Shown here one piece after another: positions 1 through 64,000 of a stretch of DNA of 64,000 nt; positions within the stretch are counted from its first letter, which is position 1; each line of letters opens with the position of its first letter. The stretch is from contig NZ_ALVU02000001.1 in NCBI RefSeq assembly GCF_000332075.2, positions 1,321,193 to 1,385,192 on the forward strand, in the 5' to 3' direction. The notes beneath the pieces were generated by a model that was not told the DNA's origin, did not search any database, and was given only the letters and a program-made list of their open reading frames with translations. The translations under genes and the position numbers were made by a program. The DNA comes from Synechocystis sp. PCC 7509 (GTDB taxonomy: Bacteria > Cyanobacteriota > Cyanobacteriia > Cyanobacteriales > Chroococcidiopsidaceae).

Positions 1-920
1 CGCTTACTCGTGCTAAAGAATTGGGCTTTACAATGGTTTCTTGCGCTAGTACGGGCAACTTAGCTAATTCTACCGCCGCGATCGCCGCTAGTGCTGGTTT
101 AGATTGCTGCGTGTTTATTCCCGCAGACTTAGAAGCAGGGAAAATTTTAGGCACTCTAATTTACGGGCCGACAGTAATGGCAGTAGAAGGCAACTACGAT
201 CAAGTTAATCGCCTCTGCTGTGAAGTAGCTAACACCCACGATTGGGGATTTGTCAACATTAATTTACGTCCTTATTACTCCGAAGGTTCAAAAACCTTGG
301 GTTACGAAGTAGCCGAACAATTAGGCTGGCAATTACCAGATCATATAGTTGCGCCTTTGGCCTCTGGTTCGTTATTTACCAAGATATACAAGGGTTTCCG
401 AGAATTTGTAGATGTTGGCTTGGTAGAAGATAAAGACGTGCGTTTTAGTGGCGCACAAGCTGAAGGTTGTTCGCCAATTGCTCAAGCTTACAAAGATGGC
501 AAAGACTTTATCAAACCCGTAAAGCCTAGCACGATCGCTAAATCCCTAGCAATTGGCAATCCCGCCGATGGCGTTTACGCGCTGGAAGTCGCTAGAAAAA
601 CTAACGGTAATATTGAATCGGTTAACGACGCAGAGATAATTGAAGCAATCAAACTTCTCGCCGAAACTGAAGGGATATTTACAGAAACCGCCGGGGGAAC
701 TACTATCGGCGTTCTCAAAAAGCTTGTAGAAGCAGGCAAAATTGACCCCGAAGAAACAACGGTAGTCTACATTACCGGGAACGGATTAAAAACCCAAGAA
801 GCCGTACAAGGTTACATTGGCGAACCATTAACTATTGAAGCTAAGTTAGATAGCTTTGAACGGGCGCTAGAGCGATCGCGTACATTAGATCGTTTAGATT
901 GGCAGCCCGTGCTAGTTTAA
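1..920 (+). CDS. thrC: threonine synthase, 5' end cut by window edge
   Basis: Converts O-phosphohomoserine to threonine with pyridoxal phosphate in the cytoplasm, the last step of threonine synthesis. The reading frame is open from the first complete codon at position 3, so the start and the PLP-lysine region lie outside the window; about 306 residues are visible. The segment ELGF..SCASTGNLANSTA is the fold-type II signature seen shortly after the PLP lysine in threonine synthases, and ETAGGTTIGVLKKL and VVYITGNGLK near the C-terminus also fit the family. A MoaD/ThiS-like carrier gene follows 45 bp later on the same strand, with a strong terminator after it, so the two are probably cotranscribed. 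Family assignment is secure. Confidence 0.93.
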   Translation, partial: LTRAKELGFTMVSCASTGNLANSTAAIAASAGLDCCVFIPADLEAGKILGTLIYGPTVMAVEGNYDQVNRLCCEVANTHDWGFVNINLRPYYSEGSKTLGYEVAEQLGWQLPDHIVAPLASGSLFTKIYKGFREFVDVGLVEDKDVRFSGAQAEGCSPIAQAYKDGKDFIKPVKPSTIAKSLAIGNPADGVYALEVARKTNGNIESVNDAEIIEAIKLLAETEGIFTETAGGTTIGVLKKLVEAGKIDPEETTVVYITGNGLKTQEAVQGYIGEPLTIEAKLDSFERALERSRTLDRLDWQPVLV

Positions 921-965
921 GAAAAAACTGTTATTGTAGTTATCCTCCTTTTCTATCCTGCTCCT

Positions 966-1241
966 ATGTCCGTTAAAGTCTTAATTCCTACTCCCCTGCA
1001 AAAATTCACCAATGACCAAGCCACTTTAGAATGTGATGGCAAAACCATTTCTGAATTAATCGAAGCTTTAGAACAAACTTGTCCTGGTATCAAAGCGCGT
1101 CTTTGTGACGAAAACGGACAACCCCGACGCTTTTTGAACCTTTACGTCAACAGTGAAGATATCCGCTTTTTAGAAGGTACAGATACCCCGCTAAAAGAGG
1201 GTGATGAAGTCAGCATAGTTCCGGCGGTGGCTGGCGGCTGA
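966..1241 (+). CDS. MoaD/ThiS-family sulfur carrier protein
   Basis: Small ubiquitin-fold protein of 91 residues ending in Gly-Gly (AVAGG), the tail that is adenylated and thiocarboxylated in MoaD, ThiS and Cys[15 protein letters not shown] and [16 protein letters not shown] are typical of this fold. It lies directly after thrC rather than beside molybdopterin or thiamine genes. This resembles CysO-type carriers that deliver sulfur for cysteine or another amino acid. The real acceptor is not shown by the sequence. ATG start, 45 bp after thrC, probable operon. Confidence 0.85.
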
Positions 1242-1262
1242 TGCACGCTAATTTTTATTTGT

Positions 1263-1305
1263 AAGTAGACTTGAGCGATTAGATGGCTTAAGTCTACTTT
1301 TTAGT
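1263..1305 (+). terminator. rho-independent-type terminator after thrC-moaD
   Basis: Perfect 10-bp arms AAGTAGACTT (1263-1272) and AAGTCTACTT (1290-1299) extend inward through one G-T wobble to about 14 pairs with a short loop. A T-rich run follows (TTTTTAGTTTT). It sits 22 bp after the carrier gene. Confidence 0.75.
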
Positions 1306-1341
1306 TTTAGACTGAAATTGAGTTTATACTTACTTTTTCCG

Positions 1342-2475
1342 GTGGATATTTATCAATCCGTAGTTAGTCCAATACTATTTTCTGGCTTAAAAACCGATCC
1401 TGAATGGCTGCAAAAACAGACAATTAGCAACCTTTCTAAACTAGACAACAGTAAAAATATTGTCTCTCAAACAATAAAAGCTCAATTAGCAAAGTCTTTG
1501 AACTTTAGCCACGATTCCTTGCAACAAAAACTCTGGGGTTTAGAATTTCCCAATCCTGTAGGGTTAGCGGCGGGATTTGATAAAGATGGTTTAGCGGCGG
1601 GAATGTGGTCGAGTTTTGGTTTTGGGTTTGCAGAAATAGGCACTGTAACCTTACACGCGCAGCCTGGCAACCCCCAGCCTCGTTTATTTCGTTTACCTAT
1701 AGATAAAGCTGCACTCAACCGCATGGGGTTTAATAATTGTGGTGCGGAAGTAATGGCAACACAATTAGCAGATAGATTTAAAACGGCTAAAAGTTTAATT
1801 CCGATTGGAATAAATCTCGGTAAATCTAAAGTTACAGCTTTAGAAGACGCACCCGCCGATTATCTAGGTAGCTTTCGCGCTTTGCAAGACTTGGGAGATT
1901 ATTTTGTAGTTAATGTATCTTCCCCCAATACTCCAGGGTTGCGAACTCTGCAAGATGCGGGGAGTTTGAACGCTATTTTGGATGCTTTGCAACAAGAAAA
2001 TCAAGGACGTAAGCCGATTTTAGTTAAAATTGCTCCAGATTTGGAATGGGATGCGATCGCAGATATTATAAAAGTTGCTAAAATTCAACAACTTGCCGGA
2101 ATTATTGCCACCAATACAACTATTCGCCGCGACAATTTGCAAACTCAAGTTATTGCAACTACAGGTAAATCTATTCATGAAGAAGCTGGCGGTATTAGTG
2201 GCTTACCTATAAAAAATCGCTCTACTGAAGTTATCCGGTTTATTTATTCGGAAACTAAAGGACAACTCCCGATTATTGGCGTTGGTGGAATCTTTACAGC
2301 AACTGATGCTTGGGAAAAAATAACGGCGGGTGCAAGTTTGTTGCAAGTGTACACCGGATGGATTTATGAAGGGCCGTTAATGGTGCGCCGAATTTTAATC
2401 GGTTTGCAGGAAAAACTGTTAGAACATCAGTTAACGTCTGTTTCCCAAGCTATAGGTTTAACAGCTAATAATTAA
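1342..2475 (+). CDS. pyrD: dihydroorotate dehydrogenase (quinone), class 2
   Basis: Oxidises dihydroorotate to orotate with FMN and passes electrons to quinone at the membrane; fourth step of pyrimidine synthesis. NPVGLAAGFDKDG, NRMGFNN, VNVSSPNTPGLR, KIAPDL, NTT and the final IGVGGI and LLQVYTGWIYEGP blocks are all present in family order. The N-terminal membrane-association helices mark class 2. I chose the GTG at 1342, which gives a start reading DIYQSVVSPILFSG, the usual beginning of this family; the frame stays open upstream to a TTG at 1318 that would add eight residues. No clear ribosome binding site precedes either start. Stands alone behind a terminator. Confidence 0.93.
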   Translation: MDIYQSVVSPILFSGLKTDPEWLQKQTISNLSKLDNSKNIVSQTIKAQLAKSLNFSHDSLQQKLWGLEFPNPVGLAAGFDKDGLAAGMWSSFGFGFAEIGTVTLHAQPGNPQPRLFRLPIDKAALNRMGFNNCGAEVMATQLADRFKTAKSLIPIGINLGKSKVTALEDAPADYLGSFRALQDLGDYFVVNVSSPNTPGLRTLQDAGSLNAILDALQQENQGRKPILVKIAPDLEWDAIADIIKVAKIQQLAGIIATNTTIRRDNLQTQVIATTGKSIHEEAGGISGLPIKNRSTEVIRFIYSETKGQLPIIGVGGIFTATDAWEKITAGASLLQVYTGWIYEGPLMVRRILIGLQEKLLEHQLTSVSQAIGLTANN

Positions 2476-2498
2476 CTTATTTTTCAAGAGTGTAATTA

Positions 2499-3173
2499 AT
2501 GCCAATTAAAACCAGTGTGAAGTTATTAATTTTGTTTAGTATGATTTTGGTAACTAGCATTGCCTATAAAAATGCTTTAGCCATAGCCGAAATAGCTATC
2601 AAACAACCATTTACAGTAAAGCTTAAACCTAGAATTAAGGTGGCTTCAGACTTTGCCAACAAATACAAAAATATTGATGAACTTCTAGCGGCTTCTGATG
2701 TGGTTGTCTTCGGAAAATTTACAGGAAATCCTCAGATAGTTTTACCGAGTGAAGGGCTATCTTTACCTCTAGGTTGGAAAGAAGATCGAAAAAGAAAACC
2801 TTTAGATCCTACTTTTATCAATCAAGTTTTAGCTTCAAGAGATCCCGGTCATCGTACTATGACCTTTGTACCGAGCCAAACGATTAAAGGAAGTACAAGC
2901 AAAGCTATAACTGTAGGACAACGTGGGACATTTGCTGAATCTGATACTTTACAAAACACAGGTGATAAGTTTTTTCAAGCAGGAGATTTTTATGTACTGT
3001 TTTTGACGTTAGAACCTTCCCGGAGTGATAACTTTTATTGGACTACTGGAGCGGTTCAAGGTGCTTTTCAAGTAAAGAGCGATCGCATAAACTGTCCGCA
3101 AATTAAAAGTGAATCTTTAGATGATTTTCTACGAACTATTCAAACCAAAGTGAAATCAATTAATAGTAACTAA
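2499..3173 (+). CDS. hypothetical exported protein
   Basis: 224 residues with a typical signal or anchor sequence (MPIKTSVKLLILFSMILVTS, then hydrophobic residues to about 30). The mature part contains LAASDVVVFGKFTG near residue 68 and ends without motifs I can name. A segment of the form ASDVVVxGKF is seen in various exported bacterial proteins of unknown role. No cysteine lipobox is visible. The start ATG lies 23 bp after pyrD, so readthrough from pyrD is possible, but no functional link is evident. Function unknown. Confidence 0.6.
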   Translation: MPIKTSVKLLILFSMILVTSIAYKNALAIAEIAIKQPFTVKLKPRIKVASDFANKYKNIDELLAASDVVVFGKFTGNPQIVLPSEGLSLPLGWKEDRKRKPLDPTFINQVLASRDPGHRTMTFVPSQTIKGSTSKAITVGQRGTFAESDTLQNTGDKFFQAGDFYVLFLTLEPSRSDNFYWTTGAVQGAFQVKSDRINCPQIKSESLDDFLRTIQTKVKSINSN

Positions 3174-3413
3174 ATTGCAAATATTATAGTGTAAAAAATT
3201 CGTTTTTATTAACTATTATAATTGTGATGGTAGAAATCAAAGCACAGGTAAATTATTGTGGAAGCCCAAATAACTTAGAGGAAGGGCAACCATTGATAAG
3301 TAAAATTTATAAAAATAGTAGCAAGTGTTTTAGCTTACAATTGAATTTGGTTAACTACCTATATGAATATCAGTTTTATTTAACCCGATAACCTTTTACA
3401 AGAGTTCTAGTAT

Positions 3414-3935
3414 ATGGAATCATGGTTTAGTGTTAATTGGCAAGAACTTTTTGTTCCTAGTATGCCACTATTTGAACTTTTTGTACGCGGCTCTATAGTT
3501 TATCTACTGTTGTTTTTTGTATTACGTTTTATCCCTGCGCGTCAATTAGGAATGTTGGGAATTACCGACTTACTTGTAGTAGTTTTGTTTGCTGAAGCGG
3601 CTCAAAATGCGATGGCAACAAACTATACGTCAATAACCGAAGGAGTTGCGCTTGTAGGGACGGTAATTTTTTGGAGCTACTTAATTAATTGGCTAGGTTA
3701 CAAATATCCCCACCTGCAAAAGTTTCTAAATCCGCCGCCTTTATTGATAGTCAAAAATGGTAAATTAATTGAACGCAATTTAGAAAAAGAATTAATTACT
3801 GAAGATGAATTAATGAGTCAGTTACGCCAACAAGGTGTAGAGTTGATTCAAGAAGTAAAAATAGCCTATATGGAATCAGATGGGGAAATTAGTGTAATTT
3901 CCCAAGAGAAAAAGACCTCTACTACTGAACTATAA
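3414..3935 (+). CDS. DUF421 (YetF-type) membrane protein
   Basis: 173 residues. Three hydrophobic helices occupy about residues 20-95 (FELFVRGSIVYLLLFFVLRF, then ITDLLVVVLFAEAAQNAM, then VALVGTVIFWSYLINWLGY). They are followed by the soluble domain typical of DUF421: PPPLLIVKNGKLIERNLEKE and a C-terminal VKIAYMESDGEISVI. The order matches the YetF family of inner-membrane proteins, whose biochemical role is not established, although spore and stress roles are known for Bacillus relatives. Monocistronic, in its own transcription interval of 240 bp upstream. Confidence 0.85.
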   Translation: MESWFSVNWQELFVPSMPLFELFVRGSIVYLLLFFVLRFIPARQLGMLGITDLLVVVLFAEAAQNAMATNYTSITEGVALVGTVIFWSYLINWLGYKYPHLQKFLNPPPLLIVKNGKLIERNLEKELITEDELMSQLRQQGVELIQEVKIAYMESDGEISVISQEKKTSTTEL

Positions 3936-3953
3936 TTTAGTTGTTACTTAGGT

Positions 3954-4505
3954 TTAGTTAAGAATAACTTTACCACTTTGTTGAATCCTAATCGCGCTTT
4001 GTTGCTCGTTTAAAGTTTTTCCTTCACTCAAAGAAACTTCTAACAATCCTGAATTAACAACGGAAGTAGCTGCAATTTGAATAAATCCGTTATCGGGACG
4101 GACTAAAGTAATAGTTACAGGAGCGGGTAAGTCTTTAAGTACAACTTCTGTTTTGGCTGCTAAAGTCCGCCCTTCAGTGTATTTAATGGCTTCGTAAGTA
4201 ATGGCTGTATTGGTAGTGTTTGTTAATTTGACACTTACTTTACCGTTGATGGGTGTAACCGTTGCGATCGCATTCCCACTTTCTTCCGGTAAAGGCGGTA
4301 CTAAGGGGGCGCTGGGGTCTGTAATATTAACTGGGGTGCGATCGCGCCTATAAAGCTGTTCGTTAAATATACTTGGTTTAGGATTAAGCACTCCACTCGG
4401 CGTTGGCTTAGGAGTTTGAGCTATAGAGCTTAGAGGAATACCAATAAACAATAAGCTACCGCCGATTAAAACTGCTTTATTTTTAATTTGGTTAAGTTTA
4501 TTCAT
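3954..4505 (-). CDS. hypothetical exported beta-rich protein
   Basis: 183 residues with a signal peptide (IKNKAVLIGGSLLFIGIPLS followed by SIAQTP, a plausible cleavage site around residue 30). A proline-rich linker to about residue 75 leads to a beta-rich domain (GKVSVKLTNTTNTAITYEAI, EVVLKDLPAPVTITLVRP) that looks like an immunoglobulin-like fold. Probably periplasmic or wall-associated. No family recognised. It converges with the DUF421 gene, 18 bp apart. Confidence 0.6.
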   Translation of the reverse strand: MNKLNQIKNKAVLIGGSLLFIGIPLSSIAQTPKPTPSGVLNPKPSIFNEQLYRRDRTPVNITDPSAPLVPPLPEESGNAIATVTPINGKVSVKLTNTTNTAITYEAIKYTEGRTLAAKTEVVLKDLPAPVTITLVRPDNGFIQIAATSVVNSGLLEVSLSEGKTLNEQQSAIRIQQSGKVILN

Positions 4506-4599
4506 AAAAATTCGTCTGCTTTTATTCTTTAACCTTTAATTTACGCACATTAACTCCTAACTAACATCTAGCATTGGGTGTAAAAGCATTCAAGTATAG

Positions 4600-5067
4600 T
4601 TAACGCCAGTTAGTTCGATGTAAAAAGGATTGATGACGAGATTTTAAGGGGAGCTTAGTATCATCAATTGGTGGAGAAATCGAGGAAGAATCCCGCCACA
4701 AAACTAAAGGAATACTCAAAGATCCTAAGACTGTTACAACTCCCGCCATCATCCAAACTAACCAGCGATTAGGGCGATAATTTCCCCGCTCGATTTGCCA
4801 AAATACTTGGTTGTAGCGCCAAGCAGCTAGACTAATAACAATAATTCCAAAAATTACTAAACTAACTCCTAAGTTTTCTGAATTAAAAATTGGGTAAGTA
4901 GCAACGGGCTTTTGAGTGACTGCTACATGAAGTTGACGCAAAAATAAGCCAAACCTGGCGATCGCAATGCCAAAACCAATTAAAGCAATAGAAGTGCGCA
5001 GCCAAGCCAAAAAAGTCCGCTCGTTTGCTTGATGTTCGCGTTGGCGATCGATTACAGGTTTTACCAT
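4600..5067 (-). CDS. DUF202 (YidH-type) membrane protein
   Basis: Short inner-membrane protein with the DUF202 signature QREHQANERTFLAWLRTSIA at its N-terminus, then helices around ALIGFGIAIARFGLF, LGVSLVIFGIIVISLAAWRY and WLVWMMAGVVTVLGSL. The start is the ATG at 5067, because it overlaps the stop codon of the upstream hydrolase as TAATG. That is the arrangement of translational coupling, and it begins exactly at the family start MVKPVIDRQ. A longer frame to 5109 is therefore not used. Function of the family is unknown. Residues after about 130 form a charged, poorly conserved tail. Confidence 0.85.
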   Translation of the reverse strand: MVKPVIDRQREHQANERTFLAWLRTSIALIGFGIAIARFGLFLRQLHVAVTQKPVATYPIFNSENLGVSLVIFGIIVISLAAWRYNQVFWQIERGNYRPNRWLVWMMAGVVTVLGSLSIPLVLWRDSSSISPPIDDTKLPLKSRHQSFLHRTNWR

Positions 5068-6110
5068 TAGCTTTCGCACCAGTCCAAAATTCGATTCCAC
5101 GCCCACCAAGGATCGGGATCTTTAGCTACTAATTGTCCTTCTTTGCTATTTATATAACCTACATGACCGCCGTAATCGGTTAATACTAAGTCAATATTTG
5201 GATTAGCTTTGCAAGCAGCTTGCAAATCGGGAATAATTGCCGGATCGAACATCGGATCGTCGGCGGCATATAAAATTAAAGTTGGCTTTTCTAGGTGTGG
5301 CAATATATGCAAGCCACTACTAGCCTCGTAATAAGCCTCTACCGTAGGAAAACCCAAGCGATCGATAACTAGCTCTTTGTCAAAACCCCAAATGCTAGTG
5401 GCTCTCTCAATAGCCCTTAGATCGATTTCTCCGGGGTGAGCGTGATAGATTTTTAGAGCTAGTTTTTTTAGTTCCTTGGCGATCGCTTGTTCCAAATACT
5501 TACCCCAAGGATCTTTAACTAAATAATTAAGACTGCGCGTTGAGTCTAAACTTGGACAAATCACCGCCGCGCCGCCAATTTCGGTATTATCTAGTTCTAC
5601 GTCCCGATTTTTGGTTAATTCTTGTGCCGCTTTTACCGCCCACAATGCCAATTGTCCACCCAAAGAAAAGCCTGTAAACCAAAACTTGCCAGGACATCCC
5701 AGCGCTTTAGATTGCGACGCAATGCGTACAAAGTCTTCTCCTTCAAATAAACCATCTGAAGTTAATGTTGGAGACAATAGAGCGGTTTTGCCGTGCGCTC
5801 TCCAATCAAACAGCACCACCGCATAGCCTTGGGCGTAGGCTTTGCGCCCCAAAAGTCGTAAAAACCACTGATTATCTAACGATCCGGTAATACCATACGT
5901 CCCTACAATCGTACCGCGAGGGTTTTTAGGAATAGCAACAATGCCAAAAATCGGTACGCCTTTAGCCCCCATAAAAACTTTTTCTTGGTAAGGTGGCTCT
6001 GGGTGTGCGGTTGTCTTTTCCCAATCTTGACTAGCAAATAGGGCAGTATAAACGGTCATTGACACGCCATTTTTTAGCCACCAGGGGGGAATATAGCCAA
6101 CATTGGACAT
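5067..6110 (-). CDS. YheT-type alpha/beta hydrolase
   Basis: 347 residues. The N-terminus YIPPWWLKNGVSMTVYTAL is the family opening (PPxWLxNGHxQT). It is followed by VVLFDWRAHGKT and the nucleophile elbow GFSLGG. The acid is probably in LILYAADDPMFDP and the histidine in LTDYGGHVGYIN near residue 315. The genuine substrate of this UPF0017 family is unclear; lipid or small ester hydrolysis is usual for the fold. Its stop codon overlaps the start of the DUF202 gene, so the pair is translationally coupled. Confidence 0.87.
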   Translation of the reverse strand: MSNVGYIPPWWLKNGVSMTVYTALFASQDWEKTTAHPEPPYQEKVFMGAKGVPIFGIVAIPKNPRGTIVGTYGITGSLDNQWFLRLLGRKAYAQGYAVVLFDWRAHGKTALLSPTLTSDGLFEGEDFVRIASQSKALGCPGKFWFTGFSLGGQLALWAVKAAQELTKNRDVELDNTEIGGAAVICPSLDSTRSLNYLVKDPWGKYLEQAIAKELKKLALKIYHAHPGEIDLRAIERATSIWGFDKELVIDRLGFPTVEAYYEASSGLHILPHLEKPTLILYAADDPMFDPAIIPDLQAACKANPNIDLVLTDYGGHVGYINSKEGQLVAKDPDPWWAWNRILDWCES

Positions 6111-6299
6111 AGAGAAAGTTCAAATACGAGACAGTTACTTTATTATTTCGGCTTGCTGCTCAATATTTCTATTCCTTTAGTCAATTTTCTGGTAAAGTCT
6201 TAAGATTATATTTAGAATGCTCTATATAATAATTTAGAGCGCTCTTTGTACCTGACAAAGATTTTTTTTATCCCTAATATCTGCAAAGATTTTTTAATA

Positions 6300-7058
6300 A
6301 TGCCTCGGATACTTGTTATTGATGACGATCCAGCGATCTCGGAACTTGTCGCAGTCAATCTAGAAATGGCTGGATATGAAGTTACGCAGGCAGAAGATGG
6401 CATTAAAGGTCAAGCCCTAGCAATGCAAATATTGCCAGACTTAATCATGCTCGACTTGATGTTGCCTAGAGTTGATGGGTTTACGGTTTGCCAACGCTTG
6501 CGCCGCGATGAAAGGACGGCGGAAATCCCCGTACTAATGTTAACGGCTTTAAGTCAAACTCAAAACAAAGTTGAAGGATTTAATGCTGGGGCAGATGATT
6601 ACTTAACTAAGCCCTTTGAAGTAGAGGAATTGTTAGCAAGAGTGCGCGCTTTACTGCGGCGTACCGATCGCATTCCCCAAGCTGCCAAGCATAGCGAAAT
6701 TCTTAACTATGGTTCGTTAACTCTAGTACCAGAGCGTTTTGAAGCAATTTGGTTTACAAAAACTATCAAGTTAACTCATTTAGAATTTGAATTGCTTCAT
6801 TGCTTGCTACAACGACACGGGCAAACGGTATCTCCTAGCGAGATTTTGAAAGAAGTTTGGGGTTACGATCCTAATGATGATATTGAAACTATCCGTGTCC
6901 ACATCCGCCACTTAAGAACAAAACTAGAACCAGATCCGCGCCATCCTCGCTACATTACGACGGTTTATGGTGCAGGCTACTGTTTAGAATTACCTGGCGA
7001 CTCCTCAATCGAGCTTAACAACTTACCTCTAAGCATTACTAAAGAAAATAATTCTTAA
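6300..7058 (+). CDS. rpaA: response regulator RpaA (OmpR family)
   Basis: Two-domain DNA-binding response regulator. It is the circadian output and night-metabolism regulator in cyanobacteria, phosphorylated by SasA. Receiver: acidic pocket IDDDPA, phospho-acceptor Asp52 in LDLMLP, and the Lys of DYLTKPF. Output domain: winged helix with [40 protein letters not shown] and TVYGAGYC, which match RpaA rather than RpaB throughout. The start is the ATG at 6300 ([10 protein letters not shown]); the 18 codons upstream are open but unlike any family member. A TATAAT at 6225-6230 inside a small inverted repeat is a possible promoter element. Confidence 0.93.
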
Positions 7059-7085
7059 ACTTAACTGTGGTAGGTTTATTGTCCC

Positions 7086-7113
7086 AAAAAAAGCCCCCCA
7101 AAATTTGGGAGGC
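7086..7113 (-). terminator. terminator of the repeat-protein gene
   Basis: On the minus strand GCCTCCC (7113-7107) pairs with GGGGGGC (7099-7093), one wobble, with a seven-base AT loop, and then a run of seven T. It lies 22 bp past the stop of the 1041-residue gene and between two convergent genes. Confidence 0.8.
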
Positions 7114-7135
7114 GAAGTCAAAGTTAACAAATCCT

Positions 7136-10100
7136 TTAACCAGCTACAGCTAAAGCTCCGGCAATTGCCGAACAAATAGCTGAAACAATAGCAGTTCCAG
7201 CCAACCATTGAGCAGCCGTTGCCGCCGCTTTACGAGTTTCTTCCGCTTGCTTTTGTGCCTGACGCTTAACGTCTTCCAAACGGCGTTGAGCCTCTTGCTG
7301 AATGCGTTCGGCTCGTTGCAATACGCTGTTACGCGCTCCTTCAATTTGATCGATAATCCGGTTAGCATCAGCCTCGCTAATATCTTCACGAGAACTCATG
7401 ACTGCAACTAGAGTATCGCGGTTGAAAGAACCTAGGCGATCGCGAATCGAATCAAAACCTGCTTGGGGATCGTCAAACAACTGACGCACATCGCGTTTGA
7501 TGCCATCATAGTTGAGTTCAGGACGGTCAAGAGCATTGAGGTAGTTGCGAATTTGACCAAATACGCCATCAAGGGTATCTTGAATCCGTCGTTGTACTGC
7601 TCTTACTTGTTCGACAAATTGTTCGCGTACAGCGAGGACTTGATCGACAATCCGCGCCGCTTCTTCCTCTGACATATCGCCTCGCGCTTGCAGTAAAGTA
7701 ACTACTGTATCGCGGTCAAAATGCGCCAATCGGTCGCTAAAACTTTCTACCCCAGCGCGTGGATCGTGAATTAATAGCTGCAAATCGCGCTTAATTGCTT
7801 CAGGATTAAGTTCATCTTTGCCAGTATTTCGCAAGTAATCTTCGACGTTAGATTGAAATGTTTGAACTCTTTGTTGAGTTCTAGCAGCTAAACGTCTGGG
7901 ACTTTTGACGATATTACGAATCGAGCCTTGTACTCCGTCAATAACTTGGTTTACCTGCTCTTCGCTCAAATCTCGGCGTTGACTAAGCAATTGCACCAAA
8001 GTATCGCGATCAACTTGAGACAAGCGGCGGCGTAAAGCTAACGCTCCCTCTTGGGGATTTTCAAATAGTCTAGAGAAGTCGCGGGCAATTCCTTCAGGGT
8101 TCAATTCATCTTTACCAGTATTTCGCAAGTAATCCGATAAAGTAGTTGTCACCGAGTCGTACTGATCTTTAGCTAAAGCAGCGACGTTTTGCGGTGCGTG
8201 GCGGAGGCTTCCCCAAGTTGATTCTACTTGGTCGATGGTTTGGTTAATTTGCTCCTCATTCAAGTCTTGACGCTGATTGAGCAACTGTACCAAGGTATCG
8301 CGGTCAAAACGAGATACACGCGATGCGATCGCACTCATCCCAGCAGAGGGATCGTTTAACAAAGTTTTGAGTTCCGACGCGATCGCATTGGGGTTAAGTT
8401 CGTCTTTGCCGGTATTTCGCAGATAAGACTCTAAATTTAACCATAGCGACTCGGCTTGCGCCTTAGCTTGGTCAGCGATATTTTGCGATTCAAATAGTAC
8501 GCGATCGCGCTGGGATTCTAGCAAGCCCACAATTTCCTCTGCTTCCGCTTCAGAAACATCATTACGCTGAAGCAATACTTGGCGCATAGACTCTCGATCT
8601 AACCCTGCTAGGCGAATGCTTAAGGTTTCATGACTTGCCTCAGCATCTTGTAGCAAAGGCTTAAAAGTGCGCTCTACGCCTTCTGTTGTCAGTTCTGACT
8701 TACTTGTAACTAGCAAATAGCTTTCTACGGCTCGTTGCAAGTCTTGGGCGGCTTCTTTCTCCTCTTGCGCTCTTGCCATCATTAAAACTTCAGTACGGAT
8801 GCTTTCTAAGCGATCGGCAATCGAGGCAATTTGCGTTTGGGTAAGAATTCCGCGCTGTTGCAATAGTTGCACAAAATCGTTGCGAGAAAGCTGTTCTAAT
8901 TGACGGCGTACTGCTCCGGGATCTGCCGCCGGATCGTACAATACATCGTGAAATTCCTGAGCAATCTTGTCTTGACTCATTTGCCAAGAATAAGTGTTAA
9001 GCAGGTAATTTTCCACATCGGCGCGAATTGTACTGTAAGGCAAACTAGGAGTTTTAACACCGGTTTGCGTTGCAACTTTATCTACTTGCTCGGTTACTTT
9101 ATCTTTGGCGCTAGTTAACGAGCCGATAATCTTCTCTACATCAAAGTCTGACAAGTCCGTGCGTCCCATGACTAACCCAATTAGGGTATTTATCCCGGTT
9201 TGCATAATACCTGGAGTATTTTCTTGGGCCGCTTTTTGGCTAGTGTCTTTTGTTTGACGCATTTCTGCCATTAATTTGTCAATTTTGGCATCTAATTCAT
9301 CAGTTTTTGTTTGTCCCGGCGCAACGCTTTTGAGATACTCTACCATTTCTCCCATCCGGTCAGTTTGGGGTTCTTGGCGATCGACTACTTGCTTCCAAAC
9401 GCTTTCTAATTGATCGACAATCCGGTTCATATCTTTTTTAGATAAGTCCGTGCGACTGCTGACCAATTCCACAAACTTTTGTCTATCTATATTCCGTAAA
9501 TCGCTACTTCCCGCCACGGCTTTTAGTTGTGGATCGCTGAGTAACTTTTCAAATTCGCCCTTAATTTTGCTTAAATCCAATTCGGGGGGACGCAGCATTT
9601 GCAAATAGTCTTCAACATTTTCCCGAATACTCATCGGATCTACGGCCGATCCTAGTTCGCGGCGGATTGCTCCGGCGGCGGCTTCGGCGGTAGCTACTAC
9701 TTGATTATTTACAGCTTTTGCTCCCAAAGCGGCGGCGGCTGTTCCCATCAACGCCTGCACCCCAGAGGTTGCAGTATTGATAAGTGAACCAATTAGCGAG
9801 CCTACACTACTTGAACCTATCCACACTAAGAGCAAGAAGTAAGCTGCCCAAATTACTAAACCAACGATCGCGCCAAGTCCTGAACTTGCAATCAAACTTA
9901 GTTTTACTGCCAAAAAACAAGCGATCGCTAAAGAAATACTGACACTAATTAAAGTTCCTAGTCCTAAAGCCGTGCCAATTTTGCGAATAGTACCACCAAA
10001 ACTTGTTGCTTCTTCATCCGTGCGATCGCTTTCCCCTTCGTCGGAACTACGTCCCAAAAGAAAGGCTACACCAACATTAGTTAGTAGTAGCTGTACGGCA

Positions 10101-10261
10101 AAAGCCAGCACTACCCCGGCAATTAATGCTACAAAGAATTTTGGTCCTGAAAACAAAAGTGCCGCATCTTCTGGAGTTTGCACCCCTTCTGTAACTGGAA
10201 CTTGCGCTAACCAAAATAGCGTTTTTTCAAGCCCCAGTGTTATCCCAATATGTTCAAACAT
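7136..10261 (-). CDS. large membrane protein with tandem helical repeats
   Basis: 1041 residues. Hydrophobic helices lie at about 41-68, 100-123 and 127-150. A long charged helical region follows, and a final hydrophobic, alanine-rich stretch covers 1016-1041. The soluble part contains seven full copies of a ~77-residue repeat, at about 212-288, 412-489, 508-587, 606-682, 705-780, 803-880 and 901-978, plus a half copy at 356-389. The consensus runs YLRNTGKDELNPEGI, then a ten-residue DP-containing loop, then FDRDTLVQLLxQRxDLSEE and INQxIDQVES. Spacers are charged coiled-coil-like segments. No enzyme motif is present. I do not recognise a named family; it looks like a membrane-tethered scaffold or spacer. 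ATG start; alone on its strand. Confidence 0.8.
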   Translation of the reverse strand: MFEHIGITLGLEKTLFWLAQVPVTEGVQTPEDAALLFSGPKFFVALIAGVVLAFAVQLLLTNVGVAFLLGRSSDEGESDRTDEEATSFGGTIRKIGTALGLGTLISVSISLAIACFLAVKLSLIASSGLGAIVGLVIWAAYFLLLVWIGSSSVGSLIGSLINTATSGVQALMGTAAAALGAKAVNNQVVATAEAAAGAIRRELGSAVDPMSIRENVEDYLQMLRPPELDLSKIKGEFEKLLSDPQLKAVAGSSDLRNIDRQKFVELVSSRTDLSKKDMNRIVDQLESVWKQVVDRQEPQTDRMGEMVEYLKSVAPGQTKTDELDAKIDKLMAEMRQTKDTSQKAAQENTPGIMQTGINTLIGLVMGRTDLSDFDVEKIIGSLTSAKDKVTEQVDKVATQTGVKTPSLPYSTIRADVENYLLNTYSWQMSQDKIAQEFHDVLYDPAADPGAVRRQLEQLSRNDFVQLLQQRGILTQTQIASIADRLESIRTEVLMMARAQEEKEAAQDLQRAVESYLLVTSKSELTTEGVERTFKPLLQDAEASHETLSIRLAGLDRESMRQVLLQRNDVSEAEAEEIVGLLESQRDRVLFESQNIADQAKAQAESLWLNLESYLRNTGKDELNPNAIASELKTLLNDPSAGMSAIASRVSRFDRDTLVQLLNQRQDLNEEQINQTIDQVESTWGSLRHAPQNVAALAKDQYDSVTTTLSDYLRNTGKDELNPEGIARDFSRLFENPQEGALALRRRLSQVDRDTLVQLLSQRRDLSEEQVNQVIDGVQGSIRNIVKSPRRLAARTQQRVQTFQSNVEDYLRNTGKDELNPEAIKRDLQLLIHDPRAGVESFSDRLAHFDRDTVVTLLQARGDMSEEEAARIVDQVLAVREQFVEQVRAVQRRIQDTLDGVFGQIRNYLNALDRPELNYDGIKRDVRQLFDDPQAGFDSIRDRLGSFNRDTLVAVMSSREDISEADANRIIDQIEGARNSVLQRAERIQQEAQRRLEDVKRQAQKQAEETRKAAATAAQWLAGTAIVSAICSAIAGALAVAG

Positions 10262-10681
10262 GGTATACCCTTCGTCAAACTTTAACTCGGCGTTGATTTA
10301 TAGATTGTGTGAGGTAAAAACAGTGTATCTCTTACAATACTCAACTATGAAGTCAGAATCGCTGCCTGTGGCAGTTTGTAACATCCTCCCTTGGTCTGAA
10401 AAATATATCTTTAGCCAGATGAGCCAAGGCAATCAAGGCATTAAAAAAGCTGCGTAAGTTGAGCTAGTGGGTATAATTTTAGCTACTTCTACCATCAATT
10501 TGAGTAACATACATTTCAAAATGTAAATTTTACTATGACTATTGATAGAACTCTTTACAAAAAACTTGGTGCTAAATCACCCTTTAGAGTTGGTTAAGGT
10601 TCACTCCTAGAGACAGAAAGCAGGAAATAGATAGCTCGATAGAGTAGAGACATAAAATACAATTCTTCGCAAATCAAAAAC
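10262..10681. other. 420-bp intergenic region with divergent promoters
   Basis: Must hold the promoters of the repeat protein (leftward) and the high-light-inducible gene (rightward). I see only short reading frames, for example 10346-10457 (36 codons) and 10536-10598 (20 codons), neither with a ribosome binding site or recognisable product. No strong inverted repeat or tRNA is present. AT-rich segments such as TAAAAT near 10653 could be a -10 element. Confidence 0.4.
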
Positions 10682-10879
10682 ATGGAAAGCAAAACGACAA
10701 ATTTACCACCCGTAGCCACAGCCTACAACGGCAAAGACCGCAATACTTTCTTATTTGGTTGGAATCCTCAAGCTGAGTTATGGAACGGACGCTTGGCGAT
10801 GATTGGTTTTTTAGCTTATTTACTTTGGGATTTGGCTGGTTACAGTGTAGTTAGAGATTTGTTACATCTAGTAGGCTAA
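10682..10879 (+). CDS. high-light-inducible protein (one-helix CAB family)
   Basis: 65 residues with a single transmembrane helix carrying the chlorophyll-binding signature of the LHC/ELIP/HLIP family: AELWNGRLAMIGFLAYLLWD, residues about 31-50. The glutamate, asparagine and arginine form the chlorophyll-binding and helix-crossing motif. Such proteins accumulate in thylakoids under excess light and bind chlorophyll and carotenoid in complexes with photosystem II assembly factors. The N-terminal 25 residues are polar and stromal. ATG start; monocistronic, closed by a strong palindrome. Confidence 0.93.
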   Translation: MESKTTNLPPVATAYNGKDRNTFLFGWNPQAELWNGRLAMIGFLAYLLWDLAGYSVVRDLLHLVG

Positions 10880-10893
10880 CTTTGACATAATAA

Positions 10894-10927
10894 TTTCCAG
10901 GAGTAAGCGATCGCCTACTCCTGGAAA
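10894..10927. terminator. 34-bp palindrome, bidirectional terminator
   Basis: TTTCCAGGAGTAAGCGA (10894-10910) and TCGCCTACTCCTGGAAA (10911-10927) are complementary at 16 of 17 positions and centre on a HIP1 octamer. It separates the high-light gene from the end of the kinase gene on the other strand and could end transcription both ways. Confidence 0.65.
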
Positions 10928-10994
10928 ATAATTTAATTTAAAGTCAACAATTTTTAATTGAACTTAGGTAATTAGTCCAGACTAAATCAAAAAA

Positions 10995-12101
10995 CTAAGA
11001 CGGTTTTTTTAACAGCGTCCAAAATTGAGATCCACCACCAGAACGAGGAGAGTAACCAATCGCACCTCCCCAACGCTTAACAGTAATTCGGCAAAAGTAA
11101 AGACCTAGCCCAACTTTTCCAACTTTGTTTCTACCTTGAGAAAATTTCTTAAATAAGTTGTTAGCCATCTCTGGCGATACACCTACACCTTCATCCATTA
11201 CAGAAATTAAAATATTTTGTTGCTGTTGTTGCAATTGGACAATTACAGTAGAGTGCGGTGGGCTATAGCGAAAAGCATTTTCAACTAAATTTGTTAATAC
11301 TCGATCTAAACGTGATTTTTCACCTACAACTTTCCACTCTTGAGTTGCATCGTTATTTACTACCAAGTTCAAATTAATGTTATTGGCATTAAAGTTAGGT
11401 AGTAATGCTTCTATTACATCTTTCGCACAAACCAGAGCATCGGGTGCTTGTTCTGGATCGACGGTAAAAACTTCTAATGATTCTACTTCCGCCGAAAAAG
11501 CATTTAATATATCTTTAATCAGGTTCTCTTGTTTGATCGCTTGTTTTTTACCTGTTTTTAAATATTCTATTCCTTTCAAAGTTAAATTTTGAAAGCTAAG
11601 GAGATCGAAGCAGCATTTAATTGCTGTTAATTGTCCCGCTAAATCGTGGATAATACAGTGAATTAAAATTTCTTTTTTCTGTATTTCTTTTACTAATTTT
11701 TGATAATCTAGATTACTTTCTCGACATTTTTGGATCAAAAATTGCTTTTCTTGATAAGCTTCCTCCACTAAGGAAATCAACAATATTTTTGTATTTTTTA
11801 AGCATAAAACTGAAGCTTCAAAATGGTATTCGTTCCCCGCTTCGTCTACTTCAGTCCATAGCGGCGATTGAAGTTTTTGACTGCTGTTACTTGCCCAAAA
11901 TTCTCCGGCATCAATCATGAAATTTTCCAGAAAAGGAAACTTTGTTTTTGGGTCTAGCTTTTGCTGTTCTGTTGCTTCTGGATAAAATTTAATAAACCAA
12001 CTGGGAATTGTGCCAACCATTTTAAAATAACCGTCAGCTAATAATTCCAGAACAACTATGTCTAAGGCGGCAAAAAGGTCATATTCAATAGTTTTAATCA
12101 T
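10995..12101 (-). CDS. sensor histidine kinase, last gene of GTPase operon
   Basis: 368 residues. No transmembrane segment is seen, so it should be cytoplasmic. Residues 1-115 form a PAS-like N-terminal module ending KILLISLVEEA. A coiled coil at 116-147 leads to the dimerisation helix with phospho-acceptor His152 (IIHDLAGQLTAI). The ATPase domain is complete: N box NLVENAFRYS (Asn275), G1 DEGVGV (303-308), LFKKF, G2 GKVGLGL (328-334), and a final GGSQFWTLL. The ATG overlaps the stop of the cyclase-like gene as TAATG. No response regulator follows, so the target is unknown; the neighbouring proteins are the natural candidates. Confidence 0.88.
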   Translation of the reverse strand: MIKTIEYDLFAALDIVVLELLADGYFKMVGTIPSWFIKFYPEATEQQKLDPKTKFPFLENFMIDAGEFWASNSSQKLQSPLWTEVDEAGNEYHFEASVLCLKNTKILLISLVEEAYQEKQFLIQKCRESNLDYQKLVKEIQKKEILIHCIIHDLAGQLTAIKCCFDLLSFQNLTLKGIEYLKTGKKQAIKQENLIKDILNAFSAEVESLEVFTVDPEQAPDALVCAKDVIEALLPNFNANNINLNLVVNNDATQEWKVVGEKSRLDRVLTNLVENAFRYSPPHSTVIVQLQQQQQNILISVMDEGVGVSPEMANNLFKKFSQGRNKVGKVGLGLYFCRITVKRWGGAIGYSPRSGGGSQFWTLLKKPS

Positions 12102-13117
12102 TACTTTGTCCTACAAGAATAAGTCTTTATTGATGCAGAAGCTGCTGATTTTATATTTGTTGATTCCAAAAAATATTTTTGCATATCATTAATTCTATTA
12201 AACGTATTTTCATCAATTAAAATTTCTCTAGGCTTGACCTTACTTTTTAAGTGTGTCGATAAATCGACGGGATGTCCAATAGCAAAAAAAGTTTTATTGG
12301 CTTTACTCCCAATTAATCCCAAGGCTACAAAGCCAGAAGTAATAGTAATTCCAACCTCAAGGTTTATATCTGGTTGTCGTCGGTGGTTTATTTCTTGAAT
12401 AAATTTGAGTATTTGAAATGCGGTGGCGATCGCTTGCACTGGAGGATAGCCTGTAGAAGGCAAAATGCCAAACAAGCTAATTGTAGTATCTCCGATTATT
12501 TTATCAATCATTCCAGCTTCATCGAGAACTGATTGAACTATAGAAGATAAATAAAGATTCAAAGTTTTTAATGTTTGTTCTGGCGAATTATGTTCGCTAT
12601 AAGCAGTAAAATCGCAAATTTTGGTAGACAATATAGTAATATCACGGCGATCGCCTTGCTCGTTTAGAGTTAGTAAGCCTTGAGCTAAATTTTCTTTTAC
12701 TTCTTTACCAAAATAATGATTAATTATTTTAGCTTGTTGGCTTCTAAGTAAACTAAGATCGTTGCCTTTTTGTTGCATCAACTGATAGCGATCGCGCTCA
12801 ATACGTACATCTAATAGCAATACCCAATCGCCTTGATTGCTGGGAAACATATGTATATCCGCACACATTCCCGGCTCTATATGAGTCGCAGGCAATACTA
12901 CTGTTGTATTATTTAATGGTAGTAGTCCTTCTAATAAAATAAATTGTTTGCATCCCAGTTTTCCTATTTGCAGATTATCGATCCCATAAGCTGACAAATT
13001 GCCACCCCATTCTAATAAATAGCCATCTTTTGTTAATAAAAGATAGGCAAGAGAGCGGTTTTCTAAAATTAAGTTACTTAGGTAATTAAGAATTGCTGCC
13101 GGGATATCATTACTCAT
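12101..13117 (-). CDS. class III nucleotide cyclase-like protein, catalytic residues lost
   Basis: 338 residues from the ATG at 13117, which overlaps the GTPase stop (TGATG); a GTG one codon upstream is also possible. Residues 1-125 resemble the PAS-like module of the kinase next door (GDWVLLLDVRIERDRY matches the position of KILLISLVEEAYQEKQ). Residues 155-300 align with class III cyclases: ILSTKICDFTAYSE, KIIGDTTISLFG, AIGHPVDLSTHL. The first metal-binding Asp is Lys166. The transition-state Asn and Arg of the VNLAxRL motif are Asp285 and His289. Only the second metal Asp (Asp210) remains. Probably a catalytically inactive nucleotide-sensing or docking domain. Confidence 0.82.
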   Translation of the reverse strand: MSNDIPAAILNYLSNLILENRSLAYLLLTKDGYLLEWGGNLSAYGIDNLQIGKLGCKQFILLEGLLPLNNTTVVLPATHIEPGMCADIHMFPSNQGDWVLLLDVRIERDRYQLMQQKGNDLSLLRSQQAKIINHYFGKEVKENLAQGLLTLNEQGDRRDITILSTKICDFTAYSEHNSPEQTLKTLNLYLSSIVQSVLDEAGMIDKIIGDTTISLFGILPSTGYPPVQAIATAFQILKFIQEINHRRQPDINLEVGITITSGFVALGLIGSKANKTFFAIGHPVDLSTHLKSKVKPREILIDENTFNRINDMQKYFLESTNIKSAASASIKTYSCRTK

Positions 13118-13614
13118 CACTTCTCCAACATTTTTTCGGTTAAACTTAAAAATGCTTGTTCTACACCCAACCCAGTTTTTGCACTACTTTTAATTATTAT
13201 CCACCCCTTTTCTATAAGTTCATTTATCATCAAATCTTCAATTTCCCAATCTTCTGTTAAATCGTACTTGTTTAGTAATAAAATAAAGGGAACTTGACCG
13301 ATAGCTGTCTCTACTCTTTTTTGTAAACACAAAGCTCTTTCTAACGTGTGTTTGCGCGTACCATCTACTACTAAAAAATAACCCGAAGCACCGCGCAAGT
13401 AAGACATTTGAATTTTTTGAAATTCATCTTCGCCGTGAATGTCCCATAAAATTAAAGTTACTTCTTGTTTATTTAATTGAACGGTTTTTTTGTCAATTTT
13501 TACTCCTACAGTAGAATGATAAATATCGGAATATATACTTTTGACAAAACGTGCCACTAGGCTAGTCTTTCCGGTAGCAAAAGCTCCTACCATACAAATT
13601 TTTTTCTGAATCAT
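13117..13614 (-). CDS. Ras-like small GTPase
   Basis: 165 residues, almost nothing beyond the G domain. P-loop GAFATGKTS at 10-18, switch I Thr35 in HSTVG, G3 WDIHGEDE with Asp58 and Gly61, G4 NKYD at 115-118, G5 SSAK at 143-146. Numbering up to Thr35 is the same as in Ras, so the Gly12 position is Phe12; the Gln61-equivalent is Glu62, which predicts unusual hydrolysis. No lipidation motif or membrane segment. It is three bases after the OmpA-domain gene and overlaps the cyclase-like gene, so its partners are probably these proteins. Prokaryotic Ras-like GTPases of the MglA and Rup groups act with Roadblock proteins. Confidence 0.92.
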   Translation of the reverse strand: MIQKKICMVGAFATGKTSLVARFVKSIYSDIYHSTVGVKIDKKTVQLNKQEVTLILWDIHGEDEFQKIQMSYLRGASGYFLVVDGTRKHTLERALCLQKRVETAIGQVPFILLLNKYDLTEDWEIEDLMINELIEKGWIIIKSSAKTGLGVEQAFLSLTEKMLEK

Positions 13615-13617
13615 TGA

Positions 13618-15630
13618 TTATTGAGTTTTGAATTTATCAGTTAAAAAAACTTTAAAGGTAACCCTGCGATTAATCTCTTGTTGAGACATAGTATCTTTCG
13701 CAAGTAAAGGTTGTTTTGTACCTACCCCGACAGCAGTAATATCTGTACTAATTAATCCTTGAGCTTTTAGGTAAGATAAGATCGTATAAGCGCGGTTTTG
13801 ACTCAATAGTAAGTTTTTGTCTTCTGCACCACTATAACTTGTATGTCCGATAATTTGAATTTGGGCATTTTTGTTGTGCAAAGGTGCAGCGCTAGATATT
13901 TTATTGAGTTCCTGGACTAAAAGGCTTATTCGTGGTTCTTGTCCAGCTATAAGTTTACTATTTCCCAATTGAAAAATAAAAATTTGTTTTTCTATATTTT
14001 GTTTAAGTATTTGTAACTGTTGGTAATCTATTTGAATTAAATTGCGATCGTTATAATTAGTAATTCCCGGAATAGCTTTTACTAACTTTTGAGTATCAAC
14101 AATCCATTTTTGATTGGCAGAACCTTGAGCAGATAGTACGCCATTATTGTCTATTTTTAATAATACTGTGGGCGGCGGCTTAAGGATTTGATAAACTCTA
14201 GCAATAAATATACTTGGTTCAAAAGATAAGTAAGGCTCCCAATGACTAACAACGGCTTGAGGATTGATTTTTGCCGATTGTAAAATCAAGAGCGGATCGG
14301 CGGCTAAAGGATCTCGTAATCCCGACAGTTGATATTTCCCATGACGTTTTTCAAAACCAGTAACTACCATCCCTGGCTGCTGATTTAATTTTTCAATGTA
14401 AGCTATCCAACGTTGGTTTTCTTGATAAGCAATAAACCCCCAAGCGGCTAGAGCCACAACTATAGAACCAGCTAATATTGGTAGAAGGGGAGAACCTTTT
14501 TCTTTTTTGATTGCATACTGAGCTTGCAAGCATTCTTCTAAATATTCTCTACTAGCTTCAAAGGGTTCATTATCACCATCAAAAGCTGCAAGTTGAGGAT
14601 GAAAATCATTATGAATTTTTCCAATTACATCTTGAAAAACTAGCCTTAATTCTTGGGGGGCATTTCCTCGAATTACCCCTGCCAAAATTGCTTCAGAACC
14701 TTCTTCAATCCAAATAGTTAGTTCTCCAAACCGCAAAGTTTCTAAGCCTTCGCCTTGCTGGACATGAAAAGAATCTTGAACAAAATCTTGAATAGCTCTA
14801 AGCATGGCGGAAACTAAGTCAGCATCTTGAGCCGCTACCAATTCTACAACAATATGTTGCAATACTAAGCTAGTGTTTTTGTGAATCAGAAATACTTGCT
14901 CGACGCGATAAAGAAGCGTGCGCAGTAAAACTACTTCAGCAAAAGATTTACCTGTTTGTTTTGCTTCTAATCGCCATTTAAAACTTTGTGGAGATAAGCT
15001 ATGTTCTAGAGTTTGATTTAAAGATTGAACTAAGGTACTAATTGCCACATGAATAGCTTTGCGGATGGCGGGCCCAATCACAGGAAAAATAGCATTGGCA
15101 ACAATATTGATATCTTGTTTGACCGATAGTTGCAGAGCTTCTTCAATAGTTGGTAATAAAGCTTTTGTAAGTTTTTGCTGTCGTTGCAACGACAGCAAAA
15201 TAAGTGCTTCGGGAAGTACACTGCTTAAATCTTCCGCATATAGCTGAGGATTGTCTAAACGCTCTTGCAATCTATCTAGTTGAATTTGCTCTGGATTAAA
15301 TAGCAATTGACGCAGTTGAGCTAAGGCGGCTTCGTTGGGATCGTTGCTGGGTGGTAATTTGCCGTTGTTTTCCTGGGGAATTACTTCGCGCCGTTGAATA
15401 GCATCTTCTGCGGAGCTTGGGGTAGTTTGTGCTGGTTCGTTAATTAATAGCAAATTTCTTAACTGAGAAATCGTTTCTTCCTCTGGGTTAATTTCTGGCT
15501 GAGACTGGGGATTTAAGAGCAAATTCCGCAATAGCGCGATCGCTTCCTCATCGGTAGCTGGGGAATTAAAAGCATCATTAGAGGAATAGTTAGTCAATGC
15601 CCTAGCACCTAAAATTAAATTGGCGGACAC
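13618..15630 (-). CDS. transmembrane OmpA-domain protein with Roadblock-like middle region
   Basis: 670 residues. Cytoplasmic half: three copies of a short helix motif (IALLRNLLLN 31-40, ISQLRNLLLI 54-63, LAQLRQLLFN 103-112). A helical block with RLDNPQLYAEDLSSVLPEAL (124-143) is followed by a region at about 240-345 whose pattern resembles Roadblock/LC7 (VEQVFLIHKNTSLVLQHI, DADLVSAMLRAIQDFV, FGELTIWIEEGSEAILAGVI). One transmembrane helix at about 381-402. The periplasmic half has a BON-like stretch and an OmpA peptidoglycan-binding domain at 545-668 with GHTSYSG, Asp604 and Arg613. No signal peptide, so it should sit in the inner membrane with the OmpA domain reaching the wall. GTG start; no nearby ATG. 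Confidence 0.85.
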   Translation of the reverse strand: MSANLILGARALTNYSSNDAFNSPATDEEAIALLRNLLLNPQSQPEINPEEETISQLRNLLLINEPAQTTPSSAEDAIQRREVIPQENNGKLPPSNDPNEAALAQLRQLLFNPEQIQLDRLQERLDNPQLYAEDLSSVLPEALILLSLQRQQKLTKALLPTIEEALQLSVKQDINIVANAIFPVIGPAIRKAIHVAISTLVQSLNQTLEHSLSPQSFKWRLEAKQTGKSFAEVVLLRTLLYRVEQVFLIHKNTSLVLQHIVVELVAAQDADLVSAMLRAIQDFVQDSFHVQQGEGLETLRFGELTIWIEEGSEAILAGVIRGNAPQELRLVFQDVIGKIHNDFHPQLAAFDGDNEPFEASREYLEECLQAQYAIKKEKGSPLLPILAGSIVVALAAWGFIAYQENQRWIAYIEKLNQQPGMVVTGFEKRHGKYQLSGLRDPLAADPLLILQSAKINPQAVVSHWEPYLSFEPSIFIARVYQILKPPPTVLLKIDNNGVLSAQGSANQKWIVDTQKLVKAIPGITNYNDRNLIQIDYQQLQILKQNIEKQIFIFQLGNSKLIAGQEPRISLLVQELNKISSAAPLHNKNAQIQIIGHTSYSGAEDKNLLLSQNRAYTILSYLKAQGLISTDITAVGVGTKQPLLAKDTMSQQEINRRVTFKVFLTDKFKTQ

Positions 15631-15661
15631 AATTGGTTAAATTGAAAAACCCCTTTGTACT

Positions 15662-15687
15662 AGCCTAGCCAGATTGAGCGCTAGGCT
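15662..15687 (-). promoter_or_regulatory. intercistronic hairpin, possible attenuator
   Basis: On the minus strand AGCCTAGC and GCTAGGCT form a perfect 8-bp stem with a 10-base loop, between the coiled-coil gene and the OmpA gene. No immediate T run follows, only GGGGTTTTTC some ten bases later. It may lower or process transcription into the four-gene unit. Confidence 0.4.
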
Positions 15688-15726
15688 TAGTAAAGCCTGA
15701 CAAATTGTTATTGAGGCTTTTCAAAT

Positions 15727-16416
15727 TTATTCATTTAATTGCATAGCTACTTGCGTCAATAATGCCGCCAAAGTCGAACGATCGGCTTTATCGCTGCGCA
15801 ATTCCTGAAATTCTCTATTCACGGCACTTAGTATAGATTCATACTTTTGCCGCATATCATCATCTAGATTTTTTGACTGATCGAGAATCTGTTGGCGTAA
15901 TTCTCGCTGTCTTTGGTTGCTTTGTTCGTCTAATTGTCCAATTTTTTTCTCTAAAGATTTGGTTGTATCTTTAACTTCTTGAGCAACTTCTTTAGTTGTT
16001 TCATCTCTTTGCAATTGCTCGGTTTTTAATCCTTCGTTTAGTGCCTCTACTTCTTGTTTAATATACATTTCCAGGGAGTCTAAACGCTTTTTAACGTCGT
16101 CCCGGATGCTACCAAGCTCGTTTACTAAACGATCTTCTAGACGATTAAATCTTTTTTCATAATCTCGCATTTGCCCGCCAAAGAGAATATCGCGGACTTT
16201 ATCTAAGTTGCCTCCACCTGCTAAATCGGTAGCAGAAAGTTGAGATTTATTCACTCCTTGCATTTGTCCAGATTTTGATGGTTCTACTGCAATATAAGTA
16301 ATGTGTTCGTCTTCGGAATTATTCATGATTTTTACTTTTTTTTGAGTTGGTTCGCGTTCAGGGCTTTGTTGTTCTACTACTACGTAAGTGATGTATTCAT
16401 CTTCAGAATTATTCAT
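15727..16416 (-). CDS. coiled-coil protein upstream of OmpA/GTPase operon
   Basis: 229 residues. The C-terminal 160 residues are a long charged coiled coil, opening with LDKVRDILFGGQMRDYEKRF (75-94) and ending LAALLTQVAMQLNE. No membrane segment or enzyme motif. The N-terminus is duplicated: NNSEDEYITYVVVE (2-15) and NNSEDEHITYIAVE (32-45), each preceded by Met, so translation could begin at 16416 or at 16326. It lies 96 bp upstream of the OmpA gene on the same strand with a hairpin between, so it is either the first gene of that operon or separately tuned. Upstream, on the minus strand, TTGACA followed 17 bases later by TAAGCT is a candidate promoter. Confidence 0.78.
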   Translation of the reverse strand: MNNSEDEYITYVVVEQQSPEREPTQKKVKIMNNSEDEHITYIAVEPSKSGQMQGVNKSQLSATDLAGGGNLDKVRDILFGGQMRDYEKRFNRLEDRLVNELGSIRDDVKKRLDSLEMYIKQEVEALNEGLKTEQLQRDETTKEVAQEVKDTTKSLEKKIGQLDEQSNQRQRELRQQILDQSKNLDDDMRQKYESILSAVNREFQELRSDKADRSTLAALLTQVAMQLNE

Positions 16417-16761
16417 GTATTTGGATCTCAGTTAAGGGTTTTTAATATAATTTTTAATTTTTATATGCTCCTGTGGGGGTGTATTATTTTAACCACTTTT
16501 CCTGAATATTTTTTGCTTGCACGGCAGCTTAAAAAGGTAATACTACGTTGTCAACTAGAATAGCCCATTCTAGAGAAATCGCTATACTTCCGCTAGGTAA
16601 AATACTTGTATATATGTGACAAAAATTAGTAACAACAAATTAACTCTTTACCTTAACTGAGGTTGGACAGGATTATCTCTAGGCAAGTAATACATCTGTC
16701 TACGTATATTATTTTTTACTTATTGTTTTAAGTTACCAAATAATGAATCCCATAAAAACAA
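16417..16761. other. intergenic region upstream of coiled-coil gene
   Basis: AT-rich spacer holding the leftward promoter of the coiled-coil gene. A TTGACA reads on the minus strand around 16537-16542. Frames on the plus strand here are antisense shadows. No repeat or RNA recognised apart from the hairpin at its right end. Confidence 0.4.
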
Positions 16762-16788
16762 GCATGGCAAAAGTAAGTTTTGCCATGC
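16762..16788 (-). terminator. terminator of carotenoid oxygenase operon
   Basis: Perfect 11-bp arms GCATGGCAAAA (16762-16772) and TTTTGCCATGC (16778-16788), loop of five. On the minus strand it is followed by TTGTTTTTAT. It lies 30 bp past the oxygenase stop. Confidence 0.8.
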
Positions 16789-16818
16789 CTCAGTAATATT
16801 ACTTGAATTTTGCTATTC

Positions 16819-18321
16819 TTAAGCTACATTTTCCAGCGTTGGAGCGAAGGATATAGGAGCAAAGCTACCGTGCAAACCGTAGGGGATATGATGCTTGAGG
16901 TGTAGTCGAGCGATCGCGCCTTTATGCAAATCCAGAGCATCGAGAATCACTACATCTGAGCGATGATGAGCAGAATCATAAACTATTGTCAGCAACCAGC
17001 CATCATCTTCACTTTTACCATCAGGACGGGCGACAAAAATTGGTTCGCTGACATAGCCACGAGGAGCTACACTCCACAATTGACGCTCTTTTGACTCCAA
17101 ATCGATTTTTAAGATTGCTTGCAAAGGAGCATTACCTGCTTCGCCATCGGCTGCACCCATATACAAGTAGCGATAAGGACGACCGACGTTTTGAGGGTGA
17201 ATACTTGGAAACTCACAGCAACGGCTTTCTATTTGCTCCCGCGATACGGTTTTGTCGCTCAAATTTAGATGAAACCGCCATAATTGACCAGGTGAGAGCG
17301 CATCAAAATCAACCTGACGAAAATCGCTTTGAGGTTCTACTTCAGGGAATGATTCGTAGCAAATAGAATCAATATAAATATCTTTATTTTGCTCAAAAGC
17401 ATTGGCGTGGTGGAATACGAAACCAGAATGAGTTTCCAGCACCTGGACGGATTTTTTGCTGTCGCGGGGAATCACAATTATCCGCGTTGGTTGATGGGGT
17501 TGAAACTTGATACATTCTGCTGCGCCACGCATTCCCAAAACAAAAGGAATGGGGTTAAAAGCAACGGGATTTTGGAAAAATAGGCAGTAGTTGGGGGTAA
17601 TGGCAAAATCGTGGATAAAGGCAAAGCCAGGGACGCTATGAGCGTGTTGTCTAATAACTTCTCCCTTGGGGTTGAGTTCAAAAATAGTAATAGTTGTTGA
17701 TAATCCTGGCTTGATCGAAAAGTTGACTAAGCTTGGTTCGTTATTGTCAAACTGGGAATGAGGATCGAAGCGGGGATGAGCCGCAAAAGCTTCACCATCA
17801 GCCAATACACCGTTAAAGGACTCTTTACCCAAAGTTTCTAGAGTATAAGGATCGAGGCGATGAGGATCGGCGGCTTCCCACAATGCTAGAAGTTTATCAC
17901 CCCAGTAAATAACGTTAGTATTGGCAATATTTTTGAGGCGCAAATCAAAAGCATTTGCTAACCACCCGCCGGGTTTTTGAGTACCAAATACGCCGCGATA
18001 GAGGATTTTTTGGGCTTTTTGTTCTTCAACGTAGGCAGTAGTACGAATAAAACAGTTGCGGAAATAGGCGCGACCATTGGAAAATGCGATCGCAGCTATC
18101 ATCCCGTCGCCATCAAAAGGGTGGTGGATGTGATGACCGTTAACGTCTAGTAAGCCTGGCCCGTTACGAAATAAAGTACCGTTAAGTTCGGGGGGAATTT
18201 TCCCTTCAATATCTTCTACCCAGTAATCTAGTTCTTGTGTAACTGATTCGTAACCTTTTTGCCAATCTTGGCGATCGTAGGAGTTGAGGGGGACGGTAGA
18301 GGCTCTTTCGTGGAGTTGCAT
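16819..18321 (-). CDS. carotenoid cleavage oxygenase (RPE65/ACO family)
   Basis: Non-haem iron dioxygenase that cleaves carotenoids or apocarotenoids to aldehydes. About 500 residues forming the seven-bladed propeller typical of the family. Opening LNGTLFRNGPG and HHPFDGDGMI are diagnostic. Four iron-binding histidines are seen in order in FAAHPRFD, FIHDFAI, FHHANAF and YGLHGSF. The ATG at 18321 is preferred; a TTG at 18345 is in frame and would overlap the transporter stop. It is 16 bp after a BT1-family transporter gene and ends in a good terminator, so the two form an operon. The exact substrate and bond position cannot be read from sequence. Confidence 0.9.
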   Translation of the reverse strand: MQLHERASTVPLNSYDRQDWQKGYESVTQELDYWVEDIEGKIPPELNGTLFRNGPGLLDVNGHHIHHPFDGDGMIAAIAFSNGRAYFRNCFIRTTAYVEEQKAQKILYRGVFGTQKPGGWLANAFDLRLKNIANTNVIYWGDKLLALWEAADPHRLDPYTLETLGKESFNGVLADGEAFAAHPRFDPHSQFDNNEPSLVNFSIKPGLSTTITIFELNPKGEVIRQHAHSVPGFAFIHDFAITPNYCLFFQNPVAFNPIPFVLGMRGAAECIKFQPHQPTRIIVIPRDSKKSVQVLETHSGFVFHHANAFEQNKDIYIDSICYESFPEVEPQSDFRQVDFDALSPGQLWRFHLNLSDKTVSREQIESRCCEFPSIHPQNVGRPYRYLYMGAADGEAGNAPLQAILKIDLESKERQLWSVAPRGYVSEPIFVARPDGKSEDDGWLLTIVYDSAHHRSDVVILDALDLHKGAIARLHLKHHIPYGLHGSFAPISFAPTLENVA

Positions 18322-18337
18322 AGGTAAAGGTAGATTG

Positions 18338-19774
18338 CTAATCAATAGATTCGTTTACTGGCTCTTTCATTAAGTCTTTGGGGACAAATTCAGGCATCCA
18401 CTCAGGGATAATACCCTTTTGGTGAGTGGAGATTGCTTCACTGGGTAAGGCTGGGGAGGCTTCTTTGTCCGGTAGCCAGTTAAGGAAAGGTAGTGGTAAC
18501 AAGGTTGAAAGATTGGCGATAATTACCAAAATCCATAAGTTGTCAAAGTTGTTTTGAGCTATACCTAGTAGGTGCATTAAGCCTGCTCCTAGTTGGTAGG
18601 AAACCATCGAGGCGAGGTTAGAGACGGACATTAGCAAAGCAAATAAAGTTGCTTCGACTCCGGGGGGACACAAACGCGCAGCTAATACTAAGACAGGCAT
18701 ATAGGCAATTTGTCCCATTACTGTAAGCACTAAGCTATCACCCAAACTAAACCAGCGATCGCCTATACCCAAATTGCGGTTAGCATGAGTTACAAGCAGC
18801 AGCATAGTCATACCCAAAACTGCCGACAACAAGGTACTCCAGCCGAAAATAACTCGAAAAGGTACAGTTTTGAGGAAACGCTGAAATATCCAAATCCCGA
18901 CTATAGAGGCAATACTTGTAACTAGGCGCACTCTACCTAAAAATTCTGGTGGAAACCCTAATTCGTTGGTGGTGAAGAAGAAAAACGCCGCGTCCGCCGT
19001 AGGGGTAGCTTGCCAAATAAATACAAAGGCGGTAGGTAGGCAAATTGATTTTTGGGAAATGGCTTGGCGCAGTTGTTTAATTTGATCTTTAACGGTTAAC
19101 CAGTTGTGGTTGACTGATTCGGTTACTTTTTGTACTGGTACTTCGGAGATAAACCAGGCGGCGGCGGAAACAATTAGGGGAAATAAGGCGGTAATCCCAA
19201 ATACTGTGCGGGTTGTGAAATGCTCCAGAAGTAAGCCGCTAAAGTAAGCCGTAATTAAGCTACCTACCGCCGTAGTACCCCAACAAAGCGCTTGCAAAGA
19301 TCCAGCTTCTGCTTGGGATTCTACTCTAGCTCTTTCTACTACCAGTGAATCTACAATTACATCGCTAATGGCAACCGATAGAGAACCAAGAGCGATCGCA
19401 CAAGTTGCCGCAATGGGAGAGTGTACAACGGTGGCTAAAGCAATCCAGGACACTGTACCAATGATTCCTGATAATACTAAATAAGGTCGCCGCCGATAAC
19501 CAAATATTGGCAATCCATCCGACAAGAAGCCAAATAGGGGCTTGATAATCCAAGGTAAGGCGACAATCCCAAATAAGGCAGATACGTTAGCAGGACTTAA
19601 GCCTAGTTCGTCTTTGAGAAAGAAGCTAACGGCTAACCGCGCTAATCCTAAAATACCTTGAACAAAATATACAGTAAGAATGGCGATTAACTCGGTGCTT
19701 GGTTGTTGACCGAAGAAAATTTTTTCTTTTACTGAGTCTTTGACCTTGGACAAGCCAGAGGAGGAAATCAGCAT
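18338..19774 (-). CDS. BT1 (folate-biopterin) family transporter, MFS fold
   Basis: 478-residue inner-membrane protein with about twelve helices. YFVQGILGLARLAVSFFLKD, ALPWIIKPLFGFLSDG, RRRPYLVLSG and ALGSLSVAISDVIVDSLVVE are the hallmark sequence blocks of the BT1/FBT family of pterin and folate carriers, found in kinetoplastids, plants and cyanobacteria. C-terminal tail is soluble and acidic. It precedes the carotenoid oxygenase in a two-gene operon. Whether the cargo is a pterin or an apocarotenoid product is not decided by the sequence. Confidence 0.87.
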   Translation of the reverse strand: MLISSSGLSKVKDSVKEKIFFGQQPSTELIAILTVYFVQGILGLARLAVSFFLKDELGLSPANVSALFGIVALPWIIKPLFGFLSDGLPIFGYRRRPYLVLSGIIGTVSWIALATVVHSPIAATCAIALGSLSVAISDVIVDSLVVERARVESQAEAGSLQALCWGTTAVGSLITAYFSGLLLEHFTTRTVFGITALFPLIVSAAAWFISEVPVQKVTESVNHNWLTVKDQIKQLRQAISQKSICLPTAFVFIWQATPTADAAFFFFTTNELGFPPEFLGRVRLVTSIASIVGIWIFQRFLKTVPFRVIFGWSTLLSAVLGMTMLLLVTHANRNLGIGDRWFSLGDSLVLTVMGQIAYMPVLVLAARLCPPGVEATLFALLMSVSNLASMVSYQLGAGLMHLLGIAQNNFDNLWILVIIANLSTLLPLPFLNWLPDKEASPALPSEAISTHQKGIIPEWMPEFVPKDLMKEPVNESID

Positions 19775-19986
19775 TGATTAATATTTTTTAAGAATTATCG
19801 ACTTTTATATCATATCTAACCTAATCGAAAACCACTGCTAAAAGAACTATATCTATCTGCTACGCCATTTTGAGCCAATCAAATAGGAGCGCGAGTAGTA
19901 TAAAGCTCTAAACCCACGATACCTAATCTTCAAAGAAGCGAAACACTTTTCCGGAAACTTACAAACTTTTTTACAAAAATTAAAGT
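19775..19986. other. intergenic DNA left of the IS200/IS605 remnant
   Basis: About 210 bp after the transporter start on the opposite strand. Holds its leftward promoter. No reading frame or repeat is recognised. Its right part, from about 19930, may already belong to the mobile-element remnant, but I cannot find its left boundary. Confidence 0.35.
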
Positions 19987-20242
19987 CGACTCATGATTGA
20001 GTCGGAAGCAGTTAAAAACAAAAACTTCTCTCGCCAATTACCGCAGGGCTTGCGGGAGCTGGAAGTCTAAGTCTGTAGAGCGAACCTAACACCAGAAAGT
20101 GCTTTTTAAGCATAGAAACAGTTGCGAAATATCCACATTTGGAAAGAAGCAAAAACCTAAATTGTGTTGGCGCAGCGAGGCTTTAGCCTGGCTTAGGAAT
20201 CCCTAACCTCAGCATCTTTGTGGGTTAGGGAGGATGTCAATC
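19987..20242 (+). mobile_element. decayed 3' end of an IS200/IS605-type element (tnpB/omega-RNA end)
   Basis: The right boundary has the form GAATCCC, hairpin, GGGAGGATGTCAAT, typical of IS605-family right ends. The arms TCCCTAACC (20200-20208) and GGTTAGGGA (20223-20231) are perfect. Upstream, 20036-20073 reads PITAGLAGAGSLSL and then stop. This resembles the end of TnpB proteins (AAINILTAGLAV...) but is out of any longer frame. A second perfect hairpin CGACTCA/TGAGTCG lies at 19987-20004. No transposase or intact TnpB is present. In complete elements this segment encodes the guide-RNA scaffold of TnpB. Assigned from pattern, not from a search. Confidence 0.6.
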
Positions 20243-20327
20243 ACACAGCAAAATGTATGTGGCTTTCGTTACTAGGGGTCTATAGAACAATGTGCTATTG
20301 ATTACACTTTTAGCACTATAGATTTTT

Positions 20328-22478
20328 CTACCCTTTAACGATCGCTCCAAAATCTCCTAAAACGCGGGAGTGATTTCTTAGTAAACCCAATAAATTCAAG
20401 CGGTTTTGTTTAATATCTGGGTCATTATCCATCACAAGTACGCTATCTTCCCCGTCAAAAAACTTACTGACTGTTGGCGCAATCTCACCAATGGCTTCAA
20501 CTAATTGTTGATAATTGCGATCGCGCTTTGCAGCTTGAGTTTGCGGTACTAATTGCACCAAACCCTCATAAAAAGCCGATTCTGAGGACTTTTGAAACAA
20601 ATCTGGGTTTACAACTCCTGCGGGGTTTAATTGGTTTGTATCTAAGTTACCTTGTACAGCTAAACGAGTAGAACGGTTGACAGTTTCGTAGATTTTCTCT
20701 AAGGTGCGATTGTTGCGGATAGTTTGTAAAAATAGAGCGCGGTTTCGTACATCCAATAAATCTGTTAATGCACGCAAGTTATATTCTGCGTCATTTTCAT
20801 TGCAAGCGGCGTTTACTAAATCGTAGTCAATGGCGCGCTCATCTTGTAATTGGTTGCGGATTCTTTGGATAAAAAACTCTTGTAACTGTACCTTAGTTTC
20901 ATCGCTGGCAACTTGTTGTAGCAACGCATCTAAGTTAATTGGTAAGTTTGCCATCCAAATAATATTAACAATGGCATTAGCTGCACGGCGCAAAGCAAAA
21001 GGATCTGATGAACCCGTTGGTAACATCCCTAGTCCAAATATACTAACTAAAGTATCTAACCTGTCTGCAATCCCCACAACTTGACCAGGTAAGGATTGTG
21101 GCATTATATCCCCAGCGTTTCTAGGTAAATAATGCTCTTCAATAGCTGTAGCTACGGCGGCGGATTCTCCACTTGCTAAAGCATACTTTTGTCCCATTAT
21201 TCCCTGCAATTCAGGGAATTCATACACCATTTGGGTAACTAAATCGGCTTTACACAACAAAGCTGCGCGTTCAATCTCTTGACTTTCTGGTGCGTTTAAT
21301 TGCTTGTTAATTAACTGAGTAATCCTAACTATGCGATCTACTTTATCTCTAACCGAGCCTAAATCTTCTTGAAACGTCACCTTTTCCAGCTTTGGCAAAT
21401 AACTGTCTAAAGGCTTGGCTAAATCGGCATTATAGAAAAACTGACCATCGGCTAACCTAGCGCGAATAACTCTTTCATTTCCCGCAGCAATAATATCGCT
21501 TTTAAGCGGATCGCCATTAGAAACGGTAATAAAATAAGGTAATAAAGTATCAACCGATTGGGTTTTATTGGCGCTGACTCCTGACAAATTCCCGCTAACG
21601 GCTTTAAAAACTGGAAAATAACGCTGATGAGTCACCATTACCGTTGTAATTACTTCCGGTGGTAAATGTAAAAATTCTTCGTCAAACTTCCCCACAACGG
21701 CGGAAGACCATTCGACTAAATTTGTAACTTCTGCTAATAATTCTGGATAATTAGCTAAATGACCGCCCAAATTTCGCGCCGCCGAATCAACTTGTTCTTG
21801 AATTTTAGTAGTACGTTCTTTTTCGTCTACATCGACAAATGCCGATCGCAAACTACTAACATAATCACTAGCATTGTTTAGAGTTACAGGTTTTGGATGT
21901 AAGACGCGATGACCGGAAGTTGTGCGATCGCTTTTTATTGTCTCTGAACCGTTAACTAACTCAATGGGCAATACTGTATCATCAAGCAAAGCAACTAATC
22001 TTTCAATCCGGCGGGGAAACTTCAAATCGCCATCTCCCCAACGCATAAACCTTTTACCTTCTAGCTGTAATATCCACCCAGTCGCAATTTCTGCTAATAT
22101 TTCCGACGTTTCTCGTCCGGGGATAGTTTGACGAGTAAAGACAAAATCCCCCTTATCTGTAGCCCGAATTTCTAATGCTTCTACTTCTACACCCTGCTTT
22201 TTGGCAAAACCTAAAGCGGCGGGAGTTGGTTTACCATCAATAAAAGCCGCTCCCGATGGTGGCCCTTTAACCTCACTTTCTCGATTTGGTTGTTTAGTTG
22301 GCAAACCTGTAACTAATACCGCCAACCGTCGAGGAGTAGCGTAAACTTCCACTGATTGAGTAGCAAGACTATTTTGAGTCAAACTTTGGGGAATAAGTAC
22401 GCGCCATTGCTGCAACGCATCCGCAACAAAGCTTGCGGGTAGTTCTTCTGTACCAACTTCTAATAAAAAATCAGACAT
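20328..22478 (-). CDS. glyS: glycyl-tRNA synthetase beta subunit
   Basis: Part of the alpha2-beta2 glycyl-tRNA synthetase that charges tRNA-Gly. 716 residues, the usual length. The start [75 protein letters not shown] and [20 protein letters not shown] are all family blocks. The C-terminal anticodon-binding and HD-like region is complete ([21 protein letters not shown] region). The alpha subunit is not in the window. ATG start, single gene, its 3' end facing the IS remnant. Confidence 0.97.
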
Positions 22479-22745
22479 ATAAAGTTTAATAGCTAATTAA
22501 AATAGTTTACCTGTAATGGCAGACGCGCTTAGAGGACAAGTTAAAAGTCTTTGCTTATGTTGCAGTTTTACCGGAAAAATAGATGATTGCCTTCTAGATG
22601 GCACAAAGGCGAGATCCCACAATAGTTAAAGTACGATCTCAAATTCTCTCTTAGGTATGAAGACAGTAAAGCAATTTATATTTGTAGTGTTTTTGTAGTA
22701 TTTAAGCTACATTAAATACTGAGGTTAAAGTATTATTTTTGCCAA

Positions 22746-24119
22746 ATGCTCCTAACGATCGCAACTACCCATAAACCTGCAACCGATTTAGGCTATTTGT
22801 TGCACAAACACCCAGATAAATTACAGTCTTTTAGTTTGTCTTTCGGTCAAGCTCACGTATTTTACCCGGAAGCAAGTAGCGATAGTTGTATGGCGGCTTT
22901 GCTTTTAGATGTAGATCCGGTAGGATTGGTAAGAAAGAAGGGCAACGAAGGGTTAGAGCAATATGTAAACGATCGCCCTTATGTGGCATCATCATTTTTG
23001 AGTGTAGCGATTTCTCAAGTATTTGGGAGTGCTTTGGCTGGACGTTGCAAAGATAAACCCGAACTTACGCAAATACCAATACCTTTAATTGCAAAGCTTA
23101 CTACTGTCCCTTCTCGTGGTGGTGAAGCTTTATTGCAGAGCTTGTTTGCACCTTTAGGTTATACGATAAAGTGCGATCGCACTATTTTAGATGCTAAGTT
23201 TCCCCAGTGGGGCGAAAGTTATTACTACAACATCGAACTGCATCATACTATCCCTTTACAAGAGCTTTTATCGCATCTCTACGTTTTGATTCCCGTTTTG
23301 GACGATGAGAAACACTACTGGGTAGGAGAAGATGAAGTTAATAAATTGCTGCGTCATGGCGAAGGTTGGTTAGCCAAGCATCCCGAACAAAATTTAATTG
23401 CTAAACGTTATTTAAAACGCCAAGGGCGCTTAGTTCGTTCGGCTTTGACACAATTAGTAGAAGATAATATTGATAATACCGAGCAACACGAACAAGAAGA
23501 AGCCGTAGTTGAGGAACGCATTAGCCTTAACAAACAACGTTTAGCAGCAGTTTTAGGGGTGTTAAAGCAGCATGGAGCGGCAAAAGTAATAGATTTGGGG
23601 TGCGGTGAGGGCAAGCTGTTAAAAGAGCTATTAATAGACAAAAGTTTTAAGGAAATTGTCGGGGTAGATGTATCTCATCGGGCTTTGGAAATTGCTACAG
23701 AAAGACTGCATTTAGAACGTATGCCGAGTATGCAGCGCGATCGCATTAAACTATTACAAGGATCGCTTACTTACCGCGATAAACGGTTGTGTGGGTACGA
23801 TGCAGCAACGGTAGTAGAAGTAATCGAGCATTTAGATATAGCGCGTCTGGCGACTTTTGAGCGCGTACTTTTTGAATTTGCAAAACCCAATATGGTAGTT
23901 GTAACAACACCAAATGTAGAGTACAACGTCAAGTTTGACACTTTACCTGCGGGAAAACTGCGCCACAAAGATCATAGATTTGAATGGACGCGCTTAGAGT
24001 TTCAACAATGGGGAAATAAAGTAGCAGAAAAATATAATTATTCAGTGCAATTTTTGCCTATAGGTGATGAAGATGCAGAAGTAGGAGCGCCGACACAAAT
24101 GGCGGTATTTAATAAATAA
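22746..24119 (+). CDS. hen1: bacterial Hen1, 3'-terminal RNA ribose 2'-O-methyltransferase
   Basis: 457 residues. It methylates the 2'-OH at the cut end of RNA before Pnkp seals it, so the repaired site resists recleavage. Residues 1-240 are the bacterial Hen1 N-terminal domain that interacts with Pnkp ligase (SLSFGQAHVFYPEAS, CMAALLLDVDPVGLVR). The methyltransferase domain has motif I VIDLGCGEGKLLKELL and the metal-binding cluster EVIEHLD plus RHKDHRFEWTRLEF near residue 420. First gene of a three-gene cluster; the next starts 56 bp later. ATG start at 22746. Confidence 0.94.
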   Translation: MLLTIATTHKPATDLGYLLHKHPDKLQSFSLSFGQAHVFYPEASSDSCMAALLLDVDPVGLVRKKGNEGLEQYVNDRPYVASSFLSVAISQVFGSALAGRCKDKPELTQIPIPLIAKLTTVPSRGGEALLQSLFAPLGYTIKCDRTILDAKFPQWGESYYYNIELHHTIPLQELLSHLYVLIPVLDDEKHYWVGEDEVNKLLRHGEGWLAKHPEQNLIAKRYLKRQGRLVRSALTQLVEDNIDNTEQHEQEEAVVEERISLNKQRLAAVLGVLKQHGAAKVIDLGCGEGKLLKELLIDKSFKEIVGVDVSHRALEIATERLHLERMPSMQRDRIKLLQGSLTYRDKRLCGYDAATVVEVIEHLDIARLATFERVLFEFAKPNMVVVTTPNVEYNVKFDTLPAGKLRHKDHRFEWTRLEFQQWGNKVAEKYNYSVQFLPIGDEDAEVGAPTQMAVFNK

Positions 24120-24175
24120 TTTACCTAAAAAATCCTGATACTTGCAAGTTTATTCAAAAGTTAAATTATAAGCTT

Positions 24176-24931
24176 ATGCCTTTTCAGCAATTGATTGAAA
24201 TAGCTAAAAATCAGCCTTATCCGTTACTTTTTGCCACTGTTAGCGGGGCGCATTTGTATGGGTTTCCGTCTTCTGATTCCGATTACGATTTGCGCGGTGT
24301 TCATATTCTCCCCGTTAAAGAAGTTATCGGGCTTGATATTGGGAGAGAAACTATTGAAGTTGCTGAATTTCAAAGAGATTTAGAACTAGATTTAGTAACC
24401 CATGATGTTAAAAAATTCTTTGCTATGCTGTTGAAAAAAAACGGTTATGTTTTAGAACAATTGTATTCACCTTTAATAGTACATACTACGCCAGAGCATG
24501 AAGAATTAAAAATACTTGCTCGTCAATGTATCACCCGTTATCACGTTCACCATTACTTAGGTTTTGCTCAAAGTCAATGGCAGCTTTTTTCTAAACAAAA
24601 TCTACCAAAAATTAAACCTTTACTGTACATTTATCGAGTATTGCTAACAGGCATTTATTTAATGAAGACAGGCACTTTAGAAACCAATTTATTAGAGTTA
24701 AATAAAATGTTTAACTTGACTTATCTCGCTGACTTAATTGCTTGTAAAATATCAGGAGCGGAAAAAGCAGTATTATCAAATATTGATTTAATATTTCATC
24801 AGCAAGAATACGAGCGTTTATGTAGTGAATTAAAAGAGGCTAGTCAAAATAGTAATTTGCCAGAAACTCCCAATTGCAAAGATGAGTTAAACGATTTGCT
24901 TATTCGGATCAGATTCCAGTTTTTACAGTAA
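24176..24931 (+). CDS. nucleotidyltransferase of the DNA polymerase beta superfamily (COG3541-like)
   Basis: 251 residues. The active site is SGAHLYGFPSSDSDYDLRGV (26-45), with the Gly-Ser/Ala helix and paired aspartates of minimal nucleotidyltransferases. It is followed by a long helical half (residues 100-240). The family is predicted to transfer nucleotides but its substrate is not established. It sits between hen1 and pnkp, with only six bases before pnkp, so it is very probably part of the RNA-repair operon. A role in restoring or tailing RNA 3' ends before ligation is a reasonable guess, no more. Confidence 0.82.
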   Translation: MPFQQLIEIAKNQPYPLLFATVSGAHLYGFPSSDSDYDLRGVHILPVKEVIGLDIGRETIEVAEFQRDLELDLVTHDVKKFFAMLLKKNGYVLEQLYSPLIVHTTPEHEELKILARQCITRYHVHHYLGFAQSQWQLFSKQNLPKIKPLLYIYRVLLTGIYLMKTGTLETNLLELNKMFNLTYLADLIACKISGAEKAVLSNIDLIFHQQEYERLCSELKEASQNSNLPETPNCKDELNDLLIRIRFQFLQ

Positions 24932-24937
24932 GAAAAT

Positions 24938-27505
24938 ATGAAAATTACCATACCCGAACTATCTTTAGTTGTCCTCATCGGCGCTTCTGGCGCTGGAAAG
25001 TCTAGCTTTGCTAAAAAACACTTTAAACCTACAGAAGTTATATCATCCGATTTTTGCCGAGGATTGATTTGCGATGATGAGAATAATCAAGCAGTTAGTA
25101 AAGATGCTTTTGCTGTTGTCCACTATATCGCCGCCAAAAGATTAGCCGCCGGAAAGTTGACAGTTGTTGATGCTACTAATGTCCAAAAAGAAGACCGAAA
25201 ACACTTATTAGAGTTAGCGAAAGAATATCATTGTTTGCCTGTAGCGATCGCCCTTAATTTACCAGAATACCTTTGTAGCGATCGCAATCAGCACCGCCCA
25301 GATCGAAATTTTGGCATTCATGTGATAAAAAGACAACGGGAAGCAATGCGCCAAAGTCTCAAACATCTCAAACGCGAAGGTTTCCGTTATAGCTACATTC
25401 TAAATTCTGTAGAAGATATAGAAGCCGTTAGCATTCACCTCCAACCATTGTGGAATAACCGCAAAACTGAGCATGGCCCCTTTGATATTATTGGCGATAT
25501 ACACGGCTGTTGTGATGAATTAGAAGCGCTATTACAAAAGCTAGGCTACGAAGTATCACCACAAAACCATTATTTCCATCCTCAAGGTAGAAAAGCGCTG
25601 TTTTTAGGCGATTTGGTAGATAGAGGAAACCGGATTTTAGATACTTTGGCGCTGGTGCAAAATATGGTGGTAGCAGGTACGGCTTTATGCGTTCCCGGCA
25701 ATCATGACATGAAATTGATGCGGAAATTGCAAGGCAAAAATGTCAAAGTTACGCACGGATTAGATAAAACTCTCGCGGAAATTGATGCTTTACCCGATGA
25801 TAAGCGCCAACTCTTTTCGCAAGAAACAGTCAAATTTCTCGATTCTCTCATTAGCCACTATGTTCTAGATGACGGTAACTTAGTTGTAGCTCATGCAGGG
25901 ATGAAAGAAGCCTTGCAAGGACGGGGTTCGGGTAGAGTTAGGGATTTTGCTTTGTATGGCGAAACTACCGGGGAAACAGATGATTTTGGGCTGCCTGTGC
26001 GCTACGATTGGTCAGCAGAATATAGAGGAAAAGCGATCGTTGTTTATGGGCATACTCCAGTAGTAGAAGCGCAATGGCTCAATGGTACGATTGATATAGA
26101 TACAGGCTGTGTCTATGGTGGTAAGTTAACGGCCTTACGTTACCCAGAAAAAGAGTTAATATCGGTTACTGCACAACAGGTTTATTGCGAGTCAACTAAG
26201 CCATTTTTGCCTACAGAAGACTTACTAACTACTCAACAACAGTTAGACAATGTTTTAGATATAGACGATGTGTTGGGTAAGCGGATTATTGAGACTCGTT
26301 TGCATGGCAGAATTAGTATTAGGGCAGAAAATGCGATCGCAGCCTTGGAAGTTATGAGTCGTTTTGCAGCTAATCCCAAATGGCTAATCTATCTTCCCCC
26401 CACTATGTCACCCTGCGAAACCTCCAAGCAGGAAGGTTTACTCGAACATCCATCCCAAGCTTTTAGTTACTACCAAAACCAAGGAGTTTCTCAAGTTATT
26501 TGCGAAGAAAAACACATGGGTTCTCGCGCGATAGTAATTGTTTGTCGCAATGAAGAAACCGCAAGAGAGCGTTTTGGGGTAACGGGTGAAGGTATCGGAA
26601 TTTGCTACACCCGCACCGGAAGGAGGTTTTTTAGCGATGCTGAACTTGAAACTCAAATGCTGGCGAAGGTGCAAAATGCTTTAGAAATATCTGGTTTTTG
26701 GGAACAATTCAATACAAATTGGGTATGTCTAGACTGCGAATTAATGCCCTGGTCAGCCAAGGCTCAGGAGCTTTTACAGCGTCAATATGCGGCGGTGGGT
26801 AGTGCGGCTAATTCTTCTCTCAATCAGGCAGTGGCAGCCCTGGAAATGGCAGCTAAACGCATAAATGGAATGGAGACATTCTTAACTCATTATCAAAATC
26901 GTGCAGAGATGGCGGTGCAATATGTTGAAGCTTATCGGCGTTATTGCTGGCAAGTAGAATCGTTAGCAGACTTGAAACTTGCACCTTTTCATATTTTGGC
27001 AACCGAAGGAGAAGTTCACAACGATAAAACTCATGTTTGGCATATGGAAACCTTGGCGCAAATATGCAAAGCCGAACCCGAATTATTATTAGCAACAGCT
27101 TATAAGCTAGTAGATGTCAATGACACTGCTACTGGGGTTGCTTGGTGGGAAGAACTTACTAGCATTGGTGGAGAGGGAATTGTAGTTAAACCGTTAGATT
27201 TTACCCGTAAAGGCGATGGCGCAGAGCGCCCGCTTCGCGATCGCACTTTAGTCCAACCTGCCGTTAAATGTAGAGGGAAGGAATACTTGCGGATTATTTA
27301 CGGCGCAGAATATACATTACCAGAGAATTTAGAAAGATTGCGATCGCGTGGTTTATCTAGAAAGCGCTCTTTAGCACTGCGAGAGTTTGCTTTGGGAATG
27401 GAATCGTTAGAGCGTTTTACTAAAAAAGAACCTTTGCGCCGCGTCCATGAATGTGTTTTTGGAGTTTTGGCATTAGAAAGCGAACCTGTAGATCCGCGTT
27501 TGTAA
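24938..27505 (+). CDS. pnkp: Pnkp, polynucleotide kinase-phosphatase-ligase
   Basis: 855 residues; RNA end-healing and sealing enzyme. Kinase: P-loop GASGAGKSSF from residue 15. Phosphatase of the binuclear metal type: IIGDIHGCCDE, GDLVDRGN, VPGNHDMKL, VAHAGM and YGHTPV. Ligase: nucleotidyl-acceptor Lys525 in CEEKHMGSRA, CLDCELMPW, GIVVKPL and VQPAVKCRGKEYLRIIYG. Domain order and length match the Clostridium thermocellum enzyme. Near residue 759 the chain KGDGAERPLRDRTL is longer than expected and is encoded by a GC-rich palindrome with a HIP1 site. Its stop codon lies inside another palindrome shared with the convergent gene. Confidence 0.95.
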   Translation: MKITIPELSLVVLIGASGAGKSSFAKKHFKPTEVISSDFCRGLICDDENNQAVSKDAFAVVHYIAAKRLAAGKLTVVDATNVQKEDRKHLLELAKEYHCLPVAIALNLPEYLCSDRNQHRPDRNFGIHVIKRQREAMRQSLKHLKREGFRYSYILNSVEDIEAVSIHLQPLWNNRKTEHGPFDIIGDIHGCCDELEALLQKLGYEVSPQNHYFHPQGRKALFLGDLVDRGNRILDTLALVQNMVVAGTALCVPGNHDMKLMRKLQGKNVKVTHGLDKTLAEIDALPDDKRQLFSQETVKFLDSLISHYVLDDGNLVVAHAGMKEALQGRGSGRVRDFALYGETTGETDDFGLPVRYDWSAEYRGKAIVVYGHTPVVEAQWLNGTIDIDTGCVYGGKLTALRYPEKELISVTAQQVYCESTKPFLPTEDLLTTQQQLDNVLDIDDVLGKRIIETRLHGRISIRAENAIAALEVMSRFAANPKWLIYLPPTMSPCETSKQEGLLEHPSQAFSYYQNQGVSQVICEEKHMGSRAIVIVCRNEETARERFGVTGEGIGICYTRTGRRFFSDAELETQMLAKVQNALEISGFWEQFNTNWVCLDCELMPWSAKAQELLQRQYAAVGSAANSSLNQAVAALEMAAKRINGMETFLTHYQNRAEMAVQYVEAYRRYCWQVESLADLKLAPFHILATEGEVHNDKTHVWHMETLAQICKAEPELLLATAYKLVDVNDTATGVAWWEELTSIGGEGIVVKPLDFTRKGDGAERPLRDRTLVQPAVKCRGKEYLRIIYGAEYTLPENLERLRSRGLSRKRSLALREFALGMESLERFTKKEPLRRVHECVFGVLALESEPVDPRL
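27212..27244. repeat. palindromic segment inside pnkp
   Basis: GGCGATGGCG (27212-27221) and CGCGATCGC (27236-27244) are inverted with one mismatch around a GC-rich loop. The segment keeps the reading frame and encodes GDGAERPLRDR at the point where related ligases are shorter. Looks like an inserted repeat element tolerated in a surface loop. Confidence 0.5.
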
Positions 27506-27529
27506 GGGCGCAATGCTTTGCGCCCTTAC
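27502..27529. repeat. intergenic palindrome, bidirectional terminator (family copy)
   Basis: Perfect 12-bp arms GTAAGGGCGCAA and TTGCGCCCTTAC with a TGCT loop. The pnkp stop TAA (27503-27505) and the convergent gene's stop TAA (27528-27526) both lie inside the arms. Member of the dispersed GTAGGGGCGCAA family seen at 38412, 40136, 42728 and 42940. Confidence 0.8.
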
Positions 27530-27966
27530 TGGGTTTCAGCGACACTTTTAAGCCGTTGCAATTGACTTCTCATATCCATTTTTGTTAAAGAAGCCGCAAA
27601 TACATTAAAACCCCAGCGAATCATGGGGTTAGGAATTTCAAACTTAAAAGTATTGACTAACAGTGTCCCTTGTAATGTTGGTTTGTATTCCCAAAAGTCG
27701 CATCCTTGAAAAAACCCTGTAAATTCCCACACAATTAAGCCGGGTTTTTGTTCTTTAACTACCGCTTCAAGGGTTGGTTTAATTATCGGAATCTTAATTA
27801 TAAACTTGCTGCGACTGCCTACTTCGGTACTCCATTCGTCCACAGGTTCGCATTTTAGTAACGGGTTAAGCCATTTGTGCATTAATAAGCGGCTTCTTAT
27901 ACAATGCTCTACTACCTGGGGACTAGCATTAATTTCAATTGATTGAACAAACTGCTGAGATGACAT
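27526..27966 (-). CDS. SRPBCC-fold protein (polyketide cyclase/dehydrase-like)
   Basis: About 146 residues. QSIEINASPQVVEHCI at the N-terminus, then WLNPLLKCEPVDEW, GLIVWEFTGFF and the long C-terminal helix form the START/SRPBCC helix-grip fold that binds hydrophobic ligands. Ligand unknown. The start ATG at 27966 (MSSQQFVQ) is preferred over a GTG two codons upstream. Faces pnkp tail to tail. Confidence 0.75.
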   Translation of the reverse strand: MSSQQFVQSIEINASPQVVEHCIRSRLLMHKWLNPLLKCEPVDEWSTEVGSRSKFIIKIPIIKPTLEAVVKEQKPGLIVWEFTGFFQGCDFWEYKPTLQGTLLVNTFKFEIPNPMIRWGFNVFAASLTKMDMRSQLQRLKSVAETQ

Positions 27967-28226
27967 AGCCACTTAATAAAATTATTTAGATTTTTAGTAA
28001 TAAATGTTAGAAAGGTTTTTCATTAAGTATTCCCAATTACCAAAAACTATTAAACAACTTAGTTTTTAACTGTAATTATCTACAAAGATAGATGTGCAAC
28101 TATCTTTTTCATTATAACTCTGTATAGAGACATATTGTGCTGTATTACTGGTCAACGTAAGGAGTTATTTGTAAAAACAATGAAAGTATTTTTTCCAGTG
28201 GTGTGTAATCTTAATTTAAAAAACTC

Positions 28227-29975
28227 ATGAATATAAATTTGCCGGAAATCATACCTAATATGAGTATGAATGTATCAATAAAGACCCAACAATTTGTAGC
28301 GCAAATTACGCCAGCGCCAGGAATAGATCCGATTCAACCAAGGGAAGCAGTAGCAAATAGTGTTAATTACGCCCAAAATATTGTTCAACAGCTAATAGCA
28401 TTTATTCCAAACATACTTGCTGCCGTAGCAATTTTGTTTGTGGGCTTAGTTATTGCCTTTATTGCCAAGGCAATAATTAAAGGACTTCTGAATCGTACTA
28501 CGATTGATAATCGCATTGCTGCTAGTGTAATGGGTCATGGCGATCGCGGTGACTTGCCCAAAGTTGAAGAATTAATCGGTAGTATTGTTTTTTGGATTGT
28601 TATCTTATTTACGGTTGTAGCGGTTTTACAAACACTACAGCTAGAAGTAGTCTCAAGACCACTTGGTACTTTCCTCAATCAAGTAACCGGATTTTTACCA
28701 AAATTATTGGGGGCATTAATATTTCTAGGTGTTGCTTGGTTAGTAGCAACGGTAGTTAAGCTGATAACTACACGGGGATTGCAAGCAGCAAGGTTAGATG
28801 AGCGCGTAAATCAACAGCCTGCGGGGACGACTCCAGCGCCAAATCAATTATCTCTTAGCGATACGATCGGCAATGCCCTATACTGGTTCATCTTCTTACT
28901 ATTTTTGATTCCAATTTTAGATACTTTAGGTTTGCAGCAAGCGTTACAGCCTGTACAAAACCTAGTTAGTGAAATTCTCTCAATTTTGCCCAATATTTTA
29001 GCCGCCGTGCTAATTGCGGGTGTGGGTTGGTTATTGGCACAAGTAGTGCGCCGGATTGTTACCAACTTACTAGCAACTACCGGAATCGACGGCGCTGGGG
29101 AAAGGTTCGGCTTGCGTCGAACGGCGGGAGGACAAACCCTGTCGGGGATTATTGGCACAATTACTTACGTATTGATTTTGATTCCAGTAGCGATCGCAGC
29201 GCTCAATGCTTTACAAATTGAGGCGATTTCTGTGCCAGCGATCGCCATGTTGCAACAAATTCTCAATGCTTTACCAGGAATTTTTACCGCCGCATTGATT
29301 TTGATTGCTGCATACTTTATCGGGCGTTTTTTGGCAGACTTAGTTACAAGCATCCTCACAAGTTTGGGGTTTAACAACATTTTCTCAGTGCTAGGATTGC
29401 CAGCACCCACTAGACAAAGAGTTGTACCACCTCCGGCGGTAATCCCAGCACCAACCACCGGATCGCAAACCAGACTTCAGCCCGAAACAACCGCCGCCCA
29501 ACAGTTGGTAACTAGAACTCCCTCAGAGCTTGTAGGCATTATTACCTTAGTAGGAATTATGCTATTTGCCACTCTAGCCGCCGTGAATATTTTAAATATT
29601 CCTGCCCTTACAACGCTAGTAGGCGGATTGGTGCTGATACTAGGAAAAATCCTATCAGGATTGGTAGTATTTGGCGTTGGTTTATTTTTGGCGAATTTAG
29701 TATTCAATATTATTACAAGTTCCGGCGATCGCCAAGCGCAAATATTGGCACAAGTTGCCCGAATTGCCATTATTGCTTTTGTATCAGCTTTAGCACTAAA
29801 TCAAATCGGGATTGCCAGTGATATTGTCAATCTTGCCTTTGGCTTGCTACTTGGTGCTTTAGCGGTAGCTTTGGCACTGGCTTTCGGTTTAGGTGGACGC
29901 GAAATTGCTAAAGAACAAACTAGAGAATTACTAGAGTCTTTTAAACAGCAACGTAATCAGCCACCACGAGTTTAA
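28227..29975 (+). CDS. MscS-related membrane protein with five tandem TM-helix repeats
   Basis: 582 residues. Five copies of the mechanosensitive-channel conserved TM-helix motif: FIPNILAAVAILFVGLVIAF (about 58-77), FLPKLLGALIFLGVAWLVAT, ILPNILAAVLIAGVGWLLAQ, ALPGIFTAALILIAAYFIGR and LILGKILSGLVVFGVGLFLA. Each is followed by a basic residue or loop. The C-terminus GALAVALALAFGLGGREIAK resembles the pore-lining helix of MscS, but the protein ends about twenty residues later without the beta domain. An osmotic or membrane-tension role is plausible; channel activity is unproven. ATG at 28227; strongly hydrophobic and HIP1-rich like its neighbours. Confidence 0.83.
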   Translation: MNINLPEIIPNMSMNVSIKTQQFVAQITPAPGIDPIQPREAVANSVNYAQNIVQQLIAFIPNILAAVAILFVGLVIAFIAKAIIKGLLNRTTIDNRIAASVMGHGDRGDLPKVEELIGSIVFWIVILFTVVAVLQTLQLEVVSRPLGTFLNQVTGFLPKLLGALIFLGVAWLVATVVKLITTRGLQAARLDERVNQQPAGTTPAPNQLSLSDTIGNALYWFIFLLFLIPILDTLGLQQALQPVQNLVSEILSILPNILAAVLIAGVGWLLAQVVRRIVTNLLATTGIDGAGERFGLRRTAGGQTLSGIIGTITYVLILIPVAIAALNALQIEAISVPAIAMLQQILNALPGIFTAALILIAAYFIGRFLADLVTSILTSLGFNNIFSVLGLPAPTRQRVVPPPAVIPAPTTGSQTRLQPETTAAQQLVTRTPSELVGIITLVGIMLFATLAAVNILNIPALTTLVGGLVLILGKILSGLVVFGVGLFLANLVFNIITSSGDRQAQILAQVARIAIIAFVSALALNQIGIASDIVNLAFGLLLGALAVALALAFGLGGREIAKEQTRELLESFKQQRNQPPRV

Positions 29976-29983
29976 GATCGAGG

Positions 29984-30014
29984 AGTAGAGACGTTGCATT
30001 GCAACGTCTCTACT
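29984..30014. terminator. perfect 14-bp palindrome between convergent genes
   Basis: AGTAGAGACGTTGC (29984-29997) and GCAACGTCTCTACT (30001-30014) with a three-base loop. The GTPase stop TAG (30012-30010) lies within the right arm. The sequence is a second palindrome type, AGACGTT..., that recurs in shorter form at 35844. Confidence 0.78.
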
Positions 30015-31479
30015 TACTTACTGCGGCAATTCCCAACTTAGCCGCTATTTCGCCTTTGATGCGATTCATAATAGAAGCTTCATCTAAAGATTCTAAAATC
30101 CGGCTAACTACAACTTTTGGGCTTTCTGTCCCCCAAGATGCGCCCTTTGCTAAATAAACTTTAGCTACTTGTCCAATCCCATAAGTAGAAACCCCAGCTA
30201 CCGCCGCTTGCGTTACCGCTACAGACATATAAGCGCCCAAGGTAATGCCCCCAGTAGCAGTTGTAGACAACCCCAGCAAACTTTTTAGAGAACTTAAACC
30301 TAAATTTGCTAATAGTTCACTGGCGCTAATTCCGCCCATACTCAAGGCGATTTTTTGGAGCAACGCGATCGCCCCGGTTTTTGTCATCTCAATGCCGTAT
30401 AACTTAGATAAAGTCAAGATTAAAGTTACGTCAATAACTGCGCCACTAAAGAGATCAATCACTGTAACGGGGTTAAGAGAAACCGCTAATGATTTCGTCA
30501 TAACTCCTCGCCAAATCAATTTATTAGCGCTAATTTCTCTAATTTCTAATTTTCGCACTACTAGGCGATCGCTAACATCATCAGCGTAAAGCATCGTATT
30601 GAGAGCAACTAAAGCTTTACCTTCTTTATGCAGGATTTCTAAAATCTTTAGCTTCATCTCCTCAATTTGCGGTACTCCCAAACTGCGCTGCACAAAACGG
30701 CTACCATCAGGACGCATAACGGCTTTAGCAACTAAAGGAGAACTCGCCGCCATGACAATTTCATCGGGCGAAAGTAATTCTTTTACTCGTTCATCGCGGA
30801 TTTTATGATAGATTGCCAGGCGATCAGCTTGGGGATACTGGTCGATTTTGTTAAATACAAGCAAAATCGGCTTACCAGCATTTCGCAATTGCGATAAAGC
30901 TTCATGCTCTACTTTCGTCATATCTCCAGCAATCACAAACAAAATTAGATCGGTTTGTTGAGCGATATCTTTAGCCAGCAAAGCGCGGGTTTCGCCGTCT
31001 ACTTCATCCAAACCTGGAGTGTCAATTAATTCAACTTGAGAATTACTAGCTCCAGGTAAAGTCACCTTTACGGTGCGAGAATCGCTATCGCCAATAAGTT
31101 GCTCGTCAATTTTCCAAGCGGCTTTGGCTGCGGTACGAGTCACACCATGCAAAGCCCCGGTTTCAAATACTTTTTGCCCCAATAAAGCATTGAGCAACGA
31201 AGACTTACCCCTCCCTACCATCCCAAACGCGGCAATTTGTACTACTTGGCGCTCTAAATTGTCGAGCATAGTTTCTAGTTGAGCGATTTCGGATTCTAAA
31301 GGGCGGCGCTCTTGAGGCGTTAAGTCCAGCTTATCAATCATGTCTCTTAGCGCTGTTTGGGCTAGTTTGTAATTCAACTGCGCCTGAATATCTCCAAAAC
31401 TCCAAATTGCATTATCTAAATCAGCATCTATAGAAGCATCCGACACAGGAGGCTTAGATTCAGGCAAGTTGTCGCTCAA
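30010..31479 (-). CDS. Era-like GTPase with C-terminal membrane domain (DUF697 type)
   Basis: 489 residues. G domain: P-loop GMVGRGKSS, TRTAAKA switch region, G3 DTPGLDE, G4 NKID, VVA-type C-terminal motif MAASSP. The C-terminal 180 residues hold hydrophobic helices (LNPVTVIDLFSGAVIDVTLI, GGITLGAYMSVAVTQAAVAG) typical of DUF697. This places the enzyme at a membrane, as in YcjF/YdjA-like proteins and plastid relatives. Start is TTG at 31479; no ATG is nearby upstream, so the true start is somewhat uncertain. Function within the cell is unknown. Confidence 0.85.
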   Translation of the reverse strand: MSDNLPESKPPVSDASIDADLDNAIWSFGDIQAQLNYKLAQTALRDMIDKLDLTPQERRPLESEIAQLETMLDNLERQVVQIAAFGMVGRGKSSLLNALLGQKVFETGALHGVTRTAAKAAWKIDEQLIGDSDSRTVKVTLPGASNSQVELIDTPGLDEVDGETRALLAKDIAQQTDLILFVIAGDMTKVEHEALSQLRNAGKPILLVFNKIDQYPQADRLAIYHKIRDERVKELLSPDEIVMAASSPLVAKAVMRPDGSRFVQRSLGVPQIEEMKLKILEILHKEGKALVALNTMLYADDVSDRLVVRKLEIREISANKLIWRGVMTKSLAVSLNPVTVIDLFSGAVIDVTLILTLSKLYGIEMTKTGAIALLQKIALSMGGISASELLANLGLSSLKSLLGLSTTATGGITLGAYMSVAVTQAAVAGVSTYGIGQVAKVYLAKGASWGTESPKVVVSRILESLDEASIMNRIKGEIAAKLGIAAVSK

Positions 31480-31696
31480 GGATCGCGCTCCTAAAAATAG
31501 GTTATCTTTTGCTTTTCGATCCTAGCGATTTAATTGGGCAAAATAGTAATAACAGCGCCAAAATTTTAGCTTCAATATCAACCGATAGTCTGAGACTTAA
31601 GGCAATGGTCGCTCATTACCCTATGTCTTTGTACTTTTGTCTAGAAAGGCGGCTTCTAGTAATAATTAATAAATTGAAAAGCAATCATTATTTATC

Positions 31697-31960
31697 GTGA
31701 GTAGGAAACCTTTGCCAGAAACAACTGCCTTTGTCAGGATTACCCGCCAATCTTGGCAAAAAGGCTTACTTGAAGGAGATGTTAAAGCGGGAGAATTTGA
31801 ATGGCAATTTCAATGGTGTTTTCGGCGGGGAGAGTTGTCTGTAAAACCTTCCTCTGGTCGCGCTTTAATCAAAGAACCCTTGGGTCGTTTTTTAGAGCAA
31901 CGGGATTATCAGCTAGAAGCTGGGGGAGACTATGACTTTACGATTCGCGCTGATTTGTAG
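31697..31960 (+). CDS. DUF3146-like small cyanobacterial protein
   Basis: 87 residues with GTG start. Compact, beta-rich sequence: AFVRITRQSWQKGLLEGDVK, EFEWQFQWCFRRGELSV, GRFLEQRDYQLEAGGDYDFT. It matches my memory of the cyanobacteria-specific family DUF3146, whose role is not known. Its last 23 bases overlap the end of the opposite-strand YqgF-like gene. Confidence 0.7.
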   Translation: MSRKPLPETTAFVRITRQSWQKGLLEGDVKAGEFEWQFQWCFRRGELSVKPSSGRALIKEPLGRFLEQRDYQLEAGGDYDFTIRADL

Positions 31961-32348
31961 CTTTTAAGTATCTTTCGATTAATAATATGGCAACTAAGTC
32001 ATCTATCGGTCTTGGTGGCTCTCTTAGACCTTGGGGGACAAGTTTTGTTAAGCCTTGGGGCGGGTACATTTGCCAGTAGAAGTCGCGGGCTTCTAAGGTA
32101 CTATTGTGTTCGTCCACCATCACAAGCGTCATAGTTGCGGGTAATACTTCTTTAAGTTGTTTTTGCCATTGTTTAGAGGTAGTGCGATCGCCCATGACGA
32201 CAATAGATATAGGAAATTTTTGTAGGAGCGCCTTCATAGAGGCGATCGCCTCCAAGGCTAACACAACTTGATGGTAATGCAATTGCAAATCTTGTCCCAT
32301 CACCGCCAAGCCGCACTTATCTCGACCGGGATCGAAGCCCAAAATCAT
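31938..32348 (-). CDS. RuvC/YqgF-fold predicted nuclease
   Basis: 136 residues with the RNase H-like opening MILGFDPGRDKCGLAVMG, a mid-protein acidic position MVDEHNSTLEAR, and a C-terminal PIDDLVAILLIERYL. Together these place the three acidic residues of the RuvC/YqgF family. It may process pre-16S rRNA or resolve DNA junctions; typical cyanobacterial genomes have a separate canonical ruvC. Lies 15 bp after the DUF3084 gene on the same strand, probably cotranscribed. Confidence 0.75.
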   Translation of the reverse strand: MILGFDPGRDKCGLAVMGQDLQLHYHQVVLALEAIASMKALLQKFPISIVVMGDRTTSKQWQKQLKEVLPATMTLVMVDEHNSTLEARDFYWQMYPPQGLTKLVPQGLREPPRPIDDLVAILLIERYLKATNQRES

Positions 32349-32363
32349 AATTTTTATCCTGGT

Positions 32364-33941
32364 TTATAGTTTATTTTGTGCCTTCGTTGTTGCCCTACGT
32401 GCTTTTGTAAGCTTAGGAGTGAGCGCATCTCTTAATTGGTTGCCTACTAACCTTCTAGTGCCAAAAACCACTTGCCCGTCTTTAACTGCCACTAATTGCA
32501 CTTGCGAAGGCCCTGCTGTATATATATCTTCGGCGGCAATAGCTTTAATTTCTACCGGCTGATTATACTGCCTGACTTGCTCAATAAAGCTAACTAGAGT
32601 TTCTAACCTACCATCGCCAATTTCAATCGCATCGCCTAATATACCTGCACGACGGGCGCGAAATTTTGTCGCACTCAGCAATAACCCTACTTTTTGGCGG
32701 ATTTCTTGACCTGTAATCGAGGGATTGGTTGGAATTGCGGCCAATACGTCACCTTTAGAAAAAATTACTTCATTTACAGCGATATTGATCGCTGCTTGGA
32801 CGTTTTTTTCTCCTAAAAGGTAATTTCCCGCCGAAATAACTCGCACGACATAATCTCTACCATCGTCAATTTGGGCAATTACCTTTTCAACTTGGGCTTT
32901 AGATATTTGTACAGCGAGTTCATTTTCGGGGTTTGTACCGGGCTGGGTTGATTCTATGGCGACGCGATTGGCTTCGCGCAATAGTTGCTCAATAGCTTGA
33001 CGCGCGGCTTTTGGTTGCTGAATGCGAACTACACCCGTAGCCAAAACGCTACCGCTTTCTAGGGCTACATTTCCCTGGCGCAAAACTTGATAATCTTGAT
33101 AATAACCTTCAAGCTTTGCGACTTCTTGTTCGAGAAATTCTCTTTGACTCTCTAATTGTTTGAGGCGAACTTCTCTACCGGCAATTACGCGATCGCGCTG
33201 TTGCAAATCGCGATCGCGATTGACTATTTCTTGATCTAGATTAGCAATCGCCTCATCGCGATCAGCAATTTGACTTCTGACTTCTGCTAACTGCTTACCG
33301 ATTTGTTGGCGTTCGTTTTGAAGTTTTTGAATTTCTGCTTGTAAAGTCTTTGCTTGCTGAGAGACTGTTTGCAGTAAAGCCCTAGCATCCAGAAATCTAC
33401 TGGTAATTTGACTTAGCTGGGTTTGGTTGCGGCTTAGTTGGGCTTGAGTTTGTGCCTGTTTAACTTGAGTACGGCTTAATTGGGCTTGAGTTTGAGTTTG
33501 TTTAGTAATTACCGCCTGTAACGATCTATTGGTTGCTTGCAAACGTTTTTGGGCTTGGGCTTGCCTTTTCTCTGCGGCTTTTTGTTCGGTTCTAGCTTGC
33601 TGCAAATCCTTTTCTACATTACTTTTTTGAATTTTTGTAGCTTCTAGTTCTTTAGTTGTAGATTCTACCTGCTTGCGCTTTGTTTTGAGGTCTTTTTGAA
33701 TTCTCTCAAGTTGGAATACTCCCGTGCGCAAGCTTTTGTCGGCGGCAAATAGAATTCCGAGTGTTGAAGCAGCGATCGCGCTCCCAGTTACTATAGTTAC
33801 TAAAACGGCAGTTTTGCGTGGACGCAGTTTAAACAAGCTTAGTCGAGCTTTGCCTACTCGCGTGCCAATGCGATCGCCTACCGTCGCGATTACACCTCCC
33901 AAAATCAAAATTGCTACAATTAGGATTATTCCGGTAGTCAT
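32364..33941 (-). CDS. DUF3084 membrane coiled-coil protein
   Basis: 525 residues from the ATG at 33941, which gives the family opening TTGIILIVAILILGGVIATV; eight further codons upstream are open but unlikely. Two N-terminal helices (about 3-23 and 48-68) flank a conserved basic strip GDRIGTRVGKARLSLFKLRP. Residues 80-290 form a long coiled coil with Gln-rich repeats (TQAQLSR, three copies). The C-terminal half is globular (LATGVVRIQQPKAARQAIEQ, FRARRAGILGDAIEIGDGRL). Found throughout cyanobacteria; role unknown, probably in envelope structure. Confidence 0.83.
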   Translation of the reverse strand: MTTGIILIVAILILGGVIATVGDRIGTRVGKARLSLFKLRPRKTAVLVTIVTGSAIAASTLGILFAADKSLRTGVFQLERIQKDLKTKRKQVESTTKELEATKIQKSNVEKDLQQARTEQKAAEKRQAQAQKRLQATNRSLQAVITKQTQTQAQLSRTQVKQAQTQAQLSRNQTQLSQITSRFLDARALLQTVSQQAKTLQAEIQKLQNERQQIGKQLAEVRSQIADRDEAIANLDQEIVNRDRDLQQRDRVIAGREVRLKQLESQREFLEQEVAKLEGYYQDYQVLRQGNVALESGSVLATGVVRIQQPKAARQAIEQLLREANRVAIESTQPGTNPENELAVQISKAQVEKVIAQIDDGRDYVVRVISAGNYLLGEKNVQAAINIAVNEVIFSKGDVLAAIPTNPSITGQEIRQKVGLLLSATKFRARRAGILGDAIEIGDGRLETLVSFIEQVRQYNQPVEIKAIAAEDIYTAGPSQVQLVAVKDGQVVFGTRRLVGNQLRDALTPKLTKARRATTKAQNKL

Positions 33942-34038
33942 TTTCCGCCGTCCACCTTTGCCCACTCAAATACAGCCTACTTCAACCGCTTAAATTTTGG
34001 TGGCTTCTTAGAATTTATGGGGAGCGGGAGAAGCTTTT

Positions 34039-34710
34039 TTAGGTAAATTGCTGACTCAAAGCTACTGGATTGTGGAGAGTAATCTTTTTTTTGTGAATAG
34101 AAATCATTTCGTCAGTCCGCAAATCTCCAAGGAGCCGAGTTACAGTCACGCGAGTAGAACCAATAGCTTCAGCGATCGCTTGATGAGATAACTTAAGGTC
34201 AATAGTAATTCCTTCAGAGGTGGGAATACCAAAATCTCGGCACAAAATTAGTAAAAAACTTACTAGCCTCGAACCCATATCGCGGTGCGCCAAAGTTTCA
34301 ATCATCATTTCTGTTTGCAAAATCCGCGATGACAAGCCTTTAAGCATCAACATCGACAATTCTGGATTGCTTTTTAGCGATTGCTCTACTTGTTCAATGG
34401 GTGCGGAAAGTAGCTCTACAGGAGTAAAAGCCACCGCATGATAGAATCTATCCGAACGTTGTCCTGTCAGTAGCGAAAGTACGCCAAACACGCTATTTTC
34501 TCTAAGCAGTGCTACGGTAATTTCTTCTCCAGCTTCATAAACCCTAGAAAGTTTTACTGCGCCCTTGAGCAGAAAATAAACTCGTTCTGCTGGATCGCCT
34601 GGAAAAAATATCGTTTTACCCCGTTCAAACATTTCCACAACTGGGGGAAACGAGCCAGTTCCTATTTGACGAAATACCGCCGCTAACGGTCTATCTTGCA
34701 TTACGATCAT
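34039..34710 (-). CDS. ntcA: global nitrogen regulator NtcA
   Basis: Crp/Fnr-type transcription factor that binds 2-oxoglutarate and PipX and activates nitrogen-assimilation genes at GTAN8TAC sites. [60 protein letters not shown] and the recognition helix [20 protein letters not shown] are almost identical to known NtcA. The start ATG at 34710 (MIVMQDRPL) agrees with the family; an upstream in-frame ATG at 34725 is less likely. A perfect NtcA box lies about 95 bp upstream, consistent with autoregulation. Confidence 0.97.
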
Positions 34711-34802
34711 CTTTTTGCCTAACAAACATCCTTCGCGCGATCCAAAAAACTCCGCAGTTTTGTATCACTACACTACTTAATATGACTTTAAATGGTTTTT
34801 TT

Positions 34803-34816
34803 GTATTGTTGACTAC
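34803..34816 (-). promoter_or_regulatory. NtcA binding site, probable ntcA autoregulation
   Basis: The sequence GTATTGTTGACTAC is a perfect GTAN8TAC box. On the ntcA strand it is about 20 bases upstream of a weak -10 (TATTAA) and 93 bp upstream of the start codon. This is the position of an activator-type NtcA site. Confidence 0.65.
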
Positions 34817-34865
34817 ATAATTTTTAAGAGAGAATTACTTTGAAAAAATAGGGGGTTGGCTAATG

Positions 34866-34895
34866 GGTAATTGGTAATTGGTAATTGGTAATTGG
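34866..34895. repeat. short tandem heptamer repeat
   Basis: Four exact tandem copies of GGTAATT (34866-34893) followed by GG, with a degenerate copy just upstream. It lies between the ntcA promoter and fabI. Short tandem heptamers of this kind are common between cyanobacterial genes. No spacers, so not CRISPR. Confidence 0.8.
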
Positions 34896-35055
34896 GAGGA
34901 AAGAGAGTGAGATAGGACAAGTTGCAAACGTTGGGAAGAATTATCACACTTTACAGTAACGCCAAAAATAGTTAAGAGCGATAGCGTTTTTTGTTTGATG
35001 ACCAAATTCGGGTATGCTCCTAAATGGAATATTTTTAAATTAAAACTTATAGTTT

Positions 35056-35832
35056 ATGCTCGATTTGACTGGAAAAAACGCCTTAGTAACTGGAATTGCT
35101 AACAATCGCTCGATTGCTTGGGGAATTGCCCAACAACTCCATAAAGCCGGAGCAAATATTGGGATTAGCTATTTGCCCGACGAACGCGGCAAAATGGAAA
35201 ATAAAGTAGCAGAACTTGTAAAACCCCTTAATCCCAGCTTGTTTGTACCGTGTAACGTCCAAAGTGACGAGCAGATCAAAGAAATGTTTGAAGAAGTCGC
35301 TTCTAAATGGGGCAAATTAGATATCCTCATTCATTGTCTAGCTTTTGCCAACAAAGAAGACCTAACGGGCGGCTTTAGTAATACTTCAAGAGCGGGTTTT
35401 AATCAAGCCTTAGAAATTAGTACCTATTCTTTGACACAGTTAAGCGGTGCGGCGAAACCTTTAATGACTGAAGGCGGTAGTATTGTCACGCTGACCTATT
35501 TGGGAGGAGTTAGAGCAATTCCCAACTACAACGTCATGGGGGTAGCAAAAGCTGGGTTAGAAATGAGCGTGCGTTACTTAGCCGCCGAATTAGGAGAGCA
35601 AAACATTCGCGTTAATGGAATTTCCGCCGGGCCGATTAGAACTTTAGCTTCTTCCGCCGTTGGGGGAATTTTGGATATGATTCATCACGTAGAAAAAATT
35701 GCCCCCTTGCGGCGCACGGTAACGCAGCTAGAAGTCGGAAACGCGGCGGCGTTTTTGTGTAGCGATTTAGCGAGTGGCATTACCGGGCAAATTTTGTATG
35801 TAGATGCGGGCTACGAAATTATGGGAATGTAG
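35056..35832 (+). CDS. fabI: enoyl-[acyl-carrier-protein] reductase (NADH)
   Basis: 258 residues; reduces enoyl-ACP in each cycle of type II fatty acid synthesis. Cofactor loop VTGIANNRSIAWGIAQ, CNVQSDEQI, and AFANKEDLTGGFSNTSRAGF. The catalytic Tyr/Lys spacing of the FabI group is in LTYLGGVRAIPNYNVMGVAK, where tyrosine and lysine are separated by six or more residues. RVNGISAGPIRTLASSAV and the end GQILYVDAGYEIMGM complete the match. Short-chain dehydrogenase fold. Single gene with its own terminator. Confidence 0.96.
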   Translation: MLDLTGKNALVTGIANNRSIAWGIAQQLHKAGANIGISYLPDERGKMENKVAELVKPLNPSLFVPCNVQSDEQIKEMFEEVASKWGKLDILIHCLAFANKEDLTGGFSNTSRAGFNQALEISTYSLTQLSGAAKPLMTEGGSIVTLTYLGGVRAIPNYNVMGVAKAGLEMSVRYLAAELGEQNIRVNGISAGPIRTLASSAVGGILDMIHHVEKIAPLRRTVTQLEVGNAAAFLCSDLASGITGQILYVDAGYEIMGM

Positions 35833-35843
35833 GAATAATGTAG

Positions 35844-35864
35844 AGACGTTTTGATGAAACGTCT
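35844..35864. terminator. hairpin after fabI
   Basis: Arms AGACGTTT (35844-35851) and AAACGTCT (35857-35864), perfect 8 bp with a TGATG loop, 11 bp past the stop. It shares the AGACGTT core with the palindrome at 29984. No poly-T run follows, so it may act as an RNA-stabilising or repeat element. Confidence 0.55.
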
Positions 35865-35937
35865 TCCTAGGAGATTGTGGCAAAACTAGCATCTTCAGTC
35901 AAGAATTGAATATATAGATAGTTTTTAAGTTAGTTTT

Positions 35938-36573
35938 ATGCAGACAAGAAACCCCCAAATTTTATCTTCTCTAGCCAATATCCCTACCCGCACGGCTTCT
36001 ATTCGTCGCACCACCAAAGAAACCGACATAGAAGTTAGTGTTAATTTAGACGGTACGGGAAAATGCAATACAGCGACCGGCGTACCTTTTTTAGACCATA
36101 TGCTCAATCAAATCGCCTCGCACGGATTAATTGATTTAGACGTGCAAGCGACAGGGGATTTAGAAATAGACGATCACCATACCAATGAAGATGTTGGTAT
36201 CACTTTAGGACAAGCATTAGGGAAAGCATTAGGCGATCGCCAAGGAATTGTGCGTTTTGGGAACTTTCTTGCGCCCTTGGACGAGGCTTTAATCCAAGTA
36301 GCGTTAGATTTTTCCGGAAGACCGCATTTAAGTTATGGCTTGCAGATTCCCACGCAAAGAGTAGGAACTTACGACACGCAATTAGTGAGAGAATTTTTTG
36401 TAGCGATCGTCAATCATAGTCAAATGACGTTGCATATTAGGCAACTCGACGGCATTAATTCTCACCATATTATCGAAGCAACATTTAAAGCATTTGCGCG
36501 TAGCTTGCGCCTAGCAATAGAAATAGATCCCCGACGTAACGGGGCAATTCCAAGCTCCAAAGGAGTGTTGTAA
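35938..36573 (+). CDS. hisB: imidazoleglycerol-phosphate dehydratase
   Basis: Dehydrates imidazole-glycerol phosphate in histidine synthesis, manganese-dependent. 211 residues, monofunctional. The two half-repeats carry the metal histidines: [20 protein letters not shown] with [20 protein letters not shown], and [14 protein letters not shown] with [18 protein letters not shown]. Ends [11 protein letters not shown] as expected. ATG start. Other his genes are elsewhere; hisZ lies 8 kb away in a different operon. Confidence 0.97.
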
Positions 36574-36596
36574 CGTCTAGGCAAAGATTGATAAAG

Positions 36597-36704
36597 ATGG
36601 TGTATCAGGTCTTGCTGGCGATCGCGCTTTCGATAATACTACTTCTAGCCGTAGGAGTAGAGGCAATAGTTCACCCCATGTTGGCGGAATTGCCAATCAA
36701 ATAG
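36597..36704 (+). CDS. possible 35-residue single-helix membrane peptide
   Basis: ATG to TAG frame 24 bp after hisB. The product has one strong transmembrane helix (VLLAIALSIILLLAVGVEAI, residues 5-24) and a short polar tail ending ELPIK. Size and shape are like the tiny subunits of cyanobacterial thylakoid complexes, but I do not recognise it as a known Psb, Psa, Pet or Ndh subunit. No clear ribosome binding site. A HIP1 octamer lies within the helix codons, so chance origin is possible. Cotranscription with hisB is likely. Confidence 0.4.
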   Translation: MVYQVLLAIALSIILLLAVGVEAIVHPMLAELPIK

Positions 36705-37038
36705 AGGCGATGAAAAGAGCGATCGCAAAAAGTATGAGGTGAGTGAAATCTTTAATATCAGTCACAACACCATTAACCTATGACTCAAGCACAAAGCAAA
36801 AATAGGGGGTTTGGTCTGCTTAGGAGAAGATTAGACCTAACTTGCGGTATTAAGTTGTTAATAAACCTATTGGTTTAATCAATTTGATGGAACCATTTAA
36901 CTGCACGCTCCTTCAACGGAGTTCACTTTTAGTTAGAGAAGTTTCGTCCTTTTATAAAAGCTAGACAATTATGTTTGTGCTATTTGATCCCGCGTACATT
37001 ACTACAATTTATCATTACTTGTTTAGGACTACCGAAAG
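36705..37038. other. intergenic region upstream of murD
   Basis: About 330 bp with AT-rich stretches, no gene-length frame and no strong hairpin. A weak GGTCT...AGACC pair lies at 36810-36834. It presumably holds the murD promoter. Confidence 0.4.
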
Positions 37039-38403
37039 ATGAATACGGCTCATATAATTGGACTGGGAAAGTCAGGGGTTGCCGCCGCCAGGTTGTTAAA
37101 GGGTGATGGTTGGAATGTAGTTATAAGCGATCGCGCTGTTAATGAAACTCTCCAAAAACAGCAAGCAGAATTAGCCACCGAAGGAATCACAGTTAAGCTG
37201 AATTACTCCCTAAGTTTAGAGGATGGCGACTTACCAAAAATCATTGTTGTGAGTCCTGGCGTGCCTTGGGATGCGCCTATTTTGATTGAAGCACGCGAAA
37301 GAGCCATTGAAACCATTGGCGAGATGGAACTTGCCTGGCGGGTTTTAAATGCCTCTGTTTGGGTGGGAATTACGGGTACAAATGGTAAAACCACAACTAC
37401 CGCACTAATCGCCGCTATATTTCAAGCGGCGGGTTTTAATGCTCCTGCTTGCGGAAATATTGGTTATGCGGCTTGCGAATTGGCGCTAGAAGCAAGAAAT
37501 AATGGTACTACTCCCGATTGGGTAATAGCAGAATTTAGTAGCTATCAAATCGAATCATCGGCAAGTATTGCGCCAAAAATCGGCGTTTGGACAACTTTTA
37601 CACCCGATCATCTTAGCCGCCACAAAACGTTAGAAAACTATTTTGAGATAAAAGCTCATTTACTTAAGCAATCGGAAAACCAAATTTTTAATGGGGATGA
37701 CGAGTATTTAAGCAATTTAGGGGCTAGTTTTGGGCATTCTTCAGCGTGTTGGACGAGCATTAGAGGTAAAAAGTATGTAATTGGAAATCAAGAGTTTGGC
37801 GCTTATATAGAGGCTGGCTGGGTAGTATCTGGCGGCGAACAAATTGTTGAAGTATCGGCTTTGCGGATGGGAGGAAAACATAACTGGCAAAACCTGTTGA
37901 TGGCTGTAGCGGCGGCGAAATTGGCGGGAATTGATAATAATGCGATCGCATTAGCTATAGCTAATTTTCCTGGAGTTCCCCATCGCTTAGAACCTATCTG
38001 TACTTGGCAAGGTATAGACTTTATTAACGACAGCAAAGCCACTAATTACGATGCGGCAGAAGTTGGATTATCTGCTATTGATGGTAAAGCTATTTTAATT
38101 GCTGGTGGCGAAGCTAAAGCAGGTGATGACGATAAATGGATTGCAGCAATTAAAGCTAAGGCGGCGGCGGTGTTATTAATTGGGAATGCAGCAACACAAT
38201 TCGCTGAACGTTTGCAGCAAGAGGGTTACACTCATTGTCAAATTGTCGAAACAATGGATAAAGCAGTAACTAAAGCAGCAGAGTTAGCACCACAACATAA
38301 CGCTAACGTAGTTTTACTATCTCCTGCTTGTGCAAGTTTCGACCAATACCAAAACTTCGAGCAACGCGGCGATGATTTTCGTCAACTATGTTTGGCGCTT
38401 TAA
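37039..38403 (+). CDS. murD: UDP-N-acetylmuramoyl-L-alanine--D-glutamate ligase
   Basis: 454 residues; adds D-glutamate to the peptidoglycan precursor using ATP. N-terminal UDP-binding Rossmann segment [16 protein letters not shown]. Central P-loop [15 protein letters not shown], then [43 protein letters not shown] with the carbamylated-lysine region, [20 protein letters not shown] and [20 protein letters not shown]. All Mur ligase blocks in order. ATG start. Ends just before a palindrome. Confidence 0.97.
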
Positions 38404-38411
38404 GAGGATTT

Positions 38412-38440
38412 GTAAGGGGCGCAAAGCATTGCGTCCCTAT
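38412..38440. repeat. intergenic palindrome (family copy, imperfect)
   Basis: GTAAGGGGCGCAA then AGCA then TTGCGTCCCTAT. Arms pair over about ten positions. Between convergent murD and the M28 peptidase gene; probable bidirectional terminator and diverged member of the GTAGGGGCGCAA family. Confidence 0.6.
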
Positions 38441-38450
38441 GATTTCGGGA

Positions 38451-39410
38451 TTAACTTACCAATAATCTATGAATCGCATTAACCACAACTTGCGCCGCAC
38501 CTGTAAAAAAAGAGCGATCAATATTTGCTACGGTGTCGCTTAGTTGATGGTAATGAGGCGATCGCAAATTTGCCGTATCTGTAACCAAAACCGCGCCAAT
38601 TCCTTGATACCAAAAGGGTGCGTGATCGCTGCGTAAAACATCTGGTGTAAATAAACCTTTAAGCGGAATCGGTAAAGTAATTACAGGTAGTTTGGTGCTG
38701 GTAAAAGCCTTTAATAGTTGCAAGTGTTCCGCATCGCCGACTACTGCTAAAAAATCACCGCGATCGCGTTGTACAATTGCTGGCAATCCTGGCGGGTACT
38801 TCTGACAATTGGGAGTATAGCAACCAAACCCAATCATATCCATAACTACAACACCGTTTAGGTTAGCTAAATTTGCAATATTTGCCGTAAATGCCAAACT
38901 TCCACGCAAACCGATTTCTTCGGAGTCAAAGAAAACTAACTTTAAAGTTTGGGGTGTAGAGAGATTATTAAAAATTCGGGCAATTTCGAGTAAAGTTGCA
39001 ACCCCAGTTGCATTATCATCCGCACCAGGAGAACCGGGGACAGTATCGTAATGAGCAGCAACAATAATTGTGCCAGCATTAGGGATTTTTCCCGAACGTT
39101 CGGCAACAATATTTATTCCATCGACAAAACTTTGTAAGTTCGGCGACCAACCGAGGTTTTTTAGCGAGGTAGTAATATAGTTACGGGCAACTTGGCGGTT
39201 TTGATTAGTAGAGCGATCGCCCTGTAAATTTTCTAGGTGAGTAAATAAGCGAGTTTTAGATACTTGTGGGGTAGAAAGTACAGGGGGTGTAACTACTTCT
39301 TGCTTAATCTCAATCGGTGCAGTTATAGGTTTAGGAGCAACAAAGAACTTACTACTAACTAAACCCATACCTAGAAGTAGTAAGAGTAAAAAGAGGATTA
39401 GTTTACTCAT
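38451..39410 (-). CDS. M28-family zinc aminopeptidase, exported
   Basis: About 319 residues from the ATG at 39410 (MSKLILFLLLLLLGMGLVSS), which gives a signal anchor; a longer frame to 39455 would overlap the upstream gene and adds an unlikely N-terminus. Zinc ligands in order: AAHYDTVPGSPGADDNATGV, DSEEIGLRGS, VVMDMIGFGCYTPNC, and HYHQLSDTVANID near the end. Probably an extracytoplasmic aminopeptidase or glutaminyl-cyclase-like enzyme of the M28 group. It lies 34 bp after the adenosyltransferase gene, possible operon. Confidence 0.88.
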   Translation of the reverse strand: MSKLILFLLLLLLGMGLVSSKFFVAPKPITAPIEIKQEVVTPPVLSTPQVSKTRLFTHLENLQGDRSTNQNRQVARNYITTSLKNLGWSPNLQSFVDGINIVAERSGKIPNAGTIIVAAHYDTVPGSPGADDNATGVATLLEIARIFNNLSTPQTLKLVFFDSEEIGLRGSLAFTANIANLANLNGVVVMDMIGFGCYTPNCQKYPPGLPAIVQRDRGDFLAVVGDAEHLQLLKAFTSTKLPVITLPIPLKGLFTPDVLRSDHAPFWYQGIGAVLVTDTANLRSPHYHQLSDTVANIDRSFFTGAAQVVVNAIHRLLVS

Positions 39411-39444
39411 GAATAGTGCGATCGCACTTTTTCTAGCATAACAA

Positions 39445-40092
39445 CTAGAATTCAATCCCCGGTTGAGCTTTTACCCCTTGTTCCCGGAATGGATGCTTAA
39501 TCAGCGTCATTTCTGTAACTAAGTCGGCGCGTTCAATTAGCGCCGCCGGAGCGCCTCTCCCAGTTAGGATTAAGTGACTATCTCCAGGCTTTTCCTCTAA
39601 ACCCGCTAAAACTTCCTCCACTTGCAAATAGCCCAGTTTTAGCGCCACATTTACCTCATCTAGCAGCACCAATTTATAGTCAGGATTGCGGATAAAAGTT
39701 AAAGCCGTTTGCCAAGCTTCCCCAGCTTTTTCAATATCGCGGTTTCTGTCTTGAGTTTCCCAAGTAAAGCCTTCACCCATAGCGTGAAACTCTAATTGTT
39801 CAGTCCACATAGCAAATACAGCTTTTTCCGCCGGCTCCCAAGCGCCCTTAATAAACTGGACGATCGCTACTTTATAACCATGGCCCAAACTCCGCAACAC
39901 CATTCCTAAAGCGGCGGTAGTTTTACCCTTACCATTGCCTGTATTGACAATAATTAAACCTTTTTCTTGGGAAGCTTTGGCTACGCGCTCTTGTTGTACT
40001 TCTTTGCGCCTCTGCATCTTGCTTTGATATTGTTCTTCAGTCAGCGTTAAGGAGTTCGATCCCGCTACATCTTCTAGAGAATTAGTTTGCAT
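39445..40092 (-). CDS. cobO: cob(I)alamin adenosyltransferase (CobO/BtuR type)
   Basis: Adenosylates corrinoids from ATP. P-loop IVNTGNGKGKTTAALGMVLR, then GYKVAIVQFIKGAW, AMGEGFTWETQD, VLLDEVNVALKLGYL, HLILTGRGAPAALIERADLV, TEMTLIKHPFREQGVKAQPG. All CobO blocks present. I use the ATG at 40092 (MQTNSLEDV); the frame continues upstream to 40152 but those codons run through a palindromic repeat, so a start there is unlikely. Confidence 0.94.
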   Translation of the reverse strand: MQTNSLEDVAGSNSLTLTEEQYQSKMQRRKEVQQERVAKASQEKGLIIVNTGNGKGKTTAALGMVLRSLGHGYKVAIVQFIKGAWEPAEKAVFAMWTEQLEFHAMGEGFTWETQDRNRDIEKAGEAWQTALTFIRNPDYKLVLLDEVNVALKLGYLQVEEVLAGLEEKPGDSHLILTGRGAPAALIERADLVTEMTLIKHPFREQGVKAQPGIEF

Positions 40093-40135
40093 CAGTTTTT
40101 GGCAAGTATTACTACCAAAATTGTAATTTGAAACT

Positions 40136-40163
40136 GTAGGGGCGCAATGCATTGCGCTCCTAC
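40136..40163. repeat. intergenic palindrome (family copy)
   Basis: GTAGGGGCGCAAT, GC, ATTGCGCTCCTAC; 13-bp arms with one wobble. Located between the divergent cobO and macrodomain genes, so it is not acting simply as a terminator. Confidence 0.75.
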
Positions 40164-40211
40164 AACGTTATATATTATTGGTGAAGGCGATCGCGTGTGT
40201 GGGATGAAAAG

Positions 40212-40775
40212 ATGATAACCGTTATTCAAAAGGACATCACAACCTTAAAAATAGATGCCATAGTCAACGCCGCCAACAACTTTTTACTAGGCGGTGGTGG
40301 TGTTGATGGTGCTATTCATCGCGCCGCCGGAGCAGAACTATTGCAAGAATGTCGTAAGTTAAAAGGCTGCGCTACGGGTGACGCTAAAATTACCAAAGGC
40401 TACAAACTTCCTGCTAAATGGGTAATTCATACCGTTGGGCCCGTTTGGACTGGTGGCAAAAAAGGCGAAGCGGAAAGTTTGGGGTGTGGCTCTGCCTCGC
40501 CCAAAGCTTTTCAAGAAGATGATTTATTAGCTAGTTGTTATCGCCGCAGTTTAGAACTAACCAAAGAGTATCAAATTAAGGAAGTCGCATTTCCGGCAAT
40601 TAGCACGGGTGTATATAAGTTTCCAGTAAAAAGAGCCGCAAATATTGCTGTTACCGAAATTCAAACATTTTTAGCCGCTAATAACCATCTAGAACGAGTA
40701 ATTTTAGTGTGCTTTAGCAAAGATTCTTACGATTGTTACCTAGAAGCCGTGAAAAACCTTGCCGAAAATGGCTAA
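40212..40775 (+). CDS. macrodomain protein (ADP-ribose/O-acetyl-ADP-ribose deacylase type)
   Basis: About 187 residues. [20 protein letters not shown] is the ADP-ribose-binding signature, with Asn and Asp/His positions of the YmdB class. [17 protein letters not shown] is the second loop and a final [14 protein letters not shown] strand completes the fold. The ATG at 40212 fits the family start ([20 protein letters not shown]); a GTG at 40197 is possible. An extra 17 residues ([17 protein letters not shown]) interrupt the usual GGKxGExxLLASCY segment and derive from a palindromic repeat. Followed 36 bp later by a deoxyhypusine-synthase-like gene. Confidence 0.92.
40471..40521. repeat. in-frame palindromic insert within the macrodomain gene
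   Basis: GGGGTGTGGC (40481-40490), TCT, then GCCTCGCCC (40494-40502) form an imperfect hairpin. The block encodes [17 protein letters not shown], absent from the normal family pattern around it. Boundaries are approximate. Confidence 0.5.
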
Positions 40776-40811
40776 ATTTAGATCGACGCATCTAAATAGA
40801 GAACTAAAATA

Positions 40812-41996
40812 ATGTCAAAACTGGCTAGTAACAAAATCTCTCCTACTCCCATGCAGCCAGAAATTGGCGTAGTAGATTTGATTGATAATTATTTCACCGC
40901 TTACAATTCCGCACGTCTACGGGAAATTTGCCACCTGTTAAGTAAACAAGTCTTACAACCAGGCGTTACTGTAGGAGTTAGCTTATCAGGGGCTATGACT
41001 CCGGCGGGTTATGGGGTTTCGGTGCTTGCGCCGCTTATCCGCAATGGCTTTATTGACTGGATGATTAGCACGGGTGCAAATTTGTACCACGATATGCACT
41101 ACGGCTTAGGTTTTGACCTTTTTAGCGGCAATCCCTTTGTTGATGATGTCAAGTTGCGCCAAGAAGGTACAATTCGGATTTATGACATCATGTTTGGCTA
41201 CGATGTATTGCTAGAAACCGATGCTTTTATTCGGAAAATTCTGCAAGCAGAGCCATTTCAAAAACGTATGGGAAGCGCAGAGTTTCACCATTTATTAGGT
41301 AAATATGTGCGGGAAGTAGAAAAGCAAATTGGTGTAAAACATTCTTGCTTGCTTGCTACAGCTTACGAATGCGGCGTACCGATTTACACTTCCTCCCCCG
41401 GCGATAGTTCTATTGGAATGAACGTTGCAGCTTTAGCATTAGAAGGCTCAAAATTAATAATTGACCCCTCAATGGATGTAAACGAAACTGCCGCGATCGC
41501 CTATGATGCCCGTAATTCTGGTATACCGGATGTAGAAGGGAAAAGCGCCGCTATAATTATCGGTGGTGGTAGCCCAAAAAACTTTTTATTGCAGACTCAG
41601 CCGCAGTTGCACGAAGTTCTAGGCTTAGAAGAACGAGGACACGACTATTTCATTCAATTTACCGATGCACGTCCCGACACGGGCGGCTTATCGGGGGCTA
41701 CACCATCGGAGGCGGTAAGCTGGGGCAAAATTGATCCCGAAGAATTGCCCAATACCATTGTTTGTTATACCGATAGCACGATCGCATTGCCTTTACTAAC
41801 TGCCTACGTTTTGCAAAAGTGTCAGCCACGTCCATTAAAGAAATTGTACGACCGACGAGACGCGATGTTAGAAAAGTTGCGTACAGATTACTTAGCAGCC
41901 AAAACTCAGCCTATAGAGGAGATTCCGGCGGCAGTATCTTCCGAGCAATCTGCAACTACTTATCCTTGTGGTAGGCTAATTCCTCATAGTTCCTAG
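40812..41996 (+). CDS. deoxyhypusine synthase-like protein
   Basis: 394 residues of the DHS family. NAD-binding and active-site blocks are present: [77 protein letters not shown] and [12 protein letters not shown], where Lys306 is the lysine that carries the aminobutyl group. Bacteria lack eIF5A, so bacterial members usually make or use homospermidine or an unknown acceptor. The C-terminal 30 residues are variable. Cotranscription with the macrodomain gene is likely; both handle NAD-derived chemistry. Confidence 0.9.
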
Positions 41997-42037
41997 CAAT
42001 TATCTATAATCCTCTTGCTGTTATAACTCCAAGGGGA

Positions 42038-42664
42038 TTAAAGCTGTGTTTTAATTTGACTAGCGGCGACAATCTGCTCTGTTGTGAGTGCTAGTTGAGG
42101 AAAAGTTGGGGAAATTAGGCGATCGCTACCTTTAAACAATCGTTTTTGATACTCATCTTCGTTTAACGTGCAGATAGTAATAGTTGGCTGTTTGGGTTTG
42201 CCAATGTATTCTCTACCACCAATGCCTAAACAATCTACAATCCAGTATTCCGGAACACCTAATAGGGCATAGTCTTCAACTTTACGGGCGTAATCATTTT
42301 GCCAATTGATGCTGACAACCTCAACAATAAGTTGAATAGAAGCCCCAAGGGTGATTACTGGTTCTTTTTGCCACAACGATTCGTTTACAAGTTGAGTTTG
42401 ATTTAATACAATTAGGTCGGGGCGAAATGCTGTCACGGTTCCTAGTAGTTTGATTAGGCAACGATAGGGAATAAAGTAGGGAGCATCAAGCTTATCAATT
42501 TCTACATTTAGTTTCCGCCCAACAAAGGCTGCAAACTGTTCGTGAGTTCCCGTCGGTTCCATATCAATTAATTCTCCATCGACTAACTCATAACGGTTGT
42601 CGTCGCCATATTCTGCAACGAAATTGTCAACAGTGATTAGTTTTTGTGGCGATTGGGCTATCAT
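42038..42664 (-). CDS. Uma2-family protein (PD-(D/E)XK-like, DUF820)
   Basis: 208 residues. TVDNFVAEYGDDNRYELVDG with the Glu of the family, AFRPDLIVLNQ, IQLIVEVVSINWQNDYARKV and PEYWIVDCLG are the conserved blocks, with Asp and Glu-x-Val residues at positions that form a restriction-endonuclease-like core. Uma2 genes are present in many copies in cyanobacteria and their role is not established. ATG start, single gene. Confidence 0.87.
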   Translation of the reverse strand: MIAQSPQKLITVDNFVAEYGDDNRYELVDGELIDMEPTGTHEQFAAFVGRKLNVEIDKLDAPYFIPYRCLIKLLGTVTAFRPDLIVLNQTQLVNESLWQKEPVITLGASIQLIVEVVSINWQNDYARKVEDYALLGVPEYWIVDCLGIGGREYIGKPKQPTITICTLNEDEYQKRLFKGSDRLISPTFPQLALTTEQIVAASQIKTQL

Positions 42665-42727
42665 GGCTACTCTGAAATATAGTGGTAAGTTTCTATAGCA
42701 ATCCTATTTGATTCGTAAAAATTACCC

Positions 42728-42774
42728 GTAGGGGCGCAATGCTTTGCGCCCCTACAACCTTCATAATTGATTTA
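42728..42774. repeat. palindrome family copy with 18-bp tail
   Basis: Perfect arms GTAGGGGCGCAA (42728-42739) and TTGCGCCCCTAC (42744-42755), TGCT loop. The tail AACCTTCATAATTGATT that follows is nearly identical to the tail after the copy at 42940, so the repeat unit is longer than the hairpin. Confidence 0.8.
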
Positions 42775-42939
42775 TGATTGCTATATTTTATTTTTGGCGA
42801 TCGCGTCTAAAATTTGAATTTCTCTAACTGTTTTATTGTAGTTTCTACAGGTGAATTGGGCATGATTGGCAACGCCCAAGGGACTACTATGTCTATAAAA
42901 GCACTATTTCTGATTAACGAAACAATAATAGCGATCGCG

Positions 42940-42985
42940 GTAGGGGCGCAATACATTGCGCCCCTACAACCTTCACAATTGATTA
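42940..42985. repeat. palindrome family copy with 18-bp tail
   Basis: Perfect 13-bp arms GTAGGGGCGCAAT (42940-42952) and ATTGCGCCCCTAC (42955-42967). Followed by AACCTTCACAATTGATT. Lies directly upstream of the phosphate transporter start, inside its presumed leader. Confidence 0.8.
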
Positions 42986-43011
42986 GCGAAGCAACCTAAG
43001 ACAATGCCAAT

Positions 43012-44241
43012 ATGATTTTTCTCGTAGCTTTTTTAGCTTTCTATGTAGCCTGGAATCTTGGCGCGAACGATGTTGCAAACTCTATGGGGACATCGGTAGG
43101 TTCTAAAGCTGTTACTTTGCGCCAAGCTTTGGTAATTGCTGGAGTTTTAGAGTTTACCGGAGCGGTATTATTTGGACAAGAAGTATCGCAAACTTTAGCT
43201 ACCGAAATTGTTAACCCGGCTTTATTTACTGATGCACCGCAAGTATTATTAATTGGGATGGCTTCAGTTTTAATTGCTTGTGGAGTATGGCTACAAATTG
43301 CTACCAGTCGCGGCTTACCTGTAGCATCATCTCATGCGGTGGTAGGTGCGATCGCGGGTTTTAGTGCTTGTGCGGTAGGAATAAATGCGATCGCTTGGTC
43401 ATCTATTGGTTTAATTACTATAGGTTGGATAGTTACACCAATACTTAGCGGGTTAATTGCAGTTTTACTTTACAGCACGATTAAACATTGGATTTTAGAT
43501 AAAACCAACAAAGTACAGCAATTAGATGAGTGGATTCCTTGGCTAAGTGTTGCTTTAGTTGGCGTATTTGGGATAATTGTTTTACCACCGATTACCAACA
43601 CGCCATTAATTGCTAATTTACCCATTCCTCGCCAGGATGTTGCTCTAGCAATTGGGGGATTGGCGGCTATAAGTATTACTTTTAATGCTTGGCGACAGTT
43701 AGCCGCCGATAAAAATGTAGATGATAGCGTTGTTATTGAGCGCCAATTAGCCAAATTTCAACTCTTGAGTGCTTGCTTTGTCGCCTTTGCTCACGGTTCT
43801 AACGATGTGGGAAATGCGATCGCACCTCTAGCCGTAATTGCCTATATTAACAATACTGGTAGCGTTCCCCAAGGAGTCTTAAATATACCTTTGTGGATTT
43901 TAATTCTAGGCGGTGCGGGTATCGTAGCGGGTTTAGCAGTTTGGGGGAAAAAAGTCATTGCCACCATTGGCGAAAGTATTATTACCTTGCAACCTAGCGG
44001 TGGTTTTTGTGCAGAATTGGCGACAGCAACCACAATTTTGCTGGCTTCTCGCTTGGGTTTACCTGTTTCTACTTCCCATGCTTTAGTTGGCGGCGTTGTG
44101 GGAATTGGACTTGTGCAAAACTATAAGTCAATTCAATTTTCAACGTTGAAAAATATTGCTTTAGCTTGGGTTGTTACCATCCCCATTAGCGCCGCCTTAA
44201 GTGCAGGTTTGTTTAGCTTGGCAAGGTTATTGTTTTTTTAG
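43012..44241 (+). CDS. PiT-family inorganic phosphate transporter
   Basis: 409-residue inner-membrane cation-phosphate symporter. The two inverted half-repeats carry the family signatures: NLGANDVANSMGTSVGSKAV at the start with PVASSHAVVGAIAG, and AHGSNDVGNAIAPLAVI with GLPVSTSHALVGGVVGIG in the second half. About ten to twelve hydrophobic helices. Low-affinity phosphate uptake is the usual role. ATG start; stops two bases from the convergent hisZ. Confidence 0.95.
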   Translation: MIFLVAFLAFYVAWNLGANDVANSMGTSVGSKAVTLRQALVIAGVLEFTGAVLFGQEVSQTLATEIVNPALFTDAPQVLLIGMASVLIACGVWLQIATSRGLPVASSHAVVGAIAGFSACAVGINAIAWSSIGLITIGWIVTPILSGLIAVLLYSTIKHWILDKTNKVQQLDEWIPWLSVALVGVFGIIVLPPITNTPLIANLPIPRQDVALAIGGLAAISITFNAWRQLAADKNVDDSVVIERQLAKFQLLSACFVAFAHGSNDVGNAIAPLAVIAYINNTGSVPQGVLNIPLWILILGGAGIVAGLAVWGKKVIATIGESIITLQPSGGFCAELATATTILLASRLGLPVSTSHALVGGVVGIGLVQNYKSIQFSTLKNIALAWVVTIPISAALSAGLFSLARLLFF

Positions 44242-44243
44242 TA

Positions 44244-45488
44244 TCAACAGGAAATGTGCGATCGCGCATTTAATGATTCAATGGTTGGCATACCTCCAGC
44301 TTTAATCCAAGCAATTTGTCCAATGCGCCGATTACGGGCGTATTCGCGGATAATGTGGCTGTTTCTGCCTTCTAACTCCATTTCTACTTGCACTTGATGA
44401 CTAGAACTTCTCAATTTCTGAGCGTAAGCAAAAGCGTCGGCGTAAGCATTGGGGTTTTCGGGAACTACTAACCAATTACTCGCCGGGGTAAACTTGGGTA
44501 ATTGACTGCTACCGAGTAAAACTTGCTGCAATTCCTCAATATTGAGCGCAAAGCCAATTCCTGGGGATGACTCGCCTTGAGGATGATAAAGCCCTAAAAG
44601 CCGATCGTAGCGTCCCCCTTGCCCTAGTATATGAGTTTGGTTGCGATCGCTAACTACTTCAAAAACTATCCCTGTGTAATAGTCCAAAGTCTGCACCAAA
44701 CTTAAGTCTAAAATCAAGGGAAATTGACTATTAACGCCCGGATAACATTCGTCTAGCAAAGCTATTAAAGATTTTAGATGATGTACTGCTTCTATTTGCG
44801 ACTCATCCAAGTCTAAACTTGCAACTTGTTGTAAAACATCGGCGGGATTCCCGCGCAAGTCTAGTAATAATAGGCTTCGGGCTTTTAGTTCATCACTCAA
44901 AGGTAGGTTTTCTAAAGTTACTCTATCCAAAGATGCGATCGCTTTTCTAACAGTATCTTGCAATTGGGGAGGAAAAGGAGACAGTAAACTCCGAGCAATC
45001 CCCGCTTCTCCTAAAATCAATCGCCAATTTGTTAATCCTAGTTCCTGCAAGCACTCCGCCACAAGCAGCAGTATTTCCGCATCCGCAAATCCACCCCCAC
45101 CGCCTAACAACTCTACTCCAGCTTGATAAAACTCTTGCTGACGATTGTAGGAACTGCCTTTAGTGCGACGAAATACGTTAGCCGTATAATACAACCTTTG
45201 CGGATAAGTTACGCCCGCCATGCGCGTTACGGCGGCTCTCGCAATGGAAGCTGTAAGTTCGGGACGCAAACCTAATTCTTCCTCCTCTGCGCCTTGCAAC
45301 TGAATTACTGAGCGTCGCTCAATCGCTCCTCCCGCCATCAGTGTATCTAATCGCTCTAAAGTTGAAGTAATAATTTGGTGATAGCCATAGCGTTGAAATA
45401 CTTGCTGCAATCGCTCTTCAATCCAGTGTTTTTGAGCAACATCTAGCGGTAATAAGTCCCTTGCGCCTGTGGGTGGTTGATAAATCAT
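44244..45488 (-). CDS. hisZ: ATP phosphoribosyltransferase regulatory subunit
   Basis: 414 residues. HisRS-like protein lacking tRNA charging, required with short HisG for the first step of histidine synthesis. GARDLLPLDVAQKHWIEERL, ERRSVIQLQGAEEEELGLRP, FRRTKGSSYNRQQEFYQAGV and TLDYYTGIVFEVV, LGQGGRYDRLLGLY are class II synthetase-like blocks in the HisZ version. The C-terminal anticodon-like domain is reduced. The ATG overlaps the end of the J-domain gene by four bases (ATGA), so the two are coupled. Confidence 0.92.
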   Translation of the reverse strand: MIYQPPTGARDLLPLDVAQKHWIEERLQQVFQRYGYHQIITSTLERLDTLMAGGAIERRSVIQLQGAEEEELGLRPELTASIARAAVTRMAGVTYPQRLYYTANVFRRTKGSSYNRQQEFYQAGVELLGGGGGFADAEILLLVAECLQELGLTNWRLILGEAGIARSLLSPFPPQLQDTVRKAIASLDRVTLENLPLSDELKARSLLLLDLRGNPADVLQQVASLDLDESQIEAVHHLKSLIALLDECYPGVNSQFPLILDLSLVQTLDYYTGIVFEVVSDRNQTHILGQGGRYDRLLGLYHPQGESSPGIGFALNIEELQQVLLGSSQLPKFTPASNWLVVPENPNAYADAFAYAQKLRSSSHQVQVEMELEGRNSHIIREYARNRRIGQIAWIKAGGMPTIESLNARSHISC

Positions 45489-46420
45489 TTGTTTTTCTTC
45501 CCACCAAACAAACCGCCAAACAAACCACCTTTTGGTTTATCAGCGCCTGCTCCTGTCGTTTTCGCTGGATGGGTTTGTCCTTCTATTTTTGGTACAGCTT
45601 CTGCTAATACTTGCTTGCTTCTTAATGCCATTGGTTCATTTGGATTTAGTTGTAAAGCTTTATTAATGTGAACCCTAGCCATTGTTAATTGATTTTGCTT
45701 TAAATAAACTATTCCCATTAAACTATGAGCAATAGTATTATTAGGTTCTAATTTTAGAGCATCTTGCAACTCTACTCTGGCGTGAGCAAAGTTATTTTTT
45801 TCCATCAATTTTTGAGCGCGGCGTAGGTATTGTTCCACCAGAGTTTCAGGAGCTGGCGCGTCTGGTGGAGGCGGCGTTTGCTTGCTGTCCTCTAGGGCTT
45901 TTGACACATTACTTGGAAACGATTGCGATGTAGACGTAAATGCTCTATCTGCTTGACGCATTAAATAGACTAAATTTAGTTCGCTAATTTGAGCAATAAT
46001 TTCTAAAACTCGATCTAAGTCTTCGTATTGATTGAGAGCAAGTTTGTGTAGTGCCGTTTTATAAGTATGTTCGATGTTATTTGTTTTAGCTAATTCCTGG
46101 GATGCTTCGTGCTGAAACTGCGGGTTTTGTTCTTGTCTTACTCGTTTACTAATATCTTTTAATAGCACAGTATACTCAGCCCGCGATCGCTCGGTAGTGA
46201 ATTTTTCGTAAGCTGGATTAACAATCTTAGAAAATAAGTCATTAGCTTTTTGTCTTGCCACTTCTCCCTTAGCCGCCGTGCTATCAGGGTGCAGGCGGCG
46301 AGCAATTTTTAGGTATTGTTGGCGAATATCCTTAAAATCTGCATCAATAGGTATACCTAAGACTGCATGGCAATCTGTAAAATCAAATTTGAATAGTCCA
46401 ATATCAATATATAAAGACAT
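45485..46420 (-). CDS. J-domain and TPR protein
   Basis: 311 residues. N-terminal J domain: CHAVLGIPIDADFKDIRQQY and the HPD motif in RRLHPDS, residues about 15-85, so it should stimulate an Hsp70. Residues about 200-275 hold two TPR units (AHARVELQDALKLEPNN, MARVHINKALQLNPNE). The C-terminus is Gly/Lys-rich (GGLFGGLFGGKKNK). A proline-rich linker joins the halves. Translationally coupled to hisZ, with no obvious functional relation. Confidence 0.87.
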   Translation of the reverse strand: MSLYIDIGLFKFDFTDCHAVLGIPIDADFKDIRQQYLKIARRLHPDSTAAKGEVARQKANDLFSKIVNPAYEKFTTERSRAEYTVLLKDISKRVRQEQNPQFQHEASQELAKTNNIEHTYKTALHKLALNQYEDLDRVLEIIAQISELNLVYLMRQADRAFTSTSQSFPSNVSKALEDSKQTPPPPDAPAPETLVEQYLRRAQKLMEKNNFAHARVELQDALKLEPNNTIAHSLMGIVYLKQNQLTMARVHINKALQLNPNEPMALRSKQVLAEAVPKIEGQTHPAKTTGAGADKPKGGLFGGLFGGKKNK

Positions 46421-46539
46421 AAAACGCTGTTCGCTTGCCTGCCATAAAAGTTTAATTTACGGGTGCTATAATCCCCTTCTAGCTAAGTCAAAACGGTAAC
46501 ATCTATTCCTTGCTATTTAGCTAATTATATTGTTTATAT

Positions 46540-47349
46540 CTAAGACAACGCCGCAACTTTTATTAGTTCCTGACTTAAGTTATGGTGAATCAAGCCATTG
46601 GTAGCCAAAATTCGCCCAGACTCAATACTTAATGGACTTTGATCGTAAGCTGTAACTTTTCCCCCAGCTTCTTGAAGTAAAATCACCCCCGCGCTGATAT
46701 CCCAAGGGGCAATTCCCCGCTCCCAGTAACCATCTAAACGCCCGCAAGCAACATGAGCCAAATCTAAAGCTGCCGAACCACTGCGCCGTACTCCTTGAGT
46801 AAGATGGGTAAGATGACAAAATTCGGCATAGTTATTATCTGCCGTTTCGTGGCGATCGTAGGCAAAACCAGACACCAAGAGGCTTTCACTTAATTTATTT
46901 GTGGTAGAAACTTGAATAGGGCGACGATTTTTGGTAGCGCCTAGTCCCCTAGCAGCACGAAATAATTCTTGAGCAAAGGGATCGAAAATAACGCCAACTT
47001 CTGGAATCCCATCAACTAGCAATCCAATAGAAACGGCAAAAAAGGGGTATTGATGAGCGTAATTAGTTGTGCCATCAAGAGGATCTATAGCCCACAAATA
47101 TTGACTTTCGGCTAATCCTAGTTTGCCCGATTCTTCCGCAAGGATTGAATGATTAGGAAAGTGTCGCTGCAAAATTTCCAATACTACAGCTTCGGAAGCT
47201 TTGTCAGCAACGGTTACTAAGTCTCCTGGGCGACCTTTTTGAGTTGCCGTACCAATATTACCTAAATAATCTAGCAAGACTTCACCCGCAGCGAGAGCCG
47301 CTTCGGTGGCAATTTCTAAAAAACCTGACAATTGTGATGATGAAGTCAT
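46540..47349 (-). CDS. inositol monophosphatase-family phosphatase
   Basis: About 269 residues from the ATG at 47349 (MTSSSQLSGF). Metal-dependent phosphatase: ILAEESG, WAIDPLDGTTNYAHQYPFFA, and WERGIAPWDISAGVILLQEA carry the Glu and Asp ligands of the IMPase family. Substrate may be inositol phosphate, histidinol phosphate or another sugar phosphate. The start lies two bases after the nuclease stop; the longer frame into the nuclease gene is rejected. Last gene of the ferredoxin-nuclease-phosphatase operon. Confidence 0.9.
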   Translation of the reverse strand: MTSSSQLSGFLEIATEAALAAGEVLLDYLGNIGTATQKGRPGDLVTVADKASEAVVLEILQRHFPNHSILAEESGKLGLAESQYLWAIDPLDGTTNYAHQYPFFAVSIGLLVDGIPEVGVIFDPFAQELFRAARGLGATKNRRPIQVSTTNKLSESLLVSGFAYDRHETADNNYAEFCHLTHLTQGVRRSGSAALDLAHVACGRLDGYWERGIAPWDISAGVILLQEAGGKVTAYDQSPLSIESGRILATNGLIHHNLSQELIKVAALS

Positions 47350-47351
47350 AA

Positions 47352-47846
47352 TTAGCGATACTGAGCGCGAAATTCGGCAGGAGTCAGAGTCATTGGTTGT
47401 TTGGCGTTCCAAATTCCCTGCTCTTGAAGTCTAGCCCATTCTTGAGCGCGAACTAACCGCGTGTCATATTTGTGATTGGGCGACTTCATGGCAACTAATA
47501 CTACGCCTTGTTTTACCAAATATTCATTCACTAACAAGTCGCTCCACACGTAAGCTAAGTACCGTCCAAATTCATCTTGTTTTTGTTCGTCAAATTCTAG
47601 GATTACCTGTTTATTTGCGATCACCTGAGCTAAAGAATTTTTGGCGACTTGCCCGTGCGGCTGTTGTTGCATATTGGGCGCATCAATCCCAATTAGCCGC
47701 ACAAGCATTGTTTTTCCTTTGCTAACTACTTCGATAGTTTGTCCGCTAGTTACTTGTTTTACTTGTACTGTCAAGCCTTGAGGCTTAGTTGCATTTTGAC
47801 ATCCAACTAGAAGTAATAGGATACAAACAAACTTTTTATTCCTCAT
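47352..47846 (-). CDS. thermonuclease-family (SNase) lipoprotein
   Basis: 164 residues. Signal peptide with lipobox LLLLVGC at Cys15, so a membrane-anchored exported protein. SNase fold: VRLIGIDAP with the active-site Arg/Asp, KNSLAQVIANKQVILEFDE, QDEFGRYLAYVW with Glu/Arg, and RLQEQGIWN. Probably a calcium-dependent nuclease outside the cytoplasm. It overlaps the ferredoxin gene by 11 bp and is followed two bases later by the phosphatase. Confidence 0.9.
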   Translation of the reverse strand: MRNKKFVCILLLLVGCQNATKPQGLTVQVKQVTSGQTIEVVSKGKTMLVRLIGIDAPNMQQQPHGQVAKNSLAQVIANKQVILEFDEQKQDEFGRYLAYVWSDLLVNEYLVKQGVVLVAMKSPNHKYDTRLVRAQEWARLQEQGIWNAKQPMTLTPAEFRAQYR

Positions 47847-48204
47847 CTAAGGGCAAACCGACTTTAACTTTACCTTTGCCGAAGTATTGCCCAAATTGAA
47901 GTTCGTATACCTCGTCTTCGTCTTGGGTTTCTACTTCCAAGTCAGAGCGGGCATAACTTACACACAATAGAGCATAGCCTTGTTTGCGTAATTCGTGCGA
48001 TAGTCCCATTGCTTCCGGCTGATAGATTTCTCCCGATACTACCCGCACGGCGCAGGCGGTACAAGCGCCATTGCGACACAAGTAAGGTAATTTTACCCCT
48101 TGATTTTCAGCGTTTTGCAAAATGTAGCTTGTTTCTGGTACTTGCAGGGTGTGGACTTGGTTAGAAAGGCGATCGCGAATCTTAACGGTGAAGTAACGAG
48201 TCAT
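47836..48204 (-). CDS. plant-type [2Fe-2S] ferredoxin with C-terminal extension
   Basis: 122 residues. The cluster-binding pattern is CRNGACTACAVRVVSGEI plus the last cysteine in YALLCVSYARSDLEVETQ, residues about 43-85. The 25-residue acidic tail EDEVYELQFGQYFGKG... goes beyond photosynthetic PetF and resembles the divergent chloroplast/cyanobacterial ferredoxins of the FdC group. Donor and acceptor unknown. First gene of an overlapping operon; tRNA-Ser lies upstream on the other strand. Confidence 0.9.
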   Translation of the reverse strand: MTRYFTVKIRDRLSNQVHTLQVPETSYILQNAENQGVKLPYLCRNGACTACAVRVVSGEIYQPEAMGLSHELRKQGYALLCVSYARSDLEVETQDEDEVYELQFGQYFGKGKVKVGLPLDEE

Positions 48205-48277
48205 AATTAAAAGAAATATTTTCAGCTTTATTTAATTTAGCGCCTGATTGCGTGTACAATTGGAGATCGCGACATCT

Positions 48278-48362
48278 GGAGAGGTGGCCGAGTGGTTGAA
48301 GGCGCAGCACTGGAAATGCTGTGTAGGGTAACTTATCGAGGGTTCGAATCCCTCCCTCTCCG
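48278..48362 (+). tRNA. tRNA-Ser (anticodon GGA)
   Basis: Cloverleaf reads acceptor GGAGAGG with CCTCTCC and discriminator G. The D arm is GCCGAGTGGTTGAAGGC, the anticodon arm GCAGCACTGGAAATGCTGT with GGA in the loop, then a long variable arm GTAGGGTAACTTATC as in class II tRNAs, and T arm GAGGGTTCGAATCCCTC. CCA is not encoded. About 85 bases. It decodes UCC and UCU. Confidence 0.96.
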
Positions 48363-48490
48363 TTTCTAAAGCCCTTGCTATGCAATAGTTTGACTCTATT
48401 ATCTCCAAGAAATAATCTTGAAGGTAATTCAATAGTTTGCTACCTTATACACTAATAAAATTGTTAAAAAGCGCTTATTATGCAATCGAG

Positions 48491-48706
48491 CTAGATATCT
48501 ACTTTGCTGTTTTCTGGTGCAACACCTAGCTTTGCTTTTCTCAAACGGTAAGCATTTAAAGGACTATTACGAATATCTGCTTCGGCTAGAGCGATCGCTT
48601 CATCTAAAATTAAATTGAGAGCATCAAACTGACGGCAGACTTCCTGCATCCTTTCAATAGAGCGTCTTCTTGTTTCTGGATCGGGAATTCTGGGTTGATC
48701 GTTCAT
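48491..48706 (-). CDS. small hypothetical protein, second of a coupled pair
   Basis: About 71 residues from the ATG at 48706, which overlaps the stop of the upstream gene (ATGA). Sequence is helical and acidic in the middle (FDALNLILDEAIALAEADIR) with a basic DPETRRRSIERM start. No family recognised. The pair shows good codon usage and coupling, so both are probably real. Confidence 0.6.
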   Translation of the reverse strand: MNDQPRIPDPETRRRSIERMQEVCRQFDALNLILDEAIALAEADIRNSPLNAYRLRKAKLGVAPENSKVDI

Positions 48707-49047
48707 GATAAGCTCCAATTTCTTTTTGTATCTTGGACGCTGGCTTGAGCCGCCGCATTGGTAGCTTCTGCTTGCTCAATTGACGTTTCTAACAATTTTA
48801 AGATAGCAGAAGTAGCTAATGGTTGGGACTCATATACTCTTAAAAGTAAAGTATAGAGTCGGGAGTAAGAAGATGTCGCCCTCTCTCTAACCTTTTGGAG
48901 TTGTTCGAGTTCCGGTGTTGTTTCTTCATTTTCACCGAACTGCTCAAAAATAACTGCTTCTGTTGCGGTGGCTTCATCAATTCGGTCTAATAATTGCCTT
49001 TGCAAATCAAAAATGATTTTTATTATAGACTCTGTTAACTTTGCCAT
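48703..49047 (-). CDS. small hypothetical helical protein, first of a coupled pair
   Basis: About 114 residues from the ATG at 49047 (MAKLTESIIKIIFDLQRQLL). All-helical, with TPELEQLQKVRERATSSYSR and LATSAILKLLETSIEQAEAT. No motif for catalysis, DNA binding or membranes. The longer frame to 49125 has an unlikely N-terminus. A HIP1 site lies just upstream. Confidence 0.6.
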   Translation of the reverse strand: MAKLTESIIKIIFDLQRQLLDRIDEATATEAVIFEQFGENEETTPELEQLQKVRERATSSYSRLYTLLLRVYESQPLATSAILKLLETSIEQAEATNAAAQASVQDTKRNWSLS

Positions 49048-49177
49048 GTAGTTTTGTTTGTAATAATGCGATCGCGCTAAACAGAATACTATGCTTGTAA
49101 GTAAAAAATTATTGATAAAGTTCAATAGCCGAAGTTTTATCTATACTTGAATTTTTATAGCTAATTAGGGCTAACTT

Positions 49178-50950
49178 ATGTCCTCTTTACGTTCTGCTCC
49201 CAGCAAAAAGAATAATACGACTCGTAATGTAGGAAAAAATTATCAATCCTTATTTCTCATGCTGGGCATTACTTTACTAATGTTTGGTGGAATTGGTAGT
49301 CGTTTAGCTTACCTGCAAATTGTCCGAGGTAGCCAATATCGCCAACAAGCAGATAGCAACCGCATTCGCGTCATTCCCAAACAACCAGAACGCGGCACTA
49401 TATTTGATCGCCATGGCAAAATTCTTGCCAGTAGTCGCCTTTCCCATGCGGTGTACGTATGGCCAATAGCTCCCAAAAATGCAGAATGGGCGACAACAAA
49501 GGCGCGACTCTCTCAAATTCTCCAGACTCCTGAAGCAGAAATTCAAAAACGTTTAGAAAAAGCTGGCTATGATTCCTCAACTTTGGTACGAATAGCAAGG
49601 GATCTAACTCCTGCTCAAATCACCGCCTTAGCTGAATATCACAACCAATTAAAAGATGTAGAGGTGTATATAGAAGCCGTGCGAGAATATCCCAATGGTG
49701 AATTAGCCTCTCACGTCCTCGGTTATACCGGAGAAATGAGCGATCGCGAGTTAGTTAAAAAACGCTCTCAAGGCTACCGCCTGGGGGATGTAGTCGGTCA
49801 AATGGGCGTAGAAGCAGCTTTTGAACAACAGCTAAGAGGAGAATGGGGAGGTCAACAAGTAGAAGTAGATGGAAAAGGCAGAATAATCAAAATATTAGGT
49901 GCAAAACCCGCTAAAACCGGGCAAAATGTTTATTTAACTATAGATATAAACTTACAAAAAGCCGCCGAAAAAGCATTAGGACTTCGCCAAGGAGCAATTG
50001 TCGCCCTAGATCCCCGTAATGGCGCAGTTTTAGCCATGGTTAGTCGCCCAGCTTTCGATCCAAATATATTTACTAAACGCATCGCTCCGCAAGCGTGGAA
50101 AAACTTACAAAGTAAAGATCATCCCTTCGTCAACCGCGCTTTGCGAGGCTTTCCCCCGGCGAGTACCTTCAAAATTATTACTACCACCGCCGGAATTGAA
50201 TCCGGCAAATTTGCGCCTAGTACCGTACTGCCAACTTATGCTTGTATGAACATCGGCGGTACAACATTTTGCGACTGGAATCGCGCCGGATTTGGGCCGT
50301 TGGGATTTGCTGGCGCTCTAGCTTGGAGTAGCGATACATTCTTCTATCAAATTGGTAGAGGCGTTGGTGGGCCAACTTTAATTGATTGGACGCGCCGTTA
50401 TGGTTTCGGTAAAAAAACAGGCATAGAATTAGCCTCTGAAGAAGCACGGGGATTAGTTGCTGATGATAAATGGAAGCAAGCAAATCTCGATTTACCTTGG
50501 AGTGTAGGCGATACCGTTAATATGTCCATTGGTCAAGGATTTTTGCAAGTGTCGCCCCTGCAAACAGCGATGATGTTTGCTGTACCAGCCAATGGCGGCT
50601 ACCTAGTCAAACCCCACTTACTCAAAAACAATGAAACTGCCAAAACCTGGCGCAAGTCTCTAAACCTCAAACCTGACACCGTGCGCGTACTGCGTCAAGG
50701 ATTGCGTCAAGTAGTCGATGGCGGAACGGGAAAAGCTTTAAATTCTCCAACTATTCCCCCGGCTTCGGGTAAAAGTGGAACTGCTGAAGCTTTTGGACAT
50801 CAATCTCATACATGGTTTGGCGGCTATGCACCTAGCAGTAAACCGGAAATTGTCGTTGTTGCCTTTGCCGAACATTCTGGAGGTGGCGGTGGCAAAATTT
50901 GCGCTCCGATGGTGTTGCAAGTGATGGAAGCTTATTTTAAAAAGAAATAG
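49178..50950 (+). CDS. mrdA: penicillin-binding protein 2 (peptidoglycan transpeptidase)
   Basis: 590 residues. N-terminal anchor at about 27-46 (FLMLGITLLMFGGIGSRLAY), then the dimerisation segment with QPERGTIFDRHGKILA and GYTGEMSDREL. The transpeptidase domain has the nucleophile Ser329 in PPASTFKI, the SSD motif in WSSDTFFYQIG, and KSGTAE near the C-terminus. Elongation-type class B PBP. ATG start, single gene. Confidence 0.94.
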   Translation: MSSLRSAPSKKNNTTRNVGKNYQSLFLMLGITLLMFGGIGSRLAYLQIVRGSQYRQQADSNRIRVIPKQPERGTIFDRHGKILASSRLSHAVYVWPIAPKNAEWATTKARLSQILQTPEAEIQKRLEKAGYDSSTLVRIARDLTPAQITALAEYHNQLKDVEVYIEAVREYPNGELASHVLGYTGEMSDRELVKKRSQGYRLGDVVGQMGVEAAFEQQLRGEWGGQQVEVDGKGRIIKILGAKPAKTGQNVYLTIDINLQKAAEKALGLRQGAIVALDPRNGAVLAMVSRPAFDPNIFTKRIAPQAWKNLQSKDHPFVNRALRGFPPASTFKIITTTAGIESGKFAPSTVLPTYACMNIGGTTFCDWNRAGFGPLGFAGALAWSSDTFFYQIGRGVGGPTLIDWTRRYGFGKKTGIELASEEARGLVADDKWKQANLDLPWSVGDTVNMSIGQGFLQVSPLQTAMMFAVPANGGYLVKPHLLKNNETAKTWRKSLNLKPDTVRVLRQGLRQVVDGGTGKALNSPTIPPASGKSGTAEAFGHQSHTWFGGYAPSSKPEIVVVAFAEHSGGGGGKICAPMVLQVMEAYFKKK

Positions 50951-51135
50951 TATTTGCATTTATTGTCTTAACTTGGCGATCGCTTGTTAATAAAACGGCT
51001 ATTGACTGCAATAACTAACTATCTACCCATAAAATCAGTGTTTTTAAGCTTTCCGCCTTCAAACCCCTAATATCAATAGCTCGATTAAAAAAGTAGATAA
51101 TCGAGTTTACTGGCTTTGGTGCGATCGCTTTTTAT

Positions 51136-52371
51136 CTATTGCGTATTGCTGGCAATTTGATTCCAAGCTTTGATAACCTCTTGTAAAGGGCGAGGTAGAC
51201 GATTTTGATTGATATCTATATAGCTAGTTGTCGCCGTTTGGCTAATCAAAGTTATATTGATGAAATCTGCCGCACCTTGGTTGACGGGATACTTTAAACC
51301 GTCAAATTGGTTAAATTGCTGTTGTTGTAGCAATTGTTGAAACTGTTGTACTTGTTGACGAGAAATTTGATAACTCTGAGGTTGGAAATTACCACGGTTA
51401 TTGACTAATACCCTAACTACTCGCCCATCATTAAACAGCGTAGTCTCATAAGTGCGACCAGCAAATCCACCACTAGAAATTGCTCGAAAAACAACACCCT
51501 CCTCTAATCCAGATATTTGCTTTGTAGGCATTTGTACGGGTTTGATACTGCTATTGATAGTAGAACTGGCGGCGGCATCAAAGGCGATCGCTCCACCAAT
51601 ATCACCAGTACGATAAACTAAACGCTGTTGTTTCCCTTCGACTGTCACTAGCCAACCAGGGGTAACAACTGCTGCACAACTATCTTGAGGGCGACCCAAC
51701 CCCAAACAACCATCAGACCAATTGCGACGTTCTGCTTTCACAATCTTTACTTGAGATGATGATACCTTCAATCTTTGTGCAGCCTCACGCAATACTAAAT
51801 TAGCGACATTAGTAGGCAAATTATTAACATTATTCGCTGCAATTGGAGTTTCAAGGCGCAAAACTCGCCCATTGTAATTTGTGCGATACACCCAGTTTTG
51901 CTGACCGTTAGACACTACAACTCGCCAACCTTCAACTATAGCTTGAGTGCAATTTTCACCAGGTTTTGCAAGACCCAAGCAACCATCAGACCAAGTTTGC
52001 CGACTCGATTGAGTAATTTTTAATTGCTTGACTGAAATTCTTGTTTGCTTAGATAAATTTACTAATACCGCATTAGCAACACGAGGAGGTAATTGGCTGT
52101 TTGTCGTTTTGTTATCATTTCCTCGTCTGCGACCGCGATCGTCATTGTAGTTATCATCGCTACCGCGTCCACGACCGCGATCGCCCTTATAGTTATCATT
52201 ACTACCGCGATCGCTGATTAATTCACCTTTAGTTGTTATGTTTAAAGTAGAATTTTTTTGCTGATAAGCAGTAGCATTTTGTCCTAAAGATAAAGTTGTG
52301 CTTAGAGACAAAACTCCTGTCAAAAACAATACTGAAAGTAGTTGCTGATTTTTTAGTGACGACTTCATCAT
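51136..52371 (-). CDS. exported protein with two WSDGCLGL repeats
   Basis: 411 residues. Signal peptide (LLSVLFLTGVLSLSTTLSLG), then a Gly/Arg/Asp/Asn-rich low-complexity stretch at about 50-85. It continues with two copies of a ~75-residue domain: VANAVLVNLSKQTRISVKQL...WSDGCLGLAKPGENC...GWRVVV...VYRTNYNG, and VANLVLREAAQRLKVSSSQV...WSDGCLGLGRPQDSC...GWLVTV...VYRTGDIG. Each has a conserved pair of cysteines. A third, different beta-rich domain covers residues 280-400. Extracytoplasmic; function not known to me. Confidence 0.72.
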   Translation of the reverse strand: MMKSSLKNQQLLSVLFLTGVLSLSTTLSLGQNATAYQQKNSTLNITTKGELISDRGSNDNYKGDRGRGRGSDDNYNDDRGRRRGNDNKTTNSQLPPRVANAVLVNLSKQTRISVKQLKITQSSRQTWSDGCLGLAKPGENCTQAIVEGWRVVVSNGQQNWVYRTNYNGRVLRLETPIAANNVNNLPTNVANLVLREAAQRLKVSSSQVKIVKAERRNWSDGCLGLGRPQDSCAAVVTPGWLVTVEGKQQRLVYRTGDIGGAIAFDAAASSTINSSIKPVQMPTKQISGLEEGVVFRAISSGGFAGRTYETTLFNDGRVVRVLVNNRGNFQPQSYQISRQQVQQFQQLLQQQQFNQFDGLKYPVNQGAADFINITLISQTATTSYIDINQNRLPRPLQEVIKAWNQIASNTQ

Positions 52372-52715
52372 AGTAAATAAAAATTTTTAGCCTTTGGTTA
52401 ATAGAAGACTAGACGCTGGTACAATCTTAATTTGTTCCGTATTTTGGTGCGTTTGCCTAGGAACTATAGGCTTTTAAAATCGTCACTTTTTTAGCGATCG
52501 CCATACTACAATTTATCTCGCTGCATCCCAAGAGCGATCGCGCTTAGTTGTAGTAAAACATACTACCAACTGACTAAATTAATCTTTAAACTATCGTGCG
52601 GTAGTGTTTAATTAAAGCAAAAATACTACTTATCTCAGAAAGGTGCAGAAATGATTGATAACTGTAAAAGTGAGTTTTATTAATAAAAGTTATAATAAAA
52701 CTAAAATTGTCAGCA
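52372..52715. other. intergenic region between exported and HEPN genes
   Basis: 344 bp, divergent promoters expected. Two HIP1 sites near 52495 and 52537. The minus-strand frame 52586-52774 is a shadow. No repeat or RNA gene seen. Confidence 0.4.
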
Positions 52716-53753
52716 ATGTATTTTAAATTGAAAGTTGGTATTCCATCTTTAGTTATTTTAGGGCGCACTATCAATTTTGAGAACTTAGAAGGTACTCAAA
52801 ACTCTATTGTTTTCAAAGACCATAGTGCAGAAGAACCAAATAGTGAGTCATTTTTAACAACTTGTGAAGCTACAATTGATTTAAAACCATCTAAAAATGC
52901 GCTGCCAACCTTTGAATCTCTCTGGCAAAAAAAGCTTCCTCCTGGCTTTGATGTAAAAGATTTACCTGATGGAGTACGTTCGGAATTTGAAAAGTCTGGA
53001 CAGATAGAAAATTATGAGTTTCCTCTCTCTAAATTATCTAATGCTGTTCAAGACTTAGTTAATAAAGCTTATAAAGAAGTCATTGAAATTATAAATAAGG
53101 TAGTTGGAACTGCTTGCTGGCGACACGCACAGAAAGTGCCGATTTACTCTTATCAAGCAAGTCGCATAATGTGGTCTATGGATGGCACAGACTGGCGTAT
53201 GGCTCCGGCGAATTTTAAGGTGTCAGATTATACACCTCTAAGACTGCACCAAGAGTTTGTAATTGATACCCTTAGCTTAATAAATAACAATCAAACAGAA
53301 CCTTTGGGACATGAGCTTTTGCGTGAAGCGTGGGATCAAATAAATACAAGTCCGCGTAGTTCCTTAGTTATTGGTGTTACGGCGTTAGAGACAGGAGTTA
53401 AAAATTTAATAATTGAGCTTGTTCCAGAAACTGATTGGTTAATAAAGAATCTTTCATCCCCTCCTATATACAAAATCCTTGATGAATATTTGCTAAAGTT
53501 GCCAGTCAGGTTAAAGGTTGACAATAGAATCGTCAAACCTTCTAAAGACATAGTAAAAGAAATCAAAAACTGGAATACTCAAAGAAACAATTTAGTTCAT
53601 GGAAAAAAAACAGAAATAGAAGTAGTTAAGCTTAAAAAATTCCTTTTATTAGTGTCTGATATATTGTATCTGTGTGATTTTTATCTTGGGTTTGAGTGGG
53701 CATACGAGCATATTCATCCTGATACTAGGGATCAATTCACGGATCTTACTTGA
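52716..53753 (+). CDS. HEPN-domain protein, possible accessory gene
   Basis: About 345 residues from the ATG at 52716. The C-terminal third is helical with a canonical HEPN motif, RNNLVH (R-x4-H, RNxxxH form) in NTQRNNLVHGKKTE, preceded by SSLVIGVTALETGVKNLIIE. HEPN domains are found in toxins, abortive-infection and RNase proteins, where this motif cuts RNA. The N-terminal 200 residues are not recognised. The gene is AT-rich with no HIP1 octamer, unlike neighbours, suggesting transfer. No partner antitoxin is adjacent. Confidence 0.65.
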   Translation: MYFKLKVGIPSLVILGRTINFENLEGTQNSIVFKDHSAEEPNSESFLTTCEATIDLKPSKNALPTFESLWQKKLPPGFDVKDLPDGVRSEFEKSGQIENYEFPLSKLSNAVQDLVNKAYKEVIEIINKVVGTACWRHAQKVPIYSYQASRIMWSMDGTDWRMAPANFKVSDYTPLRLHQEFVIDTLSLINNNQTEPLGHELLREAWDQINTSPRSSLVIGVTALETGVKNLIIELVPETDWLIKNLSSPPIYKILDEYLLKLPVRLKVDNRIVKPSKDIVKEIKNWNTQRNNLVHGKKTEIEVVKLKKFLLLVSDILYLCDFYLGFEWAYEHIHPDTRDQFTDLT

Positions 53754-53845
53754 AATCCTAATCAAAAATTTGCATAGATAATATTGAAACTTTGCCTTAA
53801 CTAAATAAATAAATAAAGCGATCGCGCCTAGTTCTAAAAATTACT

Positions 53846-54451
53846 TTACCAAATACTTTCCTTTACCCATAATGCCAGCCCACCACCACGACCACGAGCG
53901 GCGATCAAGTCTTCTGTTACTCTAAAAAAGGCGAAAAAAGGCGCTTTAGCAACGGATTTTTTGTAAAAATCTGCGTCTTTAAGCTTCCCACCTCGAAAAC
54001 CCCCACTATAAATAGCTCGATTAAATAACAAAATTTCTACTTGTGTAAAATCAAACATTAGTAAATTTTTCTTACCCACATAACGAGCGGGTCCAGTTAA
54101 CTTAAGCTGTAAAGAGGCAAATTGCAGAGAATTAGCAATTCCAGCTTCGCCCAAATTTTGAGATGGACTAAAAGCAATCTGTGCAGGAGCAATTTGGGGT
54201 ACATAAAAGCCCTTACCTAAAGCTACGCCACTTTTGAGATGAGCATTTTTAGGCGCTGTAAAGCAAAGCCGCCACTGACCAAACAGCGCTTCGAGGGGAT
54301 ACACAAGTCTTTGCTGTTTCGCGGTCTTTTCTGCTTGCAATAAAGCATTGACTACTTCTTTGGCGGTTGGACGAAGTTCTTTAGTTCGTAAACTCGCTGC
54401 CGCGCGATCTAAAATATCGAGAAAATTAATAGTTGAATCCAAAGAAGTCAT
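53846..54451 (-). CDS. PAP/fibrillin-like protein
   Basis: 201 residues. LEALFGQWRLCFTAPKNAHL, KGFYVPQIAPAQIAFSP, NSLQFASLQLKLTGPARYVG and GGGLALWVKE fit the lipocalin-like plastid lipid-associated (fibrillin) family. These bind lipids on plastoglobules and thylakoids. Cyanobacterial members are of similar size. No signal peptide. Assignment from remembered family pattern; moderate confidence. ATG start. Confidence 0.68.
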   Translation of the reverse strand: MTSLDSTINFLDILDRAAASLRTKELRPTAKEVVNALLQAEKTAKQQRLVYPLEALFGQWRLCFTAPKNAHLKSGVALGKGFYVPQIAPAQIAFSPSQNLGEAGIANSLQFASLQLKLTGPARYVGKKNLLMFDFTQVEILLFNRAIYSGGFRGGKLKDADFYKKSVAKAPFFAFFRVTEDLIAARGRGGGLALWVKESIW

Positions 54452-54484
54452 AATTATTTATAACGCTTACAAATCATTAGCTTT

Positions 54485-55270
54485 ATGCGATTATCTCAAG
54501 GACAGCTAAACTTACTCGAACGTTGTCCGCGTCAATTTCAACATACTTATTTAGACGGTTTTGGCTCTCCTACTAGCTTAGAGCAACAAGAGCGTTTAAG
54601 TTCTGGTAGCCGCTTTCACCTGTTGATGCAGCAGCAAGAATTAGGTTTGCCTATTGATGCTTTAGTTAAAGAAGACGCACAACTGCAAGGCTGGATGAAT
54701 GCTTTTGCAGGCGCAGCTACAGAAATATTGACCCCCGTTGATGGCGAGTTTCGGGAAAGCGAACATTGTCGCACTTTGCAAGTTGAAGAATATTTGCTAA
54801 CGGTGATTTATGACTTATTCATCGCTAGAGGTGATAGTTGCCAAATTCTCGATTGGAAAACTTACCCCAAACCCCAAGATCGGCGCAAATTAGCCCAAAA
54901 TTGGCAAACTCTGCTTTACCAATATGTATTAGCGGAAACTAGCGAATATTTGCCCGAACAAATTTCTATGATTTACTGGTTTGTGCAATCAGAGGATAAA
55001 CCGCAAAGTTTAACCTTTACTTACAGCAACGCCCAGCACCAGCAAATAGAGAAAAAACTCAATTCTTTACTTCTGCAACTGAGTAATTGGCTTCAACGTT
55101 ACGAAATCGGCGAACAATTCCCGCAAGTGGTAGAAGGTAGCAAAACTTGTAATTATTGCCAATTTGTTAGTAGATGCGATCGCAATTGGGAGCCAGATTT
55201 AGCTGAACAAGAATATAGTACAAATAAACTATTAAATCTTGCTACTATTCAAGAAGTAATAATTCAGTAG
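54485..55270 (+). CDS. PD-(D/E)XK nuclease with C-terminal Fe-S-type cysteines
   Basis: 261 residues of the RecB/Cas4-like group. SQGQLNLLERCPRQFQHTYL at the start, catalytic ILDWKTY (Asp-x-Lys), NWQTLLYQYVLAE and the C-terminal cluster CNYCQFVSRC with the earlier RCPRQF cysteine. Together these suit a 4Fe-4S nuclease as in AddB, Cas4 and Exo5. No CRISPR array is nearby. recJ follows after 21 bp, so the two are likely cotranscribed and may act together in end resection. Confidence 0.88.
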   Translation: MRLSQGQLNLLERCPRQFQHTYLDGFGSPTSLEQQERLSSGSRFHLLMQQQELGLPIDALVKEDAQLQGWMNAFAGAATEILTPVDGEFRESEHCRTLQVEEYLLTVIYDLFIARGDSCQILDWKTYPKPQDRRKLAQNWQTLLYQYVLAETSEYLPEQISMIYWFVQSEDKPQSLTFTYSNAQHQQIEKKLNSLLLQLSNWLQRYEIGEQFPQVVEGSKTCNYCQFVSRCDRNWEPDLAEQEYSTNKLLNLATIQEVIIQ

Positions 55271-55291
55271 AGATGTCTGCAAGTTTGGTAG

Positions 55292-57649
55292 ATGACAGAA
55301 CAATTACAAAACTGGACTGTAATATCGGTAGAATCGCCGCCAGAGTGGTTTGTGCAAGCGGTGAAAAGCTATGTTTCCAATTCTTCGGGACATTACGCGG
55401 CTCAATTATTGTGGCAGCGTGGGGTTAAAGACGTGCAGCAGTTGGCAGAATTTATTAAACCCCAACTATATCAAGCTTCTACTCCATTTGTATTTGGGCA
55501 AGAAATGCAGCAAGCGGTAGCCAGATTGCAAGCAGCACGCGATCGCCATCAAAAGGTTACTATTTGGGGAGATTTTGACGCAGACGGCATTACCTCAACG
55601 GCGGTTTTATGGGATGGATTGGGGCAGTTTTTCCCGCAACATCAGCAGCTAAATTACTACATTCCCAATCGTCTTACTCAATCGCACGGTTTAAACTGTC
55701 AGGGAATTGATGAAGCTGCCCAAAACAATACTAAGTTGATTGTTACTTGCGATACTGGCAGCACAAATATTGAAGAAATAATTTATGCAAACTCTTTAGG
55801 AATTGACATTATAGTTACCGATCATCATACTTTACCGAGCGATCGCCCTCCGGTAACTGCAATTATCAATCCGCGTTATTTGCCAAGCAACCATCAACTC
55901 TTTCATCTTTCTGGAGTTGCTGTAGCTTACAAATTAGTAGAAGCACTTTATCAAACCTTGCCTGATGTCCCTAAGCAACCTCTAGAAGACTTATTAGATT
56001 TAGTAGCGATTGGACTTATAGCCGATTTAGTGCAGTTAAGTGGCGATTGTCGGTACTTGGCACAGGTGGGAATTGAAAAAATGCAATCTGATTCCAAAAA
56101 GTTAGAAGCAGAACGCCGCAGACCTGGAGTGGGGCGTTTATTGGATCTTTGTCGTCGAAGTGGCGATCGCCCGACAGATATTTCTTTTGGCTTGGGTCCA
56201 AGAATAAACGCCGTGAGTCGGATTCAAGGAGATGCGTCTTTTTGCGTAGAGTTGCTGACAAGCAAAGATGTAGAACGTTGCAACCAATTGGCGGAAGCAA
56301 CCGAACTAGCAAATACTCGGCGAAAGTCTTTACAAAAAGATGTCCAGCAGCAAGTAAACGCCAAACTAGAACAGATGGATTTATCAACTACAAGCGTTAT
56401 AGTTTTAGAAGATCCACAATGGGCTGTAGGGGTACTGGGATTAGTCGCCGGACAAGTCGCCCAGCAAACAGGTCGCCCAACGATTTTATTAAGTACCGAT
56501 ACCGAAGGACAAACAGGTTTAGCGCGTGGTTCAGCGCGATCGGTAAATCAAGTCGATTTGTACCAGTTAGTAAAAGATCAAGCGCATTTATTGCACCGAT
56601 TCGGCGGACACCCTTTTGCGGCGGGGTTAAGTTTACCTGTAGAAAATATCCCCTTATTTACTGAAGCAATTAACCAAAGATTGCGGCAAATATTGGGAGA
56701 TGCGACTTCACCGCCCACAATGCAAGCCGATTTAGTCGTCACCGTTGCCGATTTAGGTGAGAATCTTTTTAAAGAATTGAAACTACTCGAACCCTGTGGA
56801 ATGGGAAACCCCGTCCCAAAACTATTGATTCAAAACTGTTGGTTTGAAGAAGTTAAGAATCAAAATATCTGTGATTTTAAGGGTAAAACAGTTAAATATA
56901 TAAAAACCAAATTTCAATTGCGTGATGACTCCACAAACCTTAGATTTCCCGGTGTATGGTGGGGACACTATAGTGAAGAAATCCCTAAAGGGCGCTGCGA
57001 TGCAATTTTAGAACTCGATCACAACAGTTATAAAAATCCCGAAAAATTCATAAAACCTCATTACGAAGTTAGGCTTTTAGCGATTCGTCAGTGCGCTAAT
57101 GCAACACAACTTACTTCCCCAATATTGCCCAACAAAATTTTAGATTGGCGACAAGGTAATTTTGAGCAGTTAACAGCATCAGTATTATTAGTCAAAAATT
57201 GTCCTAGTAATTGGGACGATCTGCGGGCTTGGTACGATCGCTCACTTGACGAAAATAAACCACTGGCGATCGCTTATAACTCTCCTAACCCAGCTTCACC
57301 CCGGATTGTTTGGCTAAATTTGGTAGGGATTGCTAAATATCTCAGCCGCACCCAGCAAGGCGTTACGCGCACTCAACTGATGGAAAAATTGGGAATTAGC
57401 GACTTATTATTGCGACTAGGATTTACAGCTTTAAAATGTTTGGGTTTTAAAGTTAGCTTTCAAAACGGAGCTTTTAAAATGAGCTTGCTTGAAATAGAGC
57501 CAACTATTGCCGATACTGAGAACTTGCAGACTATTGAGCAATTTATCGCGGCGGTACGAGAGGAGCAATTTCAGCGCCAGTATTTTTATAAAGTGCCTAT
57601 TTCTACCATCAGCGCGGTTTTTTCTCAGAAATTGCCTGTAGAGGTGTAG
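55292..57649 (+). CDS. recJ: single-stranded-DNA-specific exonuclease RecJ
   Basis: 785 residues; 5'-3' exonuclease of recombination and mismatch repair. DHH-type motifs: GDFDADGITSTAVL, TCDTGSTNIEE, VTDHHTLP, FHLSGVAVAYKL and LGPRINAVSRIQGD. The DHHA1 part has HRFGGHPFAAGLSL and LLEPCGMGNPVPKL. About 170 extra C-terminal residues, after the usual OB-fold, are typical of cyanobacterial versions. ATG start 21 bp after the PD-(D/E)XK nuclease. Confidence 0.95.
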   Translation: MTEQLQNWTVISVESPPEWFVQAVKSYVSNSSGHYAAQLLWQRGVKDVQQLAEFIKPQLYQASTPFVFGQEMQQAVARLQAARDRHQKVTIWGDFDADGITSTAVLWDGLGQFFPQHQQLNYYIPNRLTQSHGLNCQGIDEAAQNNTKLIVTCDTGSTNIEEIIYANSLGIDIIVTDHHTLPSDRPPVTAIINPRYLPSNHQLFHLSGVAVAYKLVEALYQTLPDVPKQPLEDLLDLVAIGLIADLVQLSGDCRYLAQVGIEKMQSDSKKLEAERRRPGVGRLLDLCRRSGDRPTDISFGLGPRINAVSRIQGDASFCVELLTSKDVERCNQLAEATELANTRRKSLQKDVQQQVNAKLEQMDLSTTSVIVLEDPQWAVGVLGLVAGQVAQQTGRPTILLSTDTEGQTGLARGSARSVNQVDLYQLVKDQAHLLHRFGGHPFAAGLSLPVENIPLFTEAINQRLRQILGDATSPPTMQADLVVTVADLGENLFKELKLLEPCGMGNPVPKLLIQNCWFEEVKNQNICDFKGKTVKYIKTKFQLRDDSTNLRFPGVWWGHYSEEIPKGRCDAILELDHNSYKNPEKFIKPHYEVRLLAIRQCANATQLTSPILPNKILDWRQGNFEQLTASVLLVKNCPSNWDDLRAWYDRSLDENKPLAIAYNSPNPASPRIVWLNLVGIAKYLSRTQQGVTRTQLMEKLGISDLLLRLGFTALKCLGFKVSFQNGAFKMSLLEIEPTIADTENLQTIEQFIAAVREEQFQRQYFYKVPISTISAVFSQKLPVEV

Positions 57650-57976
57650 TTAAGTCGCTTGCCGCCTGTAGTTCTAATCTGCATCTAACATCAAAGCGCG
57701 AAAACCTGCTTGACTGAAGTGGCGATCGCACTGATGTAGCCATAATCTGACATAACTCCTGACTGCCTCCTCCTTTGATGCATTAACTCATTGACCTCGT
57801 AGTTCAAGTAGTTGAAAATAGAAGGGAAGGACTGATATAGGGATGAATTGTAGTTGAGGAACTCAAACCTCTCCTAAAGCTGACCCTCTATTTAATTAAG
57901 ACTTCCTGTATAATAAATCCTTCGGAAATTTTTTACCTTATTAAAGCTAAATACTATAAGGAATAATTAATAAAAT
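57650..57976. other. intergenic region upstream of propeller gene
   Basis: 327 bp without gene, RNA or clear hairpin; one HIP1 site near 57720. AT-rich toward the right end, where the promoter of the next gene should be. Confidence 0.4.
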
Positions 57977-58978
57977 ATGATTGGGATCAGCAACAATAAT
58001 TTAGCCGGATTTTTAGTAAGTTGTTTCAATCCATCTTTGGTATCCTTTCAAGGAGAAATACTACTCTTTTACCGATTTATATCCTCTACATCCAAATACC
58101 CTGATAGCTATACCAATATTGCCTTTGTGAAGCTTAATCCTATTAACTTTCAGCCTATTAGTAAGCATCAAGTTGTCAATTTCACGGCAATGACAAAGCT
58201 ACCTGCAACATTTGATGATCCAAGGGCATTTGTTTGGATGGATCAATTATGGCTTATGTATATTCAATCAGTTAAAGCTACTTCTGGAAAATGGTGTTCG
58301 GCAGTTGTTATCAGCCAGATTGATTTAGATGGTCATGTTATTCAAACTCGTATACCTGAATATGGTCGTAATATCAATTTTGCCGTCTCAGAAGATGCTT
58401 TGCCAGCGCAAGAAAAAAACTGGTCTCCTTTAGTTCTTGGAAACGAGCTTTATTTCCTTTACGAGATCAATCCTTTAAATGTAATTAAATTTCAACCAGA
58501 AAATAATACTTGTGTACAAGTTTTATCTAGTCCTTGGGAGAGTCATTTCCAGACTTATCTATCTGGAAGTACACCTTTAATTCCTTGGCGTGGAACTGAA
58601 TATATTGGAATTTTTCACACTTATGAACTCTCAAACTCAATTCGTACATACTCAATGGGATTTTATATCGTAGATATAACCCAGTGGCGGGTAACTCAAA
58701 TTTCTTCAGAACCAATATTAATTGCAGAACCTGGAATATTTAAGAAATTGTTTGGAAGATTTTTGAATAAACTTTGGTACAGTAAATATTCAAAAATTGA
58801 TTGGTTAGGATATCTTTTACGGATAATATACGGAGATCCTTGGAATGTAATATATACGTGTGGAATGATTGATTATGGTGAAAAATGGGCGGTGTCTATT
58901 GGGTATAACCACAAAAATTGCTATATTGAAATTTATGATAAAGTCAAAATTTCTGAATCTCTTTCTGTTGTTCAATAA
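57977..58978 (+). CDS. GH130-like five-bladed propeller protein
   Basis: 333 residues of beta-propeller type. Repeated blade signals FNPSLV, DDPRAFVWMDQLWLMY, EKNWSPLVLGNELYFLYEI, SGSTPLIPW and YTCGMIDYGEKWAVSIGY resemble GH130 and related mannoside phosphorylase or glycan-handling families. No signal peptide. The gene is AT-rich and has no HIP1 octamer, so it may be acquired. Substrate and activity cannot be stated; a glycosyltransferase-cluster role is common for such proteins, but no sugar genes are nearby. Confidence 0.62.
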   Translation: MIGISNNNLAGFLVSCFNPSLVSFQGEILLFYRFISSTSKYPDSYTNIAFVKLNPINFQPISKHQVVNFTAMTKLPATFDDPRAFVWMDQLWLMYIQSVKATSGKWCSAVVISQIDLDGHVIQTRIPEYGRNINFAVSEDALPAQEKNWSPLVLGNELYFLYEINPLNVIKFQPENNTCVQVLSSPWESHFQTYLSGSTPLIPWRGTEYIGIFHTYELSNSIRTYSMGFYIVDITQWRVTQISSEPILIAEPGIFKKLFGRFLNKLWYSKYSKIDWLGYLLRIIYGDPWNVIYTCGMIDYGEKWAVSIGYNHKNCYIEIYDKVKISESLSVVQ

Positions 58979-59112
58979 TTGTCGTTTTTAGGGATGGATT
59001 ATAAAGAATAGCTCTACAGTTGTAAAAAACCATGTTAGTCAAATCAAATTTTAAATAAATTAGAGATGCGCGATCGCATTCAAGCAACAGTATGGGCGCT
59101 GTAGTAAGTTGT

Positions 59113-59871
59113 TCATTGCAACCATTGCCAAACTAAAGCTAATAGCACCGCAGCTATTGCGCCAATTAAGGTATTAAAAATATTGACTACTTCATTGGTT
59201 AGCCAATCTACCTTGGCTTGCAAAGTTGCGCCAATCACACTTTCTATATTTGTGGCGATAAAGGCAGCTACTACACAAAAAACTAACCCCGATACGTCAA
59301 TTAAACCTACTCCCCAGCCAATAAATGCGATCGCAATTGAACCAACTATTCCGGCTAATGTCCCTTCTAAACTAACCGCTCCCTCAGTTCCTCTAGGTAC
59401 GGCTTGCAAGGTTGTAATTAAATAAGTCCGCTTTCCGTAAGCTTTCCCTACTTCACTGGCGCAAGTATCTGATAGTTTGGTACTAAAACTTGCTACATAA
59501 CCTAGTAGTAACAATGGTGCGATCGCTTTTATCCCCACAGCTACCCCCACTGCACATATAGCCGCCGTTAGCGCTGAACCCCAGACATTTTCCGGGCCTC
59601 TCGCCCCTGATCGCTTTTCGGCAATTCCTTCAGCTTCTTTTTGCGCCAAACCAATGCGAGTAACGCCCGAACCAACTAAAAAGTAAAACAAAACAACTAT
59701 GTATCCCTGCCAACCTAAACTACCCCAAATTAGTACCCCTAGTATCCAGCCATGAAATAACCCGGCGTTTGTGAGGAGTTTTTTGGGAGAAATCCAGGCA
59801 ATAGTTAATAAAACTGTGTTCAATATCACAGCAATTATCCAAGGATTTAGCGAATAAATTGGAGATACCAT
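59113..59871 (-). CDS. DUF92 membrane protein, VTE6-like
   Basis: 252-residue polytopic membrane protein. NAGLFHGWILGVLIWGSLGW, ARGPENVWGSALTAAICAVG, ASFSTKLSDTCASEVGKAYG and GTEGAVSLEGTLAGIVGS are the blocks of the DUF92/TIGR00297 family, which includes plant and cyanobacterial phytyl-phosphate kinase (VTE6). It would supply phytyl diphosphate for tocopherol and phylloquinone from chlorophyll breakdown. ATG start, divergent from the glyoxalase-fold gene by 28 bp. Confidence 0.88.
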   Translation of the reverse strand: MVSPIYSLNPWIIAVILNTVLLTIAWISPKKLLTNAGLFHGWILGVLIWGSLGWQGYIVVLFYFLVGSGVTRIGLAQKEAEGIAEKRSGARGPENVWGSALTAAICAVGVAVGIKAIAPLLLLGYVASFSTKLSDTCASEVGKAYGKRTYLITTLQAVPRGTEGAVSLEGTLAGIVGSIAIAFIGWGVGLIDVSGLVFCVVAAFIATNIESVIGATLQAKVDWLTNEVVNIFNTLIGAIAAVLLALVWQWLQ

Positions 59872-59899
59872 TACATTACTAGCCTGTAAATTTTGAGCC

Positions 59900-60328
59900 G
59901 TGAATCAAACTTTATTCCATCTTGCCTTTCCCGTCACCGATATCGCTCAAACAAAAACCTTCTATGTTGATGGGTTGGGTTGCATTCCTGGACGTGAAAC
60001 TCATCATGCTTTAATTCTTAATTTACACGGTCATCAACTGGTGGCTCATACAACTAAAGATGTCCTTACACCTCAAAAAGCTATTTATCCTAGACATTTT
60101 GGTTTAATTTTTACTTCAGAACCAGATTTTGAGAAGCTGCTAGAGCGATCGCGCGATTCTAATCTACTTTTTCGAGAAGAACCCAAGCACCGTTTCCCCG
60201 ACTCACCATTGGAGCATCGTACCTTTTTTTTAGAAGATCCTTTTTACAATTTGCTGGAGTTTAAATACTATCGTTATCCGGCGGCAATTTTTGGCGATCG
60301 CGATTATGCTCAAATAGGCGATCGCTAA
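59900..60328 (+). CDS. glyoxalase/VOC-superfamily protein
   Basis: 142 residues, GTG start. FHLAFPVTDIAQTKTFYVDG, GHQLVAHTT and a final EDPFYNLLEFKYYR show the paired beta-alpha-beta-beta-beta modules and metal ligands (His, His, Glu) of the vicinal-oxygen-chelate fold. Substrate unknown. The end, GDRDYAQIGDR, is encoded by two HIP1 octamers and overlaps the convergent hydrolase by four bases. Confidence 0.87.
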   Translation: MNQTLFHLAFPVTDIAQTKTFYVDGLGCIPGRETHHALILNLHGHQLVAHTTKDVLTPQKAIYPRHFGLIFTSEPDFEKLLERSRDSNLLFREEPKHRFPDSPLEHRTFFLEDPFYNLLEFKYYRYPAAIFGDRDYAQIGDR

Positions 60329-60912
60329 CCATCCCCTAAAGCCTCCGCTACTACTTTCAAACATCCTTGATCTGTCACCATCCAATCATGGCGCAATACG
60401 TGCAGGGGAATATTTTTGCCCACAGGTAGCTCGGAACTATTTGCTGGCACAATCATTAAATCGTAAGGTGTCCAAATAGATGTAAAGTTTATACGCTCCA
60501 ACATTTCCACGTCTTGCTCTAAGTCTTGCAAAAAAGCGCTATAAGGTCGCATTTGTACGCAACCGGGAGTGTCAAACAAATGAGCTACCCAAGTTCCTTG
60601 ATGGGGAGAAGCTATAGTAATAAAGTTTTTTACTCGTTCTATTCCCCCCAACCTTTGAATGTAATAGCGGCTAACAATTCCCCCCATACTAAAGCCAATT
60701 ACACTTAGTTTTTGATCGGGGGCAAAAGTTTCATTTACATAATCCGCTACCTGTTGCGCCAATTTGTCAAGAGGCAATTCCCCATTACTTGGTAGCAAAT
60801 CAAGATCGTACACTGACCAACCAAGCTTTATTAAACTTGGAGCCATGGTTTGAAAAATTGCCCTTGTGTCATTTAATCCATGAACCAATAGTACGCATTT
60901 GCTAGTTTTCAA
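60325..60912 (-). CDS. lipase-like alpha/beta hydrolase
   Basis: 195 residues. Oxyanion segment LLVHGLNDTRAIFQTM, nucleophile elbow GFSMGGIVSRYYIQR, and ITIASPHQGTWVAHLF match lipases of the LipA/PGAP1-like group. The catalytic histidine is probably in LHVLRHDWMVTD. TTG start at 60912 with no better codon close by; the exact start is uncertain. Substrate not known. Confidence 0.83.
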   Translation of the reverse strand: MKTSKCVLLVHGLNDTRAIFQTMAPSLIKLGWSVYDLDLLPSNGELPLDKLAQQVADYVNETFAPDQKLSVIGFSMGGIVSRYYIQRLGGIERVKNFITIASPHQGTWVAHLFDTPGCVQMRPYSAFLQDLEQDVEMLERINFTSIWTPYDLMIVPANSSELPVGKNIPLHVLRHDWMVTDQGCLKVVAEALGDG

Positions 60913-61364
60913 ACTTGTCTTATCCCTTTTTATACTTACTACTTGAGCTAGAGGATTTATTTAAGGTACTGGGCTAATATATAACTCAACTTTAACTCAG
61001 TGCAATCTGTACCTTTTACTTAAATCTATTTTAAATATATGTAACTATTTACTAAGTAATTCCCTATATTACTCCTCTTGATAATTAAGTATTAATGCTT
61101 AATTATCAGTCTTGTATAAGTTTTGTTAACAATTATATAAAATTCTTGCAATAAGTCACAAAGAGAACTCATAATTAATGTGAACTAAGTGCAAGTTGTA
61201 GTTAACAAAAAGCAATTTAATAACAACTAAAAATTGCTATTAACAACAAGTAAATTGTTTGTAAGTAATTGCATAACGAGACAGAGCAATAGACCAATAG
61301 TTTCTGCATAAAAAGAAAATTTTGTTGTTACTTTAATCATTGTTAGAAATCAGGAGAAATTATA
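60913..61364. other. 452-bp AT-rich region, promoter of the Ala/Lys-rich gene
   Basis: Very AT-rich. It contains a perfect 11-bp hairpin (61079-61108) and, near the right end, a good ribosome binding site AGGAG (61352-61356) eight bases before the ATG. No open frame or RNA gene is evident. The long leader suggests regulated transcription. Confidence 0.5.
61079..61108. repeat. AT-rich perfect inverted repeat
   Basis: TGATAATTAAG (61079-61089), TATTAATG loop, CTTAATTATCA (61098-61108). Lies about 260 bp upstream of the next start. Could be an operator or the end of the leftward hydrolase promoter region; no T run. Confidence 0.5.
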
Positions 61365-62006
61365 ATGATTGGCAGTTTAAAAAATATATTGACGGGAATT
61401 TTATCGTTTTTTGTTGGGTTGTTTGCTGGTAAAAAAGCCCAAGCCGATAAGCAAATAGCTTCAGGTTCGGCTAAAGCCAAAAAACGTAGTGGCTATTTTA
61501 TGGAACTTGATGAATCAGAAGATCCCAAGTTTTTAACTGAACCTGTTGCTGCGGTAAAACAAGCTGTAGAAAAAACTAAAAATGCGACAGTTGAAGCCGC
61601 AAAGCAAGTAGCAGAAATCGTAAAAACTTCTGAGCCAGTAGCCGCCACAAAACAAGCTATAGATAAAGATAAAACTTCTGAGCCAGTAACCGCAGCAAAA
61701 CAAGCTATAGATGAAGCTAAAAATACCGAATCTACGCCCAAAGAAACAACAAAAACTGCTGAACCTGTAGCCGCTAAAAAAAGTAAGGTTGAGTTAGTAC
61801 AAACAGCAGAAGGTTTGAAAGCAGAGCCAGCAAAACCAAGTAAATCTATAGCCGCAAGCAGCAACGGACAAAGCAAAACTGAAACGACTTTTGCACCCAA
61901 GTATCTTAACCCAGTTAATAGTTCAAGTAGCCGCCGTCGCCCTGGGGCAAATATGACTAATTTCCTGGATATGGCAAATCAAGTCAATAGTCCTACTAAA
62001 GGTTAA
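61365..62006 (+). CDS. Ala/Lys/Glu-rich membrane-tethered protein with EPVAA repeats
   Basis: 213 residues. N-terminal hydrophobic helix (LTGILSFFVGLFAG, about 9-22), then a disordered, Ala/Lys/Thr-rich region with repeated TEPVAAVKQAVEK, SEPVAATKQAIDK, SEPVTAAKQAIDE and AEPVAAKKSK units. The C-terminal part contains TFAPKYLNP and SRRRPGANMTNFLDMANQV, short motifs that look conserved. Resembles small stress or envelope proteins; not assigned to a family. Strong Shine-Dalgarno (AGGAG) and a good terminator indicate high expression. Confidence 0.68.
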   Translation: MIGSLKNILTGILSFFVGLFAGKKAQADKQIASGSAKAKKRSGYFMELDESEDPKFLTEPVAAVKQAVEKTKNATVEAAKQVAEIVKTSEPVAATKQAIDKDKTSEPVTAAKQAIDEAKNTESTPKETTKTAEPVAAKKSKVELVQTAEGLKAEPAKPSKSIAASSNGQSKTETTFAPKYLNPVNSSSSRRRPGANMTNFLDMANQVNSPTKG

Positions 62007-62015
62007 TTAAAATTT

Positions 62016-62046
62016 AGAGGAGAATTAAATGTTCTCCTCTTTTTTA
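62016..62046 (+). terminator. terminator after the Ala/Lys-rich gene
   Basis: AGAGGAGAA (62016-62024), loop TTAAATG, TTCTCCTCT (62032-62040), then TTTTTATT. Perfect 9-bp stem. It overlaps the last codons of the convergent TPR gene, whose C-terminal KKEENI is encoded by the stem. Confidence 0.85.
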
Positions 62047-63116
62047 TTAGCAGCTTTAATCGATACTAAAGTGCTGTACAACATAAACGCAGAATCCCAG
62101 GTAGAGGGAGTACGGCGAAAAAGATGAATATTAGAGGGAATGCGCTTCAATAGCTCAATTTGATCGATTACAGTTTCTGCAAAAGGAGAAAAATCAGACC
62201 AAATTGGAGTAGTGGGTAGTTGCAAAGAGAGAAAATCGAGCAGACTATTCCAGCTAATTCTAATAGTTGAGCGATCGCTTTTATCAATTTTAGTAACGCC
62301 TTTTTGGTACTCGTAGCTGTTATCGTGAATACGCAAAATGCAACCTCTGCTAGGAAGGACTAAATCGCAAAAGTGGGCGTAGTCTTGAGTTTTGGTTTTG
62401 CGCTGAAGTTTGCCTCGTACATCTCGGTCTACAACTTGCTCAAAAATGGGTAATAGTCCTAAAATGCGATCGCTTACTTCTGACCATTCAAAAGACATAG
62501 CCCCCATTTGTCCTTGTTCGTTTTGGCAAATTACCGTAGCTTGAGGTTCAGCGTGCTGAATATAGCTAACTTGAAAAACGCGAATTTGGTTAATTTCAGC
62601 TATATTTGCCCAAAAACAAGGAATCCCAGCAGCGCGGAGTTCTTGACCTAAAAATTGTAATTCCCCAATAGTACCGCTTTTGTAAAACCGCCAACCGCGA
62701 CTAGGAAGCTGTAACCGTGCGGCGTAGGGTTCAATTTCCATAATTTGAGCAAAGTTTTGCGCCGCTACAGTTTTACTTTCACTAGAAATTGCTTCTAATA
62801 CTAATACACCTAATTGATTATTATTTGACCCTGTAGTAGCTTGAGCAATTCCCCGTTGTCTTTGTTCTTGAATTAGGGTTTCTAGGCGCTGTAGTCCTTG
62901 ACGTATTTGAGAAAGAAGTTTTGTATTCGTAACGTTTTTTAGCAAACTGCGATAAACTTTTTGAGCGGATTCTAGTTCGCCTAACTCCTCGTACAATCTT
63001 CCGGCGTAAAATTGCACCCAGGGGTTTTCGGGGGATGTTTGCAATAATGGTTGCAAAAGTTGGGCGGCGGCTTGGTAATCTTGGCGTTCAAAAGCAGCAA
63101 TAACATAGTCAAGCAT
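62025..63116 (-). CDS. TPR-containing cyanobacterial protein
   Basis: 363 residues. The first 75 residues hold two TPR-like units (YQAAAQLLQPLLQTSPEN, ELESAQKVYRSLLKNVTN). The rest is a globular domain seen in cyanobacteria: EPYAARLQLPSRGWRFYKSG, ELRAAGIPCFWANIAEINQI, RFC-free basic loops and HLFRRTPSTWDSAFMLYSTL at the end. No enzyme motif recognised. Followed on the same strand, upstream, by rsmE about 80 bp away. Confidence 0.7.
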   Translation of the reverse strand: MLDYVIAAFERQDYQAAAQLLQPLLQTSPENPWVQFYAGRLYEELGELESAQKVYRSLLKNVTNTKLLSQIRQGLQRLETLIQEQRQRGIAQATTGSNNNQLGVLVLEAISSESKTVAAQNFAQIMEIEPYAARLQLPSRGWRFYKSGTIGELQFLGQELRAAGIPCFWANIAEINQIRVFQVSYIQHAEPQATVICQNEQGQMGAMSFEWSEVSDRILGLLPIFEQVVDRDVRGKLQRKTKTQDYAHFCDLVLPSRGCILRIHDNSYEYQKGVTKIDKSDRSTIRISWNSLLDFLSLQLPTTPIWSDFSPFAETVIDQIELLKRIPSNIHLFRRTPSTWDSAFMLYSTLVSIKAANKKEENI

Positions 63117-63194
63117 AGCGATGAAAATAGTTATAAAAAAGCTAAAGTCCCAGTTTACTAGCTTAGGATAATTAATTAGCGCGATCGCGTTTAA

Positions 63195-63911
63195 TTATTT
63201 TCTAGCTTCAAAAGCCGCCGCCACAATAGCTACAGCAACAATTGGCGCGGTAACGGCTCTTAAAATGCGATTTCCTAAAGAAACCTTTTGAAACCCCGAA
63301 GCAATCGCTTTATCAATTTCTGCACCTGTCCAGCCTCCTTCAGCGCCAATAGCGATCGCAATTTCCCCTTCCCTTGCAGAATTAATTGCTACTTTTAAAT
63401 GAGGATTATCGCCCCGCGCCACGCATAAATAACGATAATTAGATTTAACGGTAGTAAGCGCCGAACTAAAAGCCACAGGCTCTAAAATAGCCGGGATAAT
63501 CGATCTTTCTGATTGTTCCGCAGCCTCTAAAGCAATTCGCCGCCACCGTTCTAGTTTTTGGGGACTGGGATTAAGAATAGTGCGATCGCTAATTACGGGC
63601 ATAATTGTTGTTACGCCTAGTTCTGTACAGCATCGCACTACTTCATCAAAGCCGTTTCCTTTTGGTAAAGCAGCAATTAAAGTAATAGCTACAGGTAACT
63701 CGCTTGTAACTTCTAGCGGTTCTAAAATCTGTGCTTTTTGGTCTTCTAGTACCGCCAGCCACGAATTACCCTTACCATCCATCGCAATAAAAGACTTGCC
63801 CTTTTCTAACCGTAAAACGCGGCTTAGATAGTGCAATTGTTCTCGTGTTAGCAAAATTTGTTTGTCTTGCAGTTGAGAAAATGCGATCGCAAGTCTTTGT
63901 AATTGTGCCAT
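63195..63911 (-). CDS. rsmE: 16S rRNA (uracil1498-N3)-methyltransferase
   Basis: 238 residues of the SPOUT class. HYLSRVLRLEKGKSFIAMDG, ALPKGNGFDEVVRCCTELGV, SERSIIPAILEP, and the knot IAIGAEGGWTGAEIDKAIAS with LGNRILRAVTAPIVAVAIV. The usual LGxRILRxETA reads LGNRILRAVTA here, a small departure. The ATG overlaps the stop of the upstream partial gene as TAATG. Confidence 0.93.
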   Translation of the reverse strand: MAQLQRLAIAFSQLQDKQILLTREQLHYLSRVLRLEKGKSFIAMDGKGNSWLAVLEDQKAQILEPLEVTSELPVAITLIAALPKGNGFDEVVRCCTELGVTTIMPVISDRTILNPSPQKLERWRRIALEAAEQSERSIIPAILEPVAFSSALTTVKSNYRYLCVARGDNPHLKVAINSAREGEIAIAIGAEGGWTGAEIDKAIASGFQKVSLGNRILRAVTAPIVAVAIVAAAFEARK

Positions 63912-64000
63912 TAATCAGCTTTTAAATAAGCCTCAATTGCAGCGTTAGCAAGTTGAGTCATCGATTTACCTTGGCTAGTAGCAGCATTTTTTAGCTGAAG
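63911..64000 (-). CDS. ribbon-helix-helix-like protein, 5' end cut by window edge
   Basis: Only the last 29 codons and the stop are in the window: LQLKNAATSQGKSMTQLANA and then AIEAYLKAD. The pattern fits the C-terminal helices of CopG/Arc-type ribbon-helix-helix proteins, often antitoxins. It is translationally coupled to rsmE (TAATG). Length and partner are unknown. Confidence 0.5.
   Translation of the reverse strand, partial: LQLKNAATSQGKSMTQLANAAIEAYLKAD

Follow-up and report, generated by a model that had tools for sequence, protein, structure and literature searches.

A cyanobacterial operon pairing a Rab-like GTPase with a transmembrane OmpA-domain protein of predicted longin fold

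The window analysed here is a 64,000-nucleotide stretch of the genome of Synechocystis sp. PCC 7509 (NZ_ALVU02000001.1, positions 1,321,193 to 1,385,192), and all positions given below are those of the window. Five open reading frames lie on its minus strand between positions 10995 and 16416, in the order coiled-coil protein (CC), OmpA-domain protein (OMPA), small GTPase, cyclase-like protein (CYC) and histidine kinase (HK). The genes and their features are:

15727-16416 (minus), CC, a cytoplasmic coiled-coil protein of 229 aa, the first gene of the block
13618-15630 (minus), OMPA, a single-span protein of 670 aa (N-terminal helical region, predicted longin-fold domain, transmembrane helix, BON-like region by homology, OmpA domain)
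14512-14916 (minus), predicted longin-fold domain, OMPA residues 239-373, cytoplasmic by inference
14419-14487 (minus), transmembrane helix, OMPA residues about 382-404
13666-13914 (minus), OmpA C-terminal domain, OMPA residues 573-655, with the peptidoglycan-binding Asp replaced by Ser598 and Arg613 kept
13117-13614 (minus), Rab-like small GTPase of Group 1 Rup type, 165 aa, with G3 reading DIHGE, so that the Gln61 position is Glu
12713-13120 (minus), N-terminal output ("effector") domain of CYC, residues 1-136, with a conserved QQ (Q116/Q117)
12119-12646 (minus), degenerate class III cyclase domain of CYC, residues 159-334; CYC as a whole spans 12101-13120 (minus)
11676-12101 (minus), N-terminal domain of HK, residues 1-142, with a conserved Q124
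10995-12101 (minus), HK, a soluble histidine kinase of 368 aa with conserved phospho-acceptor and ATP-binding motifs

The five-gene block described in the initial annotation is therefore confirmed, including its junctions: the OMPA stop TAA is followed by TCA and then by the ATG of the GTPase (a 3-nt gap), GTPase and CYC overlap as TGATG, CYC and HK overlap as TAATG, and CC is separated from OMPA by 96 nt. Pfam searches identified Ras (6.9e-29), OmpA (1.7e-12), class III cyclase (1.7e-13) and HATPase_c (9.5e-22) domains, whereas CC returned only coiled-coil-type matches. OMPA has one hydrophobic segment, with a hydropathy maximum of 2.26 starting at residue 382, and this segment is helical in both structural models described below. 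Scans for promoters and terminators found no more sites than in shuffled DNA.

Constancy of gene order had been named beforehand as a test of the system, and the order is not chance. In 80 loci found by OMPA homology, CC lies directly upstream of OMPA in 69 of 72 readable loci and the GTPase lies directly downstream on the same strand in 65 of 77, with a modal gap of 14 nt and several 4-nt overlaps. The order CC-OMPA-GTPase is conserved in cyanobacteria, Acidobacteriota, Nitrospirota, Thermodesulfobacteriota, Zetaproteobacteria and others, and is found in two divergent families of these systems, referred to here as window-type and second-type. Among 60 related genomes, strong GTPase and OMPA matches co-occur in 33 (the source genome included), none has the GTPase alone, one (a 61% complete assembly) has OMPA alone and 26 have neither. 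The block is absent from several genomes of the same family and so is dispensable.

The block matches the "Group 1 Rup" small-GTPase systems catalogued in 2014 by Wuichet and Søgaard-Andersen (PMC4316618), which occur in cyanobacteria and other phyla and, as far as we found, have never been tested experimentally; the initial annotation's suggestion of an undescribed system is thus not upheld. The shared features are a coiled-coil gene, a gene encoding an unknown domain followed by a transmembrane helix and OmpA, a small GTPase (150-240 aa) lacking the G3 Gln, and a signaling output whose N-terminal region contains an invariant Gln. The GTPase of the window has the G3 Asp (WDIHGE) rather than the Thr of MglA, and D..G is present in all but one of 71 homologues scanned. 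The catalytic Gln position is Glu in the window and in 63 of 71 window-type sequences, and H, Q, S, E or R in second-type sequences. This assignment rests on these features and not on a GTPase tree. The window differs from the published description in having two outputs, a class III pseudo-cyclase and an HK, where the paper names GGDEF/EAL or HK. The paper, moreover, left the OMPA inner domain unknown and counted no Rup coupled to MglB.

What appears to be new is the predicted fold of this domain. An AlphaFold2 model built from 73 homologues gives a ββαβββαα longin-type domain, and the same topology is found in a second model at a pLDDT of about 90 over most of the domain. The best structural match by VIA-align is Sec22b (Z 14.6, 2.6 Å over 125 residues), followed among others by Ykt6 (Z 13.8) and Fuzzy (Z 12.6), with many longin matches above Z 10. 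In the Foldseek list longins reach a TMt of 0.72-0.74, whereas MglB appears at 3.2e-3 with a TMt of only 0.43 and an rmsd of about 9; the VIA-align matches do not exclude MglB, whose Roadblock topology has an N-terminal helix and no extra C-terminal helix. At the sequence level the domain matched no longin or Roadblock model: the Roadblock profile PF03259 found nothing in the source genome, Pfam searches of 18 homologues showed no Roadblock or longin family among the hits shown at E up to 10, and a search of the PDB with the domain profile returned no meaningful hit and no longin chain. The nearest solved relatives of the GTPase are Rabs (Rab23, 8.5e-25), and the GTPases of three divergent members all match Rabs best. 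To look for an interface, OMPA and the GTPase were modeled as one chain by reading through the stop codon, purely as a modeling device; each part folds well, but the model (pTM 0.47) gave no inter-domain confidence and so says nothing about binding.

The remaining domains show a mixture of loss and retention. The OmpA domain of this genome keeps Arg613 but has Ser598 in place of the wall-binding Asp, making a physical tie to the wall uncertain here; this position is mostly N or S in cyanobacterial window-type proteins but D in 27 of 32 rows of the alignment with second-type proteins. The CYC cyclase domain is catalytically dead in this lineage, its two metal Asp positions reading K/D, with the catalytic Asn changed to Asp and Arg to His, whereas all of these residues are present in Ghiorsea L131 and L142. 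In Nostocales the cyclase domain is mostly gone while the N-terminal domain is kept (37 of 48 homologues are 123-142 aa). This N-terminal domain is homologous to that of second-type outputs (hhalign 1.3e-10), and its nearly invariant Q117 aligns with their invariant Q125. HK keeps its catalytic motifs, with the phospho-acceptor His in 54 of 55 homologues and conserved N and G boxes, but its N-terminal domain is linked to the other outputs only by a weak, though collinear, match (hhalign E 0.003, probability 10%), and the case for Q124 is weaker. No response regulator was found next to the kinase. For the fold of the output N-terminal domain, there was one weak PAS match among 22 (0.012), and searches of the PDB gave no sequence match.

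Taken together, we favor, with moderate confidence, an envelope-to-cytoplasm signaling module of the Group 1 Rup kind. Our analysis shows the membership features, the conserved order, the longin-type fold by prediction, the Rab-like GTPase, the dead cyclase and the intact kinase motifs; the arrangement and workings of the module, including any direct binding between OMPA and the GTPase and any GEF or GAP activity, are inferred. In this view, OMPA sits in the inner membrane with its OmpA/BON-like part in the periplasm and its longin domain in the cytoplasm, where the latter, probably as a dimer and perhaps organized by CC, would recruit the GTPase and promote nucleotide exchange, or act as its docking platform. 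The loaded GTPase would bind the N-terminal domains of the output proteins and thereby control HK. The Gln that the GTPase lacks may be supplied in trans by the invariant Gln of the output N-terminal domain, as proposed in PMC4316618, and in this lineage CYC would act only through its N-terminal domain, as a regulator or a competitor for the GTPase. In favor of this model, small GTPases bind Roadblock/longin dimers in a conserved orientation and these dimers act mainly as GEFs (PMC10933270), and outputs that vary (HK, cyclase, others) yet share an N-terminal domain and its Gln are what a GTPase-effector domain would look like. However, longin domains also occur in SNAREs and adaptors without exchange activity.

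A scaffold-only role is possible but less likely: the longin domain would merely localize the GTPase to OMPA-marked sites of the envelope (poles, septa), with the nucleotide cycle run by the output Gln or by other factors. Longin domains often serve as platforms (PMC10933270), the output Gln is conserved and the OmpA/BON region varies strongly between phyla. Although nothing here separates this reading from the GEF version, the helix GMLTAIQDF is among the most conserved parts, which suggests more than passive tethering. The interpretation given in the initial annotation is only partly supported. The constant gene order, the single-span protein with a predicted GTPase-partner-type fold on its cytoplasmic side and a periplasmic OmpA domain, the stand-alone GTPase, the dead cyclase and the soluble kinase are all supported. 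As to the inner domain being a Roadblock-type GAP held at the wall and acting as MglB does on MglA, longin and Roadblock are sister folds that bind GTPases in a similar way (PMC3521125; PMC10933270), and a GTPase without its own catalytic Gln needs a GAP somewhere. Nevertheless, the poorer Foldseek match, the lack of a Pfam Roadblock match and the Rab-type GTPase with G3 Asp make the GAP analogy weaker than that of a longin GEF or platform, and we consider the GAP model unlikely. That the genes are merely co-expressed, with separate jobs for a wall-binding protein, a GTPase and a kinase, is very unlikely given the contiguity and co-occurrence above, even though interaction data are lacking and the kinase and cyclase can be missing or replaced in relatives. 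A Zorya-like defense function was rejected, as CC has no hydrophobic span such as the MotA-like membrane domain of ZorA and PADLOC matches cover only the coiled coil and the OmpA domain, a chance sharing of such parts.

These observations bear on the origin of the longin-Rab pairing. Group 1 Rup GTPases were proposed as bacterial relatives, possibly donors, of the Rab/Ran/Ras/Rho branch (PMC4316618), the longin domain was proposed to derive from prokaryotic Roadblock partners of MglA (PMC3521125), and longins are otherwise discussed as eukaryotic or Asgard features (PMC10933270). A predicted longin-fold domain encoded beside a Rab-like GTPase in operons across bacterial phyla makes this origin directly testable in bacteria that can be grown and modified, including model Nostocales, and gives a system uncharacterized since 2014 a concrete biochemical hypothesis of a GEF or platform rather than an unknown domain. 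A further-reaching possibility, less likely than not, is that bacteria of many phyla carry a genuine longin-Rab pair, in which a transmembrane, envelope-coupled longin exchange factor serves a Rab-like GTPase; the partnership behind eukaryotic membrane traffic would then exist as an operon outside archaea and eukaryotes, either as an ancient relative or as an independent evolution of the same pairing.

Among known systems, MglA/MglB of Myxococcus and Thermus likewise encodes a small GTPase beside a partner of the Roadblock/longin superfamily, but that partner is a soluble MglB-type Roadblock GAP, whereas here it is a transmembrane protein with a predicted longin-type domain and the GTPase is Rab-like rather than MglA-like. 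The actinobacterial conservons (CvnA-D) also combine a histidine kinase, a GTPase and a GTPase-partner domain protein in an operon, but use an MglB-type roadblock protein, a sensor kinase with the LPxR motif and an MglA-family GTPase (PMC4316618; PMC13343842). The eukaryotic longin-domain Rab regulators (TRAPP, Mon1-Ccz1, Fuzzy-Inturned), which share the longin fold (Z 10-12.6) and its association with Rab-type GTPases, are hetero-oligomeric cytosolic GEFs, whereas OMPA is a single transmembrane protein with an OmpA domain inferred to be periplasmic. A Rab23-specific kinship was considered, since the GTPase of the window is closest to Rab23 and Fuzzy, part of the Rab23 GEF, is among the longin matches; only a general Rab likeness is claimed, however, as other members are closest to Rab10/Rab23/Rab21 or to Rab5/RABF2b.

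The window lies in a 4.9-Mb cyanobacterial genome, and the initial annotation's observation of a five-gene block on its minus strand held, with all five genes present as described and with the stated overlaps. Throughout the text we refer to these genes as CC (the coiled-coil protein), OMPA (the single-span protein ending in an OmpA domain), the GTPase, CYC (the cyclase-like protein) and HK (the histidine kinase). Pfam searches assign a Ras domain to the GTPase (6.9e-29), an OmpA domain to the end of OMPA (1.7e-12), a class III cyclase domain to CYC (1.7e-13) and HATPase_c to HK (9.5e-22), but return nothing for the rest of OMPA, for the first ~150 residues of CYC or for the first ~260 residues of HK. 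Two further features are seen at the start of the block:
16290-16416 (minus strand), start of the CC gene, containing a near-duplicate of itself (MNNSEDEYITYVVVE... / MNNSEDEHITYIAVE...), so that a second ATG starts about 30 codons in
15640-15700 (minus strand), inverted repeat AGCCTAG...CTAGGCT in the 96-nt gap between CC and OMPA, which could form a hairpin that sets CC and OMPA expression apart

Relatives of the GTPase occur in 39 of 60 related genomes. Ten related genomes, belonging to the same and a neighboring family, have GTPases that are 68-87% identical and lie in the same kind of block, whereas more than twenty others in the order have a second, divergent type (about 40% GTPase and 25% OMPA identity) that in nearly all cases still keeps the coiled coil, the OmpA protein and the GTPase close together. 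A scan of named genomes with the inner part of OMPA identified at least 533 relatives, the best 80 of which run from Nostocales (55-66%) to Acidobacteriota, Nitrospirota, Thermodesulfobacteriota, Verrucomicrobiota, Zetaproteobacteria and others (47-54%). In these 80, CC precedes OMPA in 69 of 72 readable loci and the GTPase follows OMPA in 65 of 77. Among 390 genomes of the class, 75 have the OMPA domain, 11 of them of the window type (E below 1e-100). Strong GTPase and OMPA matches are present or absent together in 59 of the 60 related genomes, the exception being a 61% complete assembly. A tree of the OMPA domain places all cyanobacterial window-type proteins in one group with full support, which suggests old vertical inheritance with many losses rather than recent transfer; several genomes of the same family lack the block. 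In some of the homologous loci (numbered with the prefix L) the module's parts are rearranged but kept together: in Desulfomonile (L133 and L136) the GTPase and CYC are turned to the opposite strand just downstream of OMPA and an HK sits upstream of CC, whereas in L123 and L134 (Deltaproteobacteria/Desulfobacterales) a GTPase closer to the second type and an HK lie divergently upstream of CC. Broken copies are also found, with OMPA split in L111, CC split in L041 and CYC cut short in L042.

Although the initial annotation regarded the system as undescribed, Group 1 Rup GTPases with exactly these neighbors have already been cataloged (PMC4316618): a coiled-coil protein, a protein with a domain of unknown function followed by an inner-membrane helix and an OmpA domain, and an output protein (GGDEF/EAL or histidine kinase) with an N-terminal region containing an invariant Gln. 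Wuichet and Søgaard-Andersen noted the missing G3 Gln, found no coupling to MglB, proposed a signaling system like the conservon and stated that no Rup member had been characterized (PMC4316618). We found no later experimental work in a literature search restricted to openly licensed papers. The block has every feature of that description that we could test.

To examine the inner domain of OMPA, residues 92-410 were modeled with AlphaFold2 using 73 natural homologs, which gives, after a poorly predicted helical region, a ββαβββαα domain (residues 239-373) just before the membrane helix. Foldseek ranks clathrin-adaptor sigma chains, Sec22b and Mon1-Ccz1-type longins first, with MglB lower and poorer (TMt 0.43 against 0.72-0.74). 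VIA-align gives Z scores of 14.6 for Sec22b (2.6 Å, 125 residues), 13.8 for Ykt6, 12.6 for Fuzzy, 12 for AP sigma, 11.8 for TRAPP, 10.8 for a Lokiarchaeota longin and 10.5 for Mon1-Ccz1. A second prediction on a different alignment gave the same topology, with pLDDT near 90 over most of the domain; both are predictions rather than experimental structures, and no curated family covers the domain. Longin and Roadblock are sister folds related by circular permutation, or by which helix flanks the core (PMC3521125; PMC10933270). The interpretation offered in the initial annotation, in which this region is Roadblock-like, is therefore supported only in part: the superfamily was right, but the best match is longin.

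The nearest solved relatives of the GTPase are Rabs (Rab23, 8.5e-25), and the GTPases from a Coatesbacteria member and from the second cyanobacterial type also match Rabs best. G3 has Asp, unlike MglA, and the Gln61 position is occupied by Glu in the window and in 63 of 71 window-type sequences.

Of the two output proteins, CYC has lost one metal Asp, the adenine-site residue, the transition-state Asn and the Arg, all of which are kept in Zetaproteobacterial homologs. In most Nostocales only the first 123-142 residues remain, as a separate protein. This N-terminal domain is homologous to the N-terminal domain of second-type outputs (hhalign 1.3e-10, probability 97%), and the Gln positions coincide. 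The HK N-terminal domain aligns collinearly with the same Gln, but only weakly (E 0.003, probability 10%). HK keeps its phospho-acceptor His and ATP-binding boxes, and no response regulator lies beside it.

On the inferred periplasmic side, second-type proteins have BON domains between the membrane helix and OmpA. The window-type region looks similar in the model and is duplicated in some other phyla, but has no Pfam hit. In Ghiorsea (L131 and L142), OMPA homologs of about 810 aa carry several repeated BON-like units after the membrane helix and only a weak OmpA-like end, and lie next to a cyclase whose catalytic residues are intact. The OmpA Asp that contacts peptidoglycan is Ser598 in the window and often Asn or Ser in cyanobacterial window-type proteins, but Asp in most second-type proteins; wall binding in this genome is therefore uncertain.

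Overall, the most likely reading is an envelope sensor whose cytoplasmic, predicted longin domain recruits and probably loads a Rab-like GTPase, which would then control a histidine kinase through a dedicated N-terminal domain. The gene order, co-occurrence, homologies and residue losses are established by the analysis and the fold is predicted, whereas the topology, dimerization, recruitment of the GTPase by OMPA, GEF activity and effector binding are inferred. Longin-type domains act mainly as GEFs or platforms and sometimes as GAPs (PMC10933270), so that the fold alone does not assign an activity. The system is thus real, conserved and previously cataloged, though unstudied; what is new and potentially important is the fold assignment, and the predicted longin-Rab pairing in bacteria is the part that most merits attention.

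Two neighboring genes close downstream of the block are also retained in relatives:
10682-10879 (plus strand), small high-light-inducible-type (HLI) gene lying between the kinase gene and the 1041-aa gene, on the opposite strand
7136-10261 (minus strand), gene for a 1041-aa protein with an N-terminal membrane region and repeated modules of the form YLRNTGKDELNP...
The 1041-aa protein, with homologs in loci L067-L072, L098 and L103, stays close downstream of the block in many Nostocales at 67-70% identity and is therefore a conserved neighbor, and the arrangement with the small high-light-inducible-like gene in between is kept in many relatives.
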